This document shows positions 1 through 64,000 of a DNA stretch of 64,000 bases, one piece after another. This DNA comes from Vibrio crassostreae. GTDB lineage: Bacteria > Pseudomonadota > Gammaproteobacteria > Enterobacterales > Vibrionaceae. The DNA lies in NCBI RefSeq assembly GCF_024347415.1, contig NZ_AP025476.1:1488001-1552000 (forward strand), written 5' to 3'. Positions within the stretch are counted from its first letter, which is position 1, and every line of letters starts with the position of its first letter. The notes under the pieces were generated by a model, which ran no database searches, was not told where the DNA came from, and saw nothing but the letters and a program-made list of their open reading frames with translations. The translations under genes and the position numbers were made by a program.

Positions 1-396
1 AGCCAGGGCTCTTCACAGATTAAAGGTATTAATGATCTTGCCAATGTCAAAGTGGGCGTCAAGGTCGCGACCACATCCTCTCTGTTATTGACTAGCTTTG
101 GCATCAGACACGAGAACTACATCGATATGCCAAGGCTTTTGGTTGCTCTAGAGGAAGGGGAGGTAGATGCAATTGTAGCCGATGATGTAGTGCTCAAATA
201 TATGATAGGTAACGGCAGAATGAGCGGGCAGTTTGAAGACTTAGAGGTGTTACCGTATCAACTAGAGAAACAAAACTATGGATTCATCATCACGGAAAAT
301 AACCCGTATGAAGAAGAGATTAACCGCGCACTGCTGCAAATTCGGGAATCTAGGAAGTGGCGTAAAATCTTAGTCGAATATTTTGCGGATAAGTAA
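1..396 (+). CDS. periplasmic amino-acid-type solute-binding protein, C-terminal part
   Basis: The frame is open from the first base, so this is the last 131 residues of a longer protein cut by the window edge. The segment reads like lobe 2 and the return to lobe 1 of a family 3 (SBP_bac_3) binding protein: a KVGVKVATTSS strand, a stretch where Val-Asp-Ala-Ile-Val-Ala-Asp-Asp resembles the usual 'G-x-x-D-A-x-x-x-D' segment, a late YGFIITENNPYEEEINRALLQI motif region typical of the family, and a short C-terminal helix. Such proteins deliver polar amino acids to an ABC permease or serve as stand-alone sensors. No transporter gene follows, so it may be an orphan binding protein. The ligand cannot be told. 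Confidence 0.8.
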   Translation, partial: SQGSSQIKGINDLANVKVGVKVATTSSLLLTSFGIRHENYIDMPRLLVALEEGEVDAIVADDVVLKYMIGNGRMSGQFEDLEVLPYQLEKQNYGFIITENNPYEEEINRALLQIRESRKWRKILVEYFADK

Positions 397-438
397 TCGA
401 CACCAGTGACAAGCTTTGAGCTTTCTGGGTATTTATCG

Positions 439-642
439 TTACAGCTGGTCAGAATTAGAGACTTTGTTTTTCTTGAAGTATTTGAACGCTGTCCAAACGA
501 CATAAGCCGCAACGCCCACAATCAATGCAGAGCGAAGGAGAATAGGCGCATCATGTTCAAGTTGGCTAACGTGAGGAACAATACTCGCAAACAACCGACT
601 GGTGAACAGCAGCCCCATAACTAACATAATAACTTTATTCAT
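439..642 (-). CDS. small membrane protein, unknown function
   Basis: This encodes 67 residues with an N-terminal hydrophobic stretch (residues about 4-20, possibly a signal peptide) and a second hydrophobic segment near residues 36-53, ending in a Lys-rich cytoplasmic-looking tail (FKYFKKNK). A purine-rich ribosome-binding site (AAAGGCAGG) sits 5 to 6 bases before the ATG, which argues that it is translated. I do not recognise the family. It is convergent with the solute-binding protein and stands alone. Confidence 0.55.
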   Translation of the reverse strand: MNKVIMLVMGLLFTSRLFASIVPHVSQLEHDAPILLRSALIVGVAAYVVWTAFKYFKKNKVSNSDQL

Positions 643-1022
643 GTGACCTGCCTTTCAATGAGATACGTTACACAGAACAAATTATCGGCGGGTTAGGTTA
701 TCAACGCGACCAAGAACGGTTCTGCTTGGAAATAAAAGCATGCGCTTCTCAAACGTCACCGTCAACGCGATATCGGTCTAAAGCCAGTAAGCTAAAATTT
801 CGTTTTTGGAAGAGGGTTGTTCTGTCAGATGCAGTTAGAGCACGGGACCATTAAAGGAGTTAAGGAATCTACAATAGTTATGTCAATGTATTGGTTTATT
901 ACTAACGTAGCCAAAGCAGTACGCTGAGTATTTGTCAAGTTATTATCTTTGAAATTTACAACTCATTTAGAATTATCAACTTCAAAGATAATATTGCTTA
1001 ACGAGATCAGATTATTCGGATC
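643..1022. other. gene-free stretch with a long inverted repeat
   Basis: No credible gene is seen here. The only clear structure is a perfect 13-base inverted repeat (941-953 with 981-993, arms TATTATCTTTGAA / TTCAAAGATAATA) around a 27-base loop. It lies 30 bases past the stop of the small minus-strand gene at 1023. It may be a transcript-end hairpin, although no T-run follows it on either strand. Confidence 0.5.
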
Positions 1023-1202
1023 TTACCGTGTCGGATATATCTTTTCGACTACCGATAAGGCCATGCAAAATATAAGGTTATGTTCAAGGCAGGTATACTT
1101 AATACCAACTTCTCCCGTGTTGAAATCAACGGATTTTGCGACATCTTCTTGAAAATTATCAATGACTAACTGTAATAAGCAATCCTTGTCTAATACATTC
1201 AT
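1023..1202 (-). CDS. small hypothetical protein
   Basis: The 59-residue reading starts at the inner ATG at 1202, preferred over a 65-residue version because AGGAAAAC lies a few bases ahead of it. The product starts MNVLDKDCLLQLVIDNF and looks like a soluble alpha/beta protein with several Cys residues and no membrane segment or signal peptide. No family is recognised. An opposite-strand open frame overlaps most of it, so coding status is uncertain. Confidence 0.4.
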   Translation of the reverse strand: MNVLDKDCLLQLVIDNFQEDVAKSVDFNTGEVGIKYTCLEHNLIFCMALSVVEKIYPTR

Positions 1203-1890
1203 AAGTTTTCCTAAATACAATGTGGTTGCAGATGCATATTAAAGAACAGGTTCCCGTCATTATCAAGGAAAGCGAAAGAATATTTTTCGTATAAATCACG
1301 TGTCTCTATACTTCTTAATCATAATAAAATCTGAACATCTACTATATTGTGCTTTGTATTTTACCTATCTTGAAAACCATCAATTAATAGCAAAAAACAA
1401 ACCAACTATTGTGAAGGTATGACGAACTTTTTTCGGTGAACCTGAAAGGGTGATTGACCAGTACACGTGAGAATAGAGGGCTTGCTTACAAAGGAATATT
1501 TTTATTTCAACGATATATTAGGGATTAATTATATAAGTATATTAGTTTTTGGTTATAAAGTTTGAATGTAAAGGCGTTCTTAGATAAATACGCTATAGCC
1601 TTAATGCTTTTAATGTTGATTTCTCCCTCTTTATTTTTGATAGGCTAGTATTATTTTATGTTGATATGAAATTGACTGCATTTATGCGTTGTGCTTGCTC
1701 TTGGATTTGTTTATCTAACCATTGGGTAGGTCTGATGTTCGTTTTACTTACATTAAAATCCAATTGAATCAATGGCTAATGGTTGGTTTTTGAATGAGAA
1801 AAGGATCAAGTGTCTTCCTTTTCAGCGCGGTGTGGCATGGATGACCCACACAACAAGTTGATTGTTATCTAGTTTAAATAGGGAAATATT
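1203..1890. other. AT-rich intergenic region ahead of a chemoreceptor gene
   Basis: This 688-base stretch holds no supported gene. It is strongly AT-rich between about 1250 and 1750. Near its end a short hairpin (GTGTGG at 1830-1835 with CCACAC at 1846-1851) lies in the presumed untranslated leader of the chemoreceptor gene at 1891. No known riboswitch consensus was recognised. Confidence 0.5.
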
Positions 1891-3441
1891 ATGACAGAGC
1901 AAGAGTATGATTACCCAGAGTCGTACAATCTAATTTCAGTGACAGACCCTTCCAGTAAAATCAAGTATGCAAGTCCCCATTTTAATGAAGTAGCAGGCTA
2001 TCAAGAAGGAGAGCTCGTAGGTGAGTATCACAACGTAGTTCGTCATAGTGATATGCCTAAAGCCGCATTTAAAGACCTATGGGGCCATATTCAGTCAGGA
2101 AGTAACTGGATGGGTATGGTGAAAAATCAACGGAAAGGTGGTGGTTATTATTGGGTTGATGCTTTTGCTTCTCCGTTAAAAGAAGATAACGAAATTGTCG
2201 AGTACCAGTCTGTTCGGTTTAAACCCAAAAGAGAATACGTTGAACGAGCAGAAAAAGCGTATGGAACTTTAAATAGAGGAAAAACACCATTCAAGCTCAT
2301 GTTACCGAAAACAAGACTTTGGCAACGTCAGACGTTCATTTCAATATTGTTAATCGGGCTCGTTTATGCGCTTCACGTTAATCAATTCGTAACCTTACCG
2401 CAAATTTTGTTGTTAATTTTTATGGGTAGTTCGATATCAATTTATATCCTTACGCGTCGCTTGGAGAGCATTTGTAAAATAGCAAAAGATGAATTCAACA
2501 ACCCTTTAATGGAACATATTTATTTTGGCAAGGTGGACGATATCTCCGAAATTGCTCTGGGAATGAAAGTTCGGAAACAATATGCCAAAGCGTTATTAGG
2601 CAGAATTCGAATTTCGGTGAGTGATTCATGTGAAATGACCCTAAAGCAGGCGAATAAAACCGCTGAATCGAACGCAACCGTGTCTGAAAACCTTGAAAAT
2701 CAAAAAACAGAAATCGATATGGCAGCAACCGCCATCAACGAAATGCAGGCGGCTTCAAGTGAAATTTCTCAAAATGCGCAAGGAACTCTCGATTCTACCT
2801 TTAGCACTCAACAGGAGCTTTTATCTTGTCAGAACGAGCTAAATCAAGTCGAAGAGAACTTCGTTGAGCTCACCAATGAATTAGACAACATATCGACAAT
2901 ATCGCTATCTGTGGAGAGGGAGACACAACAAATAAGCTCCGTCATCGAGATGATCAACGCGATTGCCGATCAAACCAACCTATTAGCACTGAATGCTGCG
3001 ATAGAAGCTGCACGAGCTGGTGATTCAGGAAGAGGGTTTTCGGTTGTGGCAGATGAAGTAAGAGTGCTTGCTCAGAAAACACAAGAAGCAACAACAGAGA
3101 TTCAAGCGGTTATCGAAAAGCTGTGCACAGGCAGTGGTCAGTCAGTAACGGCCGTTAAAAACGGTACTGAAAAAGCGAAACGCACTCAAACGACGATTCA
3201 ATCGACTCTAGAAAGCCTCACATTATTGAGTGAAAAGGTTCAAGGAGTAGTTGATAGGAATAATCAAATAGCGGTCGCTATTGAAGAGCAAGTTAATGTC
3301 TCAGAGGAGATTAACCAGAATATTCTTTCCATACACAGTAAAGCTGAAGCTTCTCACGACCTTATGGAAGACAGTAAAAAGCAGTATGAGCAAAGTGTAC
3401 TTAGTTTGAATGAGCTAAGAAAAGGAGTGGCTCGATTTTAA
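1891..3441 (+). CDS. methyl-accepting chemotaxis protein with N-terminal PAS domain (Aer-like)
   Basis: This 516-residue chemoreceptor has an Aer-like layout. A cytoplasmic PAS domain occupies about residues 10-120 ([20 protein letters not shown], then a [13 protein letters not shown] segment). Two closely spaced membrane segments near residues 149-190 have almost no periplasmic loop. The remainder is a long coiled-coil signalling domain with the conserved hairpin tip around [21 protein letters not shown] see no convincing HAMP domain. Aer-type receptors sense redox or energy state through a PAS-bound flavin and signal via CheA/CheW. Flavin binding is inferred from the architecture only. The start follows AGGGAAA. 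It is a single-gene unit. Confidence 0.92.
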
Positions 3442-3636
3442 ACTTAATTGAGCAAGTGGTTAGCTGGTTTTGGTTATACATTCTTCAAGCCTAGAGTAGG
3501 TAATTAGGGTTGCTTTTCGAAGATGCTCGTTTAAATGAATAGCTACGCAAATAGACAGCTAAAAGGGAGCGATCTTGATGATGAGAGATTTGTTTTTCTT
3601 TGTTTATTATTCTGATTTATGATCGTATGCAATCTT

Positions 3637-3717
3637 AGGGGGACAAATGTCCTCCTGTTTGTTTCTGTCGGCGCAATAAGATAGGTGCTACTAAAAAAAT
3701 AAATAATAAAGGACATC
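3637..3717 (+). promoter_or_regulatory. candidate RNA switch controlling pnuC translation
   Basis: An 8-base-pair hairpin (AGGGGGAC at 3637-3644 with GTCCTCCT at 3649-3656) lies about 65 bases before the pnuC start. The same 3' arm, ATGTCCT at 3647-3653, is also perfectly complementary to AGGACAT at 3710-3716, which is the pnuC ribosome-binding site. The two pairings exclude one another, so the 3' arm could either be held in the upstream hairpin (site open) or cover the ribosome-binding site (closed). This is read from the sequence; ligand binding is conjecture. Confidence 0.4.
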
Positions 3718-3720
3718 CCT

Positions 3721-4455
3721 ATGGACCTATTCGCCCTACTTGATATCAACAATACTCTAGTCAATATCCCAATAGGGGGTGGCTATGCAATGAGCTGGAT
3801 CGAAGCGTTCGGCACAGTATTTGGCCTGTTGTGTATTTGGTTTGCAAGCCAAGAGAAAACCATTAACTACTTGTTCGGATTACTGAATGTCACCTTATTT
3901 GCGGTTATCTTTTTCCAAATTCAGTTATACGGACTTTTACTTCTTCAACTCTTTTTCTTCTGTGCCAACATTTACGGTTGGTACGCATGGACACGACCTA
4001 ATGAGCAAGGTGAAACATTAGAAGTTCGTTGGTTGAGCCAAAATAAGCTCGTAGCAACGGCTGCAGCGTGTGCGATTTCGATTGCTTTGCTAACTATGTA
4101 CATCGACCCATTCTTTTTTGCGCTAGCAAACATCGCGGTTGATAGTCTGAACCTATTTGGTGCGGATTTAGCGGAGCCAGTGCTTGAACCGGATGCGTTC
4201 CCATTCTGGGATGCGACCATGACCATTCTATCGATTGTTGCTCAAGTTCTTATGACACGTAAGTATGTTGAAAACTGGATCCTTTGGATTGTGATTAATA
4301 TTATCAGTGTTGGTATTTACGCGACGCAGGGCGTTTACGCAATGTCTGTCCAATACGCTATTTTGATGTTTATTGCGGCGAACGGTACTCGTGAGTGGGC
4401 TCGTACAGCTAAACGTAACAGTGATAAATCACTGACTCAAGCAACGGCTTCTTAG
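3721..4455 (+). CDS. pnuC: nicotinamide riboside transporter PnuC
   Basis: This 244-residue inner-membrane protein has about seven or eight hydrophobic segments and the aromatic IYGWYAW signature (residues about 84-90) of the PnuC family, plus WILWIVINIISVGIY near the C-terminus, where the family has its second Trp-rich ligand-binding motif. PnuC proteins mediate facilitated uptake of nicotinamide riboside for NAD synthesis; relatives carry thiamine or riboflavin. The gene is followed 8 bases later by a nucleoside phosphorylase, which favours a nucleoside-like substrate. A possible ribosome-binding-site switch lies upstream. The ATG follows AAAGGACAT. Confidence 0.92.
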   Translation: MDLFALLDINNTLVNIPIGGGYAMSWIEAFGTVFGLLCIWFASQEKTINYLFGLLNVTLFAVIFFQIQLYGLLLLQLFFFCANIYGWYAWTRPNEQGETLEVRWLSQNKLVATAAACAISIALLTMYIDPFFFALANIAVDSLNLFGADLAEPVLEPDAFPFWDATMTILSIVAQVLMTRKYVENWILWIVINIISVGIYATQGVYAMSVQYAILMFIAANGTREWARTAKRNSDKSLTQATAS

Positions 4456-4463
4456 GAGTTAAA

Positions 4464-5192
4464 ATGGCAAAGCAACCTCATATTGGTGTTGATGAAACGC
4501 AAATTGCTCCGTTAGTCATTGTTTGTGGCGAGCCAGATAGAGCGAATCGCATTGCGAATTTACTTGAGCATGCTGAACTGGTGTCTGAAAACCGTGAATA
4601 TCGAATTTTCACTGGTACTTACCAAGACAAAGCAATATCGGTTTGTAGTACTGGCATTGGTGCTCCTTCGATGATTATTGCAGTCGAAGAGCTTAAATTT
4701 TGTGGCGTGACTCATATCGTAAGAGTCGGCTCTGCGGGTGCGATGCAATCACACATCGGGCTTGGGGAATTGATTGTCGCAGAAGGTGCGGTGCGCGATG
4801 AGGGGGGCTCTGCAGCTTACGTTAAACCGTCGTATCCGGCTTATGCGAGCTTCTCTCTGCTGAAAGAGTTAGATGGGTTCTTGCAGCAGCAATCGACACC
4901 TTACTATTTAGGAACGGTTCGCTCACACGACAGCTTTTATACGGATGACGAACAGGTGCTTTGTCAGTACTGGAACGGCAAAGGTATATTAGGTGCAGAC
5001 ATGGAAACATCGGCACTGTTTACTGTCGGTCGCTTGAGAGGGGTTAACGTAGCTTCCATCTTGAACAATGTTGTCTTGTACGAACAAGATGTAAAAGACG
5101 GTGTTGGACAGTATGTTGATGAAGCAAAAGTGATGATGGACGGTGAACGACTTGCATCACTAGCCGCTTTGGAAGCGTTAACCGCTCAGTAA
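4464..5192 (+). CDS. nucleoside phosphorylase (uridine phosphorylase / PNP superfamily)
   Basis: This 242-residue protein belongs to the NP-I phosphorylase fold. The phosphate-binding CGEPDRANRIA segment lies near residues 16-26, STGIGAPSM near 56-64 and VRVGSAGAMQ near 86-95. The late GADMETSALF stretch, whose Met-Glu contacts the ribose, is near residues 173-182. Enzymes of this family split nucleosides with phosphate into base and ribose-1-phosphate. The exact base is not readable from sequence. Directly behind pnuC, 8 bases apart and with its own GGAG, it may cleave imported nicotinamide riboside to nicotinamide; uridine or purine nucleosides remain possible. Confidence 0.85.
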   Translation: MAKQPHIGVDETQIAPLVIVCGEPDRANRIANLLEHAELVSENREYRIFTGTYQDKAISVCSTGIGAPSMIIAVEELKFCGVTHIVRVGSAGAMQSHIGLGELIVAEGAVRDEGGSAAYVKPSYPAYASFSLLKELDGFLQQQSTPYYLGTVRSHDSFYTDDEQVLCQYWNGKGILGADMETSALFTVGRLRGVNVASILNNVVLYEQDVKDGVGQYVDEAKVMMDGERLASLAALEALTAQ

Positions 5193-5213
5193 GAGCTGCA
5201 ATAAACTGAAGAT

Positions 5214-5242
5214 AAAAGCGATGGGAGACCGTCGCTTTTTTA
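5214..5242 (+). terminator. intrinsic terminator after the pnuC operon
   Basis: AAGCGA (5216-5221) pairs with TCGCTT (5232-5237), followed by a T-run. It lies 22 bases past the phosphorylase stop codon. Confidence 0.75.
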
Positions 5243-5318
5243 TTGTTCTCTCCATTGGTTTAAGCCGCTACAATCGCTATAACATCAACAGCAGTTCATG
5301 CAATGAGAGACAGTTAGT

Positions 5319-5999
5319 ATGAAGATCGAACCATATTCAAGCGGACGTTTTAAAAACTACCTAGAACAGAAAAGCTCTGAATTCAAAGCTCTCATTTACC
5401 AACACCAAGTCAGTTCGCGCTATTTTGATAAGAATGATGAAATTCTGCGCCAAGGTGAACAGCTTCAACACCTCTATGTTGTGCCTGCTGGGAAAGTCTC
5501 CATGAGTATCTCTGCAGCTAACGGGCGACGCTTTCAGTTAGGGGAGGTGAGCTGCGACTATCATATCTTTGGCGAGATGGAGTTCTTCACTCAAACACCT
5601 TGCCAATGGAATGTAGTGGCAGATGAACATATGCAGGTTGATGTTATTTGTATCCAGAAACTATCAGAAGCATTGCATGATAAGCCGGAGATGATGTTCT
5701 TTTTCGCCTCAGCACTAGCCGAAGATTATCAAGACTCGATGGGCATTTACACCAATCGTCTTTTACATTCGATTACCTACAACATTGCCTACGATTTACT
5801 GGTGCAAAGCCAGACCAATACCGTGTTAGGCGGCTTCGATAAAGTGAACCAAGAAGCGGAACGCTTTGGCACATCAAGCAGGGTGTACCGCAGAGCAGTC
5901 AAAGACTTACTCGATAGAGGTTTCATCAAGAAAGGGCAACAAGGGTTGGAGATTATCGACCAGCAAGCACTGCAAGCCTTTATTGGCTCCTACGAATAA
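5319..5999 (+). CDS. Crp/Fnr-family transcriptional regulator (YeiL-like)
   Basis: This 226-residue protein has an N-terminal cyclic-nucleotide-binding-type beta-roll (about residues 30-125: ILRQGEQLQHLYVVPAGKV, then FGEMEFF) and a C-terminal helix-turn-helix (about residues 175-215: EAERFGTSSRVYRRAVKDLL). The arginine and Ser/Thr pair that bind cAMP in Crp are not obvious, and no Fnr-type cysteine cluster is visible, so the effector is unknown. It is transcribed alone, ends in a strong terminator, and is convergent with the disrupted CoA-disulfide reductase gene. Confidence 0.82.
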   Translation: MKIEPYSSGRFKNYLEQKSSEFKALIYQHQVSSRYFDKNDEILRQGEQLQHLYVVPAGKVSMSISAANGRRFQLGEVSCDYHIFGEMEFFTQTPCQWNVVADEHMQVDVICIQKLSEALHDKPEMMFFFASALAEDYQDSMGIYTNRLLHSITYNIAYDLLVQSQTNTVLGGFDKVNQEAERFGTSSRVYRRAVKDLLDRGFIKKGQQGLEIIDQQALQAFIGSYE

Positions 6000-6000
6000 T

Positions 6001-6040
6001 AAAAGAGCTTGGCACTTACTCAAATGCCAAGCTCTGTTTT
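6001..6040 (+). terminator. intrinsic terminator of the Crp/Fnr-type gene
   Basis: A perfect 11-base-pair stem (AGAGCTTGGCA at 6004-6014 with TGCCAAGCTCT at 6025-6035) is followed by GTTTTC immediately after the stop codon. Confidence 0.85.
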
Positions 6041-6087
6041 CAATGTTTACTATTAACTACTCATATCTATTTATGAGCGACTTACTA

Positions 6088-6112
6088 CTAGCAACTAGCA
6101 ACTAGCAACTAG
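6088..6112. repeat. 7-base tandem repeat (CTAGCAA)
   Basis: CTAGCAA is repeated three and a half times in the gap between two convergent genes. A 7-base inverted repeat (CCGGTAA at 6113-6119 with TTACCGG at 6134-6140) follows directly. The array is expected to vary in copy number between strains. Confidence 0.8.
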
Positions 6113-6157
6113 CCGGTAAGTGTCCGCGAACCATTACCGGCGACTAAGTATTAATCC

Positions 6158-7853
6158 TTAAGCTTTTGCATACATGAGTGTTCTATAACCACCGATTAAG
6201 TTACGTGCTTTAAAGCCGTTGTTGACGAGTTGGCGATAAGCCACGTTACCACGTAACCCGACTTGGCAGTAGATTACAATCTCTTTGTCTATTGGAAGCT
6301 CACTCATTCGATGACGTAGTTGGTCGACTGGAATGTTGATTGCTCCTTCAATAAAACCACCACTTTCTAGTTCGCCAGGGTTACGAACATCGAGTAGGAG
6401 TTGGTTGTCGCTTAATGTTTCAATCTCATTGAAATGAATAGGTGTCGCGTCACCTGTAATAATATTGTTGGCAACAAATGCGGCTTGGTTAATCACGTCC
6501 TTGGCACTCCCGTAAGGTGGTGCATAGGTTAATTCTAGGTGTTGAAGTTGATCAACGGTCATACCTGCACGTTGAGCTACTGCCATAATATCAATGCGCT
6601 TATCAACGCCATCTTTACCGACGGCTTGCGCACCCAGTATTTTCCCTGTCTTAGGATCGAATAACATCTTGAACGAGACAACTTGTGCGCCGGGGTAGTA
6701 GCTCGCGTGGCTTGCAGTATGAACGTAGACCTTTTCGTACTCAACACCATCACGTTTAAGTTGTTTCTCGTTTTTGCCCGTTGAAGCAACCGCGAGGTCA
6801 AAAATCTTACAGATAGCGGTGCCTTGTGTACCTTGATAGGTTTCACTGCGGCCTAGCATGTTGTCGGCAGCCATACGACCTTGACGGTTTGCAGGGCCAG
6901 CAAGTGGAACGAGAGTTTGTGCACCCGTAACAAAGTCTTTTTCTTCGACTGCATCACCCACAGCGTAGATGCTAGGATCGCTAGTCTGCATCATTTCATT
7001 GGTGTAGATACCACCGAGTTCACCAATTTGAAGTCCTGCTTCTTTTGCCAACTTAGTCTCAGGGCGCACACCGATAGCCATGATTAAGATGTCAGTGGTT
7101 AGTGACTCACCATTGCTGAGAGTAAGGTTTAGTTCCCCTTCAATATGCTGGTGTTCGGTATCTTCACCAGAACCGATGCTGGCTATATGTTCGTTCGGTA
7201 CGTACTCGATAGCTTGAAGCGCAACGCCTAGTTTAAGGTCAATACCTTTCACGCGAATTTCAGAGTGAGCAAAGCCCGCCATTTCACGGTCGACAGGTGT
7301 CATCACCTGATCTGCCATCTCAATTAGCGTGGTTTTAACTCCCAATTGGTGGAAGGCTTCCATCATTTCTAGACCGATGAATCCACCACCGACAACCGTT
7401 GCGTGCTCTGGCTTGTTCATCTGGATCGTTTGAATGATACGATCCATGTCTGGGATGTTACGCAGCGAATGGGTTAGTGGGTTATCAATACCAGGGATTG
7501 GCGGTACGATAGGGCCTGCGCCTGGGCTAAGGAGCAAGAAGTCGTAGCTTTCAGTATACTCGCTATTATCCAATAGATTCTTAACAGTAACCTGCTTGTT
7601 GTGTCGATCAATGGATATGACTTCGTTCATAACACGAACATCAACGTTAAATCGAGCTAAGAAGCTTTCTGGAGTTTGCAAGAGGAGTTTACTTCTATCC
7701 TTAATGTCGCCGGTATGGCAAGCCGCAATTGGCGAACGAGACGAAACTTCCTCTTTCGAACATGATGATTTCTGCATCTTCACTAAGGCGACGAGCGCGT
7801 GCAGCAGCTGAAGCACCTCCAGCTACGCCTCCGATGATTACAATTTTAGTCAT
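6158..7853 (-). pseudogene. CoA-disulfide reductase with C-terminal rhodanese domain (CoADR-RHD), frameshifted
   Basis: The family is an FAD/NAD(P)H enzyme that reduces CoA disulfide or persulfide, fused to a sulfur-transferring rhodanese. Starting at the ATG at 7853 (TAGGTAAACGT ahead), one frame gives the FAD-binding VIIGGVAGGASAAARARR and the redox cysteine in FANCGLPY (Cys43), then stops at 7701. The rest (TGDIKDRSK onward, with a second GGGFIGLEM nucleotide fold and a rhodanese domain with IYCQVGLRG, active Cys near the end) runs in another frame. Relatives read PYHIxG at the junction; about 8 bases seem lost near 7710-7713. The long open frame from 7816 therefore carries a meaningless N-terminus and lacks the FAD loop and redox cysteine. 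A sequencing error cannot be excluded. Confidence 0.85.
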
Positions 7854-8273
7854 ACGTTTACCTATTACTGTCTCTAAGTTTAACTATACAAATTGCCGAG
7901 CATAGAGCTTGTATCTTCCTAATGATCAGGACTGGTTAGTCGCCGGCGATTGAGTAGTTTTCGAAATACCTAGATACTATAAAGACGTAAATTAGCATTG
8001 TCTAATGTTTGTTTTATTAGTTTTTTCTAATTTATAAGGCTGTAAACCTAATTAAGGTGATTACTTTGGCGCGCATTAAATTAGGATTATTTGAAAATGC
8101 ATTGCCGACTAAGACGACTCTATTCTATTGAAAGACGCCTTAGTCGGTGAGGGGAGAGGTTTAGTTTGAAGCTGTCACCTCGGGTTTGAGCGTTTGGTCT
8201 AAGAGCAGTGATTAGACTAAAGCACGCTAGTGAAGGTAATACGCGTTAGCTAGTTGAGTACAGGTTAGCCAAA
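7854..8273. promoter_or_regulatory. promoter region of the CoADR gene with twin operators
   Basis: This 420-base gap precedes the CoADR gene on the minus strand and follows the end of the virK-like gene. Two inverted repeats of identical form, ATTAG-N6-CTAAT, lie at 7991-8006 and 8016-8031, centres 25 bases apart, about 140-180 bases ahead of the CoADR start. They look like tandem sites for a dimeric regulator, for example an ArsR-family persulfide sensor. A separate hairpin (CCGACTAAG at 8105-8113 with CTTAGTCGG at 8139-8147) may end the virK-like transcript. Confidence 0.5.
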
Positions 8274-9176
8274 TTAACTCGAATGAGCATAATTAACAGA
8301 ACCATGGGTATAGTGGTTCATTTCATTTTTGAGGTCTTGTTCATACTGATCTAGCCAAGCATAACGCTCGCGATATAGCTTACGCTTTTGACGTTTTAGC
8401 CCCTCAAGATCTTTCCTGTTTGGGTTTGTCGGTAGACGATAAAAATAGTCATCATGCACCTGTCCATCGTGTTCTTCCCACAGACTGTCGTATTTAAGGC
8501 TGATATCTTTGTTTTTCTTGCCGTAGCGCAATGAGTTCGACACATGGCCAGACTCTTTTACCGCATAGATATTGTCGAGACCCAAGTTAATAGCGAGCAA
8601 TCGTAGTGTTTCTACCATGAAGGATTTAGGTCTTAAACCGTAAAAAGCTTTGGTGAATGTGCGGCTAAATCCATTGTCATTGGCTCCACCCTGAATACCG
8701 CCGATGTAGATGTTGTTGTCGAAAACAGTAAATGAAATGGTATACATTTTTTCGAGTTGAGAATTGGTCAATGAAACTGTGAGTTCACCTTCTTTTCTCG
8801 CGTTTCTTTCAAAGCTGAGATTAACTAGATAGATGCGGTCATCGATGTCTAGTTTTAGAAGATTGAGTCTTTCATTGTAGATTTGTTGACGTGCTTCTGT
8901 TGCGAAGGTGTTTTCAAACCAGTCGTAGTGCTTGGACAAGATGTCGATCTTTTCTTTATTGCTAAAGCCAGTACATAGGTAGGGAGTCACAAATTTAGAC
9001 AAGAAGTTGGGCTGCTTGATAAATAACAACTTTCTCTCTTCAGAGTTGAAGTTATCACTCATTTTTCGAGTGGCTGAATAATAAAACAGAGCTCGAATGG
9101 TAAACTTAATTATGGCTTTGTATTTACCCTTATTTTTATGGGTATTGGCTTCAATCCCCATGCGAACGACATTCAT
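8274..9176 (-). CDS. VirK/YbjX family protein (DUF535)
   Basis: This 300-residue soluble protein matches the DUF535 family by length and by the central YTISFTVFDNNIYIGGIQGG stretch, followed by a basic, aromatic C-terminal part ending in a charged helix (RQKRKLYRERYAWLDQYEQDLKNE region). Family members include VirK of Shigella and YbjX of E. coli, linked to surface properties and peptide resistance; the biochemical role is unknown. I chose the ATG at 9176 over one 33 bases upstream because GAGGTGATT precedes it. It is transcribed alone. Confidence 0.85.
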   Translation of the reverse strand: MNVVRMGIEANTHKNKGKYKAIIKFTIRALFYYSATRKMSDNFNSEERKLLFIKQPNFLSKFVTPYLCTGFSNKEKIDILSKHYDWFENTFATEARQQIYNERLNLLKLDIDDRIYLVNLSFERNARKEGELTVSLTNSQLEKMYTISFTVFDNNIYIGGIQGGANDNGFSRTFTKAFYGLRPKSFMVETLRLLAINLGLDNIYAVKESGHVSNSLRYGKKNKDISLKYDSLWEEHDGQVHDDYFYRLPTNPNRKDLEGLKRQKRKLYRERYAWLDQYEQDLKNEMNHYTHGSVNYAHSS

Positions 9177-9501
9177 AATCACCTCAAAGAAGAAGTATTG
9201 TTCGAACACAGTTGTGTTACGAACCCTTCCAATAATCTCACCAATAACAAGAAAATGATGATAGTGAAAAATGCGATTTGGGTATGTATGGGTATGTATG
9301 ACAATGTAACTAAGCCAGTTACTTAGTGTTCATATTTTGGACGGTTGGGGTCGTGTTTTAGTGGGTAGAAGAGCTAGGAAGCGATTGTTTGCTATAGGAA
9401 CCTGTTTCTAAAACCAAAAATGCCACTACAAATCTGAAGTGGCATTAGAACGATAACAAACTATCACTTTGCTTAAACTTAAACTTTAGTTCTTACATAA
9501 A
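9177..9501. other. gap with HU-operon terminator and a short direct repeat
   Basis: No gene is seen. GGTATGTATG occurs twice in tandem at 9281-9300, in the presumed promoter region of the virK-like gene. AATGCCACT (9419-9427) pairs with AGTGGCATT (9438-9446), with a T-rich tract after it on the minus strand, forming a good intrinsic terminator for the HU operon. Confidence 0.65.
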
Positions 9502-9645
9502 CTATAGTTCTAACAGTTTGGCCAATTCACGCTCTTCAAGAAGCTCTTCAATGCGTTGACGAGTCTTAGGTGTTTCGGCTTGTGCTTTAGTCGACTTGCC
9601 AGCTTTTTTGCTTCGGCTCGTTTTCGCTTTTTCCTTAGTCGTCAT
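9502..9645 (-). CDS. small basic protein, PA3496-like
   Basis: The 47-residue reading starts at 9645, where AGGAAGATTACG precedes the ATG; a longer version would overlap the HU gene. The product is a Lys/Ser-rich basic N-terminus followed by a charged helix, RQRIEELLEERELAKLLEL, resembling the small PA3496-type proteins annotated as putative envelope-integrity factors. That assignment rests on the helix alone and is tentative. It follows the HU-like gene by 26 bases and shares its terminator, so the two are probably cotranscribed. Confidence 0.6.
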   Translation of the reverse strand: MTTKEKAKTSRSKKAGKSTKAQAETPKTRQRIEELLEERELAKLLEL

Positions 9646-9671
9646 CGTAATCTTCCTTGTGTTTTTCTGTG

Positions 9672-9947
9672 TTACAGGTTGCACGTCTCTTTTAGTGCTT
9701 TGCCTGCTTTAAATGCTGGCGTCTTTGATGCTGCAATCTGAATCTCTTCTCCGGTACGCGGGTTGCGACCAGTTCGAGCGGCACGAGAGTTAACTTTAAA
9801 GCTACCAAATCCAAGGATCGATACGTCATCACCGTTAGCAAGCGAAGAAGATATACCTTCAACTAGCGCATTGAGCGCTGTGCCAGCTTGGTCTTTTGAG
9901 ATGTCTGCAGAAGTCGCGATGTGTTCAACTAATTGAGATTTGTTCAT
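9672..9947 (-). CDS. HU-family DNA-binding protein
   Basis: This 91-residue protein carries the full HU/IHF fold: an N-terminal helical pair ([18 protein letters not shown]), the GFGSFKV strand near residues 46-52, and the DNA-clasping arm with the [15 protein letters not shown] motif containing the intercalating proline. HU proteins bend and compact DNA as dimers. It resembles HU-beta but diverges (TCNL C-terminus), so it is probably a paralogue of the housekeeping hupA/hupB. It is first in a two-gene unit with the small basic protein. Confidence 0.92.
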
Positions 9948-10303
9948 AATCTATATTCCTTATTGAGTACGGCTGGCGTCTACCTTTAGCACCTAGCTTA
10001 TGCGATCTTATCAACGGCAACTGAAATATTGTCAGTGGTTCGGTAGAGCTTTGTAAAGTAACCAACAGGATTGACTATAAAAGCATCTGTCGGTTCAATC
10101 AATGCAATTCATTGATTATTATTGGTTTATAGACATGTCGCCCAAATTAACTTGAGAAAAGTCATTCGGATTGTCCGTGAGGTTCATAATCCAAGTCGAA
10201 ACTGTCATCTGTCATGTTTACAAACGAAAGAGTAAAAACAAAGAAGCCCAGCTTAATTGCTGGGCTTCTTGTTGTGTTGTCAGAGAGATTTGTTAATTCA
10301 GAA
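9948..10303. other. HU promoter region and terminator of the VC0807-like gene
   Basis: This stretch has no gene. An 8-base inverted repeat (AATCAATG at 10097-10104, CATTGATT at 10110-10117) may be an operator for the HU-like gene. AAGAAGCCCAGC (10241-10252) pairs perfectly with GCTGGGCTTCTT (10259-10270), with TTTGTTTTT following on the minus strand; this ends the membrane-protein gene whose stop lies at 10304. Confidence 0.65.
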
Positions 10304-10999
10304 CTATTTAGTAATAAAAATTTGTTCTGTTTCTAGCGAAGTCATAGAGCGAACTTGACGCCAAATGTAGTAGAAAATACCCAACATCATCAACATGCTT
10401 GGGATGGCGATTGCTGGGTAGCTGTAAAGTGTCAGCTTGCCAAGTTCTTCATTGAAGGCAGCGGTGCCAGCAGGGCTAGTCACAATCCAAGTTGCTAGGA
10501 AGTAGTTCATCGCAGAAGAAAATGCGAAAGTACTCGCGAATAGGTAGTTTGATGTCATTAAGCAACGGTCGAACTGCGCCTGCTTACCAAACTGCTTTAA
10601 ACGCTCTTCGATAAGAGAGATATTTAACAGAGCTGGTGTGAAGATAACTTTCTGAATAAACGGATAGCGGGTGAAGGTTGAGCCAAGGACCGCTAAACCA
10701 ATTAGACCTGGGATTAATGCTTCTTTTAGCGCTAACCAACGAGTGTCTAGCTCAAAGAAACCAATGCCACCTGTTAAAAGTACACTGACAAAGCCAAGCG
10801 CTGCTATGAAGTTGAACTTCTTGTTGCGGATCAACTCCATGCCACCGTAAGCAATAGGGAAGGCTAGTGCGACAAGTAATGCTAAGCCTGTTCCGAGATG
10901 CTCATCTCCACTGAACTTCATTAAAATGAATGAAGGAAGAAGGACGTTAAATACAACTTCGAAAAGAGGACTCGATTTTTTGTTTTCTGTGCTACTCAT
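10304..10999 (-). CDS. VC0807-like inner-membrane protein
   Basis: The 231-residue product has about six hydrophobic segments (for example VVFNVLLPSFILMKF, ALLVALAFPIAYGGMEL, FLATWIVTSPAG) separated by short charged loops. It resembles the VC0807 family of uncharacterised membrane proteins, distantly like intracellular-septation-type proteins. No transport signature or catalytic motif is visible. I favour the ATG at 10999 (MSSTENKK), since the upstream ATG at 11014 lacks a ribosome-binding site. It is divergent from the chemoreceptor at 11442. Confidence 0.75.
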   Translation of the reverse strand: MSSTENKKSSPLFEVVFNVLLPSFILMKFSGDEHLGTGLALLVALAFPIAYGGMELIRNKKFNFIAALGFVSVLLTGGIGFFELDTRWLALKEALIPGLIGLAVLGSTFTRYPFIQKVIFTPALLNISLIEERLKQFGKQAQFDRCLMTSNYLFASTFAFSSAMNYFLATWIVTSPAGTAAFNEELGKLTLYSYPAIAIPSMLMMLGIFYYIWRQVRSMTSLETEQIFITK

Positions 11000-11441
11000 A
11001 ATTTCTAAATACATTATGTTATGGATTTATTCTCAGGGATTGTTGTTTACCTTGCGCAAGATGTAAAGCCTTAAGACACCATGCTGTGTAACGACATGTG
11101 ACATCAACGACACCTCTGAACTTATTTGATATTTGATTTATGGCTTTGTGCTCCTGAGTTTGCTGTTAACGTTGGACTTTGGTTGATCAACCTGTGCCGT
11201 TATTCTTCCCAAAGAAAGACACCACCAACTGACTCTGTTTAATACATTAATTCAAAATTTAGAGTTTACCATTCTCTAAATCAATGGGTTACGATGCGTG
11301 CACTTACTCACATATATCAATATTTCAGTTCCTCATCGGTTTCTTAATTTATTTTAAAGCGTAAAATATATCGCGCTTGCAAACCGCTTTGGCAACCAAT
11401 TTGTTCGCCACGGTTCTTTACTTCCACATTATAGGTTTCCT
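11000..11441. other. divergent promoter region
   Basis: This 442-base stretch lies between the VC0807-like gene and the chemoreceptor gene. The only clear element is a 7-base inverted repeat, TTTAGAG at 11258-11264 with CTCTAAA at 11274-11280. No RNA gene or small gene was recognised. Confidence 0.5.
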
Positions 11442-13328
11442 ATGTTCAAGAAACTCTCGCTTAAAAATAAACTGGCGATCTCAGCCAGTATGGCCATTAT
11501 CCTGGGGGGGATTTTGGTCGAGGCATTGTCTTTTCGTGCTTCACTGCAAAGGTTGGATACTGAAGTTGAGCAGCGCTTAGAGGGCGCATCGGCTTCTTAC
11601 AATCAATATGTATCGGATTGGATCTTATCCAAAGAGCGTGCGCTTACTTCTCTTTCGAAAGAATCCAAACAAGAAAGCTTGGTGACTCACCTAAAACAGG
11701 TTCGTGATTCTGCGTCTTTTGATAATGTCTTCTTAGCGTTTCCTGACGGTTCGCAAAAGAATGCGAACGGAGTGGTACTGCCGCCGGGTAATGATGACCC
11801 ACGTTTATGGGGTTGGTACACCAATGCGGTAGCAAACCCAAGTAAAGTGTTTATGGACAACCCAACGGTTGCAGCTGCAACTGGGGCGAATGTTGTGTCG
11901 TTGGGTACTGCCATGCAATTACATGGTCAACAGGTTGTGTTAGGCGCGGATGTTGAAATTACCGACATTCTTAATAGCCTAGAGCAAGTGATTCTTCCGG
12001 GTGAAGGTTACATGTTCATCGCGACCAATAAAGGCACGGTTTATACGCACCCTGACACCAAGTTACTGAACAAAAATATCAGCTCACTTGGGTTAGATTT
12101 TGCGGATGTACAAAAGGCGCTGACTAGCGGTAAAGACACTTCTATCGAGTTGAACGGCAGCGACTATGTTCTGTACGCACGTGCGATTGATGGAACGAGC
12201 CTGATTACTGTGAGCGTTGTTAACCATGATTCATTGGTTGCGCCACTATTTGATGCAGTGATTGGTCAAGTGTTGGTGACGCTACTTGTGGTAATCGTAT
12301 GTACCATACTGTTTAACCTGTTGTGTACGATTCTATTCCGTCCGTTGAACCACGTATCTCAAGCACTGGCGCAAATCGCGAATGGTAGTGGTGATTTAAC
12401 TCAACGCATTCATGTTGAAAACCAAGATGAAGTGGGCGAGTTGGCTCATAACTTCAATACTTTTGTTGGAAGTTTACAGCAGTTGATTGGCCATATCCGT
12501 GGGCAGTCAGAGCAGCTAAACAGCCAGTCAGAGCAAAGTGCTCAGCGTGCGAACCGTTCTGTGGGTGAGCTTAATCATCAGCAGCAAGAAATCACTATGG
12601 TCGCGACGGCTGTAACTGAAATGGCGAGCGCAACGCAAGAGATCGCATCGCATGCCGAGCAAACAGCAAAAGCGGCGCAAGATTCAGCGACAAGCACTAA
12701 CAGCGGTCACGCACTGGTTGTAGATACCAAAGGTTCAATCAATAATCTAGCCAATGAAGTGAACGAAGCGGGTAGTGTGATTAGCGAACTTAACAAGCAT
12801 GCTCAAGAGATCTCGACTGTACTCGCAACGATTCAAGGCATTGCAGAGCAAACCAACTTGCTTGCTTTGAATGCTGCAATTGAGGCGGCTCGTGCTGGCG
12901 AACAAGGTCGTGGCTTTGCTGTGGTTGCTGATGAAGTACGTGTGCTTTCGCAGCGTACTCACTCTTCAACAGAAGAGATCAAATCAACGATTGATATCCT
13001 ACAGCGCACAACGACCCAAGCCGTTGAGCTGATGGAGAGCAGTTCTAAACTGGCAATACATTCAGTAGAAGATGCCGACAGAGCTTCGCATGCGCTTGAA
13101 GAGATCAATACGGCAGTTGCTTTGATCAGTGATATGGCGACTCAAATCGCGACTGCCGCTGAAGAGCAAACGCACGTGACGGGTGAAATTACCCAAAACA
13201 TTACGACCATTAAAGATGTCACTGACCACTTGGTTGTGGGCGCGCAGGACAGCTTAACTGAGTCGAACGAACTTAAGAGCCAAGCCGCTGGTTTAAGTGA
13301 CAAAGTGGCGACTTTTAAGCTTGCTTAA
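11442..13328 (+). CDS. methyl-accepting chemotaxis protein with dCache-type sensor
   Basis: This 628-residue receptor has a membrane segment at residues 8-30 and a periplasmic double-Cache-like sensor (about 31-270) with the family's DPRLWGWYTNAVANPSKV stretch and a GEGYMFIATNKGTVYTHPD second module. A second membrane segment lies near 272-300, followed by a HAMP domain (RPLNHVSQALAQIANGSGDL). The coiled-coil signalling domain carries [20 protein letters not shown] and the conserved [14 protein letters not shown]. Such sensors bind small organic ligands, often amino acids; the ligand here is not known. It is a single-gene unit closed by a strong terminator. Confidence 0.95.
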   Translation: MFKKLSLKNKLAISASMAIILGGILVEALSFRASLQRLDTEVEQRLEGASASYNQYVSDWILSKERALTSLSKESKQESLVTHLKQVRDSASFDNVFLAFPDGSQKNANGVVLPPGNDDPRLWGWYTNAVANPSKVFMDNPTVAAATGANVVSLGTAMQLHGQQVVLGADVEITDILNSLEQVILPGEGYMFIATNKGTVYTHPDTKLLNKNISSLGLDFADVQKALTSGKDTSIELNGSDYVLYARAIDGTSLITVSVVNHDSLVAPLFDAVIGQVLVTLLVVIVCTILFNLLCTILFRPLNHVSQALAQIANGSGDLTQRIHVENQDEVGELAHNFNTFVGSLQQLIGHIRGQSEQLNSQSEQSAQRANRSVGELNHQQQEITMVATAVTEMASATQEIASHAEQTAKAAQDSATSTNSGHALVVDTKGSINNLANEVNEAGSVISELNKHAQEISTVLATIQGIAEQTNLLALNAAIEAARAGEQGRGFAVVADEVRVLSQRTHSSTEEIKSTIDILQRTTTQAVELMESSSKLAIHSVEDADRASHALEEINTAVALISDMATQIATAAEEQTHVTGEITQNITTIKDVTDHLVVGAQDSLTESNELKSQAAGLSDKVATFKLA

Positions 13329-13380
13329 CGGTCTTGTTCTCTGATGCCTGATCAGTGAATGAACAGTAAGCAATAAGCCA

Positions 13381-13408
13381 AAGCGACGTAGATTACGTCG
13401 CTTTTTTT
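13381..13408 (+). terminator. intrinsic terminator of the chemoreceptor gene
   Basis: AAGCGACGTA (13381-13390) pairs with TACGTCGCTT (13394-13403), followed by a T-run. Being nearly symmetrical, it probably also serves the convergent ACT-domain gene. Confidence 0.85.
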
Positions 13409-13427
13409 GTATCTGGTGAACGCTTTT

Positions 13428-13829
13428 TTAGCTCGCTTTTGAAAACTCTCTAAGCGCGCTCATTGCTTCGTCTGCTTTGTCTTTTTGAACGAAGATATGG
13501 TCATGGTAATAGCCAGCAATCACATTGGCGCTAATGTCGTATGAGCCTAGCTTGGTAGCAAAAGCAGCAGTTAACCCCACCGCTTCAAGGCTTGAGTGTA
13601 CCGACAAAGTAATCAAGCTAAACACGCCATCGAAATCGAGTTGAGCTTGGTGTGCTGCATCCTCAGCGAGCACCAAGGTTAAGCCTTCTTTTTCACGAAA
13701 GGTCGCGATTGGGTCGAGTTGAATATAATCTGCCAACGCTCCGTCGACAGTACAGAAAACATAATTACCTTCGATGAGCTCAGGTGACATCGATTTGAGA
13801 AGAACATCTAAATCGGTAATGGCAGCCAT
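13428..13829 (-). CDS. ACT-domain protein (DUF2241/ACT_7 type)
   Basis: This 133-residue protein is made of two ACT-like modules: residues about 1-65 (DLDVLLKSMSPELIEGNYVF, a DUF2241-type start) and about 66-130 (LITLSVHSSLEAVGLTAAF, then ISANVIAGYYHDHIFV). Members of this family are small cytosolic proteins thought to bind amino acids as regulators. No catalytic domain is attached. It stands alone between convergent and tandem neighbours and shares a terminator with the chemoreceptor gene. Confidence 0.82.
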   Translation of the reverse strand: MAAITDLDVLLKSMSPELIEGNYVFCTVDGALADYIQLDPIATFREKEGLTLVLAEDAAHQAQLDFDGVFSLITLSVHSSLEAVGLTAAFATKLGSYDISANVIAGYYHDHIFVQKDKADEAMSALREFSKAS

Positions 13830-13961
13830 AAATATTTCCCTAATAGTATTAACGCACTCGTTGATGCGGATTGGATAATCTAACCACGATAGAGTCGGGT
13901 GGAAGATAAGTAAAATGAATAATCCTTATTCCGCATCAGCTTTGTTAATGACAAGGCTTAC

Positions 13962-14855
13962 CTACCAACTTGTCGATTGTTCCATCTCGTTAGATAGGTG
14001 ATCGATAAAGGCTCTTAACAGCGGTGTGACTTGTTTACGTGTTCCATAAACCGCGTGCACACCTAGCGTTTTCGGTTTCCATTCAGAGAGTAGAGGAACC
14101 AATAGCCCGTTTTCAATTAAGCCTTCCACCGAAGGAAGCGGCAGTAAGCAGATACCGTTGCCTTTGAGTGTGGCAGAAAGCAGAACCTCAGACGTATTCG
14201 CACTGATGTTCCCTTTAATCGGCACTGATTCCAATCCATTCGGGCCATTAAACGTCCATGCGGTTTTACCAAAATAACTGAATGACAAACAGTTGTGGTG
14301 AGCTAGATCTTGCGCGTCTTTGGGTGTGCCTTTCTCTTTTAGATATTGAGGCGACGCACAAATCACTGAACGACATTCACCGAGCTGCTTCGCGACAATA
14401 TTGGGTGTTAGTTCGTTGGTTATGCGAATGGCTAAATCGATGCGTGATTCAACAAGGTTGACGGTTTGATCGGTAGAGACGATATCAATTGAGACCTTTG
14501 GCCACTTGCCGATGAAGCGGCTGATCACGTCCATCAAGAAACTGTCGACAATCGAATAACTCGCGGTAATACGCAGTTGGCCCTTCAAGTGTTCTCGGCT
14601 CTGGTTTCTGATACCTGCTAAAGATGCTTCAAGGGCAAGCAGTTCTCGCGCGACTTCAAGCGTCTCTTTACCCGCACTGGTTAAGCTCAAGCTTCGAGTG
14701 GTTCTATGAAGCAGGCGCGTGTCCATCCAGTTCTCGAGCTCACCCAAATAGCGCGTGACTTTGGTTCGAGAAAGCTCAAGGTGTTCGGCTGCCGCACTCA
14801 AACTGCCGCGCTCAACGATGGTGACAAAGACATTCATTGCCTCGAGTTTATCCAT
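13962..14855 (-). CDS. LysR-family transcriptional regulator
   Basis: This 297-residue regulator begins at the ATG at 14855 (MDKLEAMNVFVTIVERGS), which matches the family's usual start; a longer open frame upstream is unlikely to be translated. The N-terminal winged helix-turn-helix (residues 1-60, SAAAEHLELSRTKVTRYL) precedes a LysR substrate-binding domain. It resembles the DsdC/AaeR-like 'MDxLxAMxVFV' subgroup found beside oxidoreductases. It is divergent from the metallo-beta-lactamase-fold gene at 15033, its likely target. An interrupted repeat, ATTTGAT (14939-14945) and ATCAAAT (14966-14972), lies between them. Confidence 0.9.
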   Translation of the reverse strand: MDKLEAMNVFVTIVERGSLSAAAEHLELSRTKVTRYLGELENWMDTRLLHRTTRSLSLTSAGKETLEVARELLALEASLAGIRNQSREHLKGQLRITASYSIVDSFLMDVISRFIGKWPKVSIDIVSTDQTVNLVESRIDLAIRITNELTPNIVAKQLGECRSVICASPQYLKEKGTPKDAQDLAHHNCLSFSYFGKTAWTFNGPNGLESVPIKGNISANTSEVLLSATLKGNGICLLPLPSVEGLIENGLLVPLLSEWKPKTLGVHAVYGTRKQVTPLLRAFIDHLSNEMEQSTSW

Positions 14856-15032
14856 TGTTCTTATTACCCAAATGTTTTTTGAATCTAATCGCTGCCAGAA
14901 AATAAGTATATGTCCGAAAACTGCAACAGTGAAAGTCAATTTGATGTCTATTTCATCTAAATTCAATCAAATAAGATATTTGCACACTCAATGAGTTGGC
15001 AGGCGTTCAGCTCCGAATAATGGAATAAAACT

Positions 15033-15935
15033 ATGAAGAAGTTATCTAAAAACCTTTTATCAAGAACCGCGCTTTTAGGAACAATGAGTTTAGGAGCTAT
15101 GCTAGCTGAATCGAGTGTTGTCTCTGCAGCGGAGTTAAACATCACTCATTACAATCCGGGCGAAAATGCAATATTCCCAGCAACCTCTGTGCTGGTTTCG
15201 GGAGAGAGGGAAGTGATTCTGTTTGATGCACAATTTAGTGTCGCAGACGGGCAAAATCTGGTGGATCAAATCAAAGCGACTGGCAAAGAACTATCGATGA
15301 TTTACATCAGCAGCGGTGACCCAGATTTTTACTTTGGCTTAGAACCGATTGTGGCGGCATTTCCACACGTAGAGATCGTTGCCAGTGAAGCAGTTGTTGC
15401 ACATATCAAGCGCACCAAAGATGCCAAGCTCGAATACTGGGGGCCAATCTTAGAAGACAACGCACCGTCTAAAGTCATTGTGCCAACCGTTCTTAACGAC
15501 ACTACGCTAAGCATTGAAGGTGAAACTATAGAGGTGAGAGAAATCAACACACACCAGGCTTACTTATGGATTCCGTCTGAGAAAACTGTGTTTGGTGGTG
15601 TGTCGGTGTATAGCGGCGTGCATGTATGGATGGCAGATACCGCATCGAAAGAGATTCGTAGCCAGTGGTCACAATCTTTGGAACGCATGAAAGCACTTGA
15701 GCCTGAGGTGGTGATTCCGGGTCACTACTTAGGTGAAATGCCAACGGGTACAAATGGCGTGCAATTTACATTGGATTACGTAGCTGACATTGAAGATGCG
15801 TTGGTAAGTACAAGTAAGCCAACGTCTGTTGATATCAGTGATTACATGAAGAAAGCATACCCACAATTTAAGGCGACGGAAGGCGATCTAGAACTGGGTG
15901 CCAAAGTGCTAAGCGGTGAGATGGAATGGCACTAA
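15033..15935 (+). CDS. exported metallo-beta-lactamase-fold protein with altered metal site
   Basis: The 300-residue product has a signal peptide (about residues 1-33, ending VVSAAELN) and an MBL-fold domain. The usual H-x-H-x-D-H metal motif is replaced: residues 93-102 read SSGDPDFYFG, so three expected histidines are Ser94, Asp96 and Phe99, with Asp98 kept. A later histidine in NTHQAYLW and the PGHYLGEMP stretch remain. The fold usually hydrolyses lactones, esters or thioesters at two metals, so this protein may use a different metal site or be non-hydrolytic. It is divergent from the LysR gene. Confidence 0.85.
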   Translation: MKKLSKNLLSRTALLGTMSLGAMLAESSVVSAAELNITHYNPGENAIFPATSVLVSGEREVILFDAQFSVADGQNLVDQIKATGKELSMIYISSGDPDFYFGLEPIVAAFPHVEIVASEAVVAHIKRTKDAKLEYWGPILEDNAPSKVIVPTVLNDTTLSIEGETIEVREINTHQAYLWIPSEKTVFGGVSVYSGVHVWMADTASKEIRSQWSQSLERMKALEPEVVIPGHYLGEMPTGTNGVQFTLDYVADIEDALVSTSKPTSVDISDYMKKAYPQFKATEGDLELGAKVLSGEMEWH

Positions 15936-16082
15936 GTTGAATATCTCGGTTGTGTCTCAGAAAAGCCTGAAGATTGTGTGCTAGATTTATTGGTGATACA
16001 CAACTGGAGATATCGATGATCTGGCTTTCGGTGAAAGTACTACAGATTGGACTTGTCTACGGATACAGGAAGTATCAAAAAA

Positions 16083-16116
16083 CAAAAAGAGCGCCTATTT
16101 AGGAGCTCTTTTTTTT
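16083..16116 (+). terminator. intrinsic terminator
   Basis: AAAAGAGC and GCTCTTTT pair around a small CCT/AGG inner stem, ending in eight Ts. It lies 150 bases past the metallo-beta-lactamase-fold gene and ahead of the dioxygenase gene. Confidence 0.8.
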
Positions 16117-16216
16117 GATGTTTTAGCAGCGTGTGGAAAGAAAACTCGCCATTATCCGGTTTAATAGTCAGTATCTAAATTGACTCTGAAATGTCACATC
16201 ATCAATAAGCGAGTTT

Positions 16217-17032
16217 ATGTTGAAAATCGAATCTATTACCCCTCACATCGGTGCTCGTATCCACGGCGTCGATCTCGCTACATGCAGTGCGACTGAACTT
16301 GATGAGGTTTATCAGGCGCTTCTAACCCATGAAGTGATTTTTCTCGATGCTCAAACCCTTTCGCCACAACAGCATTTGATGATTGCAAAGCGGTTTGGGC
16401 AACTCGAACCAGCGCATCCGTTTTTTCCTCGCGTCGAACATGTGCCTCAGGTCTGTGTGATAGAAACAACACGTGGTAATGCCCCGATGGAAAGTTATTG
16501 GCATACCGACTTAACCTGGCGGGAGCTACCATCTAAAGCCTCTCTATTGCATGCTCAACATGTACCGGATGTCGGTGGCGACACGATTTGGTGTTCGATG
16601 ACCTCAGTGTTCGATTCATTAGATGAAAGCATGAAAGAAAAGCTAAGAGGCTTATCGGCAACGCATTCGTTAGTCGCGTTTGAGGGTATTGAATCGGACC
16701 AAATTGAGCTAGATTGGCATAAGTCGTTGCTGAAAACCGCGCAAGAAAATCCGCCAGTAGAACATCCTTTAGTACAAGTTCATCCAGAAACGGGCAAAGA
16801 GACGCTATATATCAACGAGCAATTTACCCGTTACATCAATGAACTCAAGCGTGAAGAGAGTGATTCACTACTTCGCCAGCTTTTTGAAATTGCACGACGA
16901 CCAGAGTATCAAGTGCGTTTCAAATGGAACAGGGGCTCAATGGCGATATGGGACAACAGGGTCACTCAGCATTATGCTGTGATTGATTACGGTGATACGC
17001 CAAGAAAAATGCACCGAGTAACAGTGACCTAA
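16217..17032 (+). CDS. TauD/TfdA-family 2-oxoglutarate-dependent dioxygenase
   Basis: This 271-residue enzyme has the iron-binding HxD pair (WHTDLTW, His96 and Asp98), the distal histidine (His252 in VTQHYAV) and the 2-oxoglutarate-anchoring arginine (Arg267 in MHRVTVT). Length and the N-terminal IGARIHGVDL segment match taurine dioxygenases. Members hydroxylate small acids such as taurine, alkyl sulfonates or chlorinated phenoxy acids. The neighbours (no ABC sulfonate transporter) give no hint of substrate, so I do not call it tauD. It appears transcribed alone. Confidence 0.9.
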   Translation: MLKIESITPHIGARIHGVDLATCSATELDEVYQALLTHEVIFLDAQTLSPQQHLMIAKRFGQLEPAHPFFPRVEHVPQVCVIETTRGNAPMESYWHTDLTWRELPSKASLLHAQHVPDVGGDTIWCSMTSVFDSLDESMKEKLRGLSATHSLVAFEGIESDQIELDWHKSLLKTAQENPPVEHPLVQVHPETGKETLYINEQFTRYINELKREESDSLLRQLFEIARRPEYQVRFKWNRGSMAIWDNRVTQHYAVIDYGDTPRKMHRVTVT

Positions 17033-17070
17033 GGTTGTAAATCAAGTACAAGTCGAAGCGCCTAAATATT

Positions 17071-17099
17071 TTGACTCATCGGTTAATGTGATTTATTTT
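17071..17099 (+). promoter_or_regulatory. sigma-70-type promoter of the ABC-F leader
   Basis: TTGACT (17071-17076) and TATTTT (17094-17099) are separated by 17 bases, a near-ideal spacing. Transcription would start around 17106, giving a leader of roughly 230 bases before the ABC-F start codon. Confidence 0.6.
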
Positions 17100-17142
17100 T
17101 AGCGCTAATGTTCAACTCAAGACAAACATAAGGAGGATTTTT

Positions 17143-17223
17143 ATGAAAGTGTGTGAATTTAACTTCGCGCATATTTTTTGGTACGACCAAAACTCAAGTT
17201 TTAACACTATCGTGCTGCGATAA
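17143..17223 (+). CDS. 26-residue leader peptide of the ABC-F gene
   Basis: An ATG at 17143 follows a perfect AGGAGG (17131-17136) with ideal spacing, and the frame closes at a TAA after 26 codons. The peptide runs MKVCEFNFAHIFWYDQ, then NSSFNTIVLR; it is hydrophobic and aromatic in the middle and has no known function. It lies between a promoter and the ABC-F gene. Its codons 12-20 contain the arms of two competing hairpins. This is the arrangement of leader peptides that act by ribosome stalling. Leader peptides of this size are easily missed by gene callers. Confidence 0.6.
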   Translation: MKVCEFNFAHIFWYDQNSSFNTIVLR

Positions 17224-17336
17224 CCAAAACTTGAGCGAAGCATTTCAATATAACCTTCAATAGAGTTTCTTCACTCTAGTTTACTTGGTTGTTGTCAGCG
17301 AATGACGACAGCGCTTTTTTGCGCTTGAAACTTGAG
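17176..17336 (+). promoter_or_regulatory. attenuator-like leader RNA of the ABC-F gene
   Basis: Competing structures are visible. TTTTGGT (17176-17182) pairs with ACCAAAA at 17186-17192 or with the copy at 17223-17229. CTCAAGTTTT (17193-17202) pairs with AAAACTTGAG (17226-17235) or, over nine bases, with AAACTTGAG at 17328-17336, which overlaps the ABC-F start region. TAGAGT (17261-17266) pairs with ACTCTA (17273-17278). TGTTGTCA (17290-17297) pairs with TGACGACA (17303-17310), followed by CGC and six Ts (17315-17320), an intrinsic-terminator shape just before the gene. Expression is probably controlled by leader translation. Confidence 0.55.
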
Positions 17337-17343
17337 TAAACAA

Positions 17344-19113
17344 ATGACTACATTAATATCTACATCATCCATTTCTTACGATCTAACATCATGCCGATTA
17401 TTTGATGGGCTTTCCTTTACCATTAAGAAAGGTGACCGCATTGGCCTTATTGGCAGTAATGGCTGTGGCAAAAGCACCTTACTACGTCTATTAAACAAAG
17501 ATTTACCAGACTATGTTGGTAGTGTTTCATTCGCCTCGTATGCTGAAGTCGCGCTTATTGAGCAACATCTCCCTAAACGACTGCTGACTATGTCGATGCT
17601 TGATGCCGTTGTCGATAACCTGCCACCAGAGATCCAATTATCCGAGCAATGGCGTGCTCAAATCATCTTGTCTAATTTAGGCTTTGACGAAAGCTATTGG
17701 GATCAGCCGATTGGCACCTTAAGTGGCGGTCAATACGCACGAGTACTGGTGGCAAGAGCCCTAATTGTCGAACCCGACGTTCTACTACTGGACGAACCGA
17801 GTAACCACTTAGATTTGCCAACCTTGCTTTGGTTAGAGCAGTTTCTGATGGATTGGAAGGGCACTTTTGTGATGGTGTCACATGACCAAAGGTTACTCGA
17901 TCATGTAACCAACTGTACTTGGGTACTGCGTGATAAAAAACTGCAAACCTTTAGTCAAACCTGCACACAAGCAAGGAAGGCTTTAGAGGAGAAGGACCGA
18001 GCTGATGCTGAAAGGCAAGAGGCGGAACAAAAGGAGATTAACCGCATTGAAAAGAGTGCGCAGCGATTAGCTATTTGGGGTAGGGATTTCGATAACGAAG
18101 GCCTCGCACGCAAAGCCAAAAGCATGGAGAAACGTGCCGCGGGTTTACGAACGACCATGACGCGTTTGGATACGATTGAACCATGGACACTAAGCCTGTC
18201 AGGTGAGTCAATGAAGGCTAATCGCTTACTTGAACTAGCTTCGGTGCCAATCGCCGCCGCACAAGATCAAGCGCCATTGTTCGAAGTTCTGTTCCAGCAG
18301 ATTAAGAGTGGTGATCGAGTCGCTATCTTAGGTAAGAACGGCGCAGGGAAATCTTCATTGTTGAAAGTGCTATGGGCAAGCTATCAAGCCTCTCAACTTG
18401 AAGATAATGGTTACTTCCATCCTCAAGCTGAAGTGGGTTATTACGACCAAAGCTTGAACCAACTGTGCGATGAACATTCTTTGATAGATTCGTTGTACCC
18501 GTTTTATCCTGTTTCTCAGGAAGCTAGAAAAATGGCTTTGATCAGCGCGGGTTTTTCTTATGAAAGACACGATCAAAAGATCGCTGAACTGAGTGGTGGT
18601 GAACGTTCCCGGCTACTGTTTGTCGGGCTATCTTTGGCTAAGTATCACTTCTTGTTGCTTGATGAACCAACGAACCACCTGGATATTGAAGGTAAGGAAG
18701 AGTTGGTGAACTGCTTAACTCAATTCGAAGGGGGGCTACTGTTGGTCAGCCATGATCGAGAGTTGATTGAAAAATCATGCAATCGATTCTGGTACATCAA
18801 TGATGGTCAACTTGTGGAAATGACTTACTTAGATGCGGTGTATGAGGCGATGTCTGTCGGTAATCAGGTCGTTAGCTTAGAGGCGAATGACACAGCGCCA
18901 AGCTCGGTGTTGTTATCCAAATCTGAGTTTATCGAAAATCACCACTCAAATACGACACAAAACGATGAAGAGTTGCTTTTGGAAAGGCTGTTGGAGTTGG
19001 AAGAGTTACTGACACAAGACCAGTCTCGAAAAGCAAAACATCAAAAGCCAGATCTTCAACATAAATGGCAGCAAGAAATAGAAACTATCAATATGAAATT
19101 GGAGCTTCGTTAG
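17344..19113 (+). CDS. ABC-F family ATPase (candidate ribosome-protection or translation factor)
   Basis: This 589-residue protein has two ATP-binding cassettes and no membrane segments. The first has GSNGCGKST, LSGGQ and LLLDEPSNHLDL; the second has GKNGAGKSS, LSGGERSR and LLLDEPTNHLDI. A long charged linker (about residues 200-290, rich in Glu, Lys and Arg) joins them, and a coiled coil closes the C-terminus (about 545-589). ABC-F proteins act on ribosomes; some free them from antibiotics, others are housekeeping. This one is not clearly Uup, EttA or YheS. A TTG at 17332 is an alternative start. The attenuator-like leader favours an inducible resistance-type role; that is inference. Confidence 0.88.
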   Translation: MTTLISTSSISYDLTSCRLFDGLSFTIKKGDRIGLIGSNGCGKSTLLRLLNKDLPDYVGSVSFASYAEVALIEQHLPKRLLTMSMLDAVVDNLPPEIQLSEQWRAQIILSNLGFDESYWDQPIGTLSGGQYARVLVARALIVEPDVLLLDEPSNHLDLPTLLWLEQFLMDWKGTFVMVSHDQRLLDHVTNCTWVLRDKKLQTFSQTCTQARKALEEKDRADAERQEAEQKEINRIEKSAQRLAIWGRDFDNEGLARKAKSMEKRAAGLRTTMTRLDTIEPWTLSLSGESMKANRLLELASVPIAAAQDQAPLFEVLFQQIKSGDRVAILGKNGAGKSSLLKVLWASYQASQLEDNGYFHPQAEVGYYDQSLNQLCDEHSLIDSLYPFYPVSQEARKMALISAGFSYERHDQKIAELSGGERSRLLFVGLSLAKYHFLLLDEPTNHLDIEGKEELVNCLTQFEGGLLLVSHDRELIEKSCNRFWYINDGQLVEMTYLDAVYEAMSVGNQVVSLEANDTAPSSVLLSKSEFIENHHSNTTQNDEELLLERLLELEELLTQDQSRKAKHQKPDLQHKWQQEIETINMKLELR

Positions 19114-19526
19114 CTTTACATATCAGTTAGTTCTACATATCAATTAGTTGTAAATTTCAATTAGCTGCGCGTGTTAGTTTGCTAAAAATCTTGGTTAGCT
19201 GCGCTCGCCAGTTGACTCGATATAACATTGATGAGTTGTGTGTGCTCGGCTGTGATCGCTGAGCACGCATGACCAAAGACTCTTCGTTTATTCAGAGTCG
19301 GCCAAAGGCTCTTTAGTTATTCTGAATCCGCTAAAGGCTTTTGTTACTTTTGTCAGTATTTATACTGACTCCAAATTCAAGTTTAAAAGCAAAAACCTTG
19401 ATATATATTTGATTCAAACCTCACTGCTCGGAGGTGATGTGTAATATAATCGGCGCCTAAATATAAGAATAAAAATTAAACCATAGAACCAGTAAACGTT
19501 AGGGCTTAGAGAACAAAGTATTTCGT
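19114..19526. repeat. two short tandem-repeat arrays ahead of cqsS
   Basis: A 17-base unit (first copy ACATATCAGTTAGTTCT) is repeated three times with changes at 19118-19168. A second array with a 29-base period, each unit opening C(C/T)AAAG(A/G)CT, runs from 19273 to about 19353. No gene is seen. The remainder (19354-19526) is AT-rich and must hold the cqsS promoter. Confidence 0.6.
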
Positions 19527-21575
19527 ATGAACGCTATTCGCAAAGTTTATCAATACGCAGAACCTAATCTCACCCTTGTAGGTTGGATGGGCTTTGTCGG
19601 CTTTCCCATTTACTACATTGTGTGGGAATTTTTGTTCCCACAACCTTATGAAAACCTACCGCTGCGTCTAACGTGTTCGGTACTGTTCTTAGGCATCATT
19701 TTCCGTAATCGTGTGCCATTTGAATGGCGCAAATACCTTCCGGCTTATTACCAAGTTGCGGTAACCCTCTGCTTGCCGTGTTTCTTCTTTTACATGCTGC
19801 TGATGAACAATTGGTCCAATGTTTGGGTCATGTCTTTCATGTCAGCTATATTCCTGCATATTTTGTTGGTGCACGTCACTAAAGTCATGTTCGCTCAAAC
19901 TTTTGCCGGAATCGGAATTGCGACGTTATGCGCTTGGGTGGCACAAGGTTTCTACCTAGAAATTACAATGGACTGGACGCATGTGCCCATCTTCTTGTTT
20001 ATCTACTTGTTCGGTAACTTGTTCTACTTCCGTAATCAGGTGGAACACGAGAACAAAGTGTCACTGGCGAAGTCTTTTGGTGCCGGTATTGCCCACGAAA
20101 TGCGAAACCCATTAAGTGGTTTGTTGACCTCTATTGATGTCATGCAATCCATACTACCGAACCCTAAAAGTGGCGACCACAAAGGGCAATATGCGCTGAG
20201 TAATGAAGACGTTATCCAGTTGCGAGAAGTGGGTGATGAAGCGATGGAGATCATTCACTCAGGTAACGAAACGATTGATCTGTTATTGACTTCAATTGAC
20301 GAAAACCGAGTCTCTCGCTCGACCTTTAAAAAGCATTCGGCGCAAGCGGTCGTGGAGGGTTCGATTGCCAGCTTTAATTACAAGCGCGCAGCCGATAAAT
20401 CTGCAATTTCTTTAGACGTACAAAGCGACTTTGACTTCTTAGGAAGCGATACCTTGTTGAAGTACGTGATGTATAACCTGTTCAAGAACGCATTCCATCA
20501 TCGCAGCCCTGAAGATTTCCATATTCATGTCACGATGTGCAGTGATGAAGTAACCAATCAAATCATGGTGACGGATAACGGCTCTGGCATATCAAGTGAT
20601 GTGATTCGCCGTATCTTCCAAGACTTCTACACCACAGGCCAATCAGGTAACTACGGTTTAGGCTTGCCATTTTGTCAGAAGGTAATGCGCTCGTTTGGTG
20701 GCGAAATCAAATGTCAGTCGGAAGTGGAGCAATGGACGCAATTCACGATGACGTTTCCAGCTCTGACATCCAACTCAGTGAAAGAGATTAAGAGCGAACT
20801 GACTAAGTTAAAGGGCGTGGTGATGATCAGTGATCAGAAGGTTCTGACCAGTAAAATGACCGAGATGTCGCGTTTTATGGGCTTTGACCTCACTATTATG
20901 GATGTCGCTTCTGCGCTTAAAAATAAGGAATATCAGTTCGAATTTGATTTGGTTTTCGTTGATATGGAGAGCTTGGATCTACGAGCTAGCTGCTTGGAGA
21001 GGATTGAATCACTGCTTTCGTTTACCGAAGCTCGAATCATTTACCTCTATGAGCATCATCCGATTAGGCGTGTATGTAACGTCACTTTCGAGCCTATTTG
21101 GGTGGAAACACAAGTTTGGCTACTCAATACCAAAGCGACCATCGACCGTTTACTGTTCGATTCCAATTACGTGATGCCGTCTGTGCCAGTAAAACCGTTA
21201 GAGGCTGCGAACAAACGTACGATTATGGTGGTGGATGACAATGAATCTTTGCGCCGTTTTACTGCTATGTTATTGGAAAAGCAGGGCTTTGATGTGGTGC
21301 AGAAAGAAGATGGTCAGCAAGCGTTAGATGCGTTGGATAGCGACGATATTGACCTGATTCTCATGGATATCGAAATGCCAATCATGGATGGTGTGGAAGC
21401 GTCTCGCCGAATTCGAAGTGCCAACAAGGCATACTCTTCAGTGCCGATTATTGCCCATACCGGTGATAGTTCGCCCGTCACTTTGGAAAAAATGGAATCA
21501 TCAGGCATGTCTGATTTCATCGTCAAACCCGCAGATAAAAACCGACTGTTCGATAAGATTGCTCACTGGATCTAG
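19527..21575 (+). CDS. cqsS: CqsS, hybrid sensor kinase for CAI-1-type autoinducers
   Basis: The 682-residue protein begins with about six membrane segments (residues 15-168) forming the autoinducer-binding domain. A histidine-kinase core follows with the phospho-acceptor His190 in GIAHEMRNPLSG, and ATP-binding boxes NLFKNAFHH, DNGSGIS and GLGLPFCQK. A C-terminal receiver domain has its phosphorylated Asp614 in LILMDIEMP. It matches V. cholerae CqsS in length and order, with residues about four lower. At low cell density the kinase feeds LuxU/LuxO; binding of (Z)-3-aminoundec-2-en-4-one-type molecules turns it into a phosphatase. It faces cqsA tail to tail, sharing a terminator. Confidence 0.96.
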   Translation: MNAIRKVYQYAEPNLTLVGWMGFVGFPIYYIVWEFLFPQPYENLPLRLTCSVLFLGIIFRNRVPFEWRKYLPAYYQVAVTLCLPCFFFYMLLMNNWSNVWVMSFMSAIFLHILLVHVTKVMFAQTFAGIGIATLCAWVAQGFYLEITMDWTHVPIFLFIYLFGNLFYFRNQVEHENKVSLAKSFGAGIAHEMRNPLSGLLTSIDVMQSILPNPKSGDHKGQYALSNEDVIQLREVGDEAMEIIHSGNETIDLLLTSIDENRVSRSTFKKHSAQAVVEGSIASFNYKRAADKSAISLDVQSDFDFLGSDTLLKYVMYNLFKNAFHHRSPEDFHIHVTMCSDEVTNQIMVTDNGSGISSDVIRRIFQDFYTTGQSGNYGLGLPFCQKVMRSFGGEIKCQSEVEQWTQFTMTFPALTSNSVKEIKSELTKLKGVVMISDQKVLTSKMTEMSRFMGFDLTIMDVASALKNKEYQFEFDLVFVDMESLDLRASCLERIESLLSFTEARIIYLYEHHPIRRVCNVTFEPIWVETQVWLLNTKATIDRLLFDSNYVMPSVPVKPLEAANKRTIMVVDDNESLRRFTAMLLEKQGFDVVQKEDGQQALDALDSDDIDLILMDIEMPIMDGVEASRRIRSANKAYSSVPIIAHTGDSSPVTLEKMESSGMSDFIVKPADKNRLFDKIAHWI

Positions 21576-21629
21576 TGAATGTCATAGTTTGAGCTACACG
21601 ACCATCGTGTCGGCGACTCAAATGCAAGA

Positions 21630-21660
21630 AAGAGCTCAGCGAATTGCTGGGCTCTTTTTG
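21630..21660 (+). terminator. terminator between cqsS and cqsA
   Basis: AGAGC-T-CAGC pairs with GCTG-G-GCTCT around GAATT at 21631-21655, followed by five Ts. It ends cqsS. Confidence 0.8.
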
Positions 21661-21725
21661 TTTAGCGACATGGTAGCGTCCATTCAGTCCTGCCGTTTTT
21701 AGTTAAAGAATTAGTGTGTTCAGAG

Positions 21726-22907
21726 CTATACGAATTCTAACTCTGGGTGATGGTACGCCTCATGACAAACCGTGAGCACATGGTCAATGTCTCGTGGAGT
21801 CATGTCGGCATTCACTGAAAATCGGATGATGTTCTTATTCTTCCCTGTCGCTGGGCGGCAGAACACTGCACCGAACACATCACGTTCTTCAAGGAAATCG
21901 CGCACTCGCTCTGTATTTCTTTCATTACCACACTCTAGCGAGACGATTTGAGATTCACTACGGATGTTAAAGCCAATCCGTTTTAGACCCGTAATGAGCG
22001 ACTGTGCTCGCTTAAACAGGGCTTGTCGTTTGTCATCTGCACCTTTAATCACCTCCAATGTTTTCTCTAAACGAATCACTTCTTGCGGCAATACGGTTGA
22101 GCTAAAAATGGCAGGATAAGCAACAAACGGCAAAGTATCAGAGAGCTGTTTGGGCCCAAGGATCGCGCCTGCACGATAAGCGAAGGTTTTGGCTAAGCTG
22201 ACCGTGATAAAGTCGACTTGGTCAGTGAGCCCGAGAGCTTGCACTAAGCCTGCACCTTTTTCACCGTGTGTCCCTAATGAGTGCGATTCATCGACGATAA
22301 CAGCGCAATCAAACTCTTGCGCCATTTCGTAGATGTCGCGGAGCGGGGCAATGGTACCAATGGTGCTGTAAATCGAGTCGACAACAATCACACCAGAACC
22401 ATGACGTCCCAGTTGCTTACGTAAGTGACTCATATTGTTATGCATAAATGGATGAGCTGCCGCGCCTGCTGCGCGAATACCTTCCCATAGCGACATATGT
22501 GCAAAGAAGTCGATATACACCGGCGTATTTGGCGGACAGATCGTTTGAAGCAACCCAATATTGGCTGCCCAACCAGACTGAGAAAGCAGGCAGGTTTCCA
22601 TTCCAACATAGTTGGCGAGTTCGGTTTCAAACGCAGGTTTAGACTCTGCATCTTGTAAGAAAATCGCAGACATTACCACATTGTCGTCGTGGTCGCTGAT
22701 CGCCGCTTGGTGAGCTTGTTGGATTGCTTTGTTATGTGACAAAGACAAATAATCATTGCTCTGCATGACAACGGAGTCGCGCGATGGACGTTTACCCAAC
22801 ACCAAGTGTTTTTGGCTTTGGTTCTGGGTGATTAGGTCTTGAATATAGAAGCTCAAGCGTTCTTCAATAAAGGAAGGTAATGTTTTGTTTTTGGTTTTAT
22901 CACTCAT
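21726..22907 (-). CDS. cqsA: CqsA, CAI-1 autoinducer synthase
   Basis: This 393-residue PLP-dependent enzyme belongs to the alpha-oxoamine synthase fold. VMQSNDYLSLS lies near the N-terminus, IVDESHSLG near residue 205, and the PLP lysine is in TVSLAKTFAYRAGAILG. CqsA joins an acyl-CoA with S-adenosylmethionine (or aminobutyrate) to make aminoketone precursors of CAI-1. Length and pairing with cqsS match V. cholerae, where CqsA has 389 residues. I start at the ATG at 22907 (MSDKTKNK), which has GAAGAGAA ahead, not the TTG at 22922. Confidence 0.96.
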   Translation of the reverse strand: MSDKTKNKTLPSFIEERLSFYIQDLITQNQSQKHLVLGKRPSRDSVVMQSNDYLSLSHNKAIQQAHQAAISDHDDNVVMSAIFLQDAESKPAFETELANYVGMETCLLSQSGWAANIGLLQTICPPNTPVYIDFFAHMSLWEGIRAAGAAAHPFMHNNMSHLRKQLGRHGSGVIVVDSIYSTIGTIAPLRDIYEMAQEFDCAVIVDESHSLGTHGEKGAGLVQALGLTDQVDFITVSLAKTFAYRAGAILGPKQLSDTLPFVAYPAIFSSTVLPQEVIRLEKTLEVIKGADDKRQALFKRAQSLITGLKRIGFNIRSESQIVSLECGNERNTERVRDFLEERDVFGAVFCRPATGKNKNIIRFSVNADMTPRDIDHVLTVCHEAYHHPELEFV

Positions 22908-23165
22908 AATAGTTCTCTTCAAATATAGGAAAACGCCAGCGCTGACGGCTGTATATTGAAGATAAAAAGTGGTGTGTCATTAGCCAAGTTGCATAATTTT
23001 GTGGGTGCTTGCAAACTCAGCATTTAAGGGTTTTGAGGCGAATGGATTTCCTTACGGTAACGAGCTTTAACCCAATTCCAATCAGAATAATAACCGCCTC
23101 TTTTATAACAAATAGCGATGAAGGGACTAAGAGTCAAAGCCGTGAGAGAAAGCTCTTAGAAAAGG

Positions 23166-24554
23166 CTAACCACTGACACATTGATGGATAAGTTTAATCA
23201 AGTCATCCAACTGCTGTTTGGCTTCTCCCTCTAACGAATAACCAAAATTGATGCGTAGACAGTTGCTGTAGAGATCAAGAGTGCTGAACAGATGCCCAAG
23301 CCTGATATCAAGGTTTTGTTCGGCGACCGCTTGAGTAAATGCTTGTTGATTTAGATTGGGTATTTGTAACCAAAGCACCATGCCACCTTGTGGGTTACTG
23401 ATCTTCACATCTTGAGGAAGGTGTTGAGTTAAATAGCTGAGGTATTGTTGGCGCAAAGAGAGGATTTGAGAGCATCTTCTTCTAACGTGTTTGGCGTATT
23501 GGCCTGATTCGATAAAGTCAGCAACCGCGAGTTGAGTCGGCAGGGCGACGCCATAGCTAGCAGCAGAAAACTGAGCCTTGTACTCGTCTATGTATCTGCC
23601 AGGCAAACACCAGCCTAAACGATAACTGGGTGAAAGGCTTTTCGATACCGACCCACACCACATCACGTATCCGCCTTTGTCATAGTATTTTGCTGGCAGA
23701 GGCGTGTGTGATGAGTATGACAGCTCCAAATACACATCGTCTTCAATGATGGGTACTCGATAGTGGTTCGCTAATTCAGCCAGTTTTTGCTTTTGACTGG
23801 CAGACATATTGATCCCTTGAGGATTCATATGGGAGGTACAGAAGATTGCTGCATCCACACGTTTGTTTTTCAGATGTGTTTCTAGCTGTTTTAGGTCGAC
23901 ACCGTCATCCAAAGACGGGATCTCGATGATCTGGCGTGACATCTTGCCGAGCAACTCCAGAATACCGTTGAAGCAAGGAGAGCTGATGGCAATGGTGTCA
24001 CCTTCTTTGGTGCAGGATTCGAGAGCGGCTTTAATCGCCGACATACAGCCTGCCGTGATCACCATTTCGTCAGGTCCAAAGTGGACATCAAGCTTGGCAA
24101 AGTGGGTGGACAAAGCTTGTCTTAACATCGGCTCGCCCTGCGTATCAGGGTAGTGATTAAGCCTGTCGCCCATACGTTTGATAGAACGGCGGAAACTGCG
24201 TTCTAGTTCAACAATCGATTGTTCATCATTAGTGGTGCTAGAGACCCCTAAAGGCCCATTGATTGAGTTGTGAGTCGATGAAGTTTGCTTAACTTTGGAA
24301 ATCTTACTTTCAAACTGCGCCCACTCAGGTGTTGAATGAACAGGCTTGTGAGGCGAGACAAAATACCCCGCTTGCGGGCGAGAATGAATCCAACCCTGTG
24401 ATTCTAACTCTTGGTAACAGCTCACTACAGTCGACATGCTGACGGTTTGTTGCTTAGCCAATTGACGAAGCGAAGGCATACGCCCACCTTCAGGTCTTTT
24501 CCCACTTTCAATCTCATTAATAAACTGATTGGCAAGTTTTCTGTAGATGCTCAT
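23166..24554 (-). CDS. MocR-type regulator (GntR DNA-binding domain fused to aminotransferase fold)
   Basis: The 462-residue protein joins an N-terminal GntR winged helix (residues 1-68, RMPSLRQLAKQQTVSMSTVV) to a type-I aminotransferase-like domain. The PLP lysine lies in WCGSVSKSLSPSYRLGW, and the YPDTQGEPMLRQAL entry motif is present. MocR proteins use PLP or a PLP-amino-acid adduct as effector and bind direct repeats. Here two direct repeats lie in the 103-base gap to the divergent DMT exporter at 24658, its likely target. The effector is unknown. ATG 24554 or GTG 24560 could be the start. Confidence 0.93.
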   Translation of the reverse strand: MSIYRKLANQFINEIESGKRPEGGRMPSLRQLAKQQTVSMSTVVSCYQELESQGWIHSRPQAGYFVSPHKPVHSTPEWAQFESKISKVKQTSSTHNSINGPLGVSSTTNDEQSIVELERSFRRSIKRMGDRLNHYPDTQGEPMLRQALSTHFAKLDVHFGPDEMVITAGCMSAIKAALESCTKEGDTIAISSPCFNGILELLGKMSRQIIEIPSLDDGVDLKQLETHLKNKRVDAAIFCTSHMNPQGINMSASQKQKLAELANHYRVPIIEDDVYLELSYSSHTPLPAKYYDKGGYVMWCGSVSKSLSPSYRLGWCLPGRYIDEYKAQFSAASYGVALPTQLAVADFIESGQYAKHVRRRCSQILSLRQQYLSYLTQHLPQDVKISNPQGGMVLWLQIPNLNQQAFTQAVAEQNLDIRLGHLFSTLDLYSNCLRINFGYSLEGEAKQQLDDLIKLIHQCVSG

Positions 24555-24572
24555 TGTCACGACCGTTATTAA

Positions 24573-24620
24573 CTGTACTGGTTTTTATTGTAAAAATTGT
24601 ATCTGTACCGGTTTTATTGT
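24573..24620. promoter_or_regulatory. candidate MocR operator: two direct repeats
   Basis: CTGTACTGGTTTTTATTGT (24573-24591) and CTGTACCGGTTTTATTGT (24603-24620) are near-identical direct repeats starting 30 bases apart, about three helical turns. They lie between the MocR-type gene and the divergent exporter gene, where direct-repeat operators are typical for this regulator family. Confidence 0.7.
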
Positions 24621-24657
24621 TCAAGGGATACTCTTTTAAAACAAAGGAGGGGTCAGT

Positions 24658-25554
24658 ATGAAAAGAAATGATTTGTTGTTAGCGGTGTTCGTCATGGCAA
24701 TTTGGGGATTCAATTTCTCGATGATCAAAATGGGCGTGACCAATGTGCACCCTTTGTTGGCAACGGCTGCGCGTTTCTCGCTAGCGGTGATTCCAGTGAT
24801 ATTTTTTGTGGCGAGACCGAATGTCGCTTGGCGCTATTTAGTCAGTTATGGCTTTGTGTTCGGTGTGGGTATTTGGGGCATGGCTTCATGGTCAATCACA
24901 GCGGGGCTCTCATCAGGGTTGTCGTCTGTATTGCTTTCTACCAACGTATTAATTGGTATGGCCGTTGGGGTATGGGTTTTCAAAGAAAGTACGTCGGTTC
25001 GTAAGTTAGTTGGTGCGATGTTAGCCATGTTTGCACTCGCAGTCTTAGTCTCGGCGGCACAGGGTAATATCACCGTTAATGGCGTGATCTTGATTATGAT
25101 TGCAGCGTGTAGTTGGACGCTAATGGGCGTGATTGTTAAGGCATCTAAAACCACTCAAGCTTTTGCGTTCAATGTCTGGGGGATGTTGTTTGCTCCAGTA
25201 CCATTAGTGTTATTTGCAGTGATGCTACACGGTGATCAAATTATCTGGCAGGGCATCGAACAATGGGATTGGAATACGACGATTGCTGTTCTGTTTCAGG
25301 CTTACCCGACCACCTTGTTTGGTTACTGGGTGTGGAATAAGTTGTTAATCCAATATCCTTTAAGCACAACGGCACCGTTAACCTTACTAGTACCAATCTT
25401 TGCATTGATCAGCGGTTACTTTATGTATGACGAAGTATTGTCAGTCGCTCAAGTGGTTGCATCGGTGCTGTTTTTAGTCGGGATTGGTTTGATAGTGAAG
25501 CCTGCGAAGGCTTCTAATTCTCAAGCTACAACGAAACTCGCAGAACAAAAGTGA
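24658..25554 (+). CDS. EamA/DMT-superfamily exporter
   Basis: The 298-residue protein has ten hydrophobic segments in two EamA repeats: the first opens LLAVFVMAIWGFNFSMIKMG, the second MIAACSWTLMGVIVKAS. This is the layout of drug/metabolite transporters such as RhaT or YdeD-type amino-acid exporters. A strong GGAGG precedes the ATG. Control by the divergent MocR-type regulator suggests export of an amino-acid-related compound; the substrate is not identifiable. Confidence 0.9.
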   Translation: MKRNDLLLAVFVMAIWGFNFSMIKMGVTNVHPLLATAARFSLAVIPVIFFVARPNVAWRYLVSYGFVFGVGIWGMASWSITAGLSSGLSSVLLSTNVLIGMAVGVWVFKESTSVRKLVGAMLAMFALAVLVSAAQGNITVNGVILIMIAACSWTLMGVIVKASKTTQAFAFNVWGMLFAPVPLVLFAVMLHGDQIIWQGIEQWDWNTTIAVLFQAYPTTLFGYWVWNKLLIQYPLSTTAPLTLLVPIFALISGYFMYDEVLSVAQVVASVLFLVGIGLIVKPAKASNSQATTKLAEQK

Positions 25555-25610
25555 TTGATAATCGGACAGTATTCAATGAAACGGATAGAGTTCAAATGCT
25601 TTGAATAACA

Positions 25611-25638
25611 ATAAGGCCTCGCACTTGCGAGGTCTTAC
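25611..25638. terminator. bidirectional hairpin between convergent genes
   Basis: AAGGCCTCGC (25613-25622) pairs with GCGAGGTCTT (25627-25636) over ten base pairs including one G-T pair. It lies between the exporter gene and the end of the zinc operon. The T-tract is weak on the plus strand and better on the minus strand. Confidence 0.5.
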
Positions 25639-25742
25639 TCTATGTCGAAGAAGTGAAGTTACTTAAAGAATTAATTAACAGCACTCTATTCACTTGCTCT
25701 CAATGAACTAGCTCTTAATTAATAACTCTATTAACTAAGCGA

Positions 25743-26753
25743 TCAAGTCACCATACACTTGAGTAATTGGCACTCTAGTTCTTCATCCATTTGGTGCCCG
25801 ATCACTTCAATTCTAGTTTCGGCACACTCATCGAGTTCTGATTCGGTCAAACCATCCTCTGTTAAGTTGTAGCCAAAGATACCATTTGGAGTAATGAACA
25901 CTGCTTTCATGCGTTTGACTTTCAAGCCGACTAGAAATCGTCGTAAACGCTGGTGGTCGAACAGTTTGTCAGCCGCGAATCGCCAACCAATACTTTCAAA
26001 CCCTTCACCTTGGTTACTCGCCTTTATCATACCGCTCTCTGGCATCGGTAATTCTGAAGCGAGTGGCTTATCTTGCTTATGATGGTGGTGATGGTGCCCA
26101 TGAGCTTGGTGGTGATAGAAATTACTGTTTCCATCAAACTCGTCGTATGGGATCTTACCATGATGAGCAAAGATCAGCTTAGTGTCAGGGTGACAAACCT
26201 GAGCAATGTACTCGGCCAGCTTTTCTGCATCGCCATTGTTATATAGGTCTACTTTATTACCGATAATCGTATCGGCAATGGTAATTTGTTGGTTGAAAGT
26301 ATCATTCTCTGAATAACTTGTATCAGACAGTTTACGAGCATCGACCAAGGTGATGTTCTTTTGTAGTGACAGCACTTTACGATAATGCTCTGAAGATAAT
26401 ACTTCTAACACTTCTTTTGGGTGGCCGAGTCCAGTAGGTTCAATCAGTAAGCGGTCTGGTTTCGCCTCAGAAAGCAATTGATTGAGTGCTATCTGCATCG
26501 GTAGCCCTGCGGCACAACACATGCAGCCACCGGGTACTTCACGAATAAAAACTCGCTGCTGTTTGGTTTGATTGCCTTCGAATAAGCTTCTATCGACGCC
26601 AATTTCTCCAAATTCATTTACCAAAATAGCCCAGTTTTCATCTTCGGGTTTGTTCTTCATTAGGTTGAGAATCGCGGTAGTTTTACCTACGCCGAGAAAA
26701 CCGGTAATGATATTGGTTGGAATACCCAAGAGAGGTTTGTTATCAGAGCTCAT
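25743..26753 (-). CDS. COG0523 (CobW/G3E) GTPase, probable zinc metallochaperone
   Basis: The 336-residue GTPase has the P-loop GFLGVGKT (residues 18-25), the GCMCC metal-binding motif (76-80), a Walker-B-like LLIEPTGLGHP, the NKVD base-recognition motif and a His-rich loop (seven or more histidines around residue 215). These define COG0523 proteins, whose Zur-regulated members (ZigA/YeiR/ZNG1-like) deliver zinc to enzymes during scarcity. It is last in the zur operon, overlapping the carbonic anhydrase gene by 11 bases. ATG 26753 is chosen because AGGAGAATTGCC precedes it. Confidence 0.93.
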   Translation of the reverse strand: MSSDNKPLLGIPTNIITGFLGVGKTTAILNLMKNKPEDENWAILVNEFGEIGVDRSLFEGNQTKQQRVFIREVPGGCMCCAAGLPMQIALNQLLSEAKPDRLLIEPTGLGHPKEVLEVLSSEHYRKVLSLQKNITLVDARKLSDTSYSENDTFNQQITIADTIIGNKVDLYNNGDAEKLAEYIAQVCHPDTKLIFAHHGKIPYDEFDGNSNFYHHQAHGHHHHHHKQDKPLASELPMPESGMIKASNQGEGFESIGWRFAADKLFDHQRLRRFLVGLKVKRMKAVFITPNGIFGYNLTEDGLTESELDECAETRIEVIGHQMDEELECQLLKCMVT

Positions 26754-27303
26754 TGGCAATTCTCCTATAACCTTGCACAAGGGTATGGTTGGCCGAAACA
26801 ACAGACTCTGAAAACGCAGAATACTCAGGTGGTACCTTTGAGATATTGTTCAAATCAAACCCTGAACCGATGTTGGTCATTGGTGGTACATGGAAGCTTT
26901 CAGGTAAGTCGTTCCCGTCCACCACACAGTTATGGCGAATTACACAACCTTTGCCAATCACCGCATTAAAGACTACTGAGTTGAAGCCAATAAATACGTC
27001 GTCACAGACCTGACAAGGACCATGAATGATCGTTCGGTGAGCGATGGATGAGCGTTCACCAATAGTGACGGCTGCGCCAGCTTTTGAATGAATAACCACA
27101 CCATCTTGAATGTTGGTGTCGCGCTTAATCACGATGGCTTCCATGTCACCGTGTTCGTTGACCTCGTCAGCTCGAATCACAGCGTAAGGGCCAATAAACA
27201 CGTTGTCTTCAATGATTACCTTGCCACAAATAATGGCAGTCGGGTCAATGAAAGCGGTCTCCGATACTTCTGGCATGTGACCGCTTGGATTTCTTCTTAA
27301 CAT
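26743..27303 (-). CDS. gamma-class carbonic anhydrase family protein
   Basis: This 186-residue left-handed beta-helix protein shows hexapeptide repeats throughout (for example GKVIIEDNVFIGPYAVIRAD) and all three metal-binding histidines: His72 (VVIHSK), His89 and His94 (IAHRTIIHG). The family hydrates CO2 at zinc, iron or cobalt; many members have not been shown active. Placement between a spare dihydroorotase and a zinc GTPase suggests a stand-in for a zinc-dependent carbonic anhydrase under zinc limitation, perhaps using another metal. That is inference from context. Confidence 0.9.
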   Translation of the reverse strand: MLRRNPSGHMPEVSETAFIDPTAIICGKVIIEDNVFIGPYAVIRADEVNEHGDMEAIVIKRDTNIQDGVVIHSKAGAAVTIGERSSIAHRTIIHGPCQVCDDVFIGFNSVVFNAVIGKGCVIRHNCVVDGNDLPESFHVPPMTNIGSGFDLNNISKVPPEYSAFSESVVSANHTLVQGYRRIANEL

Positions 27304-27339
27304 ATTGATTTCTTTTTATTGATGGTAATAACTGCTGAA

Positions 27340-28722
27340 CTAACGCTCAAATGAGAGCCTCATTGCAGGAGTGACCATGTCACTCGATATTTGTTTTGAT
27401 GTATCAGCGGTATGCGTATCTTGGTTCTCAGGGGATTCTGGATTGCTATATACCTTGGCGCCATTGACCCAGGTGTGCTTGATCTGAGCAGAGAATTCGT
27501 GCCCTGCGAACGGTGACCATCCACATTGATACAAACTATTTTCATTGCTGACTAGAGTTGGTGTCTGTGGGTCGACTAATACTAAATCGGCGAAGTAGCC
27601 CTCACGGATATAGCCGCGTTCCTGTATCGCATAACGGGTCGCTGGGTTATGTGCGGTTTTCTCGACTACCTGATCGACAGTCAAGGTTCCAGCATGTACG
27701 TGGTCAAATAGGCTCAACAAGGCGTGCTGTACCAGAGGTAACCCTGCTGGTGCTTGTTCGTAAGGAACTTGTTTCTCTTCCCATGTATGTGGCGCGTGGT
27801 CTGTTGCGATGATGTCGATTTGGCCCGTGCTCAACGCTGTTAATAGAGCGTCTCTATCACTAGGGTATTTGACGGCTGGATTACACTTAATTTGGTTACC
27901 GAGCGTTGTGTAATCTTTATTGCTAAACCATAAGTGATGGACACAAGCTTCTGCGGTAATACGTTTTCCCTGAATGGGTCCGGCTTCAAACTGAGCGAGT
28001 TCTTTTTCTGTCGTGATATGCAACACATGAAGTTGGCTATTGTGTTTTGTAGCTAGCTCAATCGCATAAGAAGAAGAGGCATAGCAGGCGTTGTCGTCTC
28101 TTAGAATAGGGTGATCTTCAATCGTGAAAACTGCTTTCTCTTTTCTTAATTGTTCTTGGTTTTTCGCGATAACAGGCCCGCTTTCACAATGGGTGACAAT
28201 CAGGACGGGAGAATCACGAAATATGGCATCGAGTGCTTGAGGATCTTCAACCAACAGGTTACCTGTTGAAGCGCCCATAAACACCTTTACACCACAGTGC
28301 TTGGTTGGGTCGAGTTGCTTGATTTGTTCTAGGTTGTCTTCGGTTGCTCCGAGATAAAACGAGTAATTTGCCAGCGAGCTTTGTGCTGCAATATCGAATT
28401 TTTTTTCTAAGGCTTCAATGGTCGTTGTGGCAGGGTTTACGTTTGGCATCTCCATATAGCTGGTAATACCGCCTGCAACCGCAGCTCGTGACTCAGTGGC
28501 GATTGAGCCTTTGTGTGTTAAACCCGGCTCACGAAAGTGAACTTGGTCGTCAATCATTCCAGGGATTAAGTAACAGCCTTGAGCATCGATGACCTCATCG
28601 TTTGGGCTCGGTGAAATGTGGTTTGCGATCTTTTCGATTCGCTGGTCGACGACCAATACATCCGTTTCGGTGACGATGCCTTCGTTAACCACGCGGGCAT
28701 TCTTTATGAGCGTTGCAGACAT
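27340..28722 (-). CDS. dihydroorotase paralogue (PyrC-like, zinc-limitation copy)
   Basis: The 460-residue amidohydrolase cyclises carbamoyl-aspartate to dihydroorotate in pyrimidine synthesis. It carries the bridging lysine in VKVFMGAST, metal histidines in THCES and LHVLHIT, and the catalytic TDHAPH. The first ligand motif, usually H-x-H, reads Gln60-Val-His62 (DDQVHFREPG). This form is common in dihydroorotases of Bacteroidetes as I recall. It is longer than E. coli PyrC (about 348 residues). It is second in the zur operon, consistent with a spare enzyme. A dihydropyrimidinase-like activity is less likely. Confidence 0.9.
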   Translation of the reverse strand: MSATLIKNARVVNEGIVTETDVLVVDQRIEKIANHISPSPNDEVIDAQGCYLIPGMIDDQVHFREPGLTHKGSIATESRAAVAGGITSYMEMPNVNPATTTIEALEKKFDIAAQSSLANYSFYLGATEDNLEQIKQLDPTKHCGVKVFMGASTGNLLVEDPQALDAIFRDSPVLIVTHCESGPVIAKNQEQLRKEKAVFTIEDHPILRDDNACYASSSYAIELATKHNSQLHVLHITTEKELAQFEAGPIQGKRITAEACVHHLWFSNKDYTTLGNQIKCNPAVKYPSDRDALLTALSTGQIDIIATDHAPHTWEEKQVPYEQAPAGLPLVQHALLSLFDHVHAGTLTVDQVVEKTAHNPATRYAIQERGYIREGYFADLVLVDPQTPTLVSNENSLYQCGWSPFAGHEFSAQIKHTWVNGAKVYSNPESPENQDTHTADTSKQISSDMVTPAMRLSFER

Positions 28723-28790
28723 AACGTTTCACTTTCTCCTTGTTGATGGGGCAAATACTATTGGGAATGGTTAAGAGAGTAGGAGCATCA

Positions 28791-29264
28791 TTAAGTGGAA
28801 GCGGTCGCATCTTGGTTAGCGCATTCATCGCACACACAACTTATCTCTAACTGAGGGCTAACAACGGTGAAGCCTTCTTGCTTAGCGTGAGATTGAAGGT
28901 CGCGAATAATGGCAGGGTGGATGGTTTGCTCGCTGATCTTGTCGCATTTGGAGCAGATCAAAAATTGGGGGATGCCATGTTCATGTTCACAAAGAATATG
29001 GTCGCAAAGTATGAATTTATTGGAGACTTTCAGTTTATGCGCCAAGTGGTGCTCTTCTAAGAACTCCAACACTCGATAAACCGACATCGCCTGAACATTC
29101 TGATCAAAGTGCTCTTTACAGTAATCGACAATTTCATAGGCAGACAGCGCTTTGTCAGCGTGTACCAACGCACGCAATATCAACAGTCTCTTTGCCGTAA
29201 ACTGTTTGCCATTGGTTTTGCAGCCGTGTTTTACATGCTTAATGATCGCTTCGACGTCTCGCAT
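28791..29264 (-). CDS. zur: Zur-like Fur-family zinc repressor
   Basis: This 157-residue Fur-family protein has a winged helix (residues about 15-85, FTAKRLLILRALV, VQAMSVYRVLEFLEEHH) and a dimerisation domain with two CxxC pairs (ICSKC and CVCDEC) that hold structural zinc. An unusual His/Cys-rich CDHILCEHEHGIPQF segment probably holds the sensory zinc. Zur proteins repress uptake and sparing genes when zinc is sufficient. It is first in its own operon and a good Zur box lies 28 bases upstream, so it is probably autoregulated. It might be a second, operon-specific Zur. Confidence 0.88.
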   Translation of the reverse strand: MRDVEAIIKHVKHGCKTNGKQFTAKRLLILRALVHADKALSAYEIVDYCKEHFDQNVQAMSVYRVLEFLEEHHLAHKLKVSNKFILCDHILCEHEHGIPQFLICSKCDKISEQTIHPAIIRDLQSHAKQEGFTVVSPQLEISCVCDECANQDATAST

Positions 29265-29903
29265 TCAATCCACTAAATTAAAAATAATATAGAGATGTTA
29301 TAACATAACAATTTAAGTGGTGAAACGTACTTTTGGTTTTGTTAGTACTAAGTGTGACTATTATTAGTTTTAAATGAAGTAAGGAAATGCGACGTTTTTA
29401 GGTTGGATGCGGAGGTTCCGTTGGGTAATACCGTTTTAAAACGTCAACGAGCGTGACGCATATCTGCATTCCGATATTGACCCAATCGAATTAAATGCTG
29501 AAATGATACGAATCTCATATTTAATAACGCTTATTTAGTAACCTCTGTTGAGTTCGATATCAAATCAAGTGGCTGATTTTATTGGGTATCGGAGAAAAGT
29601 CTCAGAAATTAATATTTAGAAAACTAAAGTTTTAAATATTGGTTAATTTGATTTGGCTGGAGTATAACTCTGTTTGATGGCCGGGAAGTAGAGGTTTTTC
29701 AGCTATATGTGTGAATTTAGGAGCGAGTTATCTTTCTGATTTGAAAGAATAATTCAATAGTTCAGATAAAAAAGTTGGCGAAAATCAGAAGCTTGGCATA
29801 CACTTTCCTTGTAAATGACCTTATCTCATTGATTGAATAGGGTAAATGCTTTGGCGCTACTGGCGATAGTAGCAATGTTTAACATAGCTTTGAGGAAAGT
29901 TTT
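29265..29903. other. intergenic region with Zur box, between zur and ihfA
   Basis: This 639-base gap between divergent genes contains the Zur box (next entry) and no supported gene. No tail of pheT, the usual upstream neighbour of ihfA, is present. Its last 130 bases should contain the ihfA promoter. The middle is AT-rich with no clear structure. Confidence 0.6.
29292..29314. promoter_or_regulatory. Zur box
   Basis: The 23-base site is built on ATGTTATA-A-CATAACA and closely matches the gamma-proteobacterial Zur consensus (GAAATGTTATA, one base, then TATAACATTTC), with four or five differences. It lies 28 to 50 bases ahead of the zur start codon, in the position expected for repression of the four-gene operon. 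Confidence 0.8.
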
Positions 29904-30200
29904 ATGGCACTCACGAAGGCCGATTTGGCTGAGAACCTGTTTGAGACACTCGGATACAGCAAGCGGGATGCCAAGGAAACGGTGGAAGTGTTTTTCGAAG
30001 AAGTTCGTAAAGCACTCGAAAATGGCGAACAGGTAAAACTGTCTGGTTTTGGTAACTTTGATCTTCGCGAGAAAAACGAGCGACCTGGTCGTAACCCGAA
30101 AACTGGTGAAGACATTCCAATTTCTGCTCGACGTGTTGTTACTTTTAGACCGGGACAAAAATTAAAGGCCCGAGTCGAGAATATTAAAATCGAGAAGTAG
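29904..30200 (+). CDS. ihfA: integration host factor alpha subunit
   Basis: This 98-residue protein is a clear Ihf[26 protein letters not shown] at the N-terminus, [10 protein letters not shown], and the DNA-bending arm [15 protein letters not shown] with the intercalating proline. IHF, a heterodimer with IhfB, bends DNA sharply in recombination, replication and transcription. AAAGTTTT precedes the ATG. In many gamma-proteobacteria ihfA follows pheT; here it is a single-gene unit closed by a terminator. Confidence 0.98.
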
Positions 30201-30209
30201 CCAAGCAAT

Positions 30210-30236
30210 AGACCACGCCAAGCGTGGTCTTTTTGT
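30210..30236 (+). terminator. intrinsic terminator of ihfA
   Basis: AGACCACGC (30210-30218) pairs with GCGTGGTCT (30222-30230), followed by TTTTGTTTTT. Confidence 0.88.
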
Positions 30237-30472
30237 TTTTGTGGTTCATACATCGTCTGTTGACTTTCTTGTCGCTAGTTCCCCTTAGTAGTATGACCTT
30301 ACTCTTTTTTCTTAGTTGCTCTCCTCGTTAATCACCATTAGTGACATCTCTATATTTTGCTGTCTGATAGGAATGGAGTAAGGAAAGCAAATCGAGAACG
30401 CCAATAACAAGAAAAGGCTGCGATTATGCAGCCCTTTGTCGTTCTTGTTTATGATAATTGCTTCGTCAGTGA

Positions 30473-31249
30473 CTAAGCTGCTTTGATGTGCGTTGTAATG
30501 TACGGTTGCCATGCTTGTTGGTAAAGCTCTAAAGATTGACGTCTTAGGCTATTGATTTGCGCCGCTTCGATATCGTTGATTGGGCGTTTTTCTGCAATAG
30601 CGTGACGCTCAATGCCTTGGATAATTTCGTAAAGCTCGTGTTCAGGGCCACTTTTCACATCAGCGATGGCTCTCAAGTGAAGTTGAACTTCAGCAATAAC
30701 ATTAGTTTTAGGTAAACGAACCAAAAGGTTCAAATCACGATAGCCAGAATCAGCCGGTGATTTGAATTTGTTTTTCACTTTTACCACATCCGCTTCGCGG
30801 CTTAGGGCTTCGTAAACTTCGACCAAGCTTTCTACATCGTTAGCGATGATGGTTGCACGGGCTAAGTCGGTAATTCTTGATACATCGCCATCTAACTCAA
30901 GTTCAATTTTCTCTTCTGCTCGAGCTTGAGATTTAACGCCAGCGAAGAGTGCGTCTGAGTTAGTCAGTAGGGCAGTACTTTTACAGATGGTTTCTAGTTC
31001 AGCCTGTGCTTGGTGAGCTTTGCTGTACAGAATATCGAAGTCGGTATAAGGCTGAGTCGGACGTGAGTCGAATGCTTTGATGCCGTATAAGCCGCTAAGG
31101 CTGTGGCGGAATACGTTTGATGAAACTTGGTTTTGCGCAGGAGTGCGCGATTGATCAGTTGAACTTGTTGAAACAGGTGCTGCTGCGAATGCAGGCGCTC
31201 GGCTCAATACTAGAAGCATTAGGGCCGTCGTACGGAGAAATACACTCAT
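30473..31249 (-). CDS. relV: RelV-type small (p)ppGpp synthetase
   Basis: The 258-residue protein has a RelA/SpoT synthetase-like domain without the HD hydrolase, TGS or ACT domains. Visible motifs are RITDLARATIIAND (residues 125-138), SGYRDLNLLVRLP (168-180) and the catalytic-glutamate strand AEVQLHL (186-192). V. cholerae RelV, also close to ihfA, makes (p)ppGpp under glucose and fatty-acid starvation. Oddly, residues 1-23 look like a cleavable signal peptide (TALMLLVLSRAPAFA), and no Met after residue 11 could offer a shorter start. GGAG precedes the ATG at 31249. Confidence 0.9.
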   Translation of the reverse strand: MSVFLRTTALMLLVLSRAPAFAAAPVSTSSTDQSRTPAQNQVSSNVFRHSLSGLYGIKAFDSRPTQPYTDFDILYSKAHQAQAELETICKSTALLTNSDALFAGVKSQARAEEKIELELDGDVSRITDLARATIIANDVESLVEVYEALSREADVVKVKNKFKSPADSGYRDLNLLVRLPKTNVIAEVQLHLRAIADVKSGPEHELYEIIQGIERHAIAEKRPINDIEAAQINSLRRQSLELYQQAWQPYITTHIKAA

Positions 31250-31604
31250 TCAAACTCCAAAATACAAGGTTACAAAAACGGGTAAATCAAAAGGGGTAAC
31301 CAGTAACGCATAAGAGTAAAAACAGCTTAACTACACTAACCAATCTCGCTATATATTAGATGGGGCTAGTTAAGACCGAAACCAACTCTAACGTTTAATA
31401 TTGCTTTAAAATGTGAAGATATAGACAAATCATTTAAGCGTTTGTTCCCAAATTTTGAGAACTTTGAACCTCGGCAATCTTCTTTGCTAACTCGCGTTGT
31501 TTTCTACTCTGACTCATGTCGTTTTCAAGTTTGAATCAAGCGAAGGTTGCTCTTACTTCTCTATACTGTACCCTTGCATTATGACTGTTTAACATGAACG
31601 AAAG
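31250..31604. other. divergent promoter region between relV and tpm
   Basis: This 355-base gap contains the relV promoter near 31300-31400 and the tpm promoter near 31540-31590, neither with a clean consensus. The only coding candidate is a 27-codon minus-strand frame at 31434-31517. Confidence 0.5.
31434..31517 (-). CDS. possible 27-residue small protein
   Basis: The frame encodes MSQSRKQRELAKKIAEVQ and nine more residues, a basic amphipathic helix of the kind common in real small Vibrio proteins. An in-frame stop lies just upstream, so the ATG at 31517 is the only start. The ribosome-binding site is poor, which keeps confidence low. No function is suggested. Confidence 0.3.
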   Translation of the reverse strand: MSQSRKQRELAKKIAEVQSSQNLGTNA

Positions 31605-32258
31605 ATGAATAATCCTGAATTTTGGCACAATAAATGGGCAGCCAACCAAATTGGTTTCCACCTTGAAGATGTAAATCCGCTTCTTATCGAATTTTGGCAA
31701 AAGACTAACCCTAGTTACGACAAGAGTGTCTTCGTGCCTCTTTGTGGTAAGAGTGAAGATTTGATTTGGTTAGCGACCAAACATGAAGAAGTTCAAGGTG
31801 TCGAATTAAGCCAGATCGCAGTTCGCGCATTTTTTGCCGAGCACCTTTACACGCCGACTGTGACTCAAATTAGCGGTCAGCACGAGCTGTACCAATTCGA
31901 TGAATTGAACATCTATACAGGCGACTACTTCACAGCGCCAATCCAGCCTGTCGATACCATTTATGATCGAGCTTCTTTGGTGGCTTTACCTGCTGAGATG
32001 CGCGTGCAATATGTGGAACGTTTGAAGCAACTGTTAAAGCCAGGCGGCAAGATCTTATTGGTGACATTGGATTACGACCAAAGCGAAATGGCAGGGCCTC
32101 CGTTTAGCGTGCCTAAGCTAGAGATCGATCAGTTATTTGCAGGTTATAACATCACTTTGTTGAATCAAGATATTGCAGATGATGAACATCCTAAGATTGC
32201 GAAGAAAGGCTTGTCTCGATTCAGTGAAGAAGTGTATTTGATTGAGTCTGACGCTTAA
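31605..32258 (+). CDS. tpm: thiopurine S-methyltransferase
   Basis: This 217-residue SAM-dependent methyltransferase opens with the family signature [20 protein letters not shown], followed by the SAM-binding [16 protein letters not shown] and [14 protein letters not shown]. Bacterial TPMTs methylate selenium, tellurium and thiopurine compounds, giving volatile or less toxic products. It is transcribed alone, divergent from relV, and closed by a strong terminator. Confidence 0.95.
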
Positions 32259-32296
32259 GCTGAGTTTTCTTTTAAGCCAACAGCTAAAACGAACAA

Positions 32297-32326
32297 AAAG
32301 ACGGGCTCGATAGCCCGTCTTTTTTA
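32297..32326 (+). terminator. intrinsic terminator of tpm
   Basis: AAAGACGGGCT (32297-32307) pairs with AGCCCGTCTTT (32312-32322), followed by further Ts. It may also stop the convergent purT transcript. Confidence 0.88.
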
Positions 32327-32370
32327 TTGTTCAGATTTGAAGTTGTGATTGTTCAGAATTGAATAGCTGG

Positions 32371-33546
32371 TTAGTAAATCACTTTTACTTTTGCCGCGCT
32401 TTCAATGGCATCTTCGATCGCTGTTTCTGTGCTGTTGCGACGAGTTAACGCCACACCAAGACGACGGCGACCATCAATGTCAGGCTTACCAAACAGACGG
32501 ACTTGCGTTTGTGGTGCGTCTAGCGCCTCTGCAAGGCCTTCAAAACGGATATTCGTTGATGTGCCTTGGCCTAAGATAACCGCTGATGCACATGGGCCGT
32601 ATTGAGTAATTGACTTAATTGGCATACCTGTAAAGGCACGAACGTGTAGTGCGAATTCCGACGAGTCTTGAGACATCAAAGTAACCAAGCCAGTGTCGTG
32701 TGGGCGAGGGGACACTTCATTGAAGATCACGTGGTCGCCTTTAACGAACAGTTCAACACCAAAGATGCCGTGACCGCCTAGCGCGTTAACCACTTGCTCT
32801 GCCGTGTATTGCGCGGCTTTCAGTGCGTTGTCTGACATGATCTGTGGCTGCCATGATTCACGGTAATCACCGTCTTCTTGGCGGTGGCCGATAGGGGCGC
32901 AGAAGTGCACACCGTCGACTGCACGAACGGTAAGTAGTGTGATTTCGTAATCAAAGTCGATGAAGCCTTCGACGATCACACGACCCGCGCCAGTACGACC
33001 ACCTTCTTGCGCGTAGTCCCAAGATTTTTGGATATCTTCTTCGGTTTTGATAACGCTTTGGCCTTTACCTGAAGAACTCATTACTGGCTTAACAACGCAA
33101 GGCATACCTACGAACTCAACGGCAGCGGCGAAATCTTCAAAGGTGTCGGCAAAGCGGTAAGGCGAAGTGCTTAGTTTCAACTCTTCAGCGGCTAAACGGC
33201 GAATACCTTCACGGTTCATCGTTAGCTTGGTTGCATTGGCCGTTGGAACGACATTTAAGCCTTGCGCTTCTAGCTCTACCAACTTGCTGGTCGCGATAGC
33301 TTCAATTTCAGGAACCACATAATCTGGCTTTTCTAGCTCTATGATAGCTTGCAGTGCATCGCCGTCTAACATGTCTAATACATGGCTACGATGCGCAACT
33401 TGCATTGCTGGTGCGTCTGCATAACGGTCACAAGCAATAACTTCCAAACCTAAACGTTGGCACTCGATAGCAACTTCTTTTCCGAGTTCACCTGAACCTA
33501 ATAGAAGTACACGAGTAGCATTTTCACGAGTAGCAGTACCAAACAT
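32371..33546 (-). CDS. purT: phosphoribosylglycinamide formyltransferase 2
   Basis: This 391-residue ATP-grasp enzyme makes formyl-GAR from GAR, formate and ATP, bypassing the folate-dependent PurN step. Visible features are the N-terminal [15 protein letters not shown] fold, [15 protein letters not shown] (ATP-grasp lysines), [12 protein letters not shown] and [11 protein letters not shown] (metal-binding Glu/Asn). Length matches E. coli PurT (392). A PurR-type box lies upstream. Confidence 0.97.
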
Positions 33547-33613
33547 AGAAATTCCTTCCGATCTTTTGAACGATTGATTGAAAACGGGGTGATCATACTT
33601 ATTTCAATGACAA

Positions 33614-33629
33614 AAGCAAACGTTTGCGC
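33614..33629. promoter_or_regulatory. PurR-type operator upstream of purT
   Basis: AAGCAAACGTTTGCGC differs from the PurR consensus ACGCAAACGTTTGCGT at only two outer positions. It lies 68-83 bases ahead of the purT start codon, where purine repression of purT would be expected. Confidence 0.75.
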
Positions 33630-33655
33630 AAGTTGTTGCGTTAATTACAGATATA

Positions 33656-33690
33656 AAAAAAGCAGCCCTGTTAAATAGGGCTGCTTATTT
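33656..33690 (-). terminator. intrinsic terminator of cdd
   Basis: AGCAGCCCT (33661-33669) pairs with AGGGCTGCT (33677-33685). On the minus strand the stem is followed by a run of seven Ts, 28 bases past the cdd stop codon. Confidence 0.85.
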
Positions 33691-33713
33691 AAATTTTTGT
33701 TAATTAGATGTAC

Positions 33714-34601
33714 TTAGATTGCTAAGTAAGTCACTGGAATGTCGGGATTAATCGCTTCTAATGTAGATTGCGTATCCGCTAGGTGGCTGATGCTACCTTC
33801 TGCGATTTCAACCAAAGCAGCACTTTCAATTTGTTCAAAATCGAAGCCCGCCAGTTTAAGTTGAATCAATGCCACTTGCAGAGGGGGCAGGCTCGGGTTA
33901 AACGCAGCATTTTCTGCGTAAGCACCCGTGAAGATCTCACCTGACGTTAGTTGTAGTGAAACACCGCTTAGGTTTTTGGTGTAAGGAGCATGGCTGCGGT
34001 TTAGTGCTGCTAGCGCTTCTACAACAATAGGCGTTGTTTCTTCGGTCGTGTACTTATGATCAAGCTTAGTCATTAGGCCAGTTGTTACACCTAAGTCTGC
34101 AGGGCCGAACGAGTCTGGCAGGTACTCCTGCAGAGACATTTCATCACGCTGTGGAAGCTGAACTTTAAGTTCTTTTGCTGTTGTCAGTTCGTTCATGAAT
34201 TGACGACAGTGACCACAAGGACTGAAGTTGATCGTGATATCTGAGATACCTTGTTCGCCTTTCATCCAAGCGTGGCTGATTGCAGATTGCTCTGCGTGAA
34301 CCGTTTGACCAAGTTGAGCTCCGGCGATTTCAAGGTTTGCACCAAAATACAGAGTACCAGACAAACCGCGCACGATTGCACCAACATAAAAGTCAGATAA
34401 CGGAGCGTAAGAATACGCTGCGGCAAAAGGAAGTAGCGCAATACGTAGCTCGTCATCCGCTAAACCACTTGCTTGCAGTAAGCTAGCAAATTGTTCTGGA
34501 GACAATGTCGCGTCAAAGTTGTCTGCTAATACGATGTCACTCAAAAGTGCTTTGATTTCTGTTGGAGCACTTTCCAGCGCCAGGGTAATACGACTGTTCA
34601 T
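33714..34601 (-). CDS. cdd: cytidine deaminase
   Basis: The 295-residue enzyme deaminates cytidine and deoxycytidine to uridine and deoxyuridine. It is the long, two-domain E. coli type. The catalytic half has the zinc-binding VHAEQSAI (His and catalytic Glu) and [11 protein letters not shown] (two Cys); the C-terminal half is a degenerate copy lacking them. A CRP-like site sits 56 bases upstream, consistent with the CRP/CytR control known for cdd. It lies beside lrgA-lrgB, as in E. coli yohJK-cdd. Confidence 0.97.
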
Positions 34602-34656
34602 GTTGAATCCTTAATTGACCTTAGGCTTTAAGTTTATGCAATACTCAGGAATTTTC

Positions 34657-34672
34657 TGTGACAAGGATCACT
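34657..34672. promoter_or_regulatory. CRP-binding site upstream of cdd
   Basis: TGTGA-N6-TCACT is a near-consensus CRP site, 56-71 bases ahead of the cdd start codon. Nearby GTTGTTACATT and TTTGCATAA resemble degenerate CytR half-sites, but these are weak. Confidence 0.7.
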
Positions 34673-34820
34673 ATTGAATTGTTGTTGTTACATTGGTTTG
34701 CATAATTAGAGTGAGGTCACACTTGAAATCGATTACAAGAGCCATTTATACAGTTGATATCGCACTTATTGCTCGTAAAAGACCGTGACTTGACTGCTCT
34801 TGCTGAATAAATGCGAATAA

Positions 34821-34866
34821 AAAGCCCAAACAGACACTGTAAGTAACAGCATTCTGGTTGGGCTGA
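34821..34866 (-). terminator. intrinsic terminator of lrgA-lrgB
   Basis: AGCCCAA-CAGA (34823-34834) pairs with TCTGGTTGGGCT (34853-34864) with one mismatch. On the minus strand it is followed by TTTTTATT, 22 bases past the lrgB stop codon. Confidence 0.75.
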
Positions 34867-34887
34867 ATCGCGTAGTGATTGTTTCGA

Positions 34888-35565
34888 TTAAGAATAGAAC
34901 CAAACTACAAGCGAAAATATACTCGGTGCGATAATCGAGGTAATGACGCCACAGAGAACAAGCGCTAGAGAACTGAATGCCGCATCTTCTTGATTCTTTT
35001 CAGCACATGTCGCAGTACCTAATGCGTGAGATACCGTTCCCATTGTTAACCCTCTGGCGATTGGGCTCTTAATACCAATCAGGTTATAGATTGGGTAAGC
35101 AAAAATTGCCCCAAACAGACCAACAATCAAAACCAGAATCGCAGCAATAGCCGCTTCACCACCTAAATGACTTGAGACTTCCATTGCTATAGGTGTAGTG
35201 ACCGATTTACCTAGTAGGCTGGCAATTAGGCTCAGATCTGCTTTAAAGGCGACCGCAATCAGTGCTGTTGTTGTCATCGACATCACACTGCCCAGCGTGC
35301 AAGCAAAGGTGATGATGCGCCAGTTCGCTCGAATTTGAGGTAACTGTTCATATAGCGGATAAGCAAGCGCCACAACCGCAGGCTGAAGCATGTAAGTAAT
35401 CCAAGTGTTGTCTGCGTAGTAGGTCTCGAAAGGGACTTTGAAGAACAACAGAATTGGAATAATGATGCCAATGCTGATCAATAACGGGTTACACAGTGGT
35501 GAGTTCACTTTTTGGCTTACCCAGCGAGCAAACAGGAACACTACAATAGTGAGTAGAATCCACAT
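34888..35565 (-). CDS. LrgB/CidB-family membrane protein (YohK-like)
   Basis: This 225-residue protein has about seven hydrophobic segments and the conserved LLGKSVTTPIAMEVSSHLGG motif, followed by GTVSHALGTATCAE, both diagnostic of LrgB. With LrgA-type partners these proteins affect murein hydrolase export, or in plants and some bacteria glycolate or pyruvate movement. It follows the LrgA-type gene by two bases with AGAGGTAAATAATC before its ATG, so the pair is one operon. Confidence 0.95.
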   Translation of the reverse strand: MWILLTIVVFLFARWVSQKVNSPLCNPLLISIGIIIPILLFFKVPFETYYADNTWITYMLQPAVVALAYPLYEQLPQIRANWRIITFACTLGSVMSMTTTALIAVAFKADLSLIASLLGKSVTTPIAMEVSSHLGGEAAIAAILVLIVGLFGAIFAYPIYNLIGIKSPIARGLTMGTVSHALGTATCAEKNQEDAAFSSLALVLCGVITSIIAPSIFSLVVWFYS

Positions 35566-35567
35566 GA

Positions 35568-35939
35568 TTATTTACCTCTCGAAAGTAAGCGGTCTAAGAA
35601 CCATGATAAAGACACCAATACGATGAGCGTACCGCCAACGGCACTGGCCATGATTGGCAATGCATTGGCAATAAGCATGTCGAAGTGATCCATTAACCCA
35701 ACACTGATTGGGACGAACAATAAGATCATCAAACGAATAATCAGACTGGCACCGGGTTGTACCCAGTGTGATGGAACAATACCTATCACCATGGCGGTAA
35801 ACAGAATCAACATGCCAAAAATACTGCCTGGAATTGAGGTCTCTAGATATTGTTGTAACGCGTTGCCTGCAGTGAGAGCACCTATGATTAAGGTGAAGGA
35901 GATTAAGCAGTAAACGAGTTTGATCAATCTTTCTTTCAA
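35568..35939 (-). CDS. LrgA/CidA-family holin-like membrane protein (YohJ-like)
   Basis: This 123-residue protein has four hydrophobic segments and the family's [15 protein letters not shown] signature near residues 33-47. LrgA/CidA proteins are holin-like partners of LrgB/CidB. The apparent start is TTG at 35939 with AAGAGATG upstream; an ATG just before it runs straight into a stop. It is the first gene of the lrg pair and begins 24 bases from the end of sbcB, so part of its expression may come from the sbcB promoter. Confidence 0.93.
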
Positions 35940-35963
35940 AGTGTCACATCTCTTGATAATGAA

Positions 35964-37388
35964 TTAACTAGCTAGCTTTTCTACGTATTGATAAACCGCT
36001 TTCAAGATAGCCATTTTCTTCTCGTCGCTTTCATGTTCATGCGCGAGGTTTTCTAGATTCAGCATGTACTCTTCTAAGCGACTCTCGTAAAACTCACGAC
36101 AATGGTTCGCCCATTTCAGCTGCTCAGCTTCATCAAGTGTCCATGGGAAATGACGAGCGCGGTAACGGAACAACAACGGCTTAATACGCTCGTCACTGAA
36201 AGTGATGTCTAAAGCGGCCAAGTTGTTCGGGTCAGTTTCACGAATGATGTTCATCGCGGTCTTATCTGCTGGAGAGAAGAAGCCATCGTAAAGGTGTGTG
36301 TCTACATCATCGCTTTTTTCGTATTCACGCTCTTGTGAGTACAAGCCAATCAACTTTTCACGAATCTCTGGATGTTCACGTAATAGGGCTAGATTCTTCA
36401 AACACTGTTGACGATCGATACCGATCGTTTCAGCATTTTCAGCGGTGAGCGTTTTTGCTGGCGCGAGAATAGGGCACTTGTTGAGTTGTACCAGTTTGAT
36501 TGGTACTGGCAGTTCGTCTTCAGCAAGCTCGCTGCGCTTGGTATAAAGCCTTTCTCTTAGTTCATCCGCATCCATTTCCAGTAAAGGGCTTGGGTCTTTC
36601 GCTAGGTCGACCACAATAACCGCGTTTTGGTTAGTCGGATGCCACGCCATAGGCACCACCCAGCTTGTGTAATTACAATCACGACCAAACATGCCTGACA
36701 CGTGCATTAACGGTGTCATGTTGACGATGTCGACAAGCTCATTCAACTTACGCTTGTGGCGCATGTTGTAGAGGTAATCAAACATCTTAGGTTGTGCGGC
36801 TTTCAGCTTTTTCGCGAGTTCGATAGTTGCGATAACATCGGCCATTGCATCGTGCGCGTTCTCATGTTCAATGCCATTTGCCACAGATAGGTGTTCCAGT
36901 TTAAAACTTGGGTAACCTTCTTCATTCTCTGGCCAAACAATGCCTTCAGGACGCAGTGCGTGAACAGCGCGCATTACATCCAGTAGATCCCAACGTGAGT
37001 TGCCGTTCTGCCAGCTCCACGCATATGGGTCGATGAAGTTACGGTAACAGGTGTAACGCGTTACTTCGTCATCGAATCGAATGCTGTTGTAGCCAAGGCT
37101 TGTGGTGTTTGGTTTTGCCAGCTCTGCATGAATCTTGGCGATAAACTCAGGCTCAGGTAAGCCTTGAGACATGGCTTTTTGTGGTGTGATGCGAGTGATC
37201 AGCGCAGCTTCAGGTGCAGGAAGATAATCAGCAGGAGGTTGGCAGTAGATAACCAAAGGTTCTCCGATAACATTGAAATCTTGGTCGGTACGAACACCTG
37301 CGAATTGACTCGGACGATCTTTCGCTGGGCTCACGCCCCATGTTTCGTAATCGAAAAAGAAGTAGGTTGGCTGATTATCTGAACTCAT
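35964..37388 (-). CDS. sbcB: exodeoxyribonuclease I
   Basis: This 474-residue enzyme degrades single-stranded DNA 3' to 5' and takes part in recombination and mismatch repair. The DEDD exonuclease residues appear in FFFDYETWG (Asp and Glu), GYNSIRFDDEVTR and HENAHDAMADVIAT; the SH3-like and helical C-terminal domains follow. Length matches E. coli ExoI (475). AGGAAATTCA precedes the ATG. Confidence 0.97.
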   Translation of the reverse strand: MSSDNQPTYFFFDYETWGVSPAKDRPSQFAGVRTDQDFNVIGEPLVIYCQPPADYLPAPEAALITRITPQKAMSQGLPEPEFIAKIHAELAKPNTTSLGYNSIRFDDEVTRYTCYRNFIDPYAWSWQNGNSRWDLLDVMRAVHALRPEGIVWPENEEGYPSFKLEHLSVANGIEHENAHDAMADVIATIELAKKLKAAQPKMFDYLYNMRHKRKLNELVDIVNMTPLMHVSGMFGRDCNYTSWVVPMAWHPTNQNAVIVVDLAKDPSPLLEMDADELRERLYTKRSELAEDELPVPIKLVQLNKCPILAPAKTLTAENAETIGIDRQQCLKNLALLREHPEIREKLIGLYSQEREYEKSDDVDTHLYDGFFSPADKTAMNIIRETDPNNLAALDITFSDERIKPLLFRYRARHFPWTLDEAEQLKWANHCREFYESRLEEYMLNLENLAHEHESDEKKMAILKAVYQYVEKLAS

Positions 37389-38273
37389 TGAATTTCCTGA
37401 ACAGTAAGCGGACGACGTTTACTGTGGCTGAAGGTTAGTTTTGTTCAGTATCTGATAGTATGCGGTACGCGTGCAACCCAGATCACAAATAAATTGCCGG
37501 AAAACGGTGCTTTACTATTCAATCGAGTCAACAGGGAAGCTTTTGAATCGAATTGTGGCGATTTCTTCGTAACGGTTCTGCCTGTTTACGGTTCAGATGA
37601 GCGGCGGTGGTGGAGAGTCAGGGTCACTATCAAGGTACAGATGTTTAAGCTATCAGACGACCGTTTAAACCGTTACATCTTCATGCCTAATGCTCTCCCC
37701 AATTTAGTTGTCTTTCGGCAATATAATTCACTTAGCTTTGACGATTTATTGATTATTAATGAGTGTAGGGGTAATCATGTTGGATAGTTCTACGTGTCTC
37801 ATTTTTAATACTGTTTAAAACTTATGTTTAAACTGGCTAATACAGAAACTTATTATTTCATTTTTATTACAGAACAATGTTAATACTGGTTTGTTTCATT
37901 TGTGAGACTATATTGCAACACGGTGATCTATATAGTGATTCATTTAAATAAAATGCTTGGTTATTACTTTTGTTTATTGTGCAGACATTTTAAATAAAAC
38001 GTGTTTTATAAAAATAATGACGTATAAAATTAAAGGGATTAAGTGTAAAACCAGTTTTATATATAATTAATAAAAACACCTAAATACCACTATTTTTGTT
38101 AGTGTTATTTATATCAATTTGCGTGATCTTATTCTCACTGCGCCTCATTTCTTTATAAATTAGTGTCAATGTATATATTTTATAAATAGGATTGCTGTTA
38201 CTTAATTGTTAACTCTGATTAACTATTAGGTAACCCTAATAATAAAGCCGATTTTATATAAAGGATTAAAGAA
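37389..38273. other. 885-base AT-rich gap ahead of the fimbrial cluster
   Basis: No convincing gene is present; a 97-codon frame at 37494-37787 starts with TTG and lacks a ribosome-binding site. From about 37790 onward the stretch becomes strongly AT-rich, the type of sequence often bound by H-NS in Vibrio. It must carry the fimbrial promoter. The change in composition right after sbcB marks the left edge of a probable accessory block. Confidence 0.55.
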
Positions 38274-38708
38274 ATGAACAAAGTCTTTAAGGTTGTTGCT
38301 GTATCTGCACTTTCTATCTCTTCAGCGAACGTTTTCGCTGTGAGTGACACTTTTGATGCAACACTAGAAGTAAAACAAGCAATTACAATGACAAAAACAA
38401 GTGATCTTGACTTCGGTATCATCACTTCAGACAACACAACGGACGTTGTTATCGCTCAAGGTGATGCTGGAGCTGCGGCATTTACTCTTTCTGGAGAATC
38501 TGGTGATGCAGTAACAGTAAGTATTTCTGATACTAACTTGGTAAACGGCGTAAATACGATTGCAGCTGAATTCGACTTTAATAACGCTATTACTCTTACG
38601 GGGGGTAATGCGAACCTTAATATTGGTGGTACTGCACGTACTTCAAGTGCGACATTAGTTGCTGGTACATATACTGCTAACGTTGCAGTAGATGTAACTT
38701 ACCAGTAA
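38274..38708 (+). CDS. fimbrial major subunit-like protein (DUF4402 type)
   Basis: The 144-residue secreted protein has a signal peptide (residues 1-22, ending ANVFA) and a Thr/Asn/Gly-rich beta-sandwich with few charged residues. The early ITMTKTSDLDFGIITSD strand and late SATLVAGTYTANVAVDVTY strand match the DUF4402 family of pilin-like subunits. It lacks cysteines, so there is no pilin disulfide. First in a four-gene chaperone-usher cluster and followed by an attenuator-like hairpin, it is probably the abundant shaft subunit. Confidence 0.8.
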   Translation: MNKVFKVVAVSALSISSANVFAVSDTFDATLEVKQAITMTKTSDLDFGIITSDNTTDVVIAQGDAGAAAFTLSGESGDAVTVSISDTNLVNGVNTIAAEFDFNNAITLTGGNANLNIGGTARTSSATLVAGTYTANVAVDVTYQ

Positions 38709-38731
38709 TTAAATGAAACCAGTGTAATATT

Positions 38732-38757
38732 GTGGCTGCTATAAAGCAGCCGCTTTT
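38732..38757 (+). terminator. partial terminator/attenuator after the major subunit gene
   Basis: GTGGCTGCT (38732-38740) pairs with AGCAGCCGC (38745-38753) including one G-T pair, with a loop of four bases and TTTT following. It lies between the first and second fimbrial genes, three bases ahead of the second start codon. Partial termination here would keep the shaft subunit in excess over chaperone and usher. Confidence 0.65.
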
Positions 38758-38760
38758 ACT

Positions 38761-39198
38761 ATGAGTGTTCTATTCAAATACGCGATTTATATTGGTCTGA
38801 TGATTTACTCCAGCCCTTTTCATGCGCTAGAAATTATTCCTGAGAATATGGAAGTGAAATTTCCGGGCATGTATATCTCTGGGTCGGGCCAGAATGCGGA
38901 TTCAAACCCATCCAATAGTCAGGTTTATGTGGTTCGTTTTTATGTTGAAGGTGAGCCTGGTAAAAAAATCGTGGTTTCTCTCCCTTCCAAGCAATATCTA
39001 AACCATTCTCGTAAATCCAAACGCCTGCGTATTAGAAAGTTCTATTTTGGTTGTGGCTTATCAAAGCGTGGTAGAGCCAAAATCAAAGGGAATGGAAGAA
39101 GCAAATTATTGTGTATTGGTGCCAAAGTGAAAATCGGCGCTAACCACCCAGCAGGCCTTTACACCAGTACAATCCCTTTTGAGGTTAATTATAAATGA
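38761..39198 (+). CDS. minor fimbrial subunit-like protein
   Basis: The 145-residue protein has a signal peptide (about residues 1-22, ending FHA) and a predicted beta-sandwich closing with GLYTSTIPFEVNYK, which resembles the terminal strand of the major subunit. It is far more basic (the KSKRLRIRKFYFG segment) and has two cysteines that could pair. It may be a tip, adaptor or adhesin subunit. Its stop overlaps the chaperone start by four bases. The ribosome-binding site is masked by the preceding hairpin, suggesting low or coupled expression. Confidence 0.65.
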   Translation: MSVLFKYAIYIGLMIYSSPFHALEIIPENMEVKFPGMYISGSGQNADSNPSNSQVYVVRFYVEGEPGKKIVVSLPSKQYLNHSRKSKRLRIRKFYFGCGLSKRGRAKIKGNGRSKLLCIGAKVKIGANHPAGLYTSTIPFEVNYK

Positions 39199-39905
39199 AG
39201 TTGTTTATCTCATGTGTTCTCGGCTTAATCTTCACAACACAAGCCTATGCTCAGTTACTCATCGCACCGACTCGTTTTGTGCTGGATGCCGACACTTCAG
39301 TGACTGAAAAAATCGTCGTCGAAAACAATTCAGATCAACCGATTCGCTTGGAGATAAAACCGATTTATCGCCCGGTAAAGGCGAGTGGCTTAGTTCGAAC
39401 TGACGCTAATATCTCGCAATCAGAAGATATCGCGAGTTGGATTAAAGTGTCACCACCAATAATTCGTGAATTGAAACCCAACCAAAGACGCACTGTTCGC
39501 TTACGCATGAACGCATTGCCAGACGACATGCCAGATGGCGAATATCGAGCTTACCTATGGTTTTCGCCTATCGCGAAGGCTGTTGAAGCCTCACCGCCTG
39601 ATTTATCCAGAAAGGTTCGTTCTAACAACGGTTCTGCGTTTCAACTTAACTTTCATATCAACAGTTATGTACCGGTTTACGTGCAAAAAGGTGAGCAGGT
39701 ACAAGATGTGAAGTTTCAATGTGATGGTCAGAACCTAAAGATCACGAATGACGGCAATTTCCAGTTCAGCGCTAAACTGAATGTCGATGAACACAGTGAA
39801 AAGGTGGTGTTACTTCGTAATGCAGAGTTAACCAAACCGCTACCGAAGGGCTCAAAGGTTTCATTGGTGCAGAACGACCAGCCTTTGTACGAATGTGTTC
39901 TGTAG
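39195..39905 (+). CDS. PapD-like fimbrial chaperone
   Basis: This 236-residue periplasmic protein has a signal peptide (residues 1-19, ending AYA) and an immunoglobulin-like N-terminal domain: LLIAPTRFVLDAD strand, then WIKVSPPIIRELKPNQRRTVRLR, the G1-type strand region. The second domain is less typical and includes a likely disulfide (CDGQNLKI with the C-terminal YECVL). Such chaperones fold pilins by donating a strand. Sequence features are closer to the alternate (CS1-like) chaperones than to PapD/FimC. Confidence 0.82.
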   Translation: MKLFISCVLGLIFTTQAYAQLLIAPTRFVLDADTSVTEKIVVENNSDQPIRLEIKPIYRPVKASGLVRTDANISQSEDIASWIKVSPPIIRELKPNQRRTVRLRMNALPDDMPDGEYRAYLWFSPIAKAVEASPPDLSRKVRSNNGSAFQLNFHINSYVPVYVQKGEQVQDVKFQCDGQNLKITNDGNFQFSAKLNVDEHSEKVVLLRNAELTKPLPKGSKVSLVQNDQPLYECVL

Positions 39906-39959
39906 CTTGAACTGTGTGTTGCCAGTGATTGTGCGCTCAACTGAGTGACGACAAGATCC

Positions 39960-42410
39960 ATGTTTCAACATTTGGCTTGTCGAGTTGCCTTGCTTTGTTC
40001 ACTGTTTCCATTTGTCGCTCTTTCACAGTCAGAAGGGGAAAGTGAGGCGATTGAGCTTTATCCTGCTCATATCGAAGTTCGAGTAGGGCAAGTCGGTGAT
40101 AGTTTCTATCGTGTCATGATGGATGATTACGAAGAGCCGTTTATTTCGATATCAAATGCCGCGTTTTCTCTGCTAGAGATGAATGGGCAGTGCGATGAGA
40201 ACGGCTATTGCGAAATCTACTTGCCACAAGACGTTGGGCGAGAGTCTCCCCCTTATATCGTTGATACTGAGCAAGCCGCCTGCTATCGCGATGACAACAA
40301 TATCCAGTCGATCAAATATCAAGTCATCGACTCAGAAACTTACATCCACTGGTACAGCTTACAAGCTTGTATCCCGGCTAAAGTGCGTTGGGATATTGAT
40401 GATTACCGACTCACCGTTTCTCCAGAATTTAGCTCATTGACTGAGTTGGAAGCGGCTATTTCTAAGATGAAAAATGAATCACGTAAGAAGGCCGAGGATC
40501 TCAAGCGAGCTGAAAACACGCCAGCTTTCGAACCTGTTGCCGCCGTGGGTTTGGCGACTCGGTTAGCGACTTCGGTTTATCACGACAGTGAAACTGGCGG
40601 TGATATTTACGCAATTTCAGACACCATATTAAGCTCTGAACACTTCTTGTCTCGCTTGTCGATTGATTCACGAGAAGATAACCCCATCGTTTATTACAAC
40701 ATTGCGGTAGAAGCTCATGACGGTGAAGGCTCTCTGGAAGTCGGCCATGTGTTATTAGATGGCAGCGTCTTTACCGTGAATCAAACCCTCGAAGACGGGC
40801 TCTATTACACCAATCGAAAGCGACAGACAGAGTTCGGCAACCTTCAACTCGAACGAACCACTCAACCTAACATCAGCATCGATGTTTTGGTTAATGGCAT
40901 CTATCAAACCACTTATCGCTCTGATGAGTTTGGACGCTTCGTTGTTGAAGAAGACAATATTTCCCCCGGTGACACCATCAAGTTTCGCTACTACTTGTCG
41001 AAAGGGGTTTGGCAGGAAGAAGAGATCACCGTCGCCGGTTTAGAAGATGCGTTTCTGCCACGCAACGAGTGGGGCGTGCAAGTGGTCGGTAATGAAGGCG
41101 CAGACCGAGCGGGCGCAGTGTCACTTGAATATGGGCTCGCCGATTACTTCACCGTGGGTAGCGCCTTTATGAGGCAACACGGCAAAGATCTGATTGGCTT
41201 TCAAGGACGATATTTACCAGCGCACTGGTTTGCGGGCGATATCGGTTGGTTGCCGGAGTTCAATCGCTTTCCAATGGAGTTTGATATCTTGATCAACGGC
41301 GATCAGTCGGCATCGATAGAGCTCAATAAAACCGATGAATTGGACTTAGAGTCGATGGAGTACGACGTTTTCAAATATAACTTGTCGCTTTCAAACCTAA
41401 CGGCCTTTTTGACGGTGAGAGATGATGACGACGAATTGAACGTTGAACCTAAGCTCAACTCGAAAGTGGCTCGTAATTTGTTTGTCTCATACGCCGGTGA
41501 TTATCGATATACCAAAGCTTCTCACCAAGATGATTATCTACACACTATTGGCTTGGCAAAAAGTGGGTTTTCGGATACATCGTGGAATATCTCTGGAACT
41601 GTTGATGGCTCGGGTCATCATGAACGAACGGAATTATCCCTAAGGAATGCGTGCAAAGAGTGCCTGTTAGATCCGTTGGAGGTTTTTCAAGAGCTCACCA
41701 CTAATGTATCAGCTCGCTATCAAAAGCAGGAGGTTTCGTTTACGGCTTCTTTGGAAGCTCGAGTGAATCCTTATTTGCTCTTTAAATTGGAAGGAACTGA
41801 AGACCGATACGGTGTCGAGATGACGACCGAATTCGGCGCGAAGACTTACTTTGATGAAAGCATTGGTGAGTTTGTTGAGTGGAATCGATACAACCATTCT
41901 AAGCTGACGGGCATTGTTTACGATCACCACAAACAGCCCATACAAGGTGTAAGCCTACAAATCTTGGATCAACGAGCGGTCAGTGATGCAAAAGGCCGAT
42001 TTGAATTCTCAAGTGTTCCGGCTCGAGATAATCTGCCTATCTATATTGATGAAGGGGCACTCGACCTTAACCTTACACCGATTCAAAACCCTGTGTTTGT
42101 AAATACCAAACAGGTAGGACTGACCCACGCGCATATCGAAATGGTAGTGTCGTTTGGCGTTGATGGCACGGTAGAAGGTGACCTAGAAAACAGTGCTTAT
42201 CTGCACTTTAAACATATCCAGAAAGGCACCGAGTATTCGAGCGAGATTGAGAGCGATGGCTTTTACATGGTAGAGGGGCTCATCGCGGGCAAATACATTG
42301 TGACTTTAGAAATGGGAGACAAGCGATACGTGCAAGGTGCCGACTTGGACGGCGATTTCTGGGTAAGCGACCTCACATTCAACCTCATTGATTTTCATAA
42401 GGTGTACTAG
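39960..42410 (+). CDS. divergent outer-membrane usher
   Basis: The 816-residue protein has a signal peptide (about residues 1-23) and an N-terminal domain with a Cys-rich NGQCDENGYCEIYLP loop. A segment reading VLVNGIYQTTYRSDEFGRF then ISPGDTIKFRYYL resembles the plug of fimbrial ushers. A long run of alternating beta-strands follows (GAVSLEYGLADYFTVGSAFM is typical usher barrel). It ends with a carboxypeptidase-regulatory-like domain (LTGIVYDHHKQPIQGVSLQI) and a second small beta domain. Ushers thread subunits across the outer membrane. It is most like alternate-pathway ushers (CooC/TcfC). Start ATG 39960 is preferred to GTG 39945. Confidence 0.75.
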   Translation: MFQHLACRVALLCSLFPFVALSQSEGESEAIELYPAHIEVRVGQVGDSFYRVMMDDYEEPFISISNAAFSLLEMNGQCDENGYCEIYLPQDVGRESPPYIVDTEQAACYRDDNNIQSIKYQVIDSETYIHWYSLQACIPAKVRWDIDDYRLTVSPEFSSLTELEAAISKMKNESRKKAEDLKRAENTPAFEPVAAVGLATRLATSVYHDSETGGDIYAISDTILSSEHFLSRLSIDSREDNPIVYYNIAVEAHDGEGSLEVGHVLLDGSVFTVNQTLEDGLYYTNRKRQTEFGNLQLERTTQPNISIDVLVNGIYQTTYRSDEFGRFVVEEDNISPGDTIKFRYYLSKGVWQEEEITVAGLEDAFLPRNEWGVQVVGNEGADRAGAVSLEYGLADYFTVGSAFMRQHGKDLIGFQGRYLPAHWFAGDIGWLPEFNRFPMEFDILINGDQSASIELNKTDELDLESMEYDVFKYNLSLSNLTAFLTVRDDDDELNVEPKLNSKVARNLFVSYAGDYRYTKASHQDDYLHTIGLAKSGFSDTSWNISGTVDGSGHHERTELSLRNACKECLLDPLEVFQELTTNVSARYQKQEVSFTASLEARVNPYLLFKLEGTEDRYGVEMTTEFGAKTYFDESIGEFVEWNRYNHSKLTGIVYDHHKQPIQGVSLQILDQRAVSDAKGRFEFSSVPARDNLPIYIDEGALDLNLTPIQNPVFVNTKQVGLTHAHIEMVVSFGVDGTVEGDLENSAYLHFKHIQKGTEYSSEIESDGFYMVEGLIAGKYIVTLEMGDKRYVQGADLDGDFWVSDLTFNLIDFHKVY

Positions 42411-42425
42411 ATCCGATCGCTTTGA

Positions 42426-43274
42426 TTAGTCTGATGGAGGTGAGAGTATCAATCGCACTTTCTGTTTCATGGTTAACTCTCGGTTCTTCAAATCTTTGAA
42501 TATGGCCTTCCATTCTTGAAAGGTGACCACTATCGGGTTAAAACTGTTTACAGGCTTGGTGACGCCGTAACGTACGGTTTCAACTTCAGGTTCGAACGTA
42601 CCAAACAACTTATCCCAAATGATCAAAACACCGGCGTAGTTCTTATCTATGTATTGCGGGTTTTTGCCGTGATGCACACGGTGGTGTGATGGGGTGTTAA
42701 AGATGTATTCAAGTGGTCCTAAGCTTCGTATCCATTGAGTATGTACAAAGAACTGCAAACCTAGATTCAGAAGCACCACAAAGATGACCCATTTAGGGTC
42801 AAAACCTATGATGACCAACGGTACCCAGAATAGCCACATCCCAGCAAGTGGGTACATTAAGCTTTGACGGAAAGCCGTACTGAAGTTCATCTGTTCTGAG
42901 CTGTGGTGCGCGACGTGTGCTGCCCACATCCAGCGAACACGATGGCTTGCTCTATGGAACCAGTAATAGCAAAAGTCTTGCAACACCATCAACACAATGA
43001 AACTCAGCACGCCCATTTCAATGTCCATTAAACGCCAACCAAACATCAAGAGATACAACTGCACGACCAATAACCCGGTGAGCAAATCGGAGAGTTGATG
43101 CATTCCCGCAAGCGTGAAGTTACACATCACTTCTGAAAGTTTATAGCTGGAATTATCTGGTAGTCGACCTTGCTTCTGACCGATAAAATACTCAGCCAAC
43201 ATGCACACCACGAATAAGGGCGCTAATACCAGCAGTAGCCATTCTGGGTGATTGATTAATGCGTCGATATTCAT
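42426..43274 (-). CDS. sterol desaturase / fatty-acid hydroxylase superfamily protein
   Basis: The 282-residue membrane enzyme has about four hydrophobic segments and the eight-histidine di-iron pattern of the superfamily: HRASH, HVAHH and SHHRVHH (HxxxH, HxxHH, HHxxHH-like). These oxygenases hydroxylate or desaturate lipid substrates at the membrane. The substrate in bacteria is usually not a sterol and is unknown here. It is convergent with the usher gene, 15 bases apart, and has AAGGATAAAAC before its ATG. Confidence 0.9.
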   Translation of the reverse strand: MNIDALINHPEWLLLVLAPLFVVCMLAEYFIGQKQGRLPDNSSYKLSEVMCNFTLAGMHQLSDLLTGLLVVQLYLLMFGWRLMDIEMGVLSFIVLMVLQDFCYYWFHRASHRVRWMWAAHVAHHSSEQMNFSTAFRQSLMYPLAGMWLFWVPLVIIGFDPKWVIFVVLLNLGLQFFVHTQWIRSLGPLEYIFNTPSHHRVHHGKNPQYIDKNYAGVLIIWDKLFGTFEPEVETVRYGVTKPVNSFNPIVVTFQEWKAIFKDLKNRELTMKQKVRLILSPPSD

Positions 43275-43361
43275 GTTTTATCCTTGTTGAGACGCCATAC
43301 GCGTTCTTAGTATCAAGCTTACTTAGACTTGATCGTCTGAGATTCAGTCAGCAGAATTTCG

Positions 43362-44375
43362 CTACCAGCGAGCAAAGTGATCTTCTGTTAGACCAAGAAC
43401 ATCATCGAGTTGATGTGTCACTCCATTGTTGTCTTCAATCGAGCCAGAAAAGTGACCAACGAACTGACGAAAGTTACTTTTTAACAGCCATAAATTGAGC
43501 TTTTCGCTGCGATTATTTAAGGGCGTAAAGGTCAGGTTTATACGTCCATCTTGTGATGTTATCTGCCAAGGTAAATTCGTGTCTTGGCGATTAAACGTAA
43601 ACTGCACCGGATGAAGTAAGTGTCTGCTTCCATTCACCCATAAAACGTTTTCGCAGCCTCCGGTTTCATTGACGCCCGCTGCGAGGTTCAGGCCAATATC
43701 AGTGCCATTGGATTGCGCGTTGATGCTTGCCCAGCGCCAACTGGTTTCACGCCTCATGTAACCCGCTGAAAAGTCATACCCGGCACGAGCTTGCGTGAGC
43801 TTTAATGATGTTCCCTTGACTTGGATGTCGCCGCTGATGCGCAAAGCATTGTGCTTTTGGGTGTAAGTCCAACCTGAATAACCCGTTGGGCTGCACATCG
43901 ACATGGGCAAGCTGTCGGCTTCAGGCTCTAAAACGATATCGGCCTTGATGAGTTTGGTATTCAAACGAACTCGCCATTGTCCGCCTTCGATATCGAAAGC
44001 AATGCTTTGGCTTGCGATGCTTGTTGTTCCTTCGTATGGTGAAGGCGTTACTTGTTTATCAAACCCAAACGGCCTCAACCAAGACGACTCTTCCAGGTGG
44101 TTGTTTTCAATATCGTACAGATAACAAAATGCCGAGCCCAAGTAGCGAATATCCGCGATAGCGACACCAATAATGTGTGTGTCGGTGACGATGCTGACAA
44201 ATTGGAATTGTTTGTAGTGGAAGTGCTTCTGCCAAGGAGCTGCTTTTGAATCCATCGAGTTTCGGTAGTCAAAGTTCTCGATGTTCAGGTGTTTTGGGAT
44301 GCCATCGAAATGCCCAACCGTCGGCTGACCATTAGAACCAATCAAACTGTGTGGAGCAGGGGTTGTTTTTATCAT
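43362..44375 (-). CDS. DUF2804 family protein
   Basis: This 337-residue soluble protein matches DUF2804 by length and by motifs such as HFHYKQFQFVSIVTDTHIIG, SPTGYSGWTYTQK and GCENVLWVNG. The sequence reads as a large beta-sandwich, possibly lipocalin-like, resembling AttH/hydroxyneurosporene-synthase-type lipid or terpenoid proteins; that similarity is inferred. Its place beside a lipid-hydroxylase-like gene and an AraC regulator suggests a shared lipid-related pathway. Confidence 0.82.
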   Translation of the reverse strand: MIKTTPAPHSLIGSNGQPTVGHFDGIPKHLNIENFDYRNSMDSKAAPWQKHFHYKQFQFVSIVTDTHIIGVAIADIRYLGSAFCYLYDIENNHLEESSWLRPFGFDKQVTPSPYEGTTSIASQSIAFDIEGGQWRVRLNTKLIKADIVLEPEADSLPMSMCSPTGYSGWTYTQKHNALRISGDIQVKGTSLKLTQARAGYDFSAGYMRRETSWRWASINAQSNGTDIGLNLAAGVNETGGCENVLWVNGSRHLLHPVQFTFNRQDTNLPWQITSQDGRINLTFTPLNNRSEKLNLWLLKSNFRQFVGHFSGSIEDNNGVTHQLDDVLGLTEDHFARW

Positions 44376-44544
44376 TGCGATGGTTCACATAAATTTAACA
44401 ATTAACAGCATTGTGCAATGAGTAACGTAAAATTGGGAGGTCATAATCGGACAAGAGCAGGTTATCAATCACGATTTTGTCAGTAGTGTTGTTGAAGCTG
44501 AGTAGTCATGTTTATGGGAATGGGCTCGATATAAGGAGAGACGA

Positions 44545-45579
44545 TTGGAGATTATCGCGGAGTATAAGCCGACCGGACATCGGCATCAGTTGGGTACATT
44601 AGATATCGCGCTGCTGTTGAATACGTTAGAGCAACGAGGTCTCGATATTGAAAGGCTACTCAATGATGTGGGTTTGCCGAACATGGATTGGCGAGACCCA
44701 AATGGGAAGCTGACTTACGCGGATAAACTTGCGTTATTTAGCGTGGCGAATCAGAGCTTTCCTCACGATGGCTTAGGGCTTTGGCTGGGGGACCACGCTA
44801 GCTTGAGCCACTTTGGTGTGTTGGGTTATGCGCTATCGACCAGTCAAAATGTCGGGGAGGCCATCAAGTCGGGCTTTAAATATCTGCGCCTGAACGGGCC
44901 TATTTTCTCGGTTAAATTGTTTCTAGATTCCGAGCAAGCAGTGATTCAGATTGAGAACACCTTGGAAGTGGGCGATCTCCTGCCTTTCTGCAGTGAGTAT
45001 TTCTTGAGTTCAATCGTCTCTTTGTTCAAAGAACTGACTGGTCATGAGTTGGATATTCACACTTTGGCTTTGCCTTATGCTCGCCCCAATTACGCCAAGC
45101 TTTATGACGAGCGTTTCCAGTGTCCGGTGATTTTTGAACAAAGCCATTGTGAACTGCGTTTTGATGTCTCGGTTTTGTCACAAACCTTATTGACTCATGA
45201 TGCCGCGACACTGAAGCGCTATCTTACGTCTTGCCAGTCGATAGTCGAGACGCTGGACTCTGAGCATCTGCTGACTAACCAAATCAAAACGATCTTTTAT
45301 CAAACCGCAGGTAGCTTTCCGACTATAGAGCAACTCGCACTAGAGTTTGGTTGCAGTTCTCGCACACTCAGGCGAGAACTGGTCTCTCATAATTCCAGTT
45401 ATCAAGCCTTACTTACTGAAGTCCGAGTCGAATTAGCCAAAGAGCTATTACTCGGTACAAGCATGAGTATTGATGACATCGGTGAAAGGCTTGGTTATAG
45501 CGATCCTGCAAACTTCAGAAGGGCGTTTAAAGGGTGGCTGAGTAAAACGCCCGCGCAGTTTCGGGATGGCTTAAGTTAA
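44545..45579 (+). CDS. AraC-family transcriptional regulator (Arabinose_bd type)
   Basis: The 344-residue regulator has an N-terminal ligand domain of the Arabinose_bd type (GLWLGDHASLSHFGVLGYALSTS) and a C-terminal double helix-turn-helix (residues about 250-340: FGCSSRTLRRELVSHNSSY, then IGERLGYSDPANFRRAFKGW). Relatives include OruR and regulators of lipid or cholesterol breakdown. It starts with TTG at 44545 after AAGGAGAG. It is divergent from the DUF2804 gene, which it may control, and convergent with the toxin operon four bases away. Confidence 0.92.
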   Translation: MEIIAEYKPTGHRHQLGTLDIALLLNTLEQRGLDIERLLNDVGLPNMDWRDPNGKLTYADKLALFSVANQSFPHDGLGLWLGDHASLSHFGVLGYALSTSQNVGEAIKSGFKYLRLNGPIFSVKLFLDSEQAVIQIENTLEVGDLLPFCSEYFLSSIVSLFKELTGHELDIHTLALPYARPNYAKLYDERFQCPVIFEQSHCELRFDVSVLSQTLLTHDAATLKRYLTSCQSIVETLDSEHLLTNQIKTIFYQTAGSFPTIEQLALEFGCSSRTLRRELVSHNSSYQALLTEVRVELAKELLLGTSMSIDDIGERLGYSDPANFRRAFKGWLSKTPAQFRDGLS

Positions 45580-45583
45580 AGCG

Positions 45584-46558
45584 TTACTTACTAAAAAACT
45601 GCTCTCTGAAATCGGTGACTTGCTGCTGATAGTAACTGTCCCAATCTTGCTGAGTCCAAGTGGCATAACTTGAGGTTCGCTGAGAGTCTAAGGTCGCTTT
45701 GAGTTGCTCAAGTTGCTCGTGATAACTCATCACCGTCTGCTGTTGTTGCTCCACTTGTTGTTCACGCGCGGCGATATTATCGGCTTGTTCTGCATCTAGA
45801 TATGTCTCTTGAAGTTCAGCCTTAATAGTCGCCAGCTCGGCAGAACTGTAGTTGTTTGGCAGCAGCGAGACAGCAAGCTCGTATTGTTGAGCCGGAGTTT
45901 CGGCGTTTATCGTTCCCGTTGTACCTTCCCATTCCGAGAGCAAAGCTTGATAGTGTGAGACAAACTCAGTCGCTACGACTTCCTCAAATGTGTTTGTGCT
46001 AAGCGTAAAATCCAAATGCGCAAATTGATCGGCAAATAACTGGTTGGCTAACTCTCCCCAAATCTCTTGTGCAGCCTGCTTAAACAGTTCAACACGTGCT
46101 TCCAAAGAGTCGATGGATTCGAGTGGTATTGTGCTTTCTCTTACTTGCCAATCGGCCGAGAGCTTTGGGTAATTACTTAATAGCTCAAACCATTCCATCG
46201 GTAACTCAGATTTCAACTGTGCGAGTTGTTCAGTGCAATTTCCTGTTTGTTGGCAAAGCGTCCAAAACTCATTGAGTTCATCGAATAGAGCTTTACCTTC
46301 AAGTTCGCTTAAGTTTTTAACATGCGTTTCTCCGCCCGATGATTCTGCTTCGGCTTGTTTGTTCTGCGATGCTGCATTTTCCGAACGGGCGGTTGCAGTT
46401 GGCGTGGAATTGTCGTCAGCAGTTGTCGTAGAAACCCGTTGTTTTGCTTCTGTGTGTTGAGCAGAAGATAGCGGTGTTTCAGTGGATTTTGATGACCAAG
46501 AATAGCCAATAATGCCCGTCGTTAAGACGAGCATTAGGATTAAGATGACTCGATGCAT
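45584..46558 (-). CDS. LifO-like membrane-anchored foldase, partner of the sphingomyelinase
   Basis: The 324-residue protein has one N-terminal membrane segment (residues 4-20), a Ser/Thr/Ala-rich linker (25-75) and then an almost wholly helical periplasmic part rich in Gln and Glu, ending in long coiled-coil-like helices (REQQVEQQQQTVMSYHEQL). This is the layout of lipase-specific foldases (LifO/Lif), which wrap around a secreted lipase to fold it. The classical Lif RxxFDY motif is not clear. It starts 15 bases after the sphingomyelinase gene, so a dedicated folding role is likely but unproven. Confidence 0.6.
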   Translation of the reverse strand: MHRVILILMLVLTTGIIGYSWSSKSTETPLSSAQHTEAKQRVSTTTADDNSTPTATARSENAASQNKQAEAESSGGETHVKNLSELEGKALFDELNEFWTLCQQTGNCTEQLAQLKSELPMEWFELLSNYPKLSADWQVRESTIPLESIDSLEARVELFKQAAQEIWGELANQLFADQFAHLDFTLSTNTFEEVVATEFVSHYQALLSEWEGTTGTINAETPAQQYELAVSLLPNNYSSAELATIKAELQETYLDAEQADNIAAREQQVEQQQQTVMSYHEQLEQLKATLDSQRTSSYATWTQQDWDSYYQQQVTDFREQFFSK

Positions 46559-46573
46559 TATGGGTTCACCGAG

Positions 46574-47908
46574 TTACTTAATGAGGGCGCTAACAGGGAA
46601 GTGGTCTGAAAGGTTGTAGTGCTTCCATAACTCACTGCTTGTTGATCTTGGGACATCCACACGATTGTCGTTATGAGCTTTAGCAGCATACTCTGAACTC
46701 ACCACTACATAATCGAGATACTCAACATTCTCGCCACCCGACATAGGTTCGCCTGCAAAGTTGTTGATGCGAGGGTCAAAAGTAGACGCGGTGTAACCTG
46801 AATATTGTGGCTCTTCAGCTTGCAGGTTAGCGAACATCTCTTGGTAGTCGCCTGGGAACTTCAGCTTGTTCACGTTGAAATCGCCGCTGTAAATCACCGT
46901 TTCTGAGGTTGGTATATTCAGTGATTGAGCAAGTTCACGCATCTGTCTAAATTGACGCTGACGATAGTCACGCGCTGTGTCCGTATCGAATGATGCGGTG
47001 TGAGTGCCAAACACATGGTAAGCCTGACCATTCTTGATGACCTCGGCGTAATTCACGCCCTTATCAGCGAAACAATCTGTGCCTGTACAATCAGGGAACA
47101 CGTATTGCGCTTCGTTGACGATAGGGTAGCGGCTGACAATGATCACGCCGCCGTCATAGATGTTAATCCCGTCTTTATCGAGCATTTTGGTCTGATAAGG
47201 ATACTCTTTTGCAAGTTCACGCAAGAATTCATCTCTGCCGTTAGCAAACACCTCTTGTAGCGCCAACACGTCATAGCCCTTTACGTATTGAGGGATCAGG
47301 TCATAGCGGTCACCAATATGCGAAGCGATGGCAGGCAGCGCCCAGATGTTATAAGTCATGACTTTGAGTGTATTGGCATCTGGCTCTGGTTGCTCATCCA
47401 CTTTTGGTGGAGTGATGGTGTAATAAATATCATCGTAGCGCGCCGTAGAATCGGCTTTAAGTGCTAGCTCTGCATTGACCCCGAATGCATCGGTTGTGCT
47501 GCGATGAATATTACGATCGTCATGCAACGTTAAGTTGACGTCTGCGGCACTCAAGCCATGTTGCAGTGTCGAGTTGTACCAATGTCCCTTCATGGTTTGG
47601 TTGAGCGTGACACTCTCACCCACAGCGTTCGATACCACAGTGTCAAACTCATAGGTCTTCCCAGATTTCACACCAGTCCAGCGATTGAAACTGATCAGCT
47701 TCTTCGTCTCCCAAGGGCCAATCTGTTCAACATGTTGCTGCCACTCATCACCGAATTGAAGCTGGTCGGTACCCGTGTGATTGGTTTGAATCGTCATTAC
47801 TTGGCTAGTGTTATTGGTCAGGTACACATCGGTGTCTGCAATAGCCGAGGTTGAAATGAATGAAGCTGATGCAAGTATTGCACTCAGGCAAGTCCATTGA
47901 GTTTTCAT
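46574..47908 (-). CDS. secreted sphingomyelinase C / hemolysin
   Basis: The 444-residue product has a signal peptide (about residues 1-25, ending TSAIA), an N-terminal beta-rich domain (about 26-175) and an endonuclease/exonuclease/phosphatase-fold catalytic domain. That domain carries VMTYNIWALP, LALQEVFANGRDEF, IYSGDFNVNK and the final LSDHFPVSA (catalytic Asp-His). Neutral sphingomyelinases split sphingomyelin to ceramide and phosphocholine and are hemolytic. ATG 47908 follows AAGGATAACG; an upstream ATG would spoil the signal peptide. It forms an operon with the LifO-like gene. Confidence 0.92.
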   Translation of the reverse strand: MKTQWTCLSAILASASFISTSAIADTDVYLTNNTSQVMTIQTNHTGTDQLQFGDEWQQHVEQIGPWETKKLISFNRWTGVKSGKTYEFDTVVSNAVGESVTLNQTMKGHWYNSTLQHGLSAADVNLTLHDDRNIHRSTTDAFGVNAELALKADSTARYDDIYYTITPPKVDEQPEPDANTLKVMTYNIWALPAIASHIGDRYDLIPQYVKGYDVLALQEVFANGRDEFLRELAKEYPYQTKMLDKDGINIYDGGVIIVSRYPIVNEAQYVFPDCTGTDCFADKGVNYAEVIKNGQAYHVFGTHTASFDTDTARDYRQRQFRQMRELAQSLNIPTSETVIYSGDFNVNKLKFPGDYQEMFANLQAEEPQYSGYTASTFDPRINNFAGEPMSGGENVEYLDYVVVSSEYAAKAHNDNRVDVPRSTSSELWKHYNLSDHFPVSALIK

Positions 47909-48309
47909 TTTCACGTTATCCTTACTGATTGGTTTAAAGAATAACGTAGTAAAGAGTTGTGACATTGGAGTTATAGCTCTATGGGAATTATCCAAATATT
48001 AGATATATGCCATGGTTTTATAAATTAGATTACTCATTGAAAATTAACATATTGCTTTGCCTGAATGATAAGTGATACGCGCGCACGCTAAAAAATAGAG
48101 GAACGATTTGGGTTTGAGGGTAAGTCACTATTGGTTGTTTTCGTGGAAATCATAGGTCGGTAAATAACCAGAAATGGATGCTGTGAATCACGATAAGGGA
48201 AAACGCTAACCGCCTTGCTCTATCAGCATAAATTTTGCCATTGTTCAGTAAACAGATTCCTCAAAAACAGGTATGATAGTGTCGTTTTTAATCCTGAACT
48301 GGGAAAGTC
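47909..48309. other. divergent promoter region
   Basis: This 401-base gap lies between the sphingomyelinase operon and the DUF2058 gene. It is AT-rich near 47990-48060, on the toxin side. No structured RNA, repeat or small gene is seen. Confidence 0.5.
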
Positions 48310-48831
48310 ATGGCAAAGTTAACACTCCAAGAGCAAATGCTTAAAGCTGGCTTGGTAAATGAGAAAAAATTAAAGAAGGCGAAGAAAGGCTCTAAAAAGT
48401 CTCGCGTTCAGTCTCGTGAAGCAAAAGCGGCAGCTGAAGAAACTAAACTGGCGCAGCAAGCGAAAGACAAAGAGCTAAACCAACAGCTCAAAGAACAGCA
48501 ATTGAGCAAAGAAATTAAAGCTCAAGTGAAGCAACTGATTGAGATGAACAAGCTCGAACAGAAGAACGGTGAGATCAAATACAACTTCACCGACGGTACG
48601 CTAGTTAAATACCTTTACGTAGAAGAGCTGACTCAAAAGCAACTAAGTAAAGGTATCTTAAGTATTGCGCGTCAGGGCGAAAGCTATGTGGTTATTCCAA
48701 CAGCAGTAGCGAACAAGATTGCTATGCGCGACGAAGAATCTATCGTTGATACGCAGGCAGGTAGCACAGATGAAATCGACGAAGATGACCCGTACAAAGA
48801 CTTCGTGATCCCAGATGATCTAATGTGGTAA
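48310..48831 (+). CDS. DUF2058 protein (YaiL-like nucleoprotein/polynucleotide-associated)
   Basis: This 173-residue protein opens MAKLTLQEQMLKAGLV, the DUF2058 signature, followed by a strongly basic Lys/Ser-rich coil (residues 20-70) and a compact C-terminal domain (about 85-150) closing in an acidic tail (EIDEDDPYKDFVIPDDLMW). E. coli YaiL belongs to this family, annotated as nucleoprotein-associated. The molecular role is not known. It is a housekeeping-type gene inside the accessory-looking block, closed by a strong terminator. Confidence 0.9.
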   Translation: MAKLTLQEQMLKAGLVNEKKLKKAKKGSKKSRVQSREAKAAAEETKLAQQAKDKELNQQLKEQQLSKEIKAQVKQLIEMNKLEQKNGEIKYNFTDGTLVKYLYVEELTQKQLSKGILSIARQGESYVVIPTAVANKIAMRDEESIVDTQAGSTDEIDEDDPYKDFVIPDDLMW

Positions 48832-48884
48832 TGGTTAACTAATTACTTCTGGATCCGCTGTACTTTATGGCGTAGAAAGATCAT

Positions 48885-48923
48885 AAAAGGCCCTGATGGT
48901 ACTACCATCAGGGCCTTTTAATT
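48885..48923 (+). terminator. strong bidirectional terminator
   Basis: A perfect 16-base-pair stem (48885-48900 with 48904-48919, core GGCCCTGATGGT / ACCATCAGGGCC) has A/T-tracts on both sides, 53 bases past the DUF2058 gene. Confidence 0.9.
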
Positions 48924-48993
48924 TTAGCCGACATGTCAGTGTGCTTACGCTCTTTAATTGAGATGTGCTTTAAACTTTCTCACGTATTAAGCG

Positions 48994-49176
48994 TTAATCA
49001 GCAATAATCTCGGCAATATCTAACGCTGAATCTTGTGGGTAGTCTTTGAGCTGATGATATTCAATATGAGATTGCTCATACCCGTCAAAATAGCAGTCAC
49101 CGATTTCGTTACGTGGACAAATGTGTACATCATCTCGTGAGATGAGCTCTGTTGAGCAACATGGACAGTATTTCAT
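48994..49176 (-). CDS. small zinc-ribbon-like protein
   Basis: The 60-residue protein opens MKYCPCCSTELISRDDVHICP, with Cys residues spaced as in a small zinc ribbon (C-x-C-C, then C), and ends with an acidic helix. An excellent AGGAGGAG ribosome-binding site precedes the ATG. No function is known. It is probably a monocistronic gene; the nearest neighbour upstream is the aerolysin gene on the opposite orientation of reading order. Confidence 0.72.
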   Translation of the reverse strand: MKYCPCCSTELISRDDVHICPRNEIGDCYFDGYEQSHIEYHQLKDYPQDSALDIAEIIAD

Positions 49177-49341
49177 AGCTCCTCCTGTTAGGGGTCTCTG
49201 TCTTTAGCCGGCTTCATTAACTCAAACTTTTGTGTCGTTGTGATTGCACTTTTAAGTCAGCGTTGACCAATTCAAAAACGTGATGATTAGACGCGTGCTA
49301 GCAATTATTGAGTCAGACAAGGAACTTAAAGCTTGACCCAA

Positions 49342-50814
49342 CTAGTGTTGAACAGGATTAATCATCAGCTGAGCCTCTTGGTACCCAAGTTGTGCTAAAG
49401 CTTCTGGGTCGAAGTCAGTCACGACCTCAATCTCACCTGCGTGGTAGGTTGTGTGGTCACCAAGCGTTGCTATAACATCAAATGAGTCCACAGGGTGCTG
49501 TTCTCCAATATCGATCATGCCTGAATATTGAGACTCAGCGCTAAACTGGCCCGTTATGTGAGTGTAGAAGGGACGAACACTTGCTCCCGCGGCATATTGC
49601 ATGCTGCTTAAGCCATTCGCGTTAATCGCCCAACTCCAATCCCACCATTTCATCTCACCAGGAATATAACGGTGATCCCATTGATAGCGAATGTTCGCTT
49701 GTTCTTCGCTGTTAGCACCCATGGTGAAGGTGTGTGAGATTGTTGGACGGTTTGTTGGGTGCGAACTTAGTGCATTGCCGCTATAGCGTAAGAAGCCGGT
49801 GAAGTTGACGTCGTAACTCATGTTCGCTTTGATGCGGTACGGATAAGAGATACTTGAGCGATAAAACTCGACTCTAAAAGGTAATACAGAATTAGCTGGC
49901 ACTGTGATGATGGCTTGTCGCTCTGTTGGTTCAGAGCGAGAACCATTGTTGGTGTCAGAGAAACGTTGGTCTTGTTCAAGCACTACGGTTACATCTGTTT
50001 TCCCAACCTGAGGCCAAGTAAAGTTCTCGTTGATCACTACTGATTCTGAGAGGTCAAAGCTGTTGGTTTTACGCCACTGGGTAGATTGCTCAAAATGAAG
50101 GTCAACGATGATCTGCTTTGGTTCATCGTCGTCATTAATCGCGTAAGCCGACACTGTATTAATCAGCGCTTGTTCTGGTTCGCTAACCTCACCATGAGAA
50201 AATGCCGTGCTATCAAGTGTGTAAGAGAAGTTATCGACCGTGATTGTTGTCTTTTCGTCACAGCGTTCACCAGAGCATGAACCATCGCTGTTACCCTTTA
50301 TCTCCCAACCATCGTTAAGCTGTTTGATCCCCATATCTTGGCCGACGTAGCGTCCATTGTCGCCGCCAACCCAAGCGTAACCAAGGTTGTGTGCTAAGTA
50401 ACTTAATGGGCGAATAAAGCTCGCATTATCGCTGACTAAGGCTCGTTGAACCTCAACGTTGTTGTGCTCTTCAATGGCTTGTTCCTGATAGTAAGGCAAA
50501 CCTGCGTCTGGGCGGTTGGGATAACACCATGTGTCGTCACTGTCTTGGTCTCGTTTAATGAGGCCGTGATAGCCTGAGCCCATGATTACCCAATCATCTT
50601 GAAGGCCTGCTATATCCCACACGTTCATGCGAGAGATAAGCGCTGTTTTGTGTTCTTGTGCTTCGGTATGAGTTAGTGGGCGATAGTCGGAGCGACACAC
50701 ATCTTCCCCAAGTTTGTCCAAGACAATTTGGTCTGAGTATATTTTTGAATGAGCCGTCAAAGGTATTAACGATAGGGCAGTGCTAAATAGAATGGTTTTA
50801 CTGACGTTGAGCAT
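49342..50814 (-). CDS. aerolysin-family pore-forming toxin
   Basis: This 490-residue protoxin aligns through most of its length with Aeromonas aerolysin. It has a signal peptide (1-23), lobe 1 with VCRSDYRPLTHTEAQ, WVIMGSGYHG and SYLAHNLGYAWVGG, the CSGERC disulfide, the pre-stem loop around TWPQVGKTDVTVV, and RYQWDHRYIPGEMKWWDWSW. Aerolysins bind GPI-anchored proteins and form heptameric beta-barrel pores after proteolytic removal of a C-terminal peptide. The activation loop (between DIGEQHP and GEIEV) contains no Lys or Arg, unlike the basic KVRRAR of aerolysin. AGGAATTAATTC precedes the ATG. Confidence 0.95.
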   Translation of the reverse strand: MLNVSKTILFSTALSLIPLTAHSKIYSDQIVLDKLGEDVCRSDYRPLTHTEAQEHKTALISRMNVWDIAGLQDDWVIMGSGYHGLIKRDQDSDDTWCYPNRPDAGLPYYQEQAIEEHNNVEVQRALVSDNASFIRPLSYLAHNLGYAWVGGDNGRYVGQDMGIKQLNDGWEIKGNSDGSCSGERCDEKTTITVDNFSYTLDSTAFSHGEVSEPEQALINTVSAYAINDDDEPKQIIVDLHFEQSTQWRKTNSFDLSESVVINENFTWPQVGKTDVTVVLEQDQRFSDTNNGSRSEPTERQAIITVPANSVLPFRVEFYRSSISYPYRIKANMSYDVNFTGFLRYSGNALSSHPTNRPTISHTFTMGANSEEQANIRYQWDHRYIPGEMKWWDWSWAINANGLSSMQYAAGASVRPFYTHITGQFSAESQYSGMIDIGEQHPVDSFDVIATLGDHTTYHAGEIEVVTDFDPEALAQLGYQEAQLMINPVQH

Positions 50815-51297
50815 GAATTAATTCCTAGGTGCCATTATTTGGCTATTGTTTTTAGATGCGATTTATATGTGTTTTTATGAGTGTTTTTTACAGCCGAGGG
50901 ACTCTAGCGGGGTGTACTCTGTCATATAAAACAAAGCCAAAAGTACTGAAATGAATTGAAAATAAATACTTATAGATATCAGAGGGTTGTACTGATCAAC
51001 TTGTCGTTTGATAAAGACTTATCTTGATTGATTTCAAATACTTTCAGCCATCCAATTAATGGGCGGTTAATTGTTGAACGTTTGTGTTTCTGTAACTTTG
51101 TTATTTAGGAAATGGATTTGGAAAAATAAGTCAGCAAGATTGATTAGAAAGAATTATTGCTTACGGATTGGGGAGTGGAGACGTAAGCCTAAATAAGAAA
51201 GAATATTGTGATAGGTAGGATCAAAAAAGCAGCAAACAACCTTTCGATTATTGCTGCTTTTTGTGTGTATCGAGCGAATTAACTTAATTGGACGCGA
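50815..51297. other. AT-rich upstream region of the aerolysin gene
   Basis: This 483-base gap contains the aerolysin promoter and no gene. AAAAGCAGCAA (51225-51235) pairs with TTGCTGCTTTT (51251-51261), with a T-run on the minus strand; this is the terminator of the ElyC-type gene ending at 51298. Confidence 0.6.
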
Positions 51298-52059
51298 TTA
51301 AGCATCCCCAGGCTTTTCCCGTTTGCTGTTCCAACCTATAAGGTTGTAGATGTTGTAACGAGCAAACCCGATTTGTTCGTGCAGAGCAAAGTCTGTTACC
51401 GCAAAGTTATACCACAGTGGCAGCCATGAAATTTGAGCCGCCATGTAATCGGCTCTTACTGGAATCACGTTCAATCCAAAGTGGTTGAAGTAAAGTTCAC
51501 TACGGCGAATGTGTAGGCCAGATGAAACCAGCACAATGTTGTCGAATTGGTGATGTTTCATCAGGTCGCTGGTCAGTTGCGCATTTTTCCAAGTGTTCAC
51601 GCTGTTCGGCTCTTGGATAAGGTCTCCCATTGGAACGCCAAGCCTAAGCAGTTGTTGCTCGTAAATTTCAGCCTCTGTGACACCATTGTTCTGAGCGTCA
51701 CCACCACTGATGATCACTTTGCATGCAGTTTGCGTTTTTGCACAGTCTTTATATTGGCTTGCCGTTTCACTGATTCGGCCATAAGAGAAAAAAGCGGGTT
51801 CGAACTCTTGTGTACTTTTAATTAGCTGCGTTCCTGCACCCAAAAGAACAATTGCATTATTATCCGACCACTGGATCTCAGGCTTACTTTCGTAATTCGC
51901 TTGCAGGTCGTCTAATAAATAGCTAGGGATAAAACCTGAACCAATCAACACAAATGACGATATAAGAACAAGAGACAAAAAGGTGGAAGTTGCTCGCCAT
52001 TGAAGTAAGCGTGTTATCAAAACGAAGAGTAGAAGAAGTAAAAGTATAATAAAGCTCAT
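51298..52059 (-). CDS. ElyC/SanA/YdcF-family membrane protein (DUF218)
   Basis: The 253-residue protein has two N-terminal membrane segments (residues 3-20 and 27-46) and a DUF218 domain: NNAIVLLGAGTQ, KVIISGGDAQNNGVTEAE, EPNSVNTWKNAQLTSDLM and IVLVSSGLHIRRSELYF. E. coli ElyC and SanA belong here and affect envelope integrity, possibly through undecaprenyl-phosphate or peptidoglycan metabolism. The reaction is unknown. It is a single-gene unit with its own terminator. Confidence 0.88.
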   Translation of the reverse strand: MSFIILLLLLLFVLITRLLQWRATSTFLSLVLISSFVLIGSGFIPSYLLDDLQANYESKPEIQWSDNNAIVLLGAGTQLIKSTQEFEPAFFSYGRISETASQYKDCAKTQTACKVIISGGDAQNNGVTEAEIYEQQLLRLGVPMGDLIQEPNSVNTWKNAQLTSDLMKHHQFDNIVLVSSGLHIRRSELYFNHFGLNVIPVRADYMAAQISWLPLWYNFAVTDFALHEQIGFARYNIYNLIGWNSKREKPGDA

Positions 52060-52346
52060 GGTGATCCCGTTACCGAACTGGTGTCAATTTGATGCAGCAT
52101 ATTGAGGTGTTGCATCATATATCAATCATGATGATGCTTCATAGTTAACTCATTGTATTATTGAACAAATGCACGATTTATTGCGATTAAATACGATCAC
52201 TAATCGGAGCACGAGTAAAAGCGCTTTATTATTGTCCAATAACCCCTATTAAAATATAGGTATATAAACTGAGGGGATTATTTTAACCCTATTTCGTGTT
52301 ATTTAATTTAGTTACTTTCGCTTGCCTTAAATCACTAACTCATCAT

Positions 52347-53231
52347 TTATCGACTCAAATTTTCAAAGTAATTCTGAACAAACTTAATAAACACTTGATG
52401 CTTTTTAGCAGGGTAGATGACTTGTGGATAGAACAGATAAATACTGTTCCCTTGTTGTAAGCACTCGTCAGGTAATACTCGCTCTAACTCGCCACGTTCA
52501 ACTTCTTTGTCAACGTAATAACTTGCGATACGAATAATACCGCTTCCTACCATGGCTTGTTGCTTGAGTAAGTGATTGTCATTGCTTGAGAGCCAGCCTG
52601 ACACATCGATATTCGCCGATTTTAAAGGCCACTCGGTTTGATGCAGTGTCGCTAAACATTGATGGTTGCTTAAATCACTCACGCTGGTGGGGCGACCAAA
52701 TTGATTAAGATAGCTGGGAGTTGCAACCAAATCGTGTTGGTAGGTAATCAATCGTTTCGCGATCATGTTGTCTGGCGGGGTATTAGTGGCACGAAAGGCG
52801 ATATCGATATCATCTTGGTTGAGATTAAAGTTGGTGTAACTACTATTAATCTCAAAGCGAACCTCAGGGTATTGCTGTCTAAACTGCTGGCAGATATCGA
52901 ACAAGAACACCTCTGTAAACATCTTGGGTGCCGTAAGGCGTAAAGTGCCTTTTACGATGTCGTGCTGCTCCGAAACACTGCGCTCAAGCTGCAATACTTG
53001 CGAGCGAATGGTTAAGCCTTGCTGTAGGGCACGTTCGCCTTCTTGGGTTAGTCGAACACTGCGCGTGGTTCTTACAAGAAGAGGGCACTGCAAGTCGCTT
53101 TCTAGTCGTTTGATTTGCTCTGAAAGGTAGCTCTTGGATATACCAAGCTTTTCCGCTGCCTTGGTAAAGTTAAGTTGTTGAGCAAGTTCTACAAATAGGA
53201 TCAATCGTTCTATTCTTTTGTGCTCGTTCAT
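52347..53231 (-). CDS. LysR-family transcriptional regulator
   Basis: The 294-residue protein has a winged helix-turn-helix (residues 5-65, LNFTKAAEKLGISKSYLSEQIKRLE) and a substrate-binding domain. The inducer is not identifiable. It is divergent from the aldo/keto reductase gene, with repeats suited to LysR binding in the 142-base gap, and so probably regulates that operon and itself. Confidence 0.92.
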   Translation of the reverse strand: MNEHKRIERLILFVELAQQLNFTKAAEKLGISKSYLSEQIKRLESDLQCPLLVRTTRSVRLTQEGERALQQGLTIRSQVLQLERSVSEQHDIVKGTLRLTAPKMFTEVFLFDICQQFRQQYPEVRFEINSSYTNFNLNQDDIDIAFRATNTPPDNMIAKRLITYQHDLVATPSYLNQFGRPTSVSDLSNHQCLATLHQTEWPLKSANIDVSGWLSSNDNHLLKQQAMVGSGIIRIASYYVDKEVERGELERVLPDECLQQGNSIYLFYPQVIYPAKKHQVFIKFVQNYFENLSR

Positions 53232-53259
53232 TCGCGTATTCCTTCAAAGCTGCCTATTT

Positions 53260-53326
53260 ATATTGTTCGCTATACCAAACAATCATTTCGTAACTAGCAT
53301 ATTCTGTTTTTTTAAAAGAACAATAT
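53260..53326. promoter_or_regulatory. candidate LysR operator region
   Basis: ATTGTT (53262-53267) and AACAAT (53278-53283) form an interrupted dyad. ATATTGTTC (53260-53268) is also the inverted copy of GAACAATAT (53318-53326). The arrangement of two related sites between divergent genes fits a LysR recognition and activation site. Confidence 0.5.
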
Positions 53327-53373
53327 GATAGAGGCATATTTATTGGCATCAAACCTTCTAAGCGAGAGCAGGT

Positions 53374-54384
53374 ATGACGAACAGCATTGATTCAACAAAC
53401 AAGAACGATAATCAAAAGAACATCCCACTATCAAACCATCTAGAGGGTGTTGGGCAAATCGCCTATGGATGTATGGGGCTTGGAGGTGGCTGGAACGACA
53501 ACCCGGTAACGGCGTCTGATGTAGCTCAAACACGTAGCGTAATCGACACAGCACTTGAGTCGGGAATCAACCTGTTTGACCATGCTGATATTTATACCTT
53601 CAGTAAGGCAGAGCAAGCTTTTGGTCAAGCATTACAGCAAGCCCCCGAACTGCGTGACCAGATGTTCATTCAATCCAAGTGTGGTATTCGCTTTGAAGGT
53701 GAGGGCAACGTTGGCCGTTATGATTTTTCGGCAAATTGGGTAAGCCAATCGGTAGAAGGCATTCTGAACCGTTTAAATGCAGAAAAGCTCGACGTGTTGC
53801 TTTTGCATCGTCCTGATCCGTTGATGGAGTTGGATGAACTGGCAAGAACGCTTGAGAACCTGAAAGCTCAAGGCAAGGTGGATTTCTTTGGTGTATCTAA
53901 CATGAACAGTCACCAAATCCAGTATCTACAGTCGGCGCTCGGTCAGCCTATTGTCGCGAACCAAATTGAAATGAGCTTGGCAAAGCTTGATTGGCTTAAT
54001 GATGGCGTGATGATTAACTCGCAAGGGCATCATCAATCTGATTTTGCTGCAGGCACGCTTGAACATTGCCAAATGAAGGGCATTCAATTGCAAGCTTGGG
54101 GCTGCTTGGCACAAGGTCGTTTTGCAGAGCAAGGGCTGTATTCAGAACAAGAGGACGTGAAAAAGACCGCGCATTATGTCGCGCAGTTAGCGAATCAATA
54201 TGGCGTAGAAAGTGAAGCGATTGTGTTGGCGTTTTTACTTCGTCATTCAGCAGGTATTCAGCCTGTCATCGGCACTACGAATCTAAATCGAATCAAGGCG
54301 TCTGCGGTTGCGACTCAGATTAATCTCACTCGTGAAGAGTGGTACAACTTATACGTGTACTCACGTGGTCAGGCGTTGCCATAG
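53374..54384 (+). CDS. aldo/keto reductase (YdhF-like)
   Basis: This 336-residue NADPH-dependent oxidoreductase has the catalytic tetrad: Asp and Tyr in NLFDHADIY, Lys in IQSKCGI and His in LLLHRPDP. The NADPH-binding IQPVIGTTNLNRI lies near the C-terminus. It resembles E. coli YdhF. The N-terminal 25 residues are hydrophilic and rich in Asn, outside the barrel. The substrate is unknown. It is followed three bases later by the HbpS-like gene. Confidence 0.93.
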   Translation: MTNSIDSTNKNDNQKNIPLSNHLEGVGQIAYGCMGLGGGWNDNPVTASDVAQTRSVIDTALESGINLFDHADIYTFSKAEQAFGQALQQAPELRDQMFIQSKCGIRFEGEGNVGRYDFSANWVSQSVEGILNRLNAEKLDVLLLHRPDPLMELDELARTLENLKAQGKVDFFGVSNMNSHQIQYLQSALGQPIVANQIEMSLAKLDWLNDGVMINSQGHHQSDFAAGTLEHCQMKGIQLQAWGCLAQGRFAEQGLYSEQEDVKKTAHYVAQLANQYGVESEAIVLAFLLRHSAGIQPVIGTTNLNRIKASAVATQINLTREEWYNLYVYSRGQALP

Positions 54385-54387
54385 GGG

Positions 54388-54786
54388 ATGAACATGTTGA
54401 ATCAAAAAATCGTACAGCAACTCGTGTACAGCGCACTCGACATTGCAGGGCACAACGACCAGGCCATCGCGGTGAGTGTATGTGATACACATGGTGAACT
54501 GCTAGCGTTCTCCCGAATGGACAACGTCAGCGTTCAAGCGGGTTTGTTGGCTCAGAATAAGGCTTATACCTCTGCTAGAGACAGACAACCGAGTGGTAAC
54601 TTGGGCGCTTGGGCAAGAGAAACAGGCAAAGACCTCAGTTACTGGACCGATTCAAAGATCACTGGCTTCAAAGGTGGTGTTCCAATTGAACATCAAGGGC
54701 AGGTGATTGGCGCTATTGGTATCAGCGGATTGAGTGAAGACGACGATGAAGCATTAGCTGAGAAAGTAATTCGATTGGTGCTTTAA
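54388..54786 (+). CDS. GlcG/HbpS-family protein
   Basis: The 132-residue protein matches the GlcG/HbpS fold: AIAVSVCDTHGELLAFSRMD at residues 26-45, NKAYTSARDR, and VPIEHQGQVIGAIGISG near 99-115. Streptomyces HbpS binds haem; GlcG accompanies glycolate oxidase. Roles elsewhere are unclear. It is cotranscribed with the aldo/keto reductase and may bind a cofactor or small ligand for it; that is inference. Confidence 0.9.
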   Translation: MNMLNQKIVQQLVYSALDIAGHNDQAIAVSVCDTHGELLAFSRMDNVSVQAGLLAQNKAYTSARDRQPSGNLGAWARETGKDLSYWTDSKITGFKGGVPIEHQGQVIGAIGISGLSEDDDEALAEKVIRLVL

Positions 54787-54828
54787 GTACCACTGTTTAC
54801 AAAGTGGCTCTGACATAAGACAGACAAT

Positions 54829-54858
54829 AAAAAACCGATGCACATGCATCGGTTTTTT
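54829..54858 (+). terminator. intrinsic terminator
   Basis: AAAAAACCGATGCA pairs with TGCATCGGTTTTTT around CA, ending the aldo/keto reductase operon; symmetrical enough to serve the convergent tcyP gene too. Confidence 0.88.
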
Positions 54859-54884
54859 TGTTGGTCGAGCTGTTCGATTCAGAA

Positions 54885-56258
54885 TTAAGCGTTTGCTTGT
54901 TCCAAATCTTGTTGCTTGTCTTTCTTACCTAATAGGCGACTTGTGATTGTACCGGCTGTCATCGCACCAGATACGTTAAGCGCTGTACGAGCCATATCGA
55001 TAAGTGGTTCGATAGAGATAAGCAGTGCTGCAATCGTTACTGGAAGGCCCATAGCTGGCAGTACGATAAGTGCTGCGAACGTTGCACCGCCACCCACACC
55101 TGCGATACCAAAAGAGCTAACCGTGATAATTGCAATTAGAGACAGAATGAAGTTAATGTCCATTGGGTCGATACCAACCGTAGGTGCAACCATAACTGCT
55201 AGCATTGCAGGGTAGATACCCGCACAGCCGTTTTGACCAATTGTCGCGCCGAAAGAGGCTGATAGGTTAGCAATTGCTGGTGGCACGTTTAGCTTCGTGA
55301 TTTGAGCTTCAACGTTCAGTGGAATCGTTGCTGCAGAACTACGCGAAGTGAAAGCGAACGTTAGAACAGGCCAGATTTTTTGGAAGTATTCTTTCGGGTT
55401 TACACCAACAAAAGAAACCAACACACCGTGAACAACGAACATCAATAGAATTGCAACGTAAGACGCTACGATGAAACCGAGTAGGCTTAAGATGTCAGAA
55501 GCGCTTGATGTTGCAACTACTTTCGCCATTAATGCTGCGATGCCGTATGGCGTTAGTGCCATGATCATCTTAACTAAGCGCATCACGATAGATTGAGCCG
55601 CTTCAACGAACGTACGAATTGGAGATTCTAGCTCTTCTTTCTCTGCCATTACTTTGCGTGCAGCAATACCCGTTAGCACACCAAAGATAACAACCGCGAT
55701 GATAGACGTAGAGCGAGCGCCCGTTAGGTCTGCAAATGGGTTGGTTGGAATGAAGCTAACCAGCATCTGCGGAATTGTTAGGTCTGAAACGCTGCCAATG
55801 CGGCTTTCTAGCGTTGCGATACGTGCTGTTTCGCGAGCACCTTCTGTTAAACCTTCAGCAGATAGGCCGAACGCTTGAGTCACAATAATACCGACAATCG
55901 CAGAAATCGCTGTGGTTGCTAGCAATACAGAGATTGTGATGCCAGAGATTTTGCCCAGTGAGCCGCCTTTTTCAAGCTTCACTACCGCAGCAATCATTGA
56001 AATCAATACTAATGGCATGATCACCATTTTCAGTAGGCCAACGTAACCACGACCAACAATGTTTACCCAGTCTAGCGTTTCTTTAATAACAGGGTTGCCT
56101 TCACCAAATAGCAGCTGAAGACCTAGGCCGAAAGCACTACCAAAAACTAAACCTAATAGAACTAAGCGCGATAACGTGTTTTCTTTTTTCTGCTGTCCGT
56201 AGAGAAAGAAGAGGATACCAGTGAATACCGCTAAGGCAGCGATAGCTGAAAATGTCAT
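54885..56258 (-). CDS. tcyP: L-cystine / dicarboxylate-type symporter (TcyP/YdjN-like)
   Basis: The 457-residue protein is a DAACS-family sodium-coupled symporter with eight or more membrane segments. It has the substrate-site signatures AFTSRSSAATIPLNVE and ASFGATIGQNGCAGIYPAML. These match the TcyP/YdjN cystine transporters better than glutamate or C4-dicarboxylate carriers, where the serine-rich motif and 'NMDG' differ. AAGGAAAAC precedes the ATG. It is transcribed alone. Confidence 0.88.
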   Translation of the reverse strand: MTFSAIAALAVFTGILFFLYGQQKKENTLSRLVLLGLVFGSAFGLGLQLLFGEGNPVIKETLDWVNIVGRGYVGLLKMVIMPLVLISMIAAVVKLEKGGSLGKISGITISVLLATTAISAIVGIIVTQAFGLSAEGLTEGARETARIATLESRIGSVSDLTIPQMLVSFIPTNPFADLTGARSTSIIAVVIFGVLTGIAARKVMAEKEELESPIRTFVEAAQSIVMRLVKMIMALTPYGIAALMAKVVATSSASDILSLLGFIVASYVAILLMFVVHGVLVSFVGVNPKEYFQKIWPVLTFAFTSRSSAATIPLNVEAQITKLNVPPAIANLSASFGATIGQNGCAGIYPAMLAVMVAPTVGIDPMDINFILSLIAIITVSSFGIAGVGGGATFAALIVLPAMGLPVTIAALLISIEPLIDMARTALNVSGAMTAGTITSRLLGKKDKQQDLEQANA

Positions 56259-56443
56259 TTGTTTTCCTTATGAATTTCTTTGGATCGATAGGGCGCTTAG
56301 ATATATGGGCGCAAATACTGTTAGCTACAGTAGCGACCTGTAACAAAACGTAAAATAAGGAAAAGTAATTAAATAGAACGATAGGTAATATCCACTGAAT
56401 GGAATGAGTGGATATCCAACATTGTGGTGAATAGATGAGCTTT

Positions 56444-57139
56444 TTAGCGATATTTTGCCAATAAATTAAGCATGTCGCTTGACGAGTAAATTTCGATATT
56501 TTGGAAATTATTTTCGAACAATCGAAACAACATGGCTTGTGCGACGTCTTTCGACTGAATCGGGCGCAGGTTTTTGAACTTGCCGAACATAAATGGTGAC
56601 AGCAGAGGAAAGATGCTCTGTAGCAGTTTTTCATCGACTCTTGGTTCTTCTCGTTCACCCACCAGTGGCCCGGGGCGTGCGATGAAAAGTTGCTTGAAGC
56701 CAATACGTTTTAAGTTTTGCTCCATTTGCCCCTTGCAACGAAGGTAGTGCGAATAGGAATCTGGTGAAGCGCCATAGCTAGAAACGACCGCGACGCGTTG
56801 AACCCCAAGAAATTTCATCGACTGAGCGACTTGGCTAACCAGCTCCACATCGATTTTGCGCAGTGCTTCTTTTGATCCTGCCTTTTTCTTAGTCGTACCT
56901 AAGCAGATAACGCCAAGATTTGGCGTGGCTTGGGTATCGTCCCAACTGGTGACTTGCAGGTCGCTGTGAATAAGCGTGTGGAGCTTGTTGGAGTCAAACT
57001 GTGAATTTAGTGCTCTTCGAGATAGGGCATAGATATGATCGACGGCAGGTTCGTCGGTGAGCAGTTTCATCACATGTTGGCCAATTAGCCCAGTAGCACC
57101 AGCCACAACGACCGATGTTTTGTCTCCAGAAATGCTCAT
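56444..57139 (-). CDS. NAD(P)-binding Rossmann-fold protein (atypical short-chain dehydrogenase type)
   Basis: This 231-residue protein opens SVVVAGATGLIGQHVMKLL, a GxxGxxG dinucleotide-binding loop. LGTTKKKAGSKEALRKIDVE and VVSSYGASPDSYSHYLRCKG follow, where Tyr and Lys form a YxxxK-like pair. It resembles bacterial relatives of HTATIP2/TIP30 and semialdehyde-dehydrogenase-like epimerases. The substrate is unknown. It is a single gene upstream of, and parallel to, tcyP. Confidence 0.85.
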   Translation of the reverse strand: MSISGDKTSVVVAGATGLIGQHVMKLLTDEPAVDHIYALSRRALNSQFDSNKLHTLIHSDLQVTSWDDTQATPNLGVICLGTTKKKAGSKEALRKIDVELVSQVAQSMKFLGVQRVAVVSSYGASPDSYSHYLRCKGQMEQNLKRIGFKQLFIARPGPLVGEREEPRVDEKLLQSIFPLLSPFMFGKFKNLRPIQSKDVAQAMLFRLFENNFQNIEIYSSSDMLNLLAKYR

Positions 57140-57776
57140 CCTAACCCCTTACTCGCTTCACAAGTGCTTGTTTAATATAAACAGTGTTTGAATTTTAAGC
57201 GAATAAAAGTTTGATAAATGAGGGGCGAATGCTGAGTGGCTAATGACGTATTTAATATAGAAGGGATCTGAATCCGGTATTGGTTGAGTCTCAAACATAA
57301 CAAAGCCCGCTGGGCGACGGGCTTTGTTACTTGCTTTGCTGCTTACTAGGTGAAGGACAGTGGGATTTTCCTTACCTTTTTGCTGGTTTTCTTACTTGAT
57401 TTATTTGGCTTTCTTTTACTTGAGTTCGGAATCATTACACCTCCCAAATCGCTGTTCTGTTGAGTATTTCTATCGCTTGTGTTTCTTTGTGTAGCGTCAG
57501 TGTTGTGGGAATTCACTGTATGGGTACTTATCAATGGAGAGATTAACAAGTGCTTAAGATAAAGCATAAACGATGCCAAAATGTAAGTTATTGATAAATC
57601 TGTTATCAGAATTGTTGGCGTTATAGGGTTCGTCAATTTGATTGTCAATTTGAGAAAAAACCAACGTGATCTGTCTAAATTAAGAACACTCTCTGCGGTT
57701 TCTAGTACTTAGCCATAGATACGACTCTTCTTAACACGTAAACTGAGTCGTAATTCACATAGACCAAGGACGTGCT
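57140..57776. other. intergenic region with a ten-base-pair hairpin
   Basis: This 637-base gap holds no firm gene. AACAAAGCCC (57299-57308) pairs with GGGCTTTGTT (57319-57328). A 100-codon minus-strand frame (57346-57648) starts with TTG and has a Lys/Ser-rich tail but no ribosome-binding site, and is not accepted. No B12 riboswitch box was found ahead of the cobalamin genes. Confidence 0.5.
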
Positions 57777-58388
57777 ATGAACTTCAAGCTTGATACTCTT
57801 GCTCCCACTCAGATTTATCACCTGATGACACAAACCGTTGTTCCTCGCCCTATTGCGTGGGCATTGACGGAATCTTCTGACCAAGAGTACAACCTAGCGC
57901 CTTTCTCTTATTTCACACCCGTTTCCAGCAATCCACCGCTACTGATGTTGTCGGTCGGGAAGAAGCCATCGGGCGAAATCAAAGATACCACACGTAACGC
58001 CCTTGAAACGGGTAAGCTGGTGATCCATATCGCGTCTTCAAGTTCTGCAGAAATAATGACGGCAACAGCTGCCACTCTCGATCATGGTGATTCTGAAGTA
58101 ACCGCGAATAATATTGAGCTGGTTGAATTTGAGGGCTTTTCTTTACCGAGAGTTAAAGAGTGCGCCGTGGCTTTTGGCTGCACATTGTATGAAGTTAAAG
58201 AAGTCGGTGAAGTACCGCAATGCCTTATCTTTGCTCAAGTTGAACAGGTGTATATCTCTGGAGGTGTGATCGATAAAGAGAGCGAGCGCTTGAAGATTGA
58301 TGCACTAGCACTTGATCCTTTATCTCGACTGGGCGGCGGTGAATACGCGACGCTTTCTAATGTGTTCTCTGTAGCACGCCCTAAATAG
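57777..58388 (+). CDS. flavin reductase-like FMN-binding protein
   Basis: The 203-residue protein matches the flavin-reductase-like split-barrel family: VPRPIAWALTES, YNLAPFSYFTPVSSNPPLLMLSVG as FMN-binding strands, and a conserved late DPLSRLGGGEYATL. Members reduce FMN with NAD(P)H or bind FMN for other oxidoreductions. AAGGACG precedes the ATG. It sits 44 bases ahead of cobT and probably shares its transcript, so it might supply reduced flavin for corrinoid reduction; that is inference. Confidence 0.9.
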   Translation: MNFKLDTLAPTQIYHLMTQTVVPRPIAWALTESSDQEYNLAPFSYFTPVSSNPPLLMLSVGKKPSGEIKDTTRNALETGKLVIHIASSSSAEIMTATAATLDHGDSEVTANNIELVEFEGFSLPRVKECAVAFGCTLYEVKEVGEVPQCLIFAQVEQVYISGGVIDKESERLKIDALALDPLSRLGGGEYATLSNVFSVARPK

Positions 58389-58432
58389 CTTTCCTAACTA
58401 AACCGTACCCAGAATAAGCGTTTATAAAAACT

Positions 58433-59479
58433 ATGTTAGATACCCAATACTCGCAGTACATCCAACACCGTATTGACCAAAAAACCAAGCCACATGGCGC
58501 GCTTGGCTTACTAGAAAAAGTCGCGCATCAACTGGCATTGATTCAGAGCCAAGGCAAACAAGCTGCGGTTGAACACATCGAATTGAATACGCCAAGTATC
58601 ATTATATTTGCTGGCGACCATGGCATAGCAGATGAAGGTGTGAGTATTGCTCCAAGCGCGGTAACACAGCAGATGGTGTTGAACTTCTTAAACGGCGGAG
58701 CGGCGATTAACTGTTTTTGTGCTGTGAACCACATCGATATTACGGTTGTAGATACTGGGATTTTGTTACCAGTCGAATCTGATAGCCCAATGCTGATCTC
58801 TCAGCGTTTAGGTACGCGAACCAATAACTTTGCCAATGAAGCGGCAATGAGTTTAGAAACGGTGGAACGTGGGATTGACCTAGGTAGCGAGCTTGTATCT
58901 AGAACCATTTCTAATGGCACCAATATCATCATGTTTGGTGAAATGGGCATCGGAAATACCAGCAGCGCATCAGCGATCTTAAGTGCATTAGCGAATCGTG
59001 CTGCAGCGGAGTGTGTTGGCCTAGGAACAGGCATCAACAATGAACAGCTTGCACGTAAAGTGGCTGTGGTTGAGCAAGGTGTTGCGCGTTGCAAAGGTTT
59101 AGATGCGACTGAAGTTAAAGATATTAAAGAGGTACTAGCACAAGTCGGCGGTTATGAAATCGTTCAAATGGTCGGTGGTTTCCTTGGTGCTTACCAAAAC
59201 AGAACACCAGTATTAGTCGATGGCTTTATCGTGTCGGTTGCGGCGTATGTCGCGACCTTAATTGAACCGAACTGCCGTGACTATATGATCTTTGCACATC
59301 GCTCTGAAGAGTCAGGGCACAAAATTCTGTTAGAGCTGCTAAGAGCTGAGCCTCTGCTCGATCTTGGATTGAGATTGGGCGAGGGCACTGGTGCAGCTCT
59401 GGCGATGCCAATTATTCGTGCGGCAGCCGAGTTTTATAACAACATGGCGAGCTTCGAAAGCGCTGGAGTCACGGTTTAA
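58433..59479 (+). CDS. cobT: nicotinate-nucleotide-dimethylbenzimidazole phosphoribosyltransferase
   Basis: This 348-residue enzyme makes alpha-ribazole phosphate from nicotinate mononucleotide and dimethylbenzimidazole, activating the lower ligand of cobalamin. Signatures include [35 protein letters not shown] and the C-terminal [12 protein letters not shown] with the catalytic glutamate. Its stop codon overlaps the cobS start (TAATG). Length is close to Salmonella CobT (356). Confidence 0.97.
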
Positions 59480-60285
59480 TGAGTGATACTCCAGAAGGAT
59501 CGTTGAAAGATCGAGTCACTTATCAATGGGAGCTGTTTGCGCTGGCGATGGGTTTCTTTTCTCGATTGCCAATGCCAAAGAACACGCCTTATTCAACAGA
59601 GCGAATGAATCGTTCTGGTCGCTACTTTTCAACGGTTGGTTTGTTACTTGGTGTGTTGTGTGGCGGTGTGTTCTTGTTGCTTAATACGGTATTACCGAGT
59701 TCGATTGCCATCTTCTTGATGATGAGTTTCAGCTTAATGCTCACCGGCGCTTTCCATGAAGACGGCTTGACTGACATGGCGGATGGCATCGGTGGCGGTA
59801 TGACACTTGAACGCCGCTTGAACATCATGAAAGACAGCCGAATTGGTACATATGGTGCGTCTGCGCTGATCATGGCATTGCTTGGTAAGTGGGTTCTGCT
59901 GCAAGAGCTCGTCAGCTTGACTGGGGTGTTTATGGTCATCGTGACGAGCTACACCTTTAGCCGAGCGATCGCAGCATCGCTGATTTACGACATGCCTTAT
60001 GTCAGTGATTTGGACACGAGCAAGAGTAAGCCATTGGCCAACAAGCAAACTAAAGGTGAACTTGTCTTTTTATTGTTTGTGGGCGTACTGCCTAGCCTGT
60101 GGTTTGGTCTTGAATTCGCAATGGTTTTATCGGTCGTCGCCTATCTGTTCAGAGCAGGTTTCAAAAAGTGGTTAACGGCTCGAATCGGTGGCTTTACTGG
60201 CGACTGCTTGGGGGCAGCACAGCAGTTGATGGAGTTATTGATTTACCTGGTATTCATTACTGCATTTTACAATGGCTTTCTATAA
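59479..60285 (+). CDS. cobS: adenosylcobinamide-GDP ribazoletransferase (cobalamin synthase)
   Basis: The 268-residue inner-membrane enzyme joins GDP-cobinamide with alpha-ribazole (phosphate). It shows several hydrophobic segments and the family motif FHEDGLTDMADGIGGG, whose acidic residues bind metal, plus DSRIGTYGA and GFTGDCLGAAQQL. It is translationally coupled to cobT. Confidence 0.97.
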   Translation: MSDTPEGSLKDRVTYQWELFALAMGFFSRLPMPKNTPYSTERMNRSGRYFSTVGLLLGVLCGGVFLLLNTVLPSSIAIFLMMSFSLMLTGAFHEDGLTDMADGIGGGMTLERRLNIMKDSRIGTYGASALIMALLGKWVLLQELVSLTGVFMVIVTSYTFSRAIAASLIYDMPYVSDLDTSKSKPLANKQTKGELVFLLFVGVLPSLWFGLEFAMVLSVVAYLFRAGFKKWLTARIGGFTGDCLGAAQQLMELLIYLVFITAFYNGFL

Positions 60286-60294
60286 CGGTTTCCT

Positions 60295-60897
60295 ATGACA
60301 AACACGAATCAAATTAGTCAAACAAGACAGCGAAACAGCTATCTGGTATTGGGCGGGGCTCGTTCAGGTAAGTCGAGTTTTGCAGAGCAACAAGCATTAT
60401 GTGCGTTTGAAGCATGTTCAAATGGACGCCTCAATTATATTGCGACAGCGACGTATCTTGATGACGAAATGCGAGAACGAATCTCGCACCATCAACAACG
60501 TCGTGGAGAACAGTGGATCGAGCATGAAGTACCCGTTGAGTTAGCCGAAAAACTGCAGTCTTTTGAGAAAGAAGATGTGGTGTTGATTGACTGCCTAACA
60601 TTGTGGTTGAACAACGTCATCTTTGAACTGGGTGATGATGCAACCAATGAGCAGATTGAAGCCGTGGTTGAAGTTTTGGTAAAAAGCGTCGAGCAAAGTC
60701 CGGCACAAATTATCATGGTGTCTAATGAGGTCGGTTTAGGTGTGGTGCCACTGGGTAAAGTGTCGCGCTTGTTTGTTGACAATGCTGGGCGAATGAACCA
60801 AGCGCTAGCTCGCGTTGTTGAACGAGTCACTCTGGTCGCAGCAGGGTTACCACTAAGCTTAAAACCATCCAATCACTTGCTTGATACTCAAGCCTAG
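60295..60897 (+). CDS. cobU: adenosylcobinamide kinase / guanylyltransferase
   Basis: The 200-residue bifunctional enzyme phosphorylates and then guanylylates adenosylcobinamide. It has the P-loop GGARSGKSSFAE, the HHQQRRGEQW segment whose histidine (by family knowledge) carries GMP, CLTLWLNN, and SNEVGLGVVP. It starts nine bases after cobS. Confidence 0.97.
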   Translation: MTNTNQISQTRQRNSYLVLGGARSGKSSFAEQQALCAFEACSNGRLNYIATATYLDDEMRERISHHQQRRGEQWIEHEVPVELAEKLQSFEKEDVVLIDCLTLWLNNVIFELGDDATNEQIEAVVEVLVKSVEQSPAQIIMVSNEVGLGVVPLGKVSRLFVDNAGRMNQALARVVERVTLVAAGLPLSLKPSNHLLDTQA

Positions 60898-60906
60898 GTC
60901 ACGCAC

Positions 60907-61524
60907 ATGGTCAATGGAACAACCAAAAACATCTATCTGCTAAGACATGGCAAAGTCGAAGGAAAAGCTGCACTCAATGGTTTATCTGATGTATTGGTGA
61001 GCCCTGAGCTTCAAGAACAGATATGTCAGGCGCTTGCTACACAAGACATTACCTTTGATAGCGTGGTTACCTCGCCATTAAGACGATGTGGTGGTCTCGC
61101 GAGCTTGTATGCAGAGCGTATGTCTGTGCCTTTGTCGGTTGCACCTGGCTTTCAGGAAATGAACTTCGGTGAAGTCGATGGTGTCCCATTTGATGAACTT
61201 GAAGACAAGTGGGGAATGCTAGAAACCTTTTGGCAAAACCCAGCAAATCATCAATTGACTGGCGCAGAAAGTTTACAGAGCTTCCACGACAGAGTAACTC
61301 AAGCTTGGTCGCAACTTTTGAACAATCCAAGTGACAATATATTGTTGGTTACTCATGGTGGTGTGATTCGTATTCTGTTAGCGGAATGCCTTGATATCGA
61401 TTGGAAAAATCCGAGTTTGTACTCGAAGTTATCGATAGAAAACGCGTCGATAACTCATATTCAAATCACTCAGTTTGCACAGAGTGTTATCAGCGTTAAA
61501 TCGATAGGGCTGCCTGTTCTCTGA
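60907..61524 (+). CDS. cobC: histidine phosphatase, probable alpha-ribazole phosphatase
   Basis: This 205-residue phosphoglycerate-mutase-type phosphatase has the phospho-histidine motif LLRHGKV, a second arginine in SPLRRCGGLA, Glu in FQEMNFGEVDG and the second catalytic histidine in LLVTHGGVIR. Location directly after cobU, nine bases away, identifies it as the CobC-type enzyme that removes phosphate from alpha-ribazole phosphate or cobalamin phosphate. It closes the cob operon. Confidence 0.92.
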   Translation: MVNGTTKNIYLLRHGKVEGKAALNGLSDVLVSPELQEQICQALATQDITFDSVVTSPLRRCGGLASLYAERMSVPLSVAPGFQEMNFGEVDGVPFDELEDKWGMLETFWQNPANHQLTGAESLQSFHDRVTQAWSQLLNNPSDNILLVTHGGVIRILLAECLDIDWKNPSLYSKLSIENASITHIQITQFAQSVISVKSIGLPVL

Positions 61525-61555
61525 GTGTTCAAAAAACACAGTTTAAGAATTAACA

Positions 61556-61593
61556 ATCTATTAGATCTGTAAATAGACACAGATCTAATAGAT
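61556..61593. other. perfect 15-base-pair hairpin between cobC and the oligoendopeptidase gene
   Basis: ATCTATTAGATCTGT (61556-61570) pairs perfectly with ACAGATCTAATAGAT (61579-61593) around an 8-base loop. No T-run follows, so it is not a classic terminator. It may be an mRNA-end or processing structure. Confidence 0.7.
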
Positions 61594-61664
61594 CGAAATA
61601 TAAAGCGGCGCTCACAGCCGTTATACCTGATTGGTATTACTACCTACGTGAAAGGAATTTAGTC

Positions 61665-63461
61665 ATGACAACACCGAGTTGGGATCTAAGCATTGCTTAC
61701 AGCGATCTTAATGATGCAAAAATCGAACAGGACATTGAACTCATTCAGCAGTGTATTGAGCTGTTGAACTTACACGTTGAAAAGCGTCACATAATTTTAG
61801 CGATGCAAAACGCGATTCAGACTTCAGAAGCGGCAGGCACGTTACTCAGCACGATCAACACTTTCGCTAATTGCCACGCATCGGTTGACGCGACACACAC
61901 AGAAGCGAAAGCACTGCTTGGTCGTGTTGCGAAGCTGAACTCTGAAATGTCTCAAGCGTTCAGCCCTTATGAAGACACCCTGATTCACGCTGAACCAGAG
62001 TTTATTGATGCGGTTTTAGAACACGAGAGTGCCGATGTTGCAGGCCAACGCTTCGCGATTGAGAGCTCACGTAAATTAGCAAGCAGCCGACTCAGTGTTG
62101 CTGAAGAGCAGTTGTTAGCGGCTATGAAGGTTGATGGCCGTGATGGGTGGGGGCGTTTATACGACAACCTAACCGGTTCTTTAAAGCTGTCACTAAAGCT
62201 GGACGGTGAAGAGGAAGCTCTGGGCTTTTCTCAAGCGGCGAGCTTGTTGTATGGCAGCGAATTCGACAAACAAGAACCGGCATGGCGCGCCGTTCAAGGT
62301 GCGATGAAAACGCATCAAGAGTCTTTTGCTTCGATCCTAAATGCATTGGCGGGTTGGCGACTGACTGAAAACAAAAAGCGCTCGAAGATTAGCGATGTGC
62401 ATTTCTTAGATCCAAGCCTACACGGCAGCCGCATCGTACCTGAAACGTTAGACACCATGATGTCTGTTGCGAAAGCTAATCGAACGGTTGGCCAGAAAGC
62501 GGGTTTGTTGATGGCAAGAGTTCACGGTTTAGATGAAATGAAGCCTTGGAATCATTTAGCAGCAATGCTACCACTCGGTGACGCTGAATCTAAGATCTAC
62601 CCATTTGATGAAGCGATCGAAGTGATCAAAACTGCGTTCGCTGAAGTAAATCCAGAGATGGCTGATTTCGTCGCTTTGATGGTTGAGAACGGTTGGATTG
62701 ATGCAGCTCCAGCTGCGAACAAACGTCTAGGTGCGTACTGCACCAAGTTTGCAGCGACACGCACACCACTTGTGTTCATGACATGGAGTGGCAGCCGCTC
62801 AAACTTAATGACATTGGCGCACGAACTAGGCCACGCGTTCCACAACTGGGTGATGAAAGACATGCCGTTGTGTCAAACACGCTACCCAATGACGCTAGCA
62901 GAAACGGCTTCGATCTTTGCTGAAAACATCGTTCGTGACCATCTATTGAAGCAAGCAAAAACACGCAATGAGAAACTTGAAATGCTATGGGAAGAGCTTT
63001 CTTCTTCTTTGGCATTAATGGTGAACATTCCTGTGCGTTTTGAGTTTGAAAAAGCTTTCTACGAGCAGCGTGAAAAAGGTGAGCTAACGGCTCAGCAGCT
63101 GTGTGACTTGATGGAAACGACTTGGAAAGAGTGGTACGGCGATGCAATGACAGAAGCCGACCCTTACTTCTGGGCGAGCAAGCTGCACTTCAGCATCTCT
63201 CAAGTAAGCTTCTACAACTACCCATACTTGTTTGGTTACCTATTCAGTAAAGGTGTTTATGCTCAGCGAGATGCGAAAGGCGAGCAATTTTACGGCGATT
63301 ACGTGTCGTTGCTTCGTGATACAGGCAGCATGATGGCGGAAGAAGTCGTTCAAAAGCACCTTGGTATGGATCTGACTCAAGCGGATTTTTGGCAACAAAG
63401 CATCGACATGGTCAAAGTTCAAATCGATGAATTTGAAAGATTACTCGATCAGGAAGATTAA
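61665..63461 (+). CDS. M3-family oligoendopeptidase (PepF-like)
   Basis: This 598-residue cytosolic zinc peptidase carries the HELGH site at residues 386-390 (LAHELGHAFHNW) and a downstream glutamate in ETASIFAENI. The late PYLFGYLFSKGVYAQ segment is typical of PepF/M3B enzymes. These cleave short peptides during peptide recycling. AAAGGAATTTAGTC precedes the ATG. It is a single-gene unit. Confidence 0.95.
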   Translation: MTTPSWDLSIAYSDLNDAKIEQDIELIQQCIELLNLHVEKRHIILAMQNAIQTSEAAGTLLSTINTFANCHASVDATHTEAKALLGRVAKLNSEMSQAFSPYEDTLIHAEPEFIDAVLEHESADVAGQRFAIESSRKLASSRLSVAEEQLLAAMKVDGRDGWGRLYDNLTGSLKLSLKLDGEEEALGFSQAASLLYGSEFDKQEPAWRAVQGAMKTHQESFASILNALAGWRLTENKKRSKISDVHFLDPSLHGSRIVPETLDTMMSVAKANRTVGQKAGLLMARVHGLDEMKPWNHLAAMLPLGDAESKIYPFDEAIEVIKTAFAEVNPEMADFVALMVENGWIDAAPAANKRLGAYCTKFAATRTPLVFMTWSGSRSNLMTLAHELGHAFHNWVMKDMPLCQTRYPMTLAETASIFAENIVRDHLLKQAKTRNEKLEMLWEELSSSLALMVNIPVRFEFEKAFYEQREKGELTAQQLCDLMETTWKEWYGDAMTEADPYFWASKLHFSISQVSFYNYPYLFGYLFSKGVYAQRDAKGEQFYGDYVSLLRDTGSMMAEEVVQKHLGMDLTQADFWQQSIDMVKVQIDEFERLLDQED

Positions 63462-63729
63462 TTGATCTCAATCTGTTCATGGCAGGTAAGAGCTGTGTTA
63501 GCTTACGTGGCTCTTATCTTGCTGAGATGACCTGAGACAACCAAAAGCTGCTCTAAATAGCGAAAGTTATTTGGAACAGATGTCGGTTAGTAAAATCAGC
63601 AGGTAATACAAAAATATATGGGTAGTATTTGTGAGTGATAACGGAGTTTCTATTGATAAGTGCGATCCTAGCAACACAATTTCTATGTACAATTTATTAA
63701 CATACGGCCGTGCAATTAAGGAGTAGCGC

Positions 63730-64000
63730 ATGACGAAGACCCTCTTTCGCCAATCATTTCTTTTTGACAGCCTAGATCTTGAGCAAGAAGTGGTTGCAGG
63801 ACAGACCGTACTGAGTAACGGTGTTCAAATTAAGCTTCATCAACGCGGTGTATTGGAAGTGATTCCCGCAGAGTACAATTCTGAAACCAAGAATATCATC
63901 TTTTCAACAGGTGTTCATGGCGACGAAACTTCACCAATGGAGCTGATTGATAAGCTCATTGAGGATATTGAAACAGGCTTCCAAGTAGTGACAGCAAGAT
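63730..64000 (+). CDS. astE: succinylglutamate desuccinylase / AstE-like, N-terminal part
   Basis: The gene runs off the right edge; 90 residues are present. They show the zinc-binding FSTGVHGDETSPMELID (His and Glu ligands) of the AstE/aspartoacylase family, within an N-terminus typical of AstE (FDSLDLEQEVVAGQT). AstE releases succinate and glutamate in arginine catabolism. No other ast gene is nearby in the window, so it may be a stand-alone copy. AAGGAGTAGC precedes the ATG. Confidence 0.85.
   Translation, partial: MTKTLFRQSFLFDSLDLEQEVVAGQTVLSNGVQIKLHQRGVLEVIPAEYNSETKNIIFSTGVHGDETSPMELIDKLIEDIETGFQVVTAR

Follow-up and report, generated by a model that had tools for sequence, protein, structure and literature searches.

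A probable ribosome-mediated translational attenuator upstream of an ABC-F ATPase gene in Vibrio crassostreae and other Gram-negative bacteria

The 5' leader of an ABC-F ATPase gene of Vibrio crassostreae is very likely a ribosome-mediated translational attenuator of that gene, which would operate by the same logic as ErmC. The locus lies in a window of 64,000 nucleotides of contig NZ_AP025476.1, the whole stretch of DNA that was analyzed. As judged from sequence comparison, this assignment is carried by the conservation of the leader frame, by the co-variation of its competing helices and by the exclusive link between leader and gene in the loci examined, while the dependence of binding site accessibility on ribosome position is computed. 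We infer that ribosomes stall on the leader, that a peptidyl-transferase or tunnel drug causes the stall, and that the ABC-F protein protects ribosomes. The first-pass annotation of this DNA had proposed translation-coupled attenuation with a terminator ahead of the ABC-F gene. Leader-coupled control is supported by the frame, the compensatory changes, the ribosome folding scan and the co-occurrence with the gene; it fits translation initiation, however, and the terminator is not conserved. The earlier description is extended here by segment 3, by a hairpin located in leader codons 3-10 and by the base pairing between segment 3 and the leader end.

Results

Organization of the locus

A taurine-dioxygenase-like gene (16217-17032; 287 bits, cut-off 313) precedes the ABC-F gene, and the 311 bases separating the two contain a promoter-like site, the 26-codon leader with its AGGAGG, and repeated segments built on CTCAAG / CTTGAG (Table 1). 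An alignment of relatives identifies ATG 17344 as the conserved ABC-F start; the TTG at 17332 given in the list of open reading frames falls within segment 4. In all 54 relatives the 18 nt next to the ABC-F start lack GGAG, GAGG and AGGA, i.e., there is no canonical Shine-Dalgarno sequence. Close relatives of V. campbellii belong to the genus of the source genome, as the upstream regions of a locus from the same genus (L058) and of a V. campbellii record (L238) look nearly identical.

The promoter was previously described as near-ideal. Promoter-like sites are indeed enriched in front of the leader, since a site scoring at least 9 within 81 nt 5' of the leader Shine-Dalgarno sequence was found in 36 of 54 relatives versus 9% of shuffles, but the site in this genome matches at only 9/12, and two such sites in the window against 2.4 expected are not rarer than chance.

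The RNA from leader to gene folds at -70.1 kcal/mol, compared with a mean of -48.59 kcal/mol (sd 4.5) in dinucleotide shuffles (z -4.80). Over the 54 relatives the mean z is -3.39, and 45 of them lie below -2 (30 shuffles each). The alternative pairings with common arms noted in the first-pass annotation (17192-17202, 17226-17235 and 17328-17337) were confirmed. The third copy of the pairing element, which it had placed over the ABC-F start, is real; it lies just 5' of ATG 17344, however, and overlaps the binding site rather than the start codon. In some relatives from a neighbouring genus (L062, L065 and L066), an insertion of approximately 25-45 nt replaces hairpin d.

Table 1. Features of the leader region and the ABC-F gene (positions in the window)
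Feature	Position	Strand	Remarks
Probable sigma-70 type promoter, TTGACT, 17 nt, TATTTT	17071..17099	+	9/12 match; enriched in relatives
Leader Shine-Dalgarno sequence, AGGAGG	17131..17136	+	GGAGG at most 16 nt from leader ATG in 50/54 relatives
Leader peptide gene (very probably translated), 26 codons + TAA, MKVCEFNFAHIFWYDQNSSFNTIVLR	17143..17223	+	intact in 98/100 relatives
Hairpin in early leader, codons 3-10	17149..17172	+	arms co-vary
Segment 1, ACTCAAGTTTT, in leader codons 17-20	17192..17202	+	pairs with 2 or 4
Small hairpin at leader end, TATCG/CGATA	17208..17222	+	alternative to 2:3 helix
Segment 2, extended: leader end + AAAACTTGAG	17214..17235	+	pairs with 3 (predicted open state); 3' part with 1
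Segment 3	17274..17299	+	pairs with 2 (predicted open state) or 4 (predicted closed state)
Hairpin c, TTGTCA/TGACGA	17292..17308	+	inside closed 3:4 fold
Hairpin d, AGCGC-T6-GCGCT	17310..17325	+	loop is the T run once read as terminator tail
Segment 4, AAACTTGAGTAAAC, with weak ABC-F binding site	17328..17341	+	hidden by 1 or 3
ABC-F ATPase, 589 aa	17344..19113	+	open reading frame list, NCBIfam profiles, motif alignment, PDB comparison

Conservation of the leader peptide

The 26-codon frame and its perfect AGGAGG are present as first annotated. For the frame test, 102 upstream regions were collected, of which L060 and L112 were set aside and 100 kept. A leader frame of 26-29 codons without an internal stop is found in 98 of the 100 (77 have 26 codons, 9 have 27, 11 have 28 and one has 29), the two exceptions with a broken frame being L027 and L056. 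One genome (G142) has two copies of leader and ABC-F gene: L056, whose leader frame is broken and whose ABC-F frame is open, and L246, whose leader frame is intact and whose gene is fragmented. Within codons 2-15, 42 matched pairs show 36, 34 and 79 differences at the first, second and third codon positions, respectively, and the synonymous share of changed codons is 0.398, versus 0.222 (sd 0.034) when the same changes are randomly placed. Given the conservation of the frame and the third-position and synonymous excess, the leader is very probably translated and under selection as a frame. A translated leader peptide upstream of the controlled gene, as expected of an ErmC-type attenuator, is thus indicated by sequence conservation.

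With numbering from the leader end, Ser occupies codon 18 in all 54 non-redundant leaders, and Ser or Ala does so in all 98 intact ones; the shorter leader of L141 has Ala at this position. The residue is also partly fixed by segment 1, and the codon is TCT where segment 1 has changed. Codon 12 encodes Phe, Tyr or Leu in 54/54 non-redundant leaders. Just 36 of the 98 leaders carry the R/K-x-R/K motif at codons 17-19, and a +X+ macrolide stall is therefore ruled out as the general trigger.

The hairpin in codons 3-10 co-varies as clearly as the helices of the proposed switch, with a native duplex energy of -8.20 kcal/mol compared with -5.75 kcal/mol for swapped arms (0 of 5000 permutations; 23 sequences). 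It raises the question of whether this hairpin may pace the ribosome or the polymerase.

Co-variation of the competing helices

Three structures were scored on 56 non-redundant sequences. For the fold consisting of 1:4, 2:3 and hairpins c and d, 85.4% of cells are paired, versus 30-46% when partners are slid, and the covariation score is 0.210 versus 0.136 in shuffled controls. Two of its five measures are unremarkable, namely the number of further pair types (37 vs 37.0 shuffled) and that of double-change pairs (12 vs 8.7, reached by 21 of 500 shuffles). On the fixed alignment of the same 56 sequences, the fold 1:2 + 3:4 is paired in 73.4% of cells versus 34-47% for slid partners, with little covariation (0.104 vs 0.095 shuffled), and 3:4 alone reaches 62% and 47% paired. 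The poor result for 1:2 + 3:4 is explained by the register of 3:4, which differs between clades, and for this reason an alignment-free segment-swap test was also used, in which the duplex energy of a sequence's own segments is compared with that of segments exchanged between species (2000 permutations).

Among 24 divergent representatives, the own segments outperform the swapped ones for 1:2 (-14.3 vs -13.4; 7/2000 permutations as good), 1:4 (-13.4 vs -11.1; 0/2000), 2:3 (-13.7 vs -11.9; 0/2000) and 3:4 (-11.4 vs -9.3; 0/2000). In the same representatives, the control pairing 1:3 and the pairing 2:4 show no own-segment advantage (944/2000 and 564/2000, respectively). When all 56 sequences are used, 2:4 also beats swapped pairs (15/2000), and relatedness can therefore inflate this test. 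Four segments that form mutually exclusive helices, one of them including the binding site, correspond to the arrangement of the ErmC type, with 3:4 identified by the swap test.

The 2:3 helix exceeds its CTTGAG core, as GRTTRTYGTCAGC pairs with CTGCGATAAYC, the stretch with the final leader codons and the stop. In this extended form it has 20 pairs, with 90.5% of cells paired versus 20-48% in slid controls, and this pairing explains the near-invariant Leu-Arg-stop at the leader end. Among the 56 sequences, positions 17224:17288 are C-G in 26, U-A in 26 and U-G in 4, and positions 17215:17298 are C-G in 46, U-A in 8, U-G in one and another combination in one; the change at 17215 is synonymous for Leu (CTG to TTG) and matched in segment 3. 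Hairpin c is paired in 95.8% of cells, with 17293:17307 being UA in 29, CG in 19 and UG in 7 sequences. The small hairpin at the leader end is paired in 91.4% of cells over the 56 sequences, but compensatory change is almost absent (one of its five pairs). In Aeromonas-type sequences segment 1 is changed from CTCAAG to CTCTTG, and segment 4 is altered in step. The comparison with relatives that had been suggested as a check on the stems and the frame was thus positive on both counts, the competing helices co-varying and the frame being kept in 98/100.

Predicted effect of the ribosome position

A folding scan was performed on 53 sequences, in which just the RNA downstream of the ribosome was folded and codons were counted from the end as in the 26-codon leader. 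The computed mean probability that the Shine-Dalgarno core is unpaired is 0.14 in the free RNA and 0.11-0.13 with the ribosome before codon 13; it rises to 0.33-0.40 with the P site at codons 13-21, with a peak at codon 19. With the ribosome at the leader stop the value is 0.25, i.e., the site is not fully closed, and in 10 of the 53 sequences the computed maximum opening lies outside codons 13-21. When pairing across the ribosome is allowed (54 sequences, a wider stretch being measured), the opening is modest, with 0.405 for the free RNA, 0.480 at codon 18 and 0.388 at codon 26. For the V. crassostreae sequence, RNA from 17213 on is predicted to form 2:3 and to leave segment 4 free (-37.1), and RNA from 17236 on to form 3:4 and hide the site (-30.1). 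The computed open state of the Klebsiella locus also forms 2:3, with a z of only -1.67.

These computations suggest the following order of events. In the free RNA, two folds would mask segment 4: pairing with segment 3 while 1 is bound to 2, or pairing with segment 1 in a fold that encloses 2:3. Once a ribosome has read the leader through to its stop, it would cover segment 2, and 3:4 would close. If a ribosome-targeting compound instead held the ribosome at about codons 13-21, and best near codon 19, segment 1 would be covered, upon which segment 2 and the last leader codons would pair with segment 3 over approximately 20 bp and the ABC-F start would be exposed. If the ribosome is halted with codon 19 in the P site, Ser 18 may occupy the penultimate position. 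Phenicols and oxazolidinones show a preference for alanine, serine or threonine residues, and a peptidyl-transferase inhibitor whose action depends on context would match a penultimate Ser when the P site is at codon 19, although this is a guess.

Termination and other explanations

The alternative that survives best accepts the repression of translation as described and assigns most of the control to Rho, which would terminate the untranslated ABC-F message, as in toiL-topAI of E. coli (PMC12121999). A hidden binding site would leave the message untranslated, which is the setting where Rho acts. Such termination would be an extra layer that does not replace the switch, and as the main source of control it appears unlikely.

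Far less probable is transcription attenuation, in which the stem at 17288-17312 and the following Ts would constitute an intrinsic terminator disrupted by a stalled ribosome, as in msrD and vmlR. The stem and six Ts (17315-17320) of the first-pass annotation do exist and make a terminator-like site in the source sequence, but their role as a terminator did not hold up in the relatives. Nine of the 54 relatives have such a site, compared with 4.1% of shuffles, and only five have a T6 run; the 45 without the site and the 49 without T6 nevertheless keep the flanking helices. In computed folds the six Ts form the loop of hairpin d, and the binding site is covered by segment 4, in accordance with control of initiation. 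An intrinsic terminator with a U tract, characteristic of the msrD/vmlR type, is thus present in the source sequence and not kept among the 54 relatives, and termination was rejected as the conserved mechanism; in the source sequence itself it may still contribute as a further layer.

A leader that senses the level of an amino acid or of charged tRNA, like trp-type leaders, instead of a drug would exploit the same switch, as any stall at codons 13-21 would open it. However, the source leader has no run of a single residue, the residues at codons 16, 17 and 19-22 vary across leaders while Ser 18 is constant, and in the true hits examined the controlled gene encodes an ABC-F protein and not a biosynthetic enzyme, making this explanation very unlikely. 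A cis-acting RNA thermosensor or riboswitch with an incidental short frame would account for the strong folding of the RNA by itself, but it is barely credible given a frame kept in 98/100 relatives, the synonymous excess in codons 2-15, the strong leader Shine-Dalgarno sequence and the position of segment 1 inside the frame. A translational attenuator that answers to ribosome-targeting compounds is the preferred explanation.

Taxonomic distribution

Homologues of the ABC-F gene were identified in 60 of 196 genomes of the genus, in 38 of 197 in the family sample and in 32 of 295 in the order sample; these samples are not disjoint, and a genome that recurred was entered a single time. With a covariance model (R1) built on segments 1-2, one copy of the leader was located in each of 44 out of 394 order genomes, and among 31 fetched R1 loci the ABC-F gene lies downstream in 30. 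The candidate L143 (E 5e-4) has no ABC-F gene downstream and was taken as a chance match. Within the genus, R1 matches occur in 64 of 196 genomes, including all 60 that carry the ABC-F gene; the four others are weak (26-37 bits), have no ABC-F match and look, on inspection by eye, like parB-like genes. The leader is present in 31 of the 32 genomes of the order that carry the gene, the one without it being G574, whose protein has 42% identity.

Among named loci besides the source, the leader was detected in 10 of 21, i.e., in Klebsiella pneumoniae (two records), V. campbellii, Ewingella, Rahnella, Pantoea soli, Aeromonas caviae, Morganella morganii, Burkholderia lata and, weakly (26.7 bits), Proteus mirabilis; the 11 loci in which it was not matched are all distant ABC-F loci. 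Several copies in the plasmid collection are located on large replicons of Pantoea and Rahnella, some of these records being of chromosome size. The leader is consequently no Vibrio speciality, as the term "Vibrio version" in the first-pass annotation had implied, being found also in Klebsiella, Rahnella, Pantoea, Aeromonas and Burkholderia. No Rfam covariance model matched positions 16900-17500 up to E 1.

Sister ABC-F genes of Alphaproteobacteria (L252-L269, L156-L159 and L243) are preceded by a different leader frame, with the core GP..AL. This core is found in 23 of 23 alphaproteobacterial loci, a count made without a chance control, and RQRGP in 15. In 10 of the 23, ACCAG is found 3' of the leader stop and again just 5' of the gene, with GGTCTG or CTGGTC in between in most. 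The alphaproteobacterial and the Vibrio-type leaders have the same layout and unrelated sequences.

The ABC-F protein

The protein shows the features of ABC-F ATPases, namely a pair of ABC cassettes whose motifs are intact, the motif columns being invariant in 38 sequences, and an interdomain linker, which is a long two-helix linker in the structure model (pLDDT 87.8). The first 24 PDB matches of this model are all ABC-F proteins, and it resembles resistance and housekeeping ABC-Fs about equally. Among the best 25 NCBIfam matches listed, the scores lie far below the curated cut-offs for Vga, Msr, Sal, Lsa, OptrA and CplR, as well as for EttA, Uup, YheS and YbiT; the general model NF000355 gives 337.4 of the 380 needed. 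PRK10636 was taken to be YheS, and PRK15064 presumably is YbiT. The same genome encodes separate EttA, Uup, YheS- and YbiT-like proteins above those cut-offs, and the earlier statement that this ABC-F is unlike EttA, Uup and YheS is borne out. A further unclassified ABC-F of 524 aa is encoded in the source genome at L144 (G000:C1:2061528-2063060); its best NCBIfam model is NF000355 (356.8 of 380 needed), and it is distant from the leader-bearing clade (27% identity). Two YbiT-like ABC-Fs (L149 and L152) are found in the source genome, one on each of two contigs.

Discussion

In attenuators of the ErmC type, a short leader is translated, complementary segments form alternative folds, and a stalled ribosome frees a downstream binding site. 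The induction of erm genes is summarized in PMC11264731. The leader described here appears to have these properties in common with ErmC, as deduced from sequence and computed folds, but it differs in that the controlled gene encodes an ABC-F protein, the hosts are Gram-negative, and the leader's own final codons and its stop take part in the open-state helix. The vmlR leader of Bacillus subtilis likewise has an upstream frame and alternative folds before an ABC-F gene, with a Shine-Dalgarno-sequestering hairpin that is broken in the induced fold; it employs an intrinsic terminator and polymerase pausing (PMC9226507), whereas no conserved terminator is found here. Similarly, the msrD leader precedes an ABC-F gene and uses stalling as the switch, as is probably the case here; its mechanism is transcription attenuation via a Rho-independent terminator (PMC10314930), whereas in the present case the binding site is masked by pairing and the leader is 26-29 codons long. 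A Gram-negative parallel is toiL-topAI of E. coli, an upstream frame with a binding site occluded by structure, for which PMC12121999 describes relief of the structure-based repression by several drug classes; it controls a toxin-antitoxin pair, and not an ABC-F gene. The translational attenuator is thus a known kind of regulator, while no description was found in the literature searched of this leader family, its gene and its host range, or of a leader whose own end lies inside the open-state helix.

The ABC-F protein may belong to the Gram-negative PAF1 subfamily, for which resistance was predicted in 2019 from phylogeny and patchy distribution (PMC6723617); the available part of that paper mentions no leader. 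The distribution observed here would fit, as the gene is present in 60 of 196 genus genomes and in Klebsiella, and no DNA match of the Klebsiella locus was found in 5,426 E. coli genomes. If the protein is indeed PAF1, a dedicated, co-varying and ribosome-sensing leader would be independent evidence that the gene is induced by translation inhibitors.

The occurrence of the same switch from Vibrio to Klebsiella, Aeromonas and Burkholderia suggests, on sequence grounds, an inducible and so far undescribed Gram-negative defence against ribosome-targeting drugs. A broader and tentative proposal, which we regard as somewhat less than evenly probable, is that the whole proteobacterial ABC-F clade is an inducible ribosome-protection system that has been carried unnoticed, pathogens included, and that two unrelated leader families arose before the same gene, one in Vibrio, Enterobacterales, Aeromonas and Burkholderia and the other (GP..AL) in Alphaproteobacteria. 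Should Ser 18 be penultimate in a ribosome halted with its P site at codon 19, a phenicol- or oxazolidinone-like natural inducer would be favoured. The leader offers a ready reporter for finding this inducer, and hence the natural drug class, and a new RNA family by which such genes can be listed, and a silent, inducible protection of this kind could escape susceptibility tests performed without the inducer.
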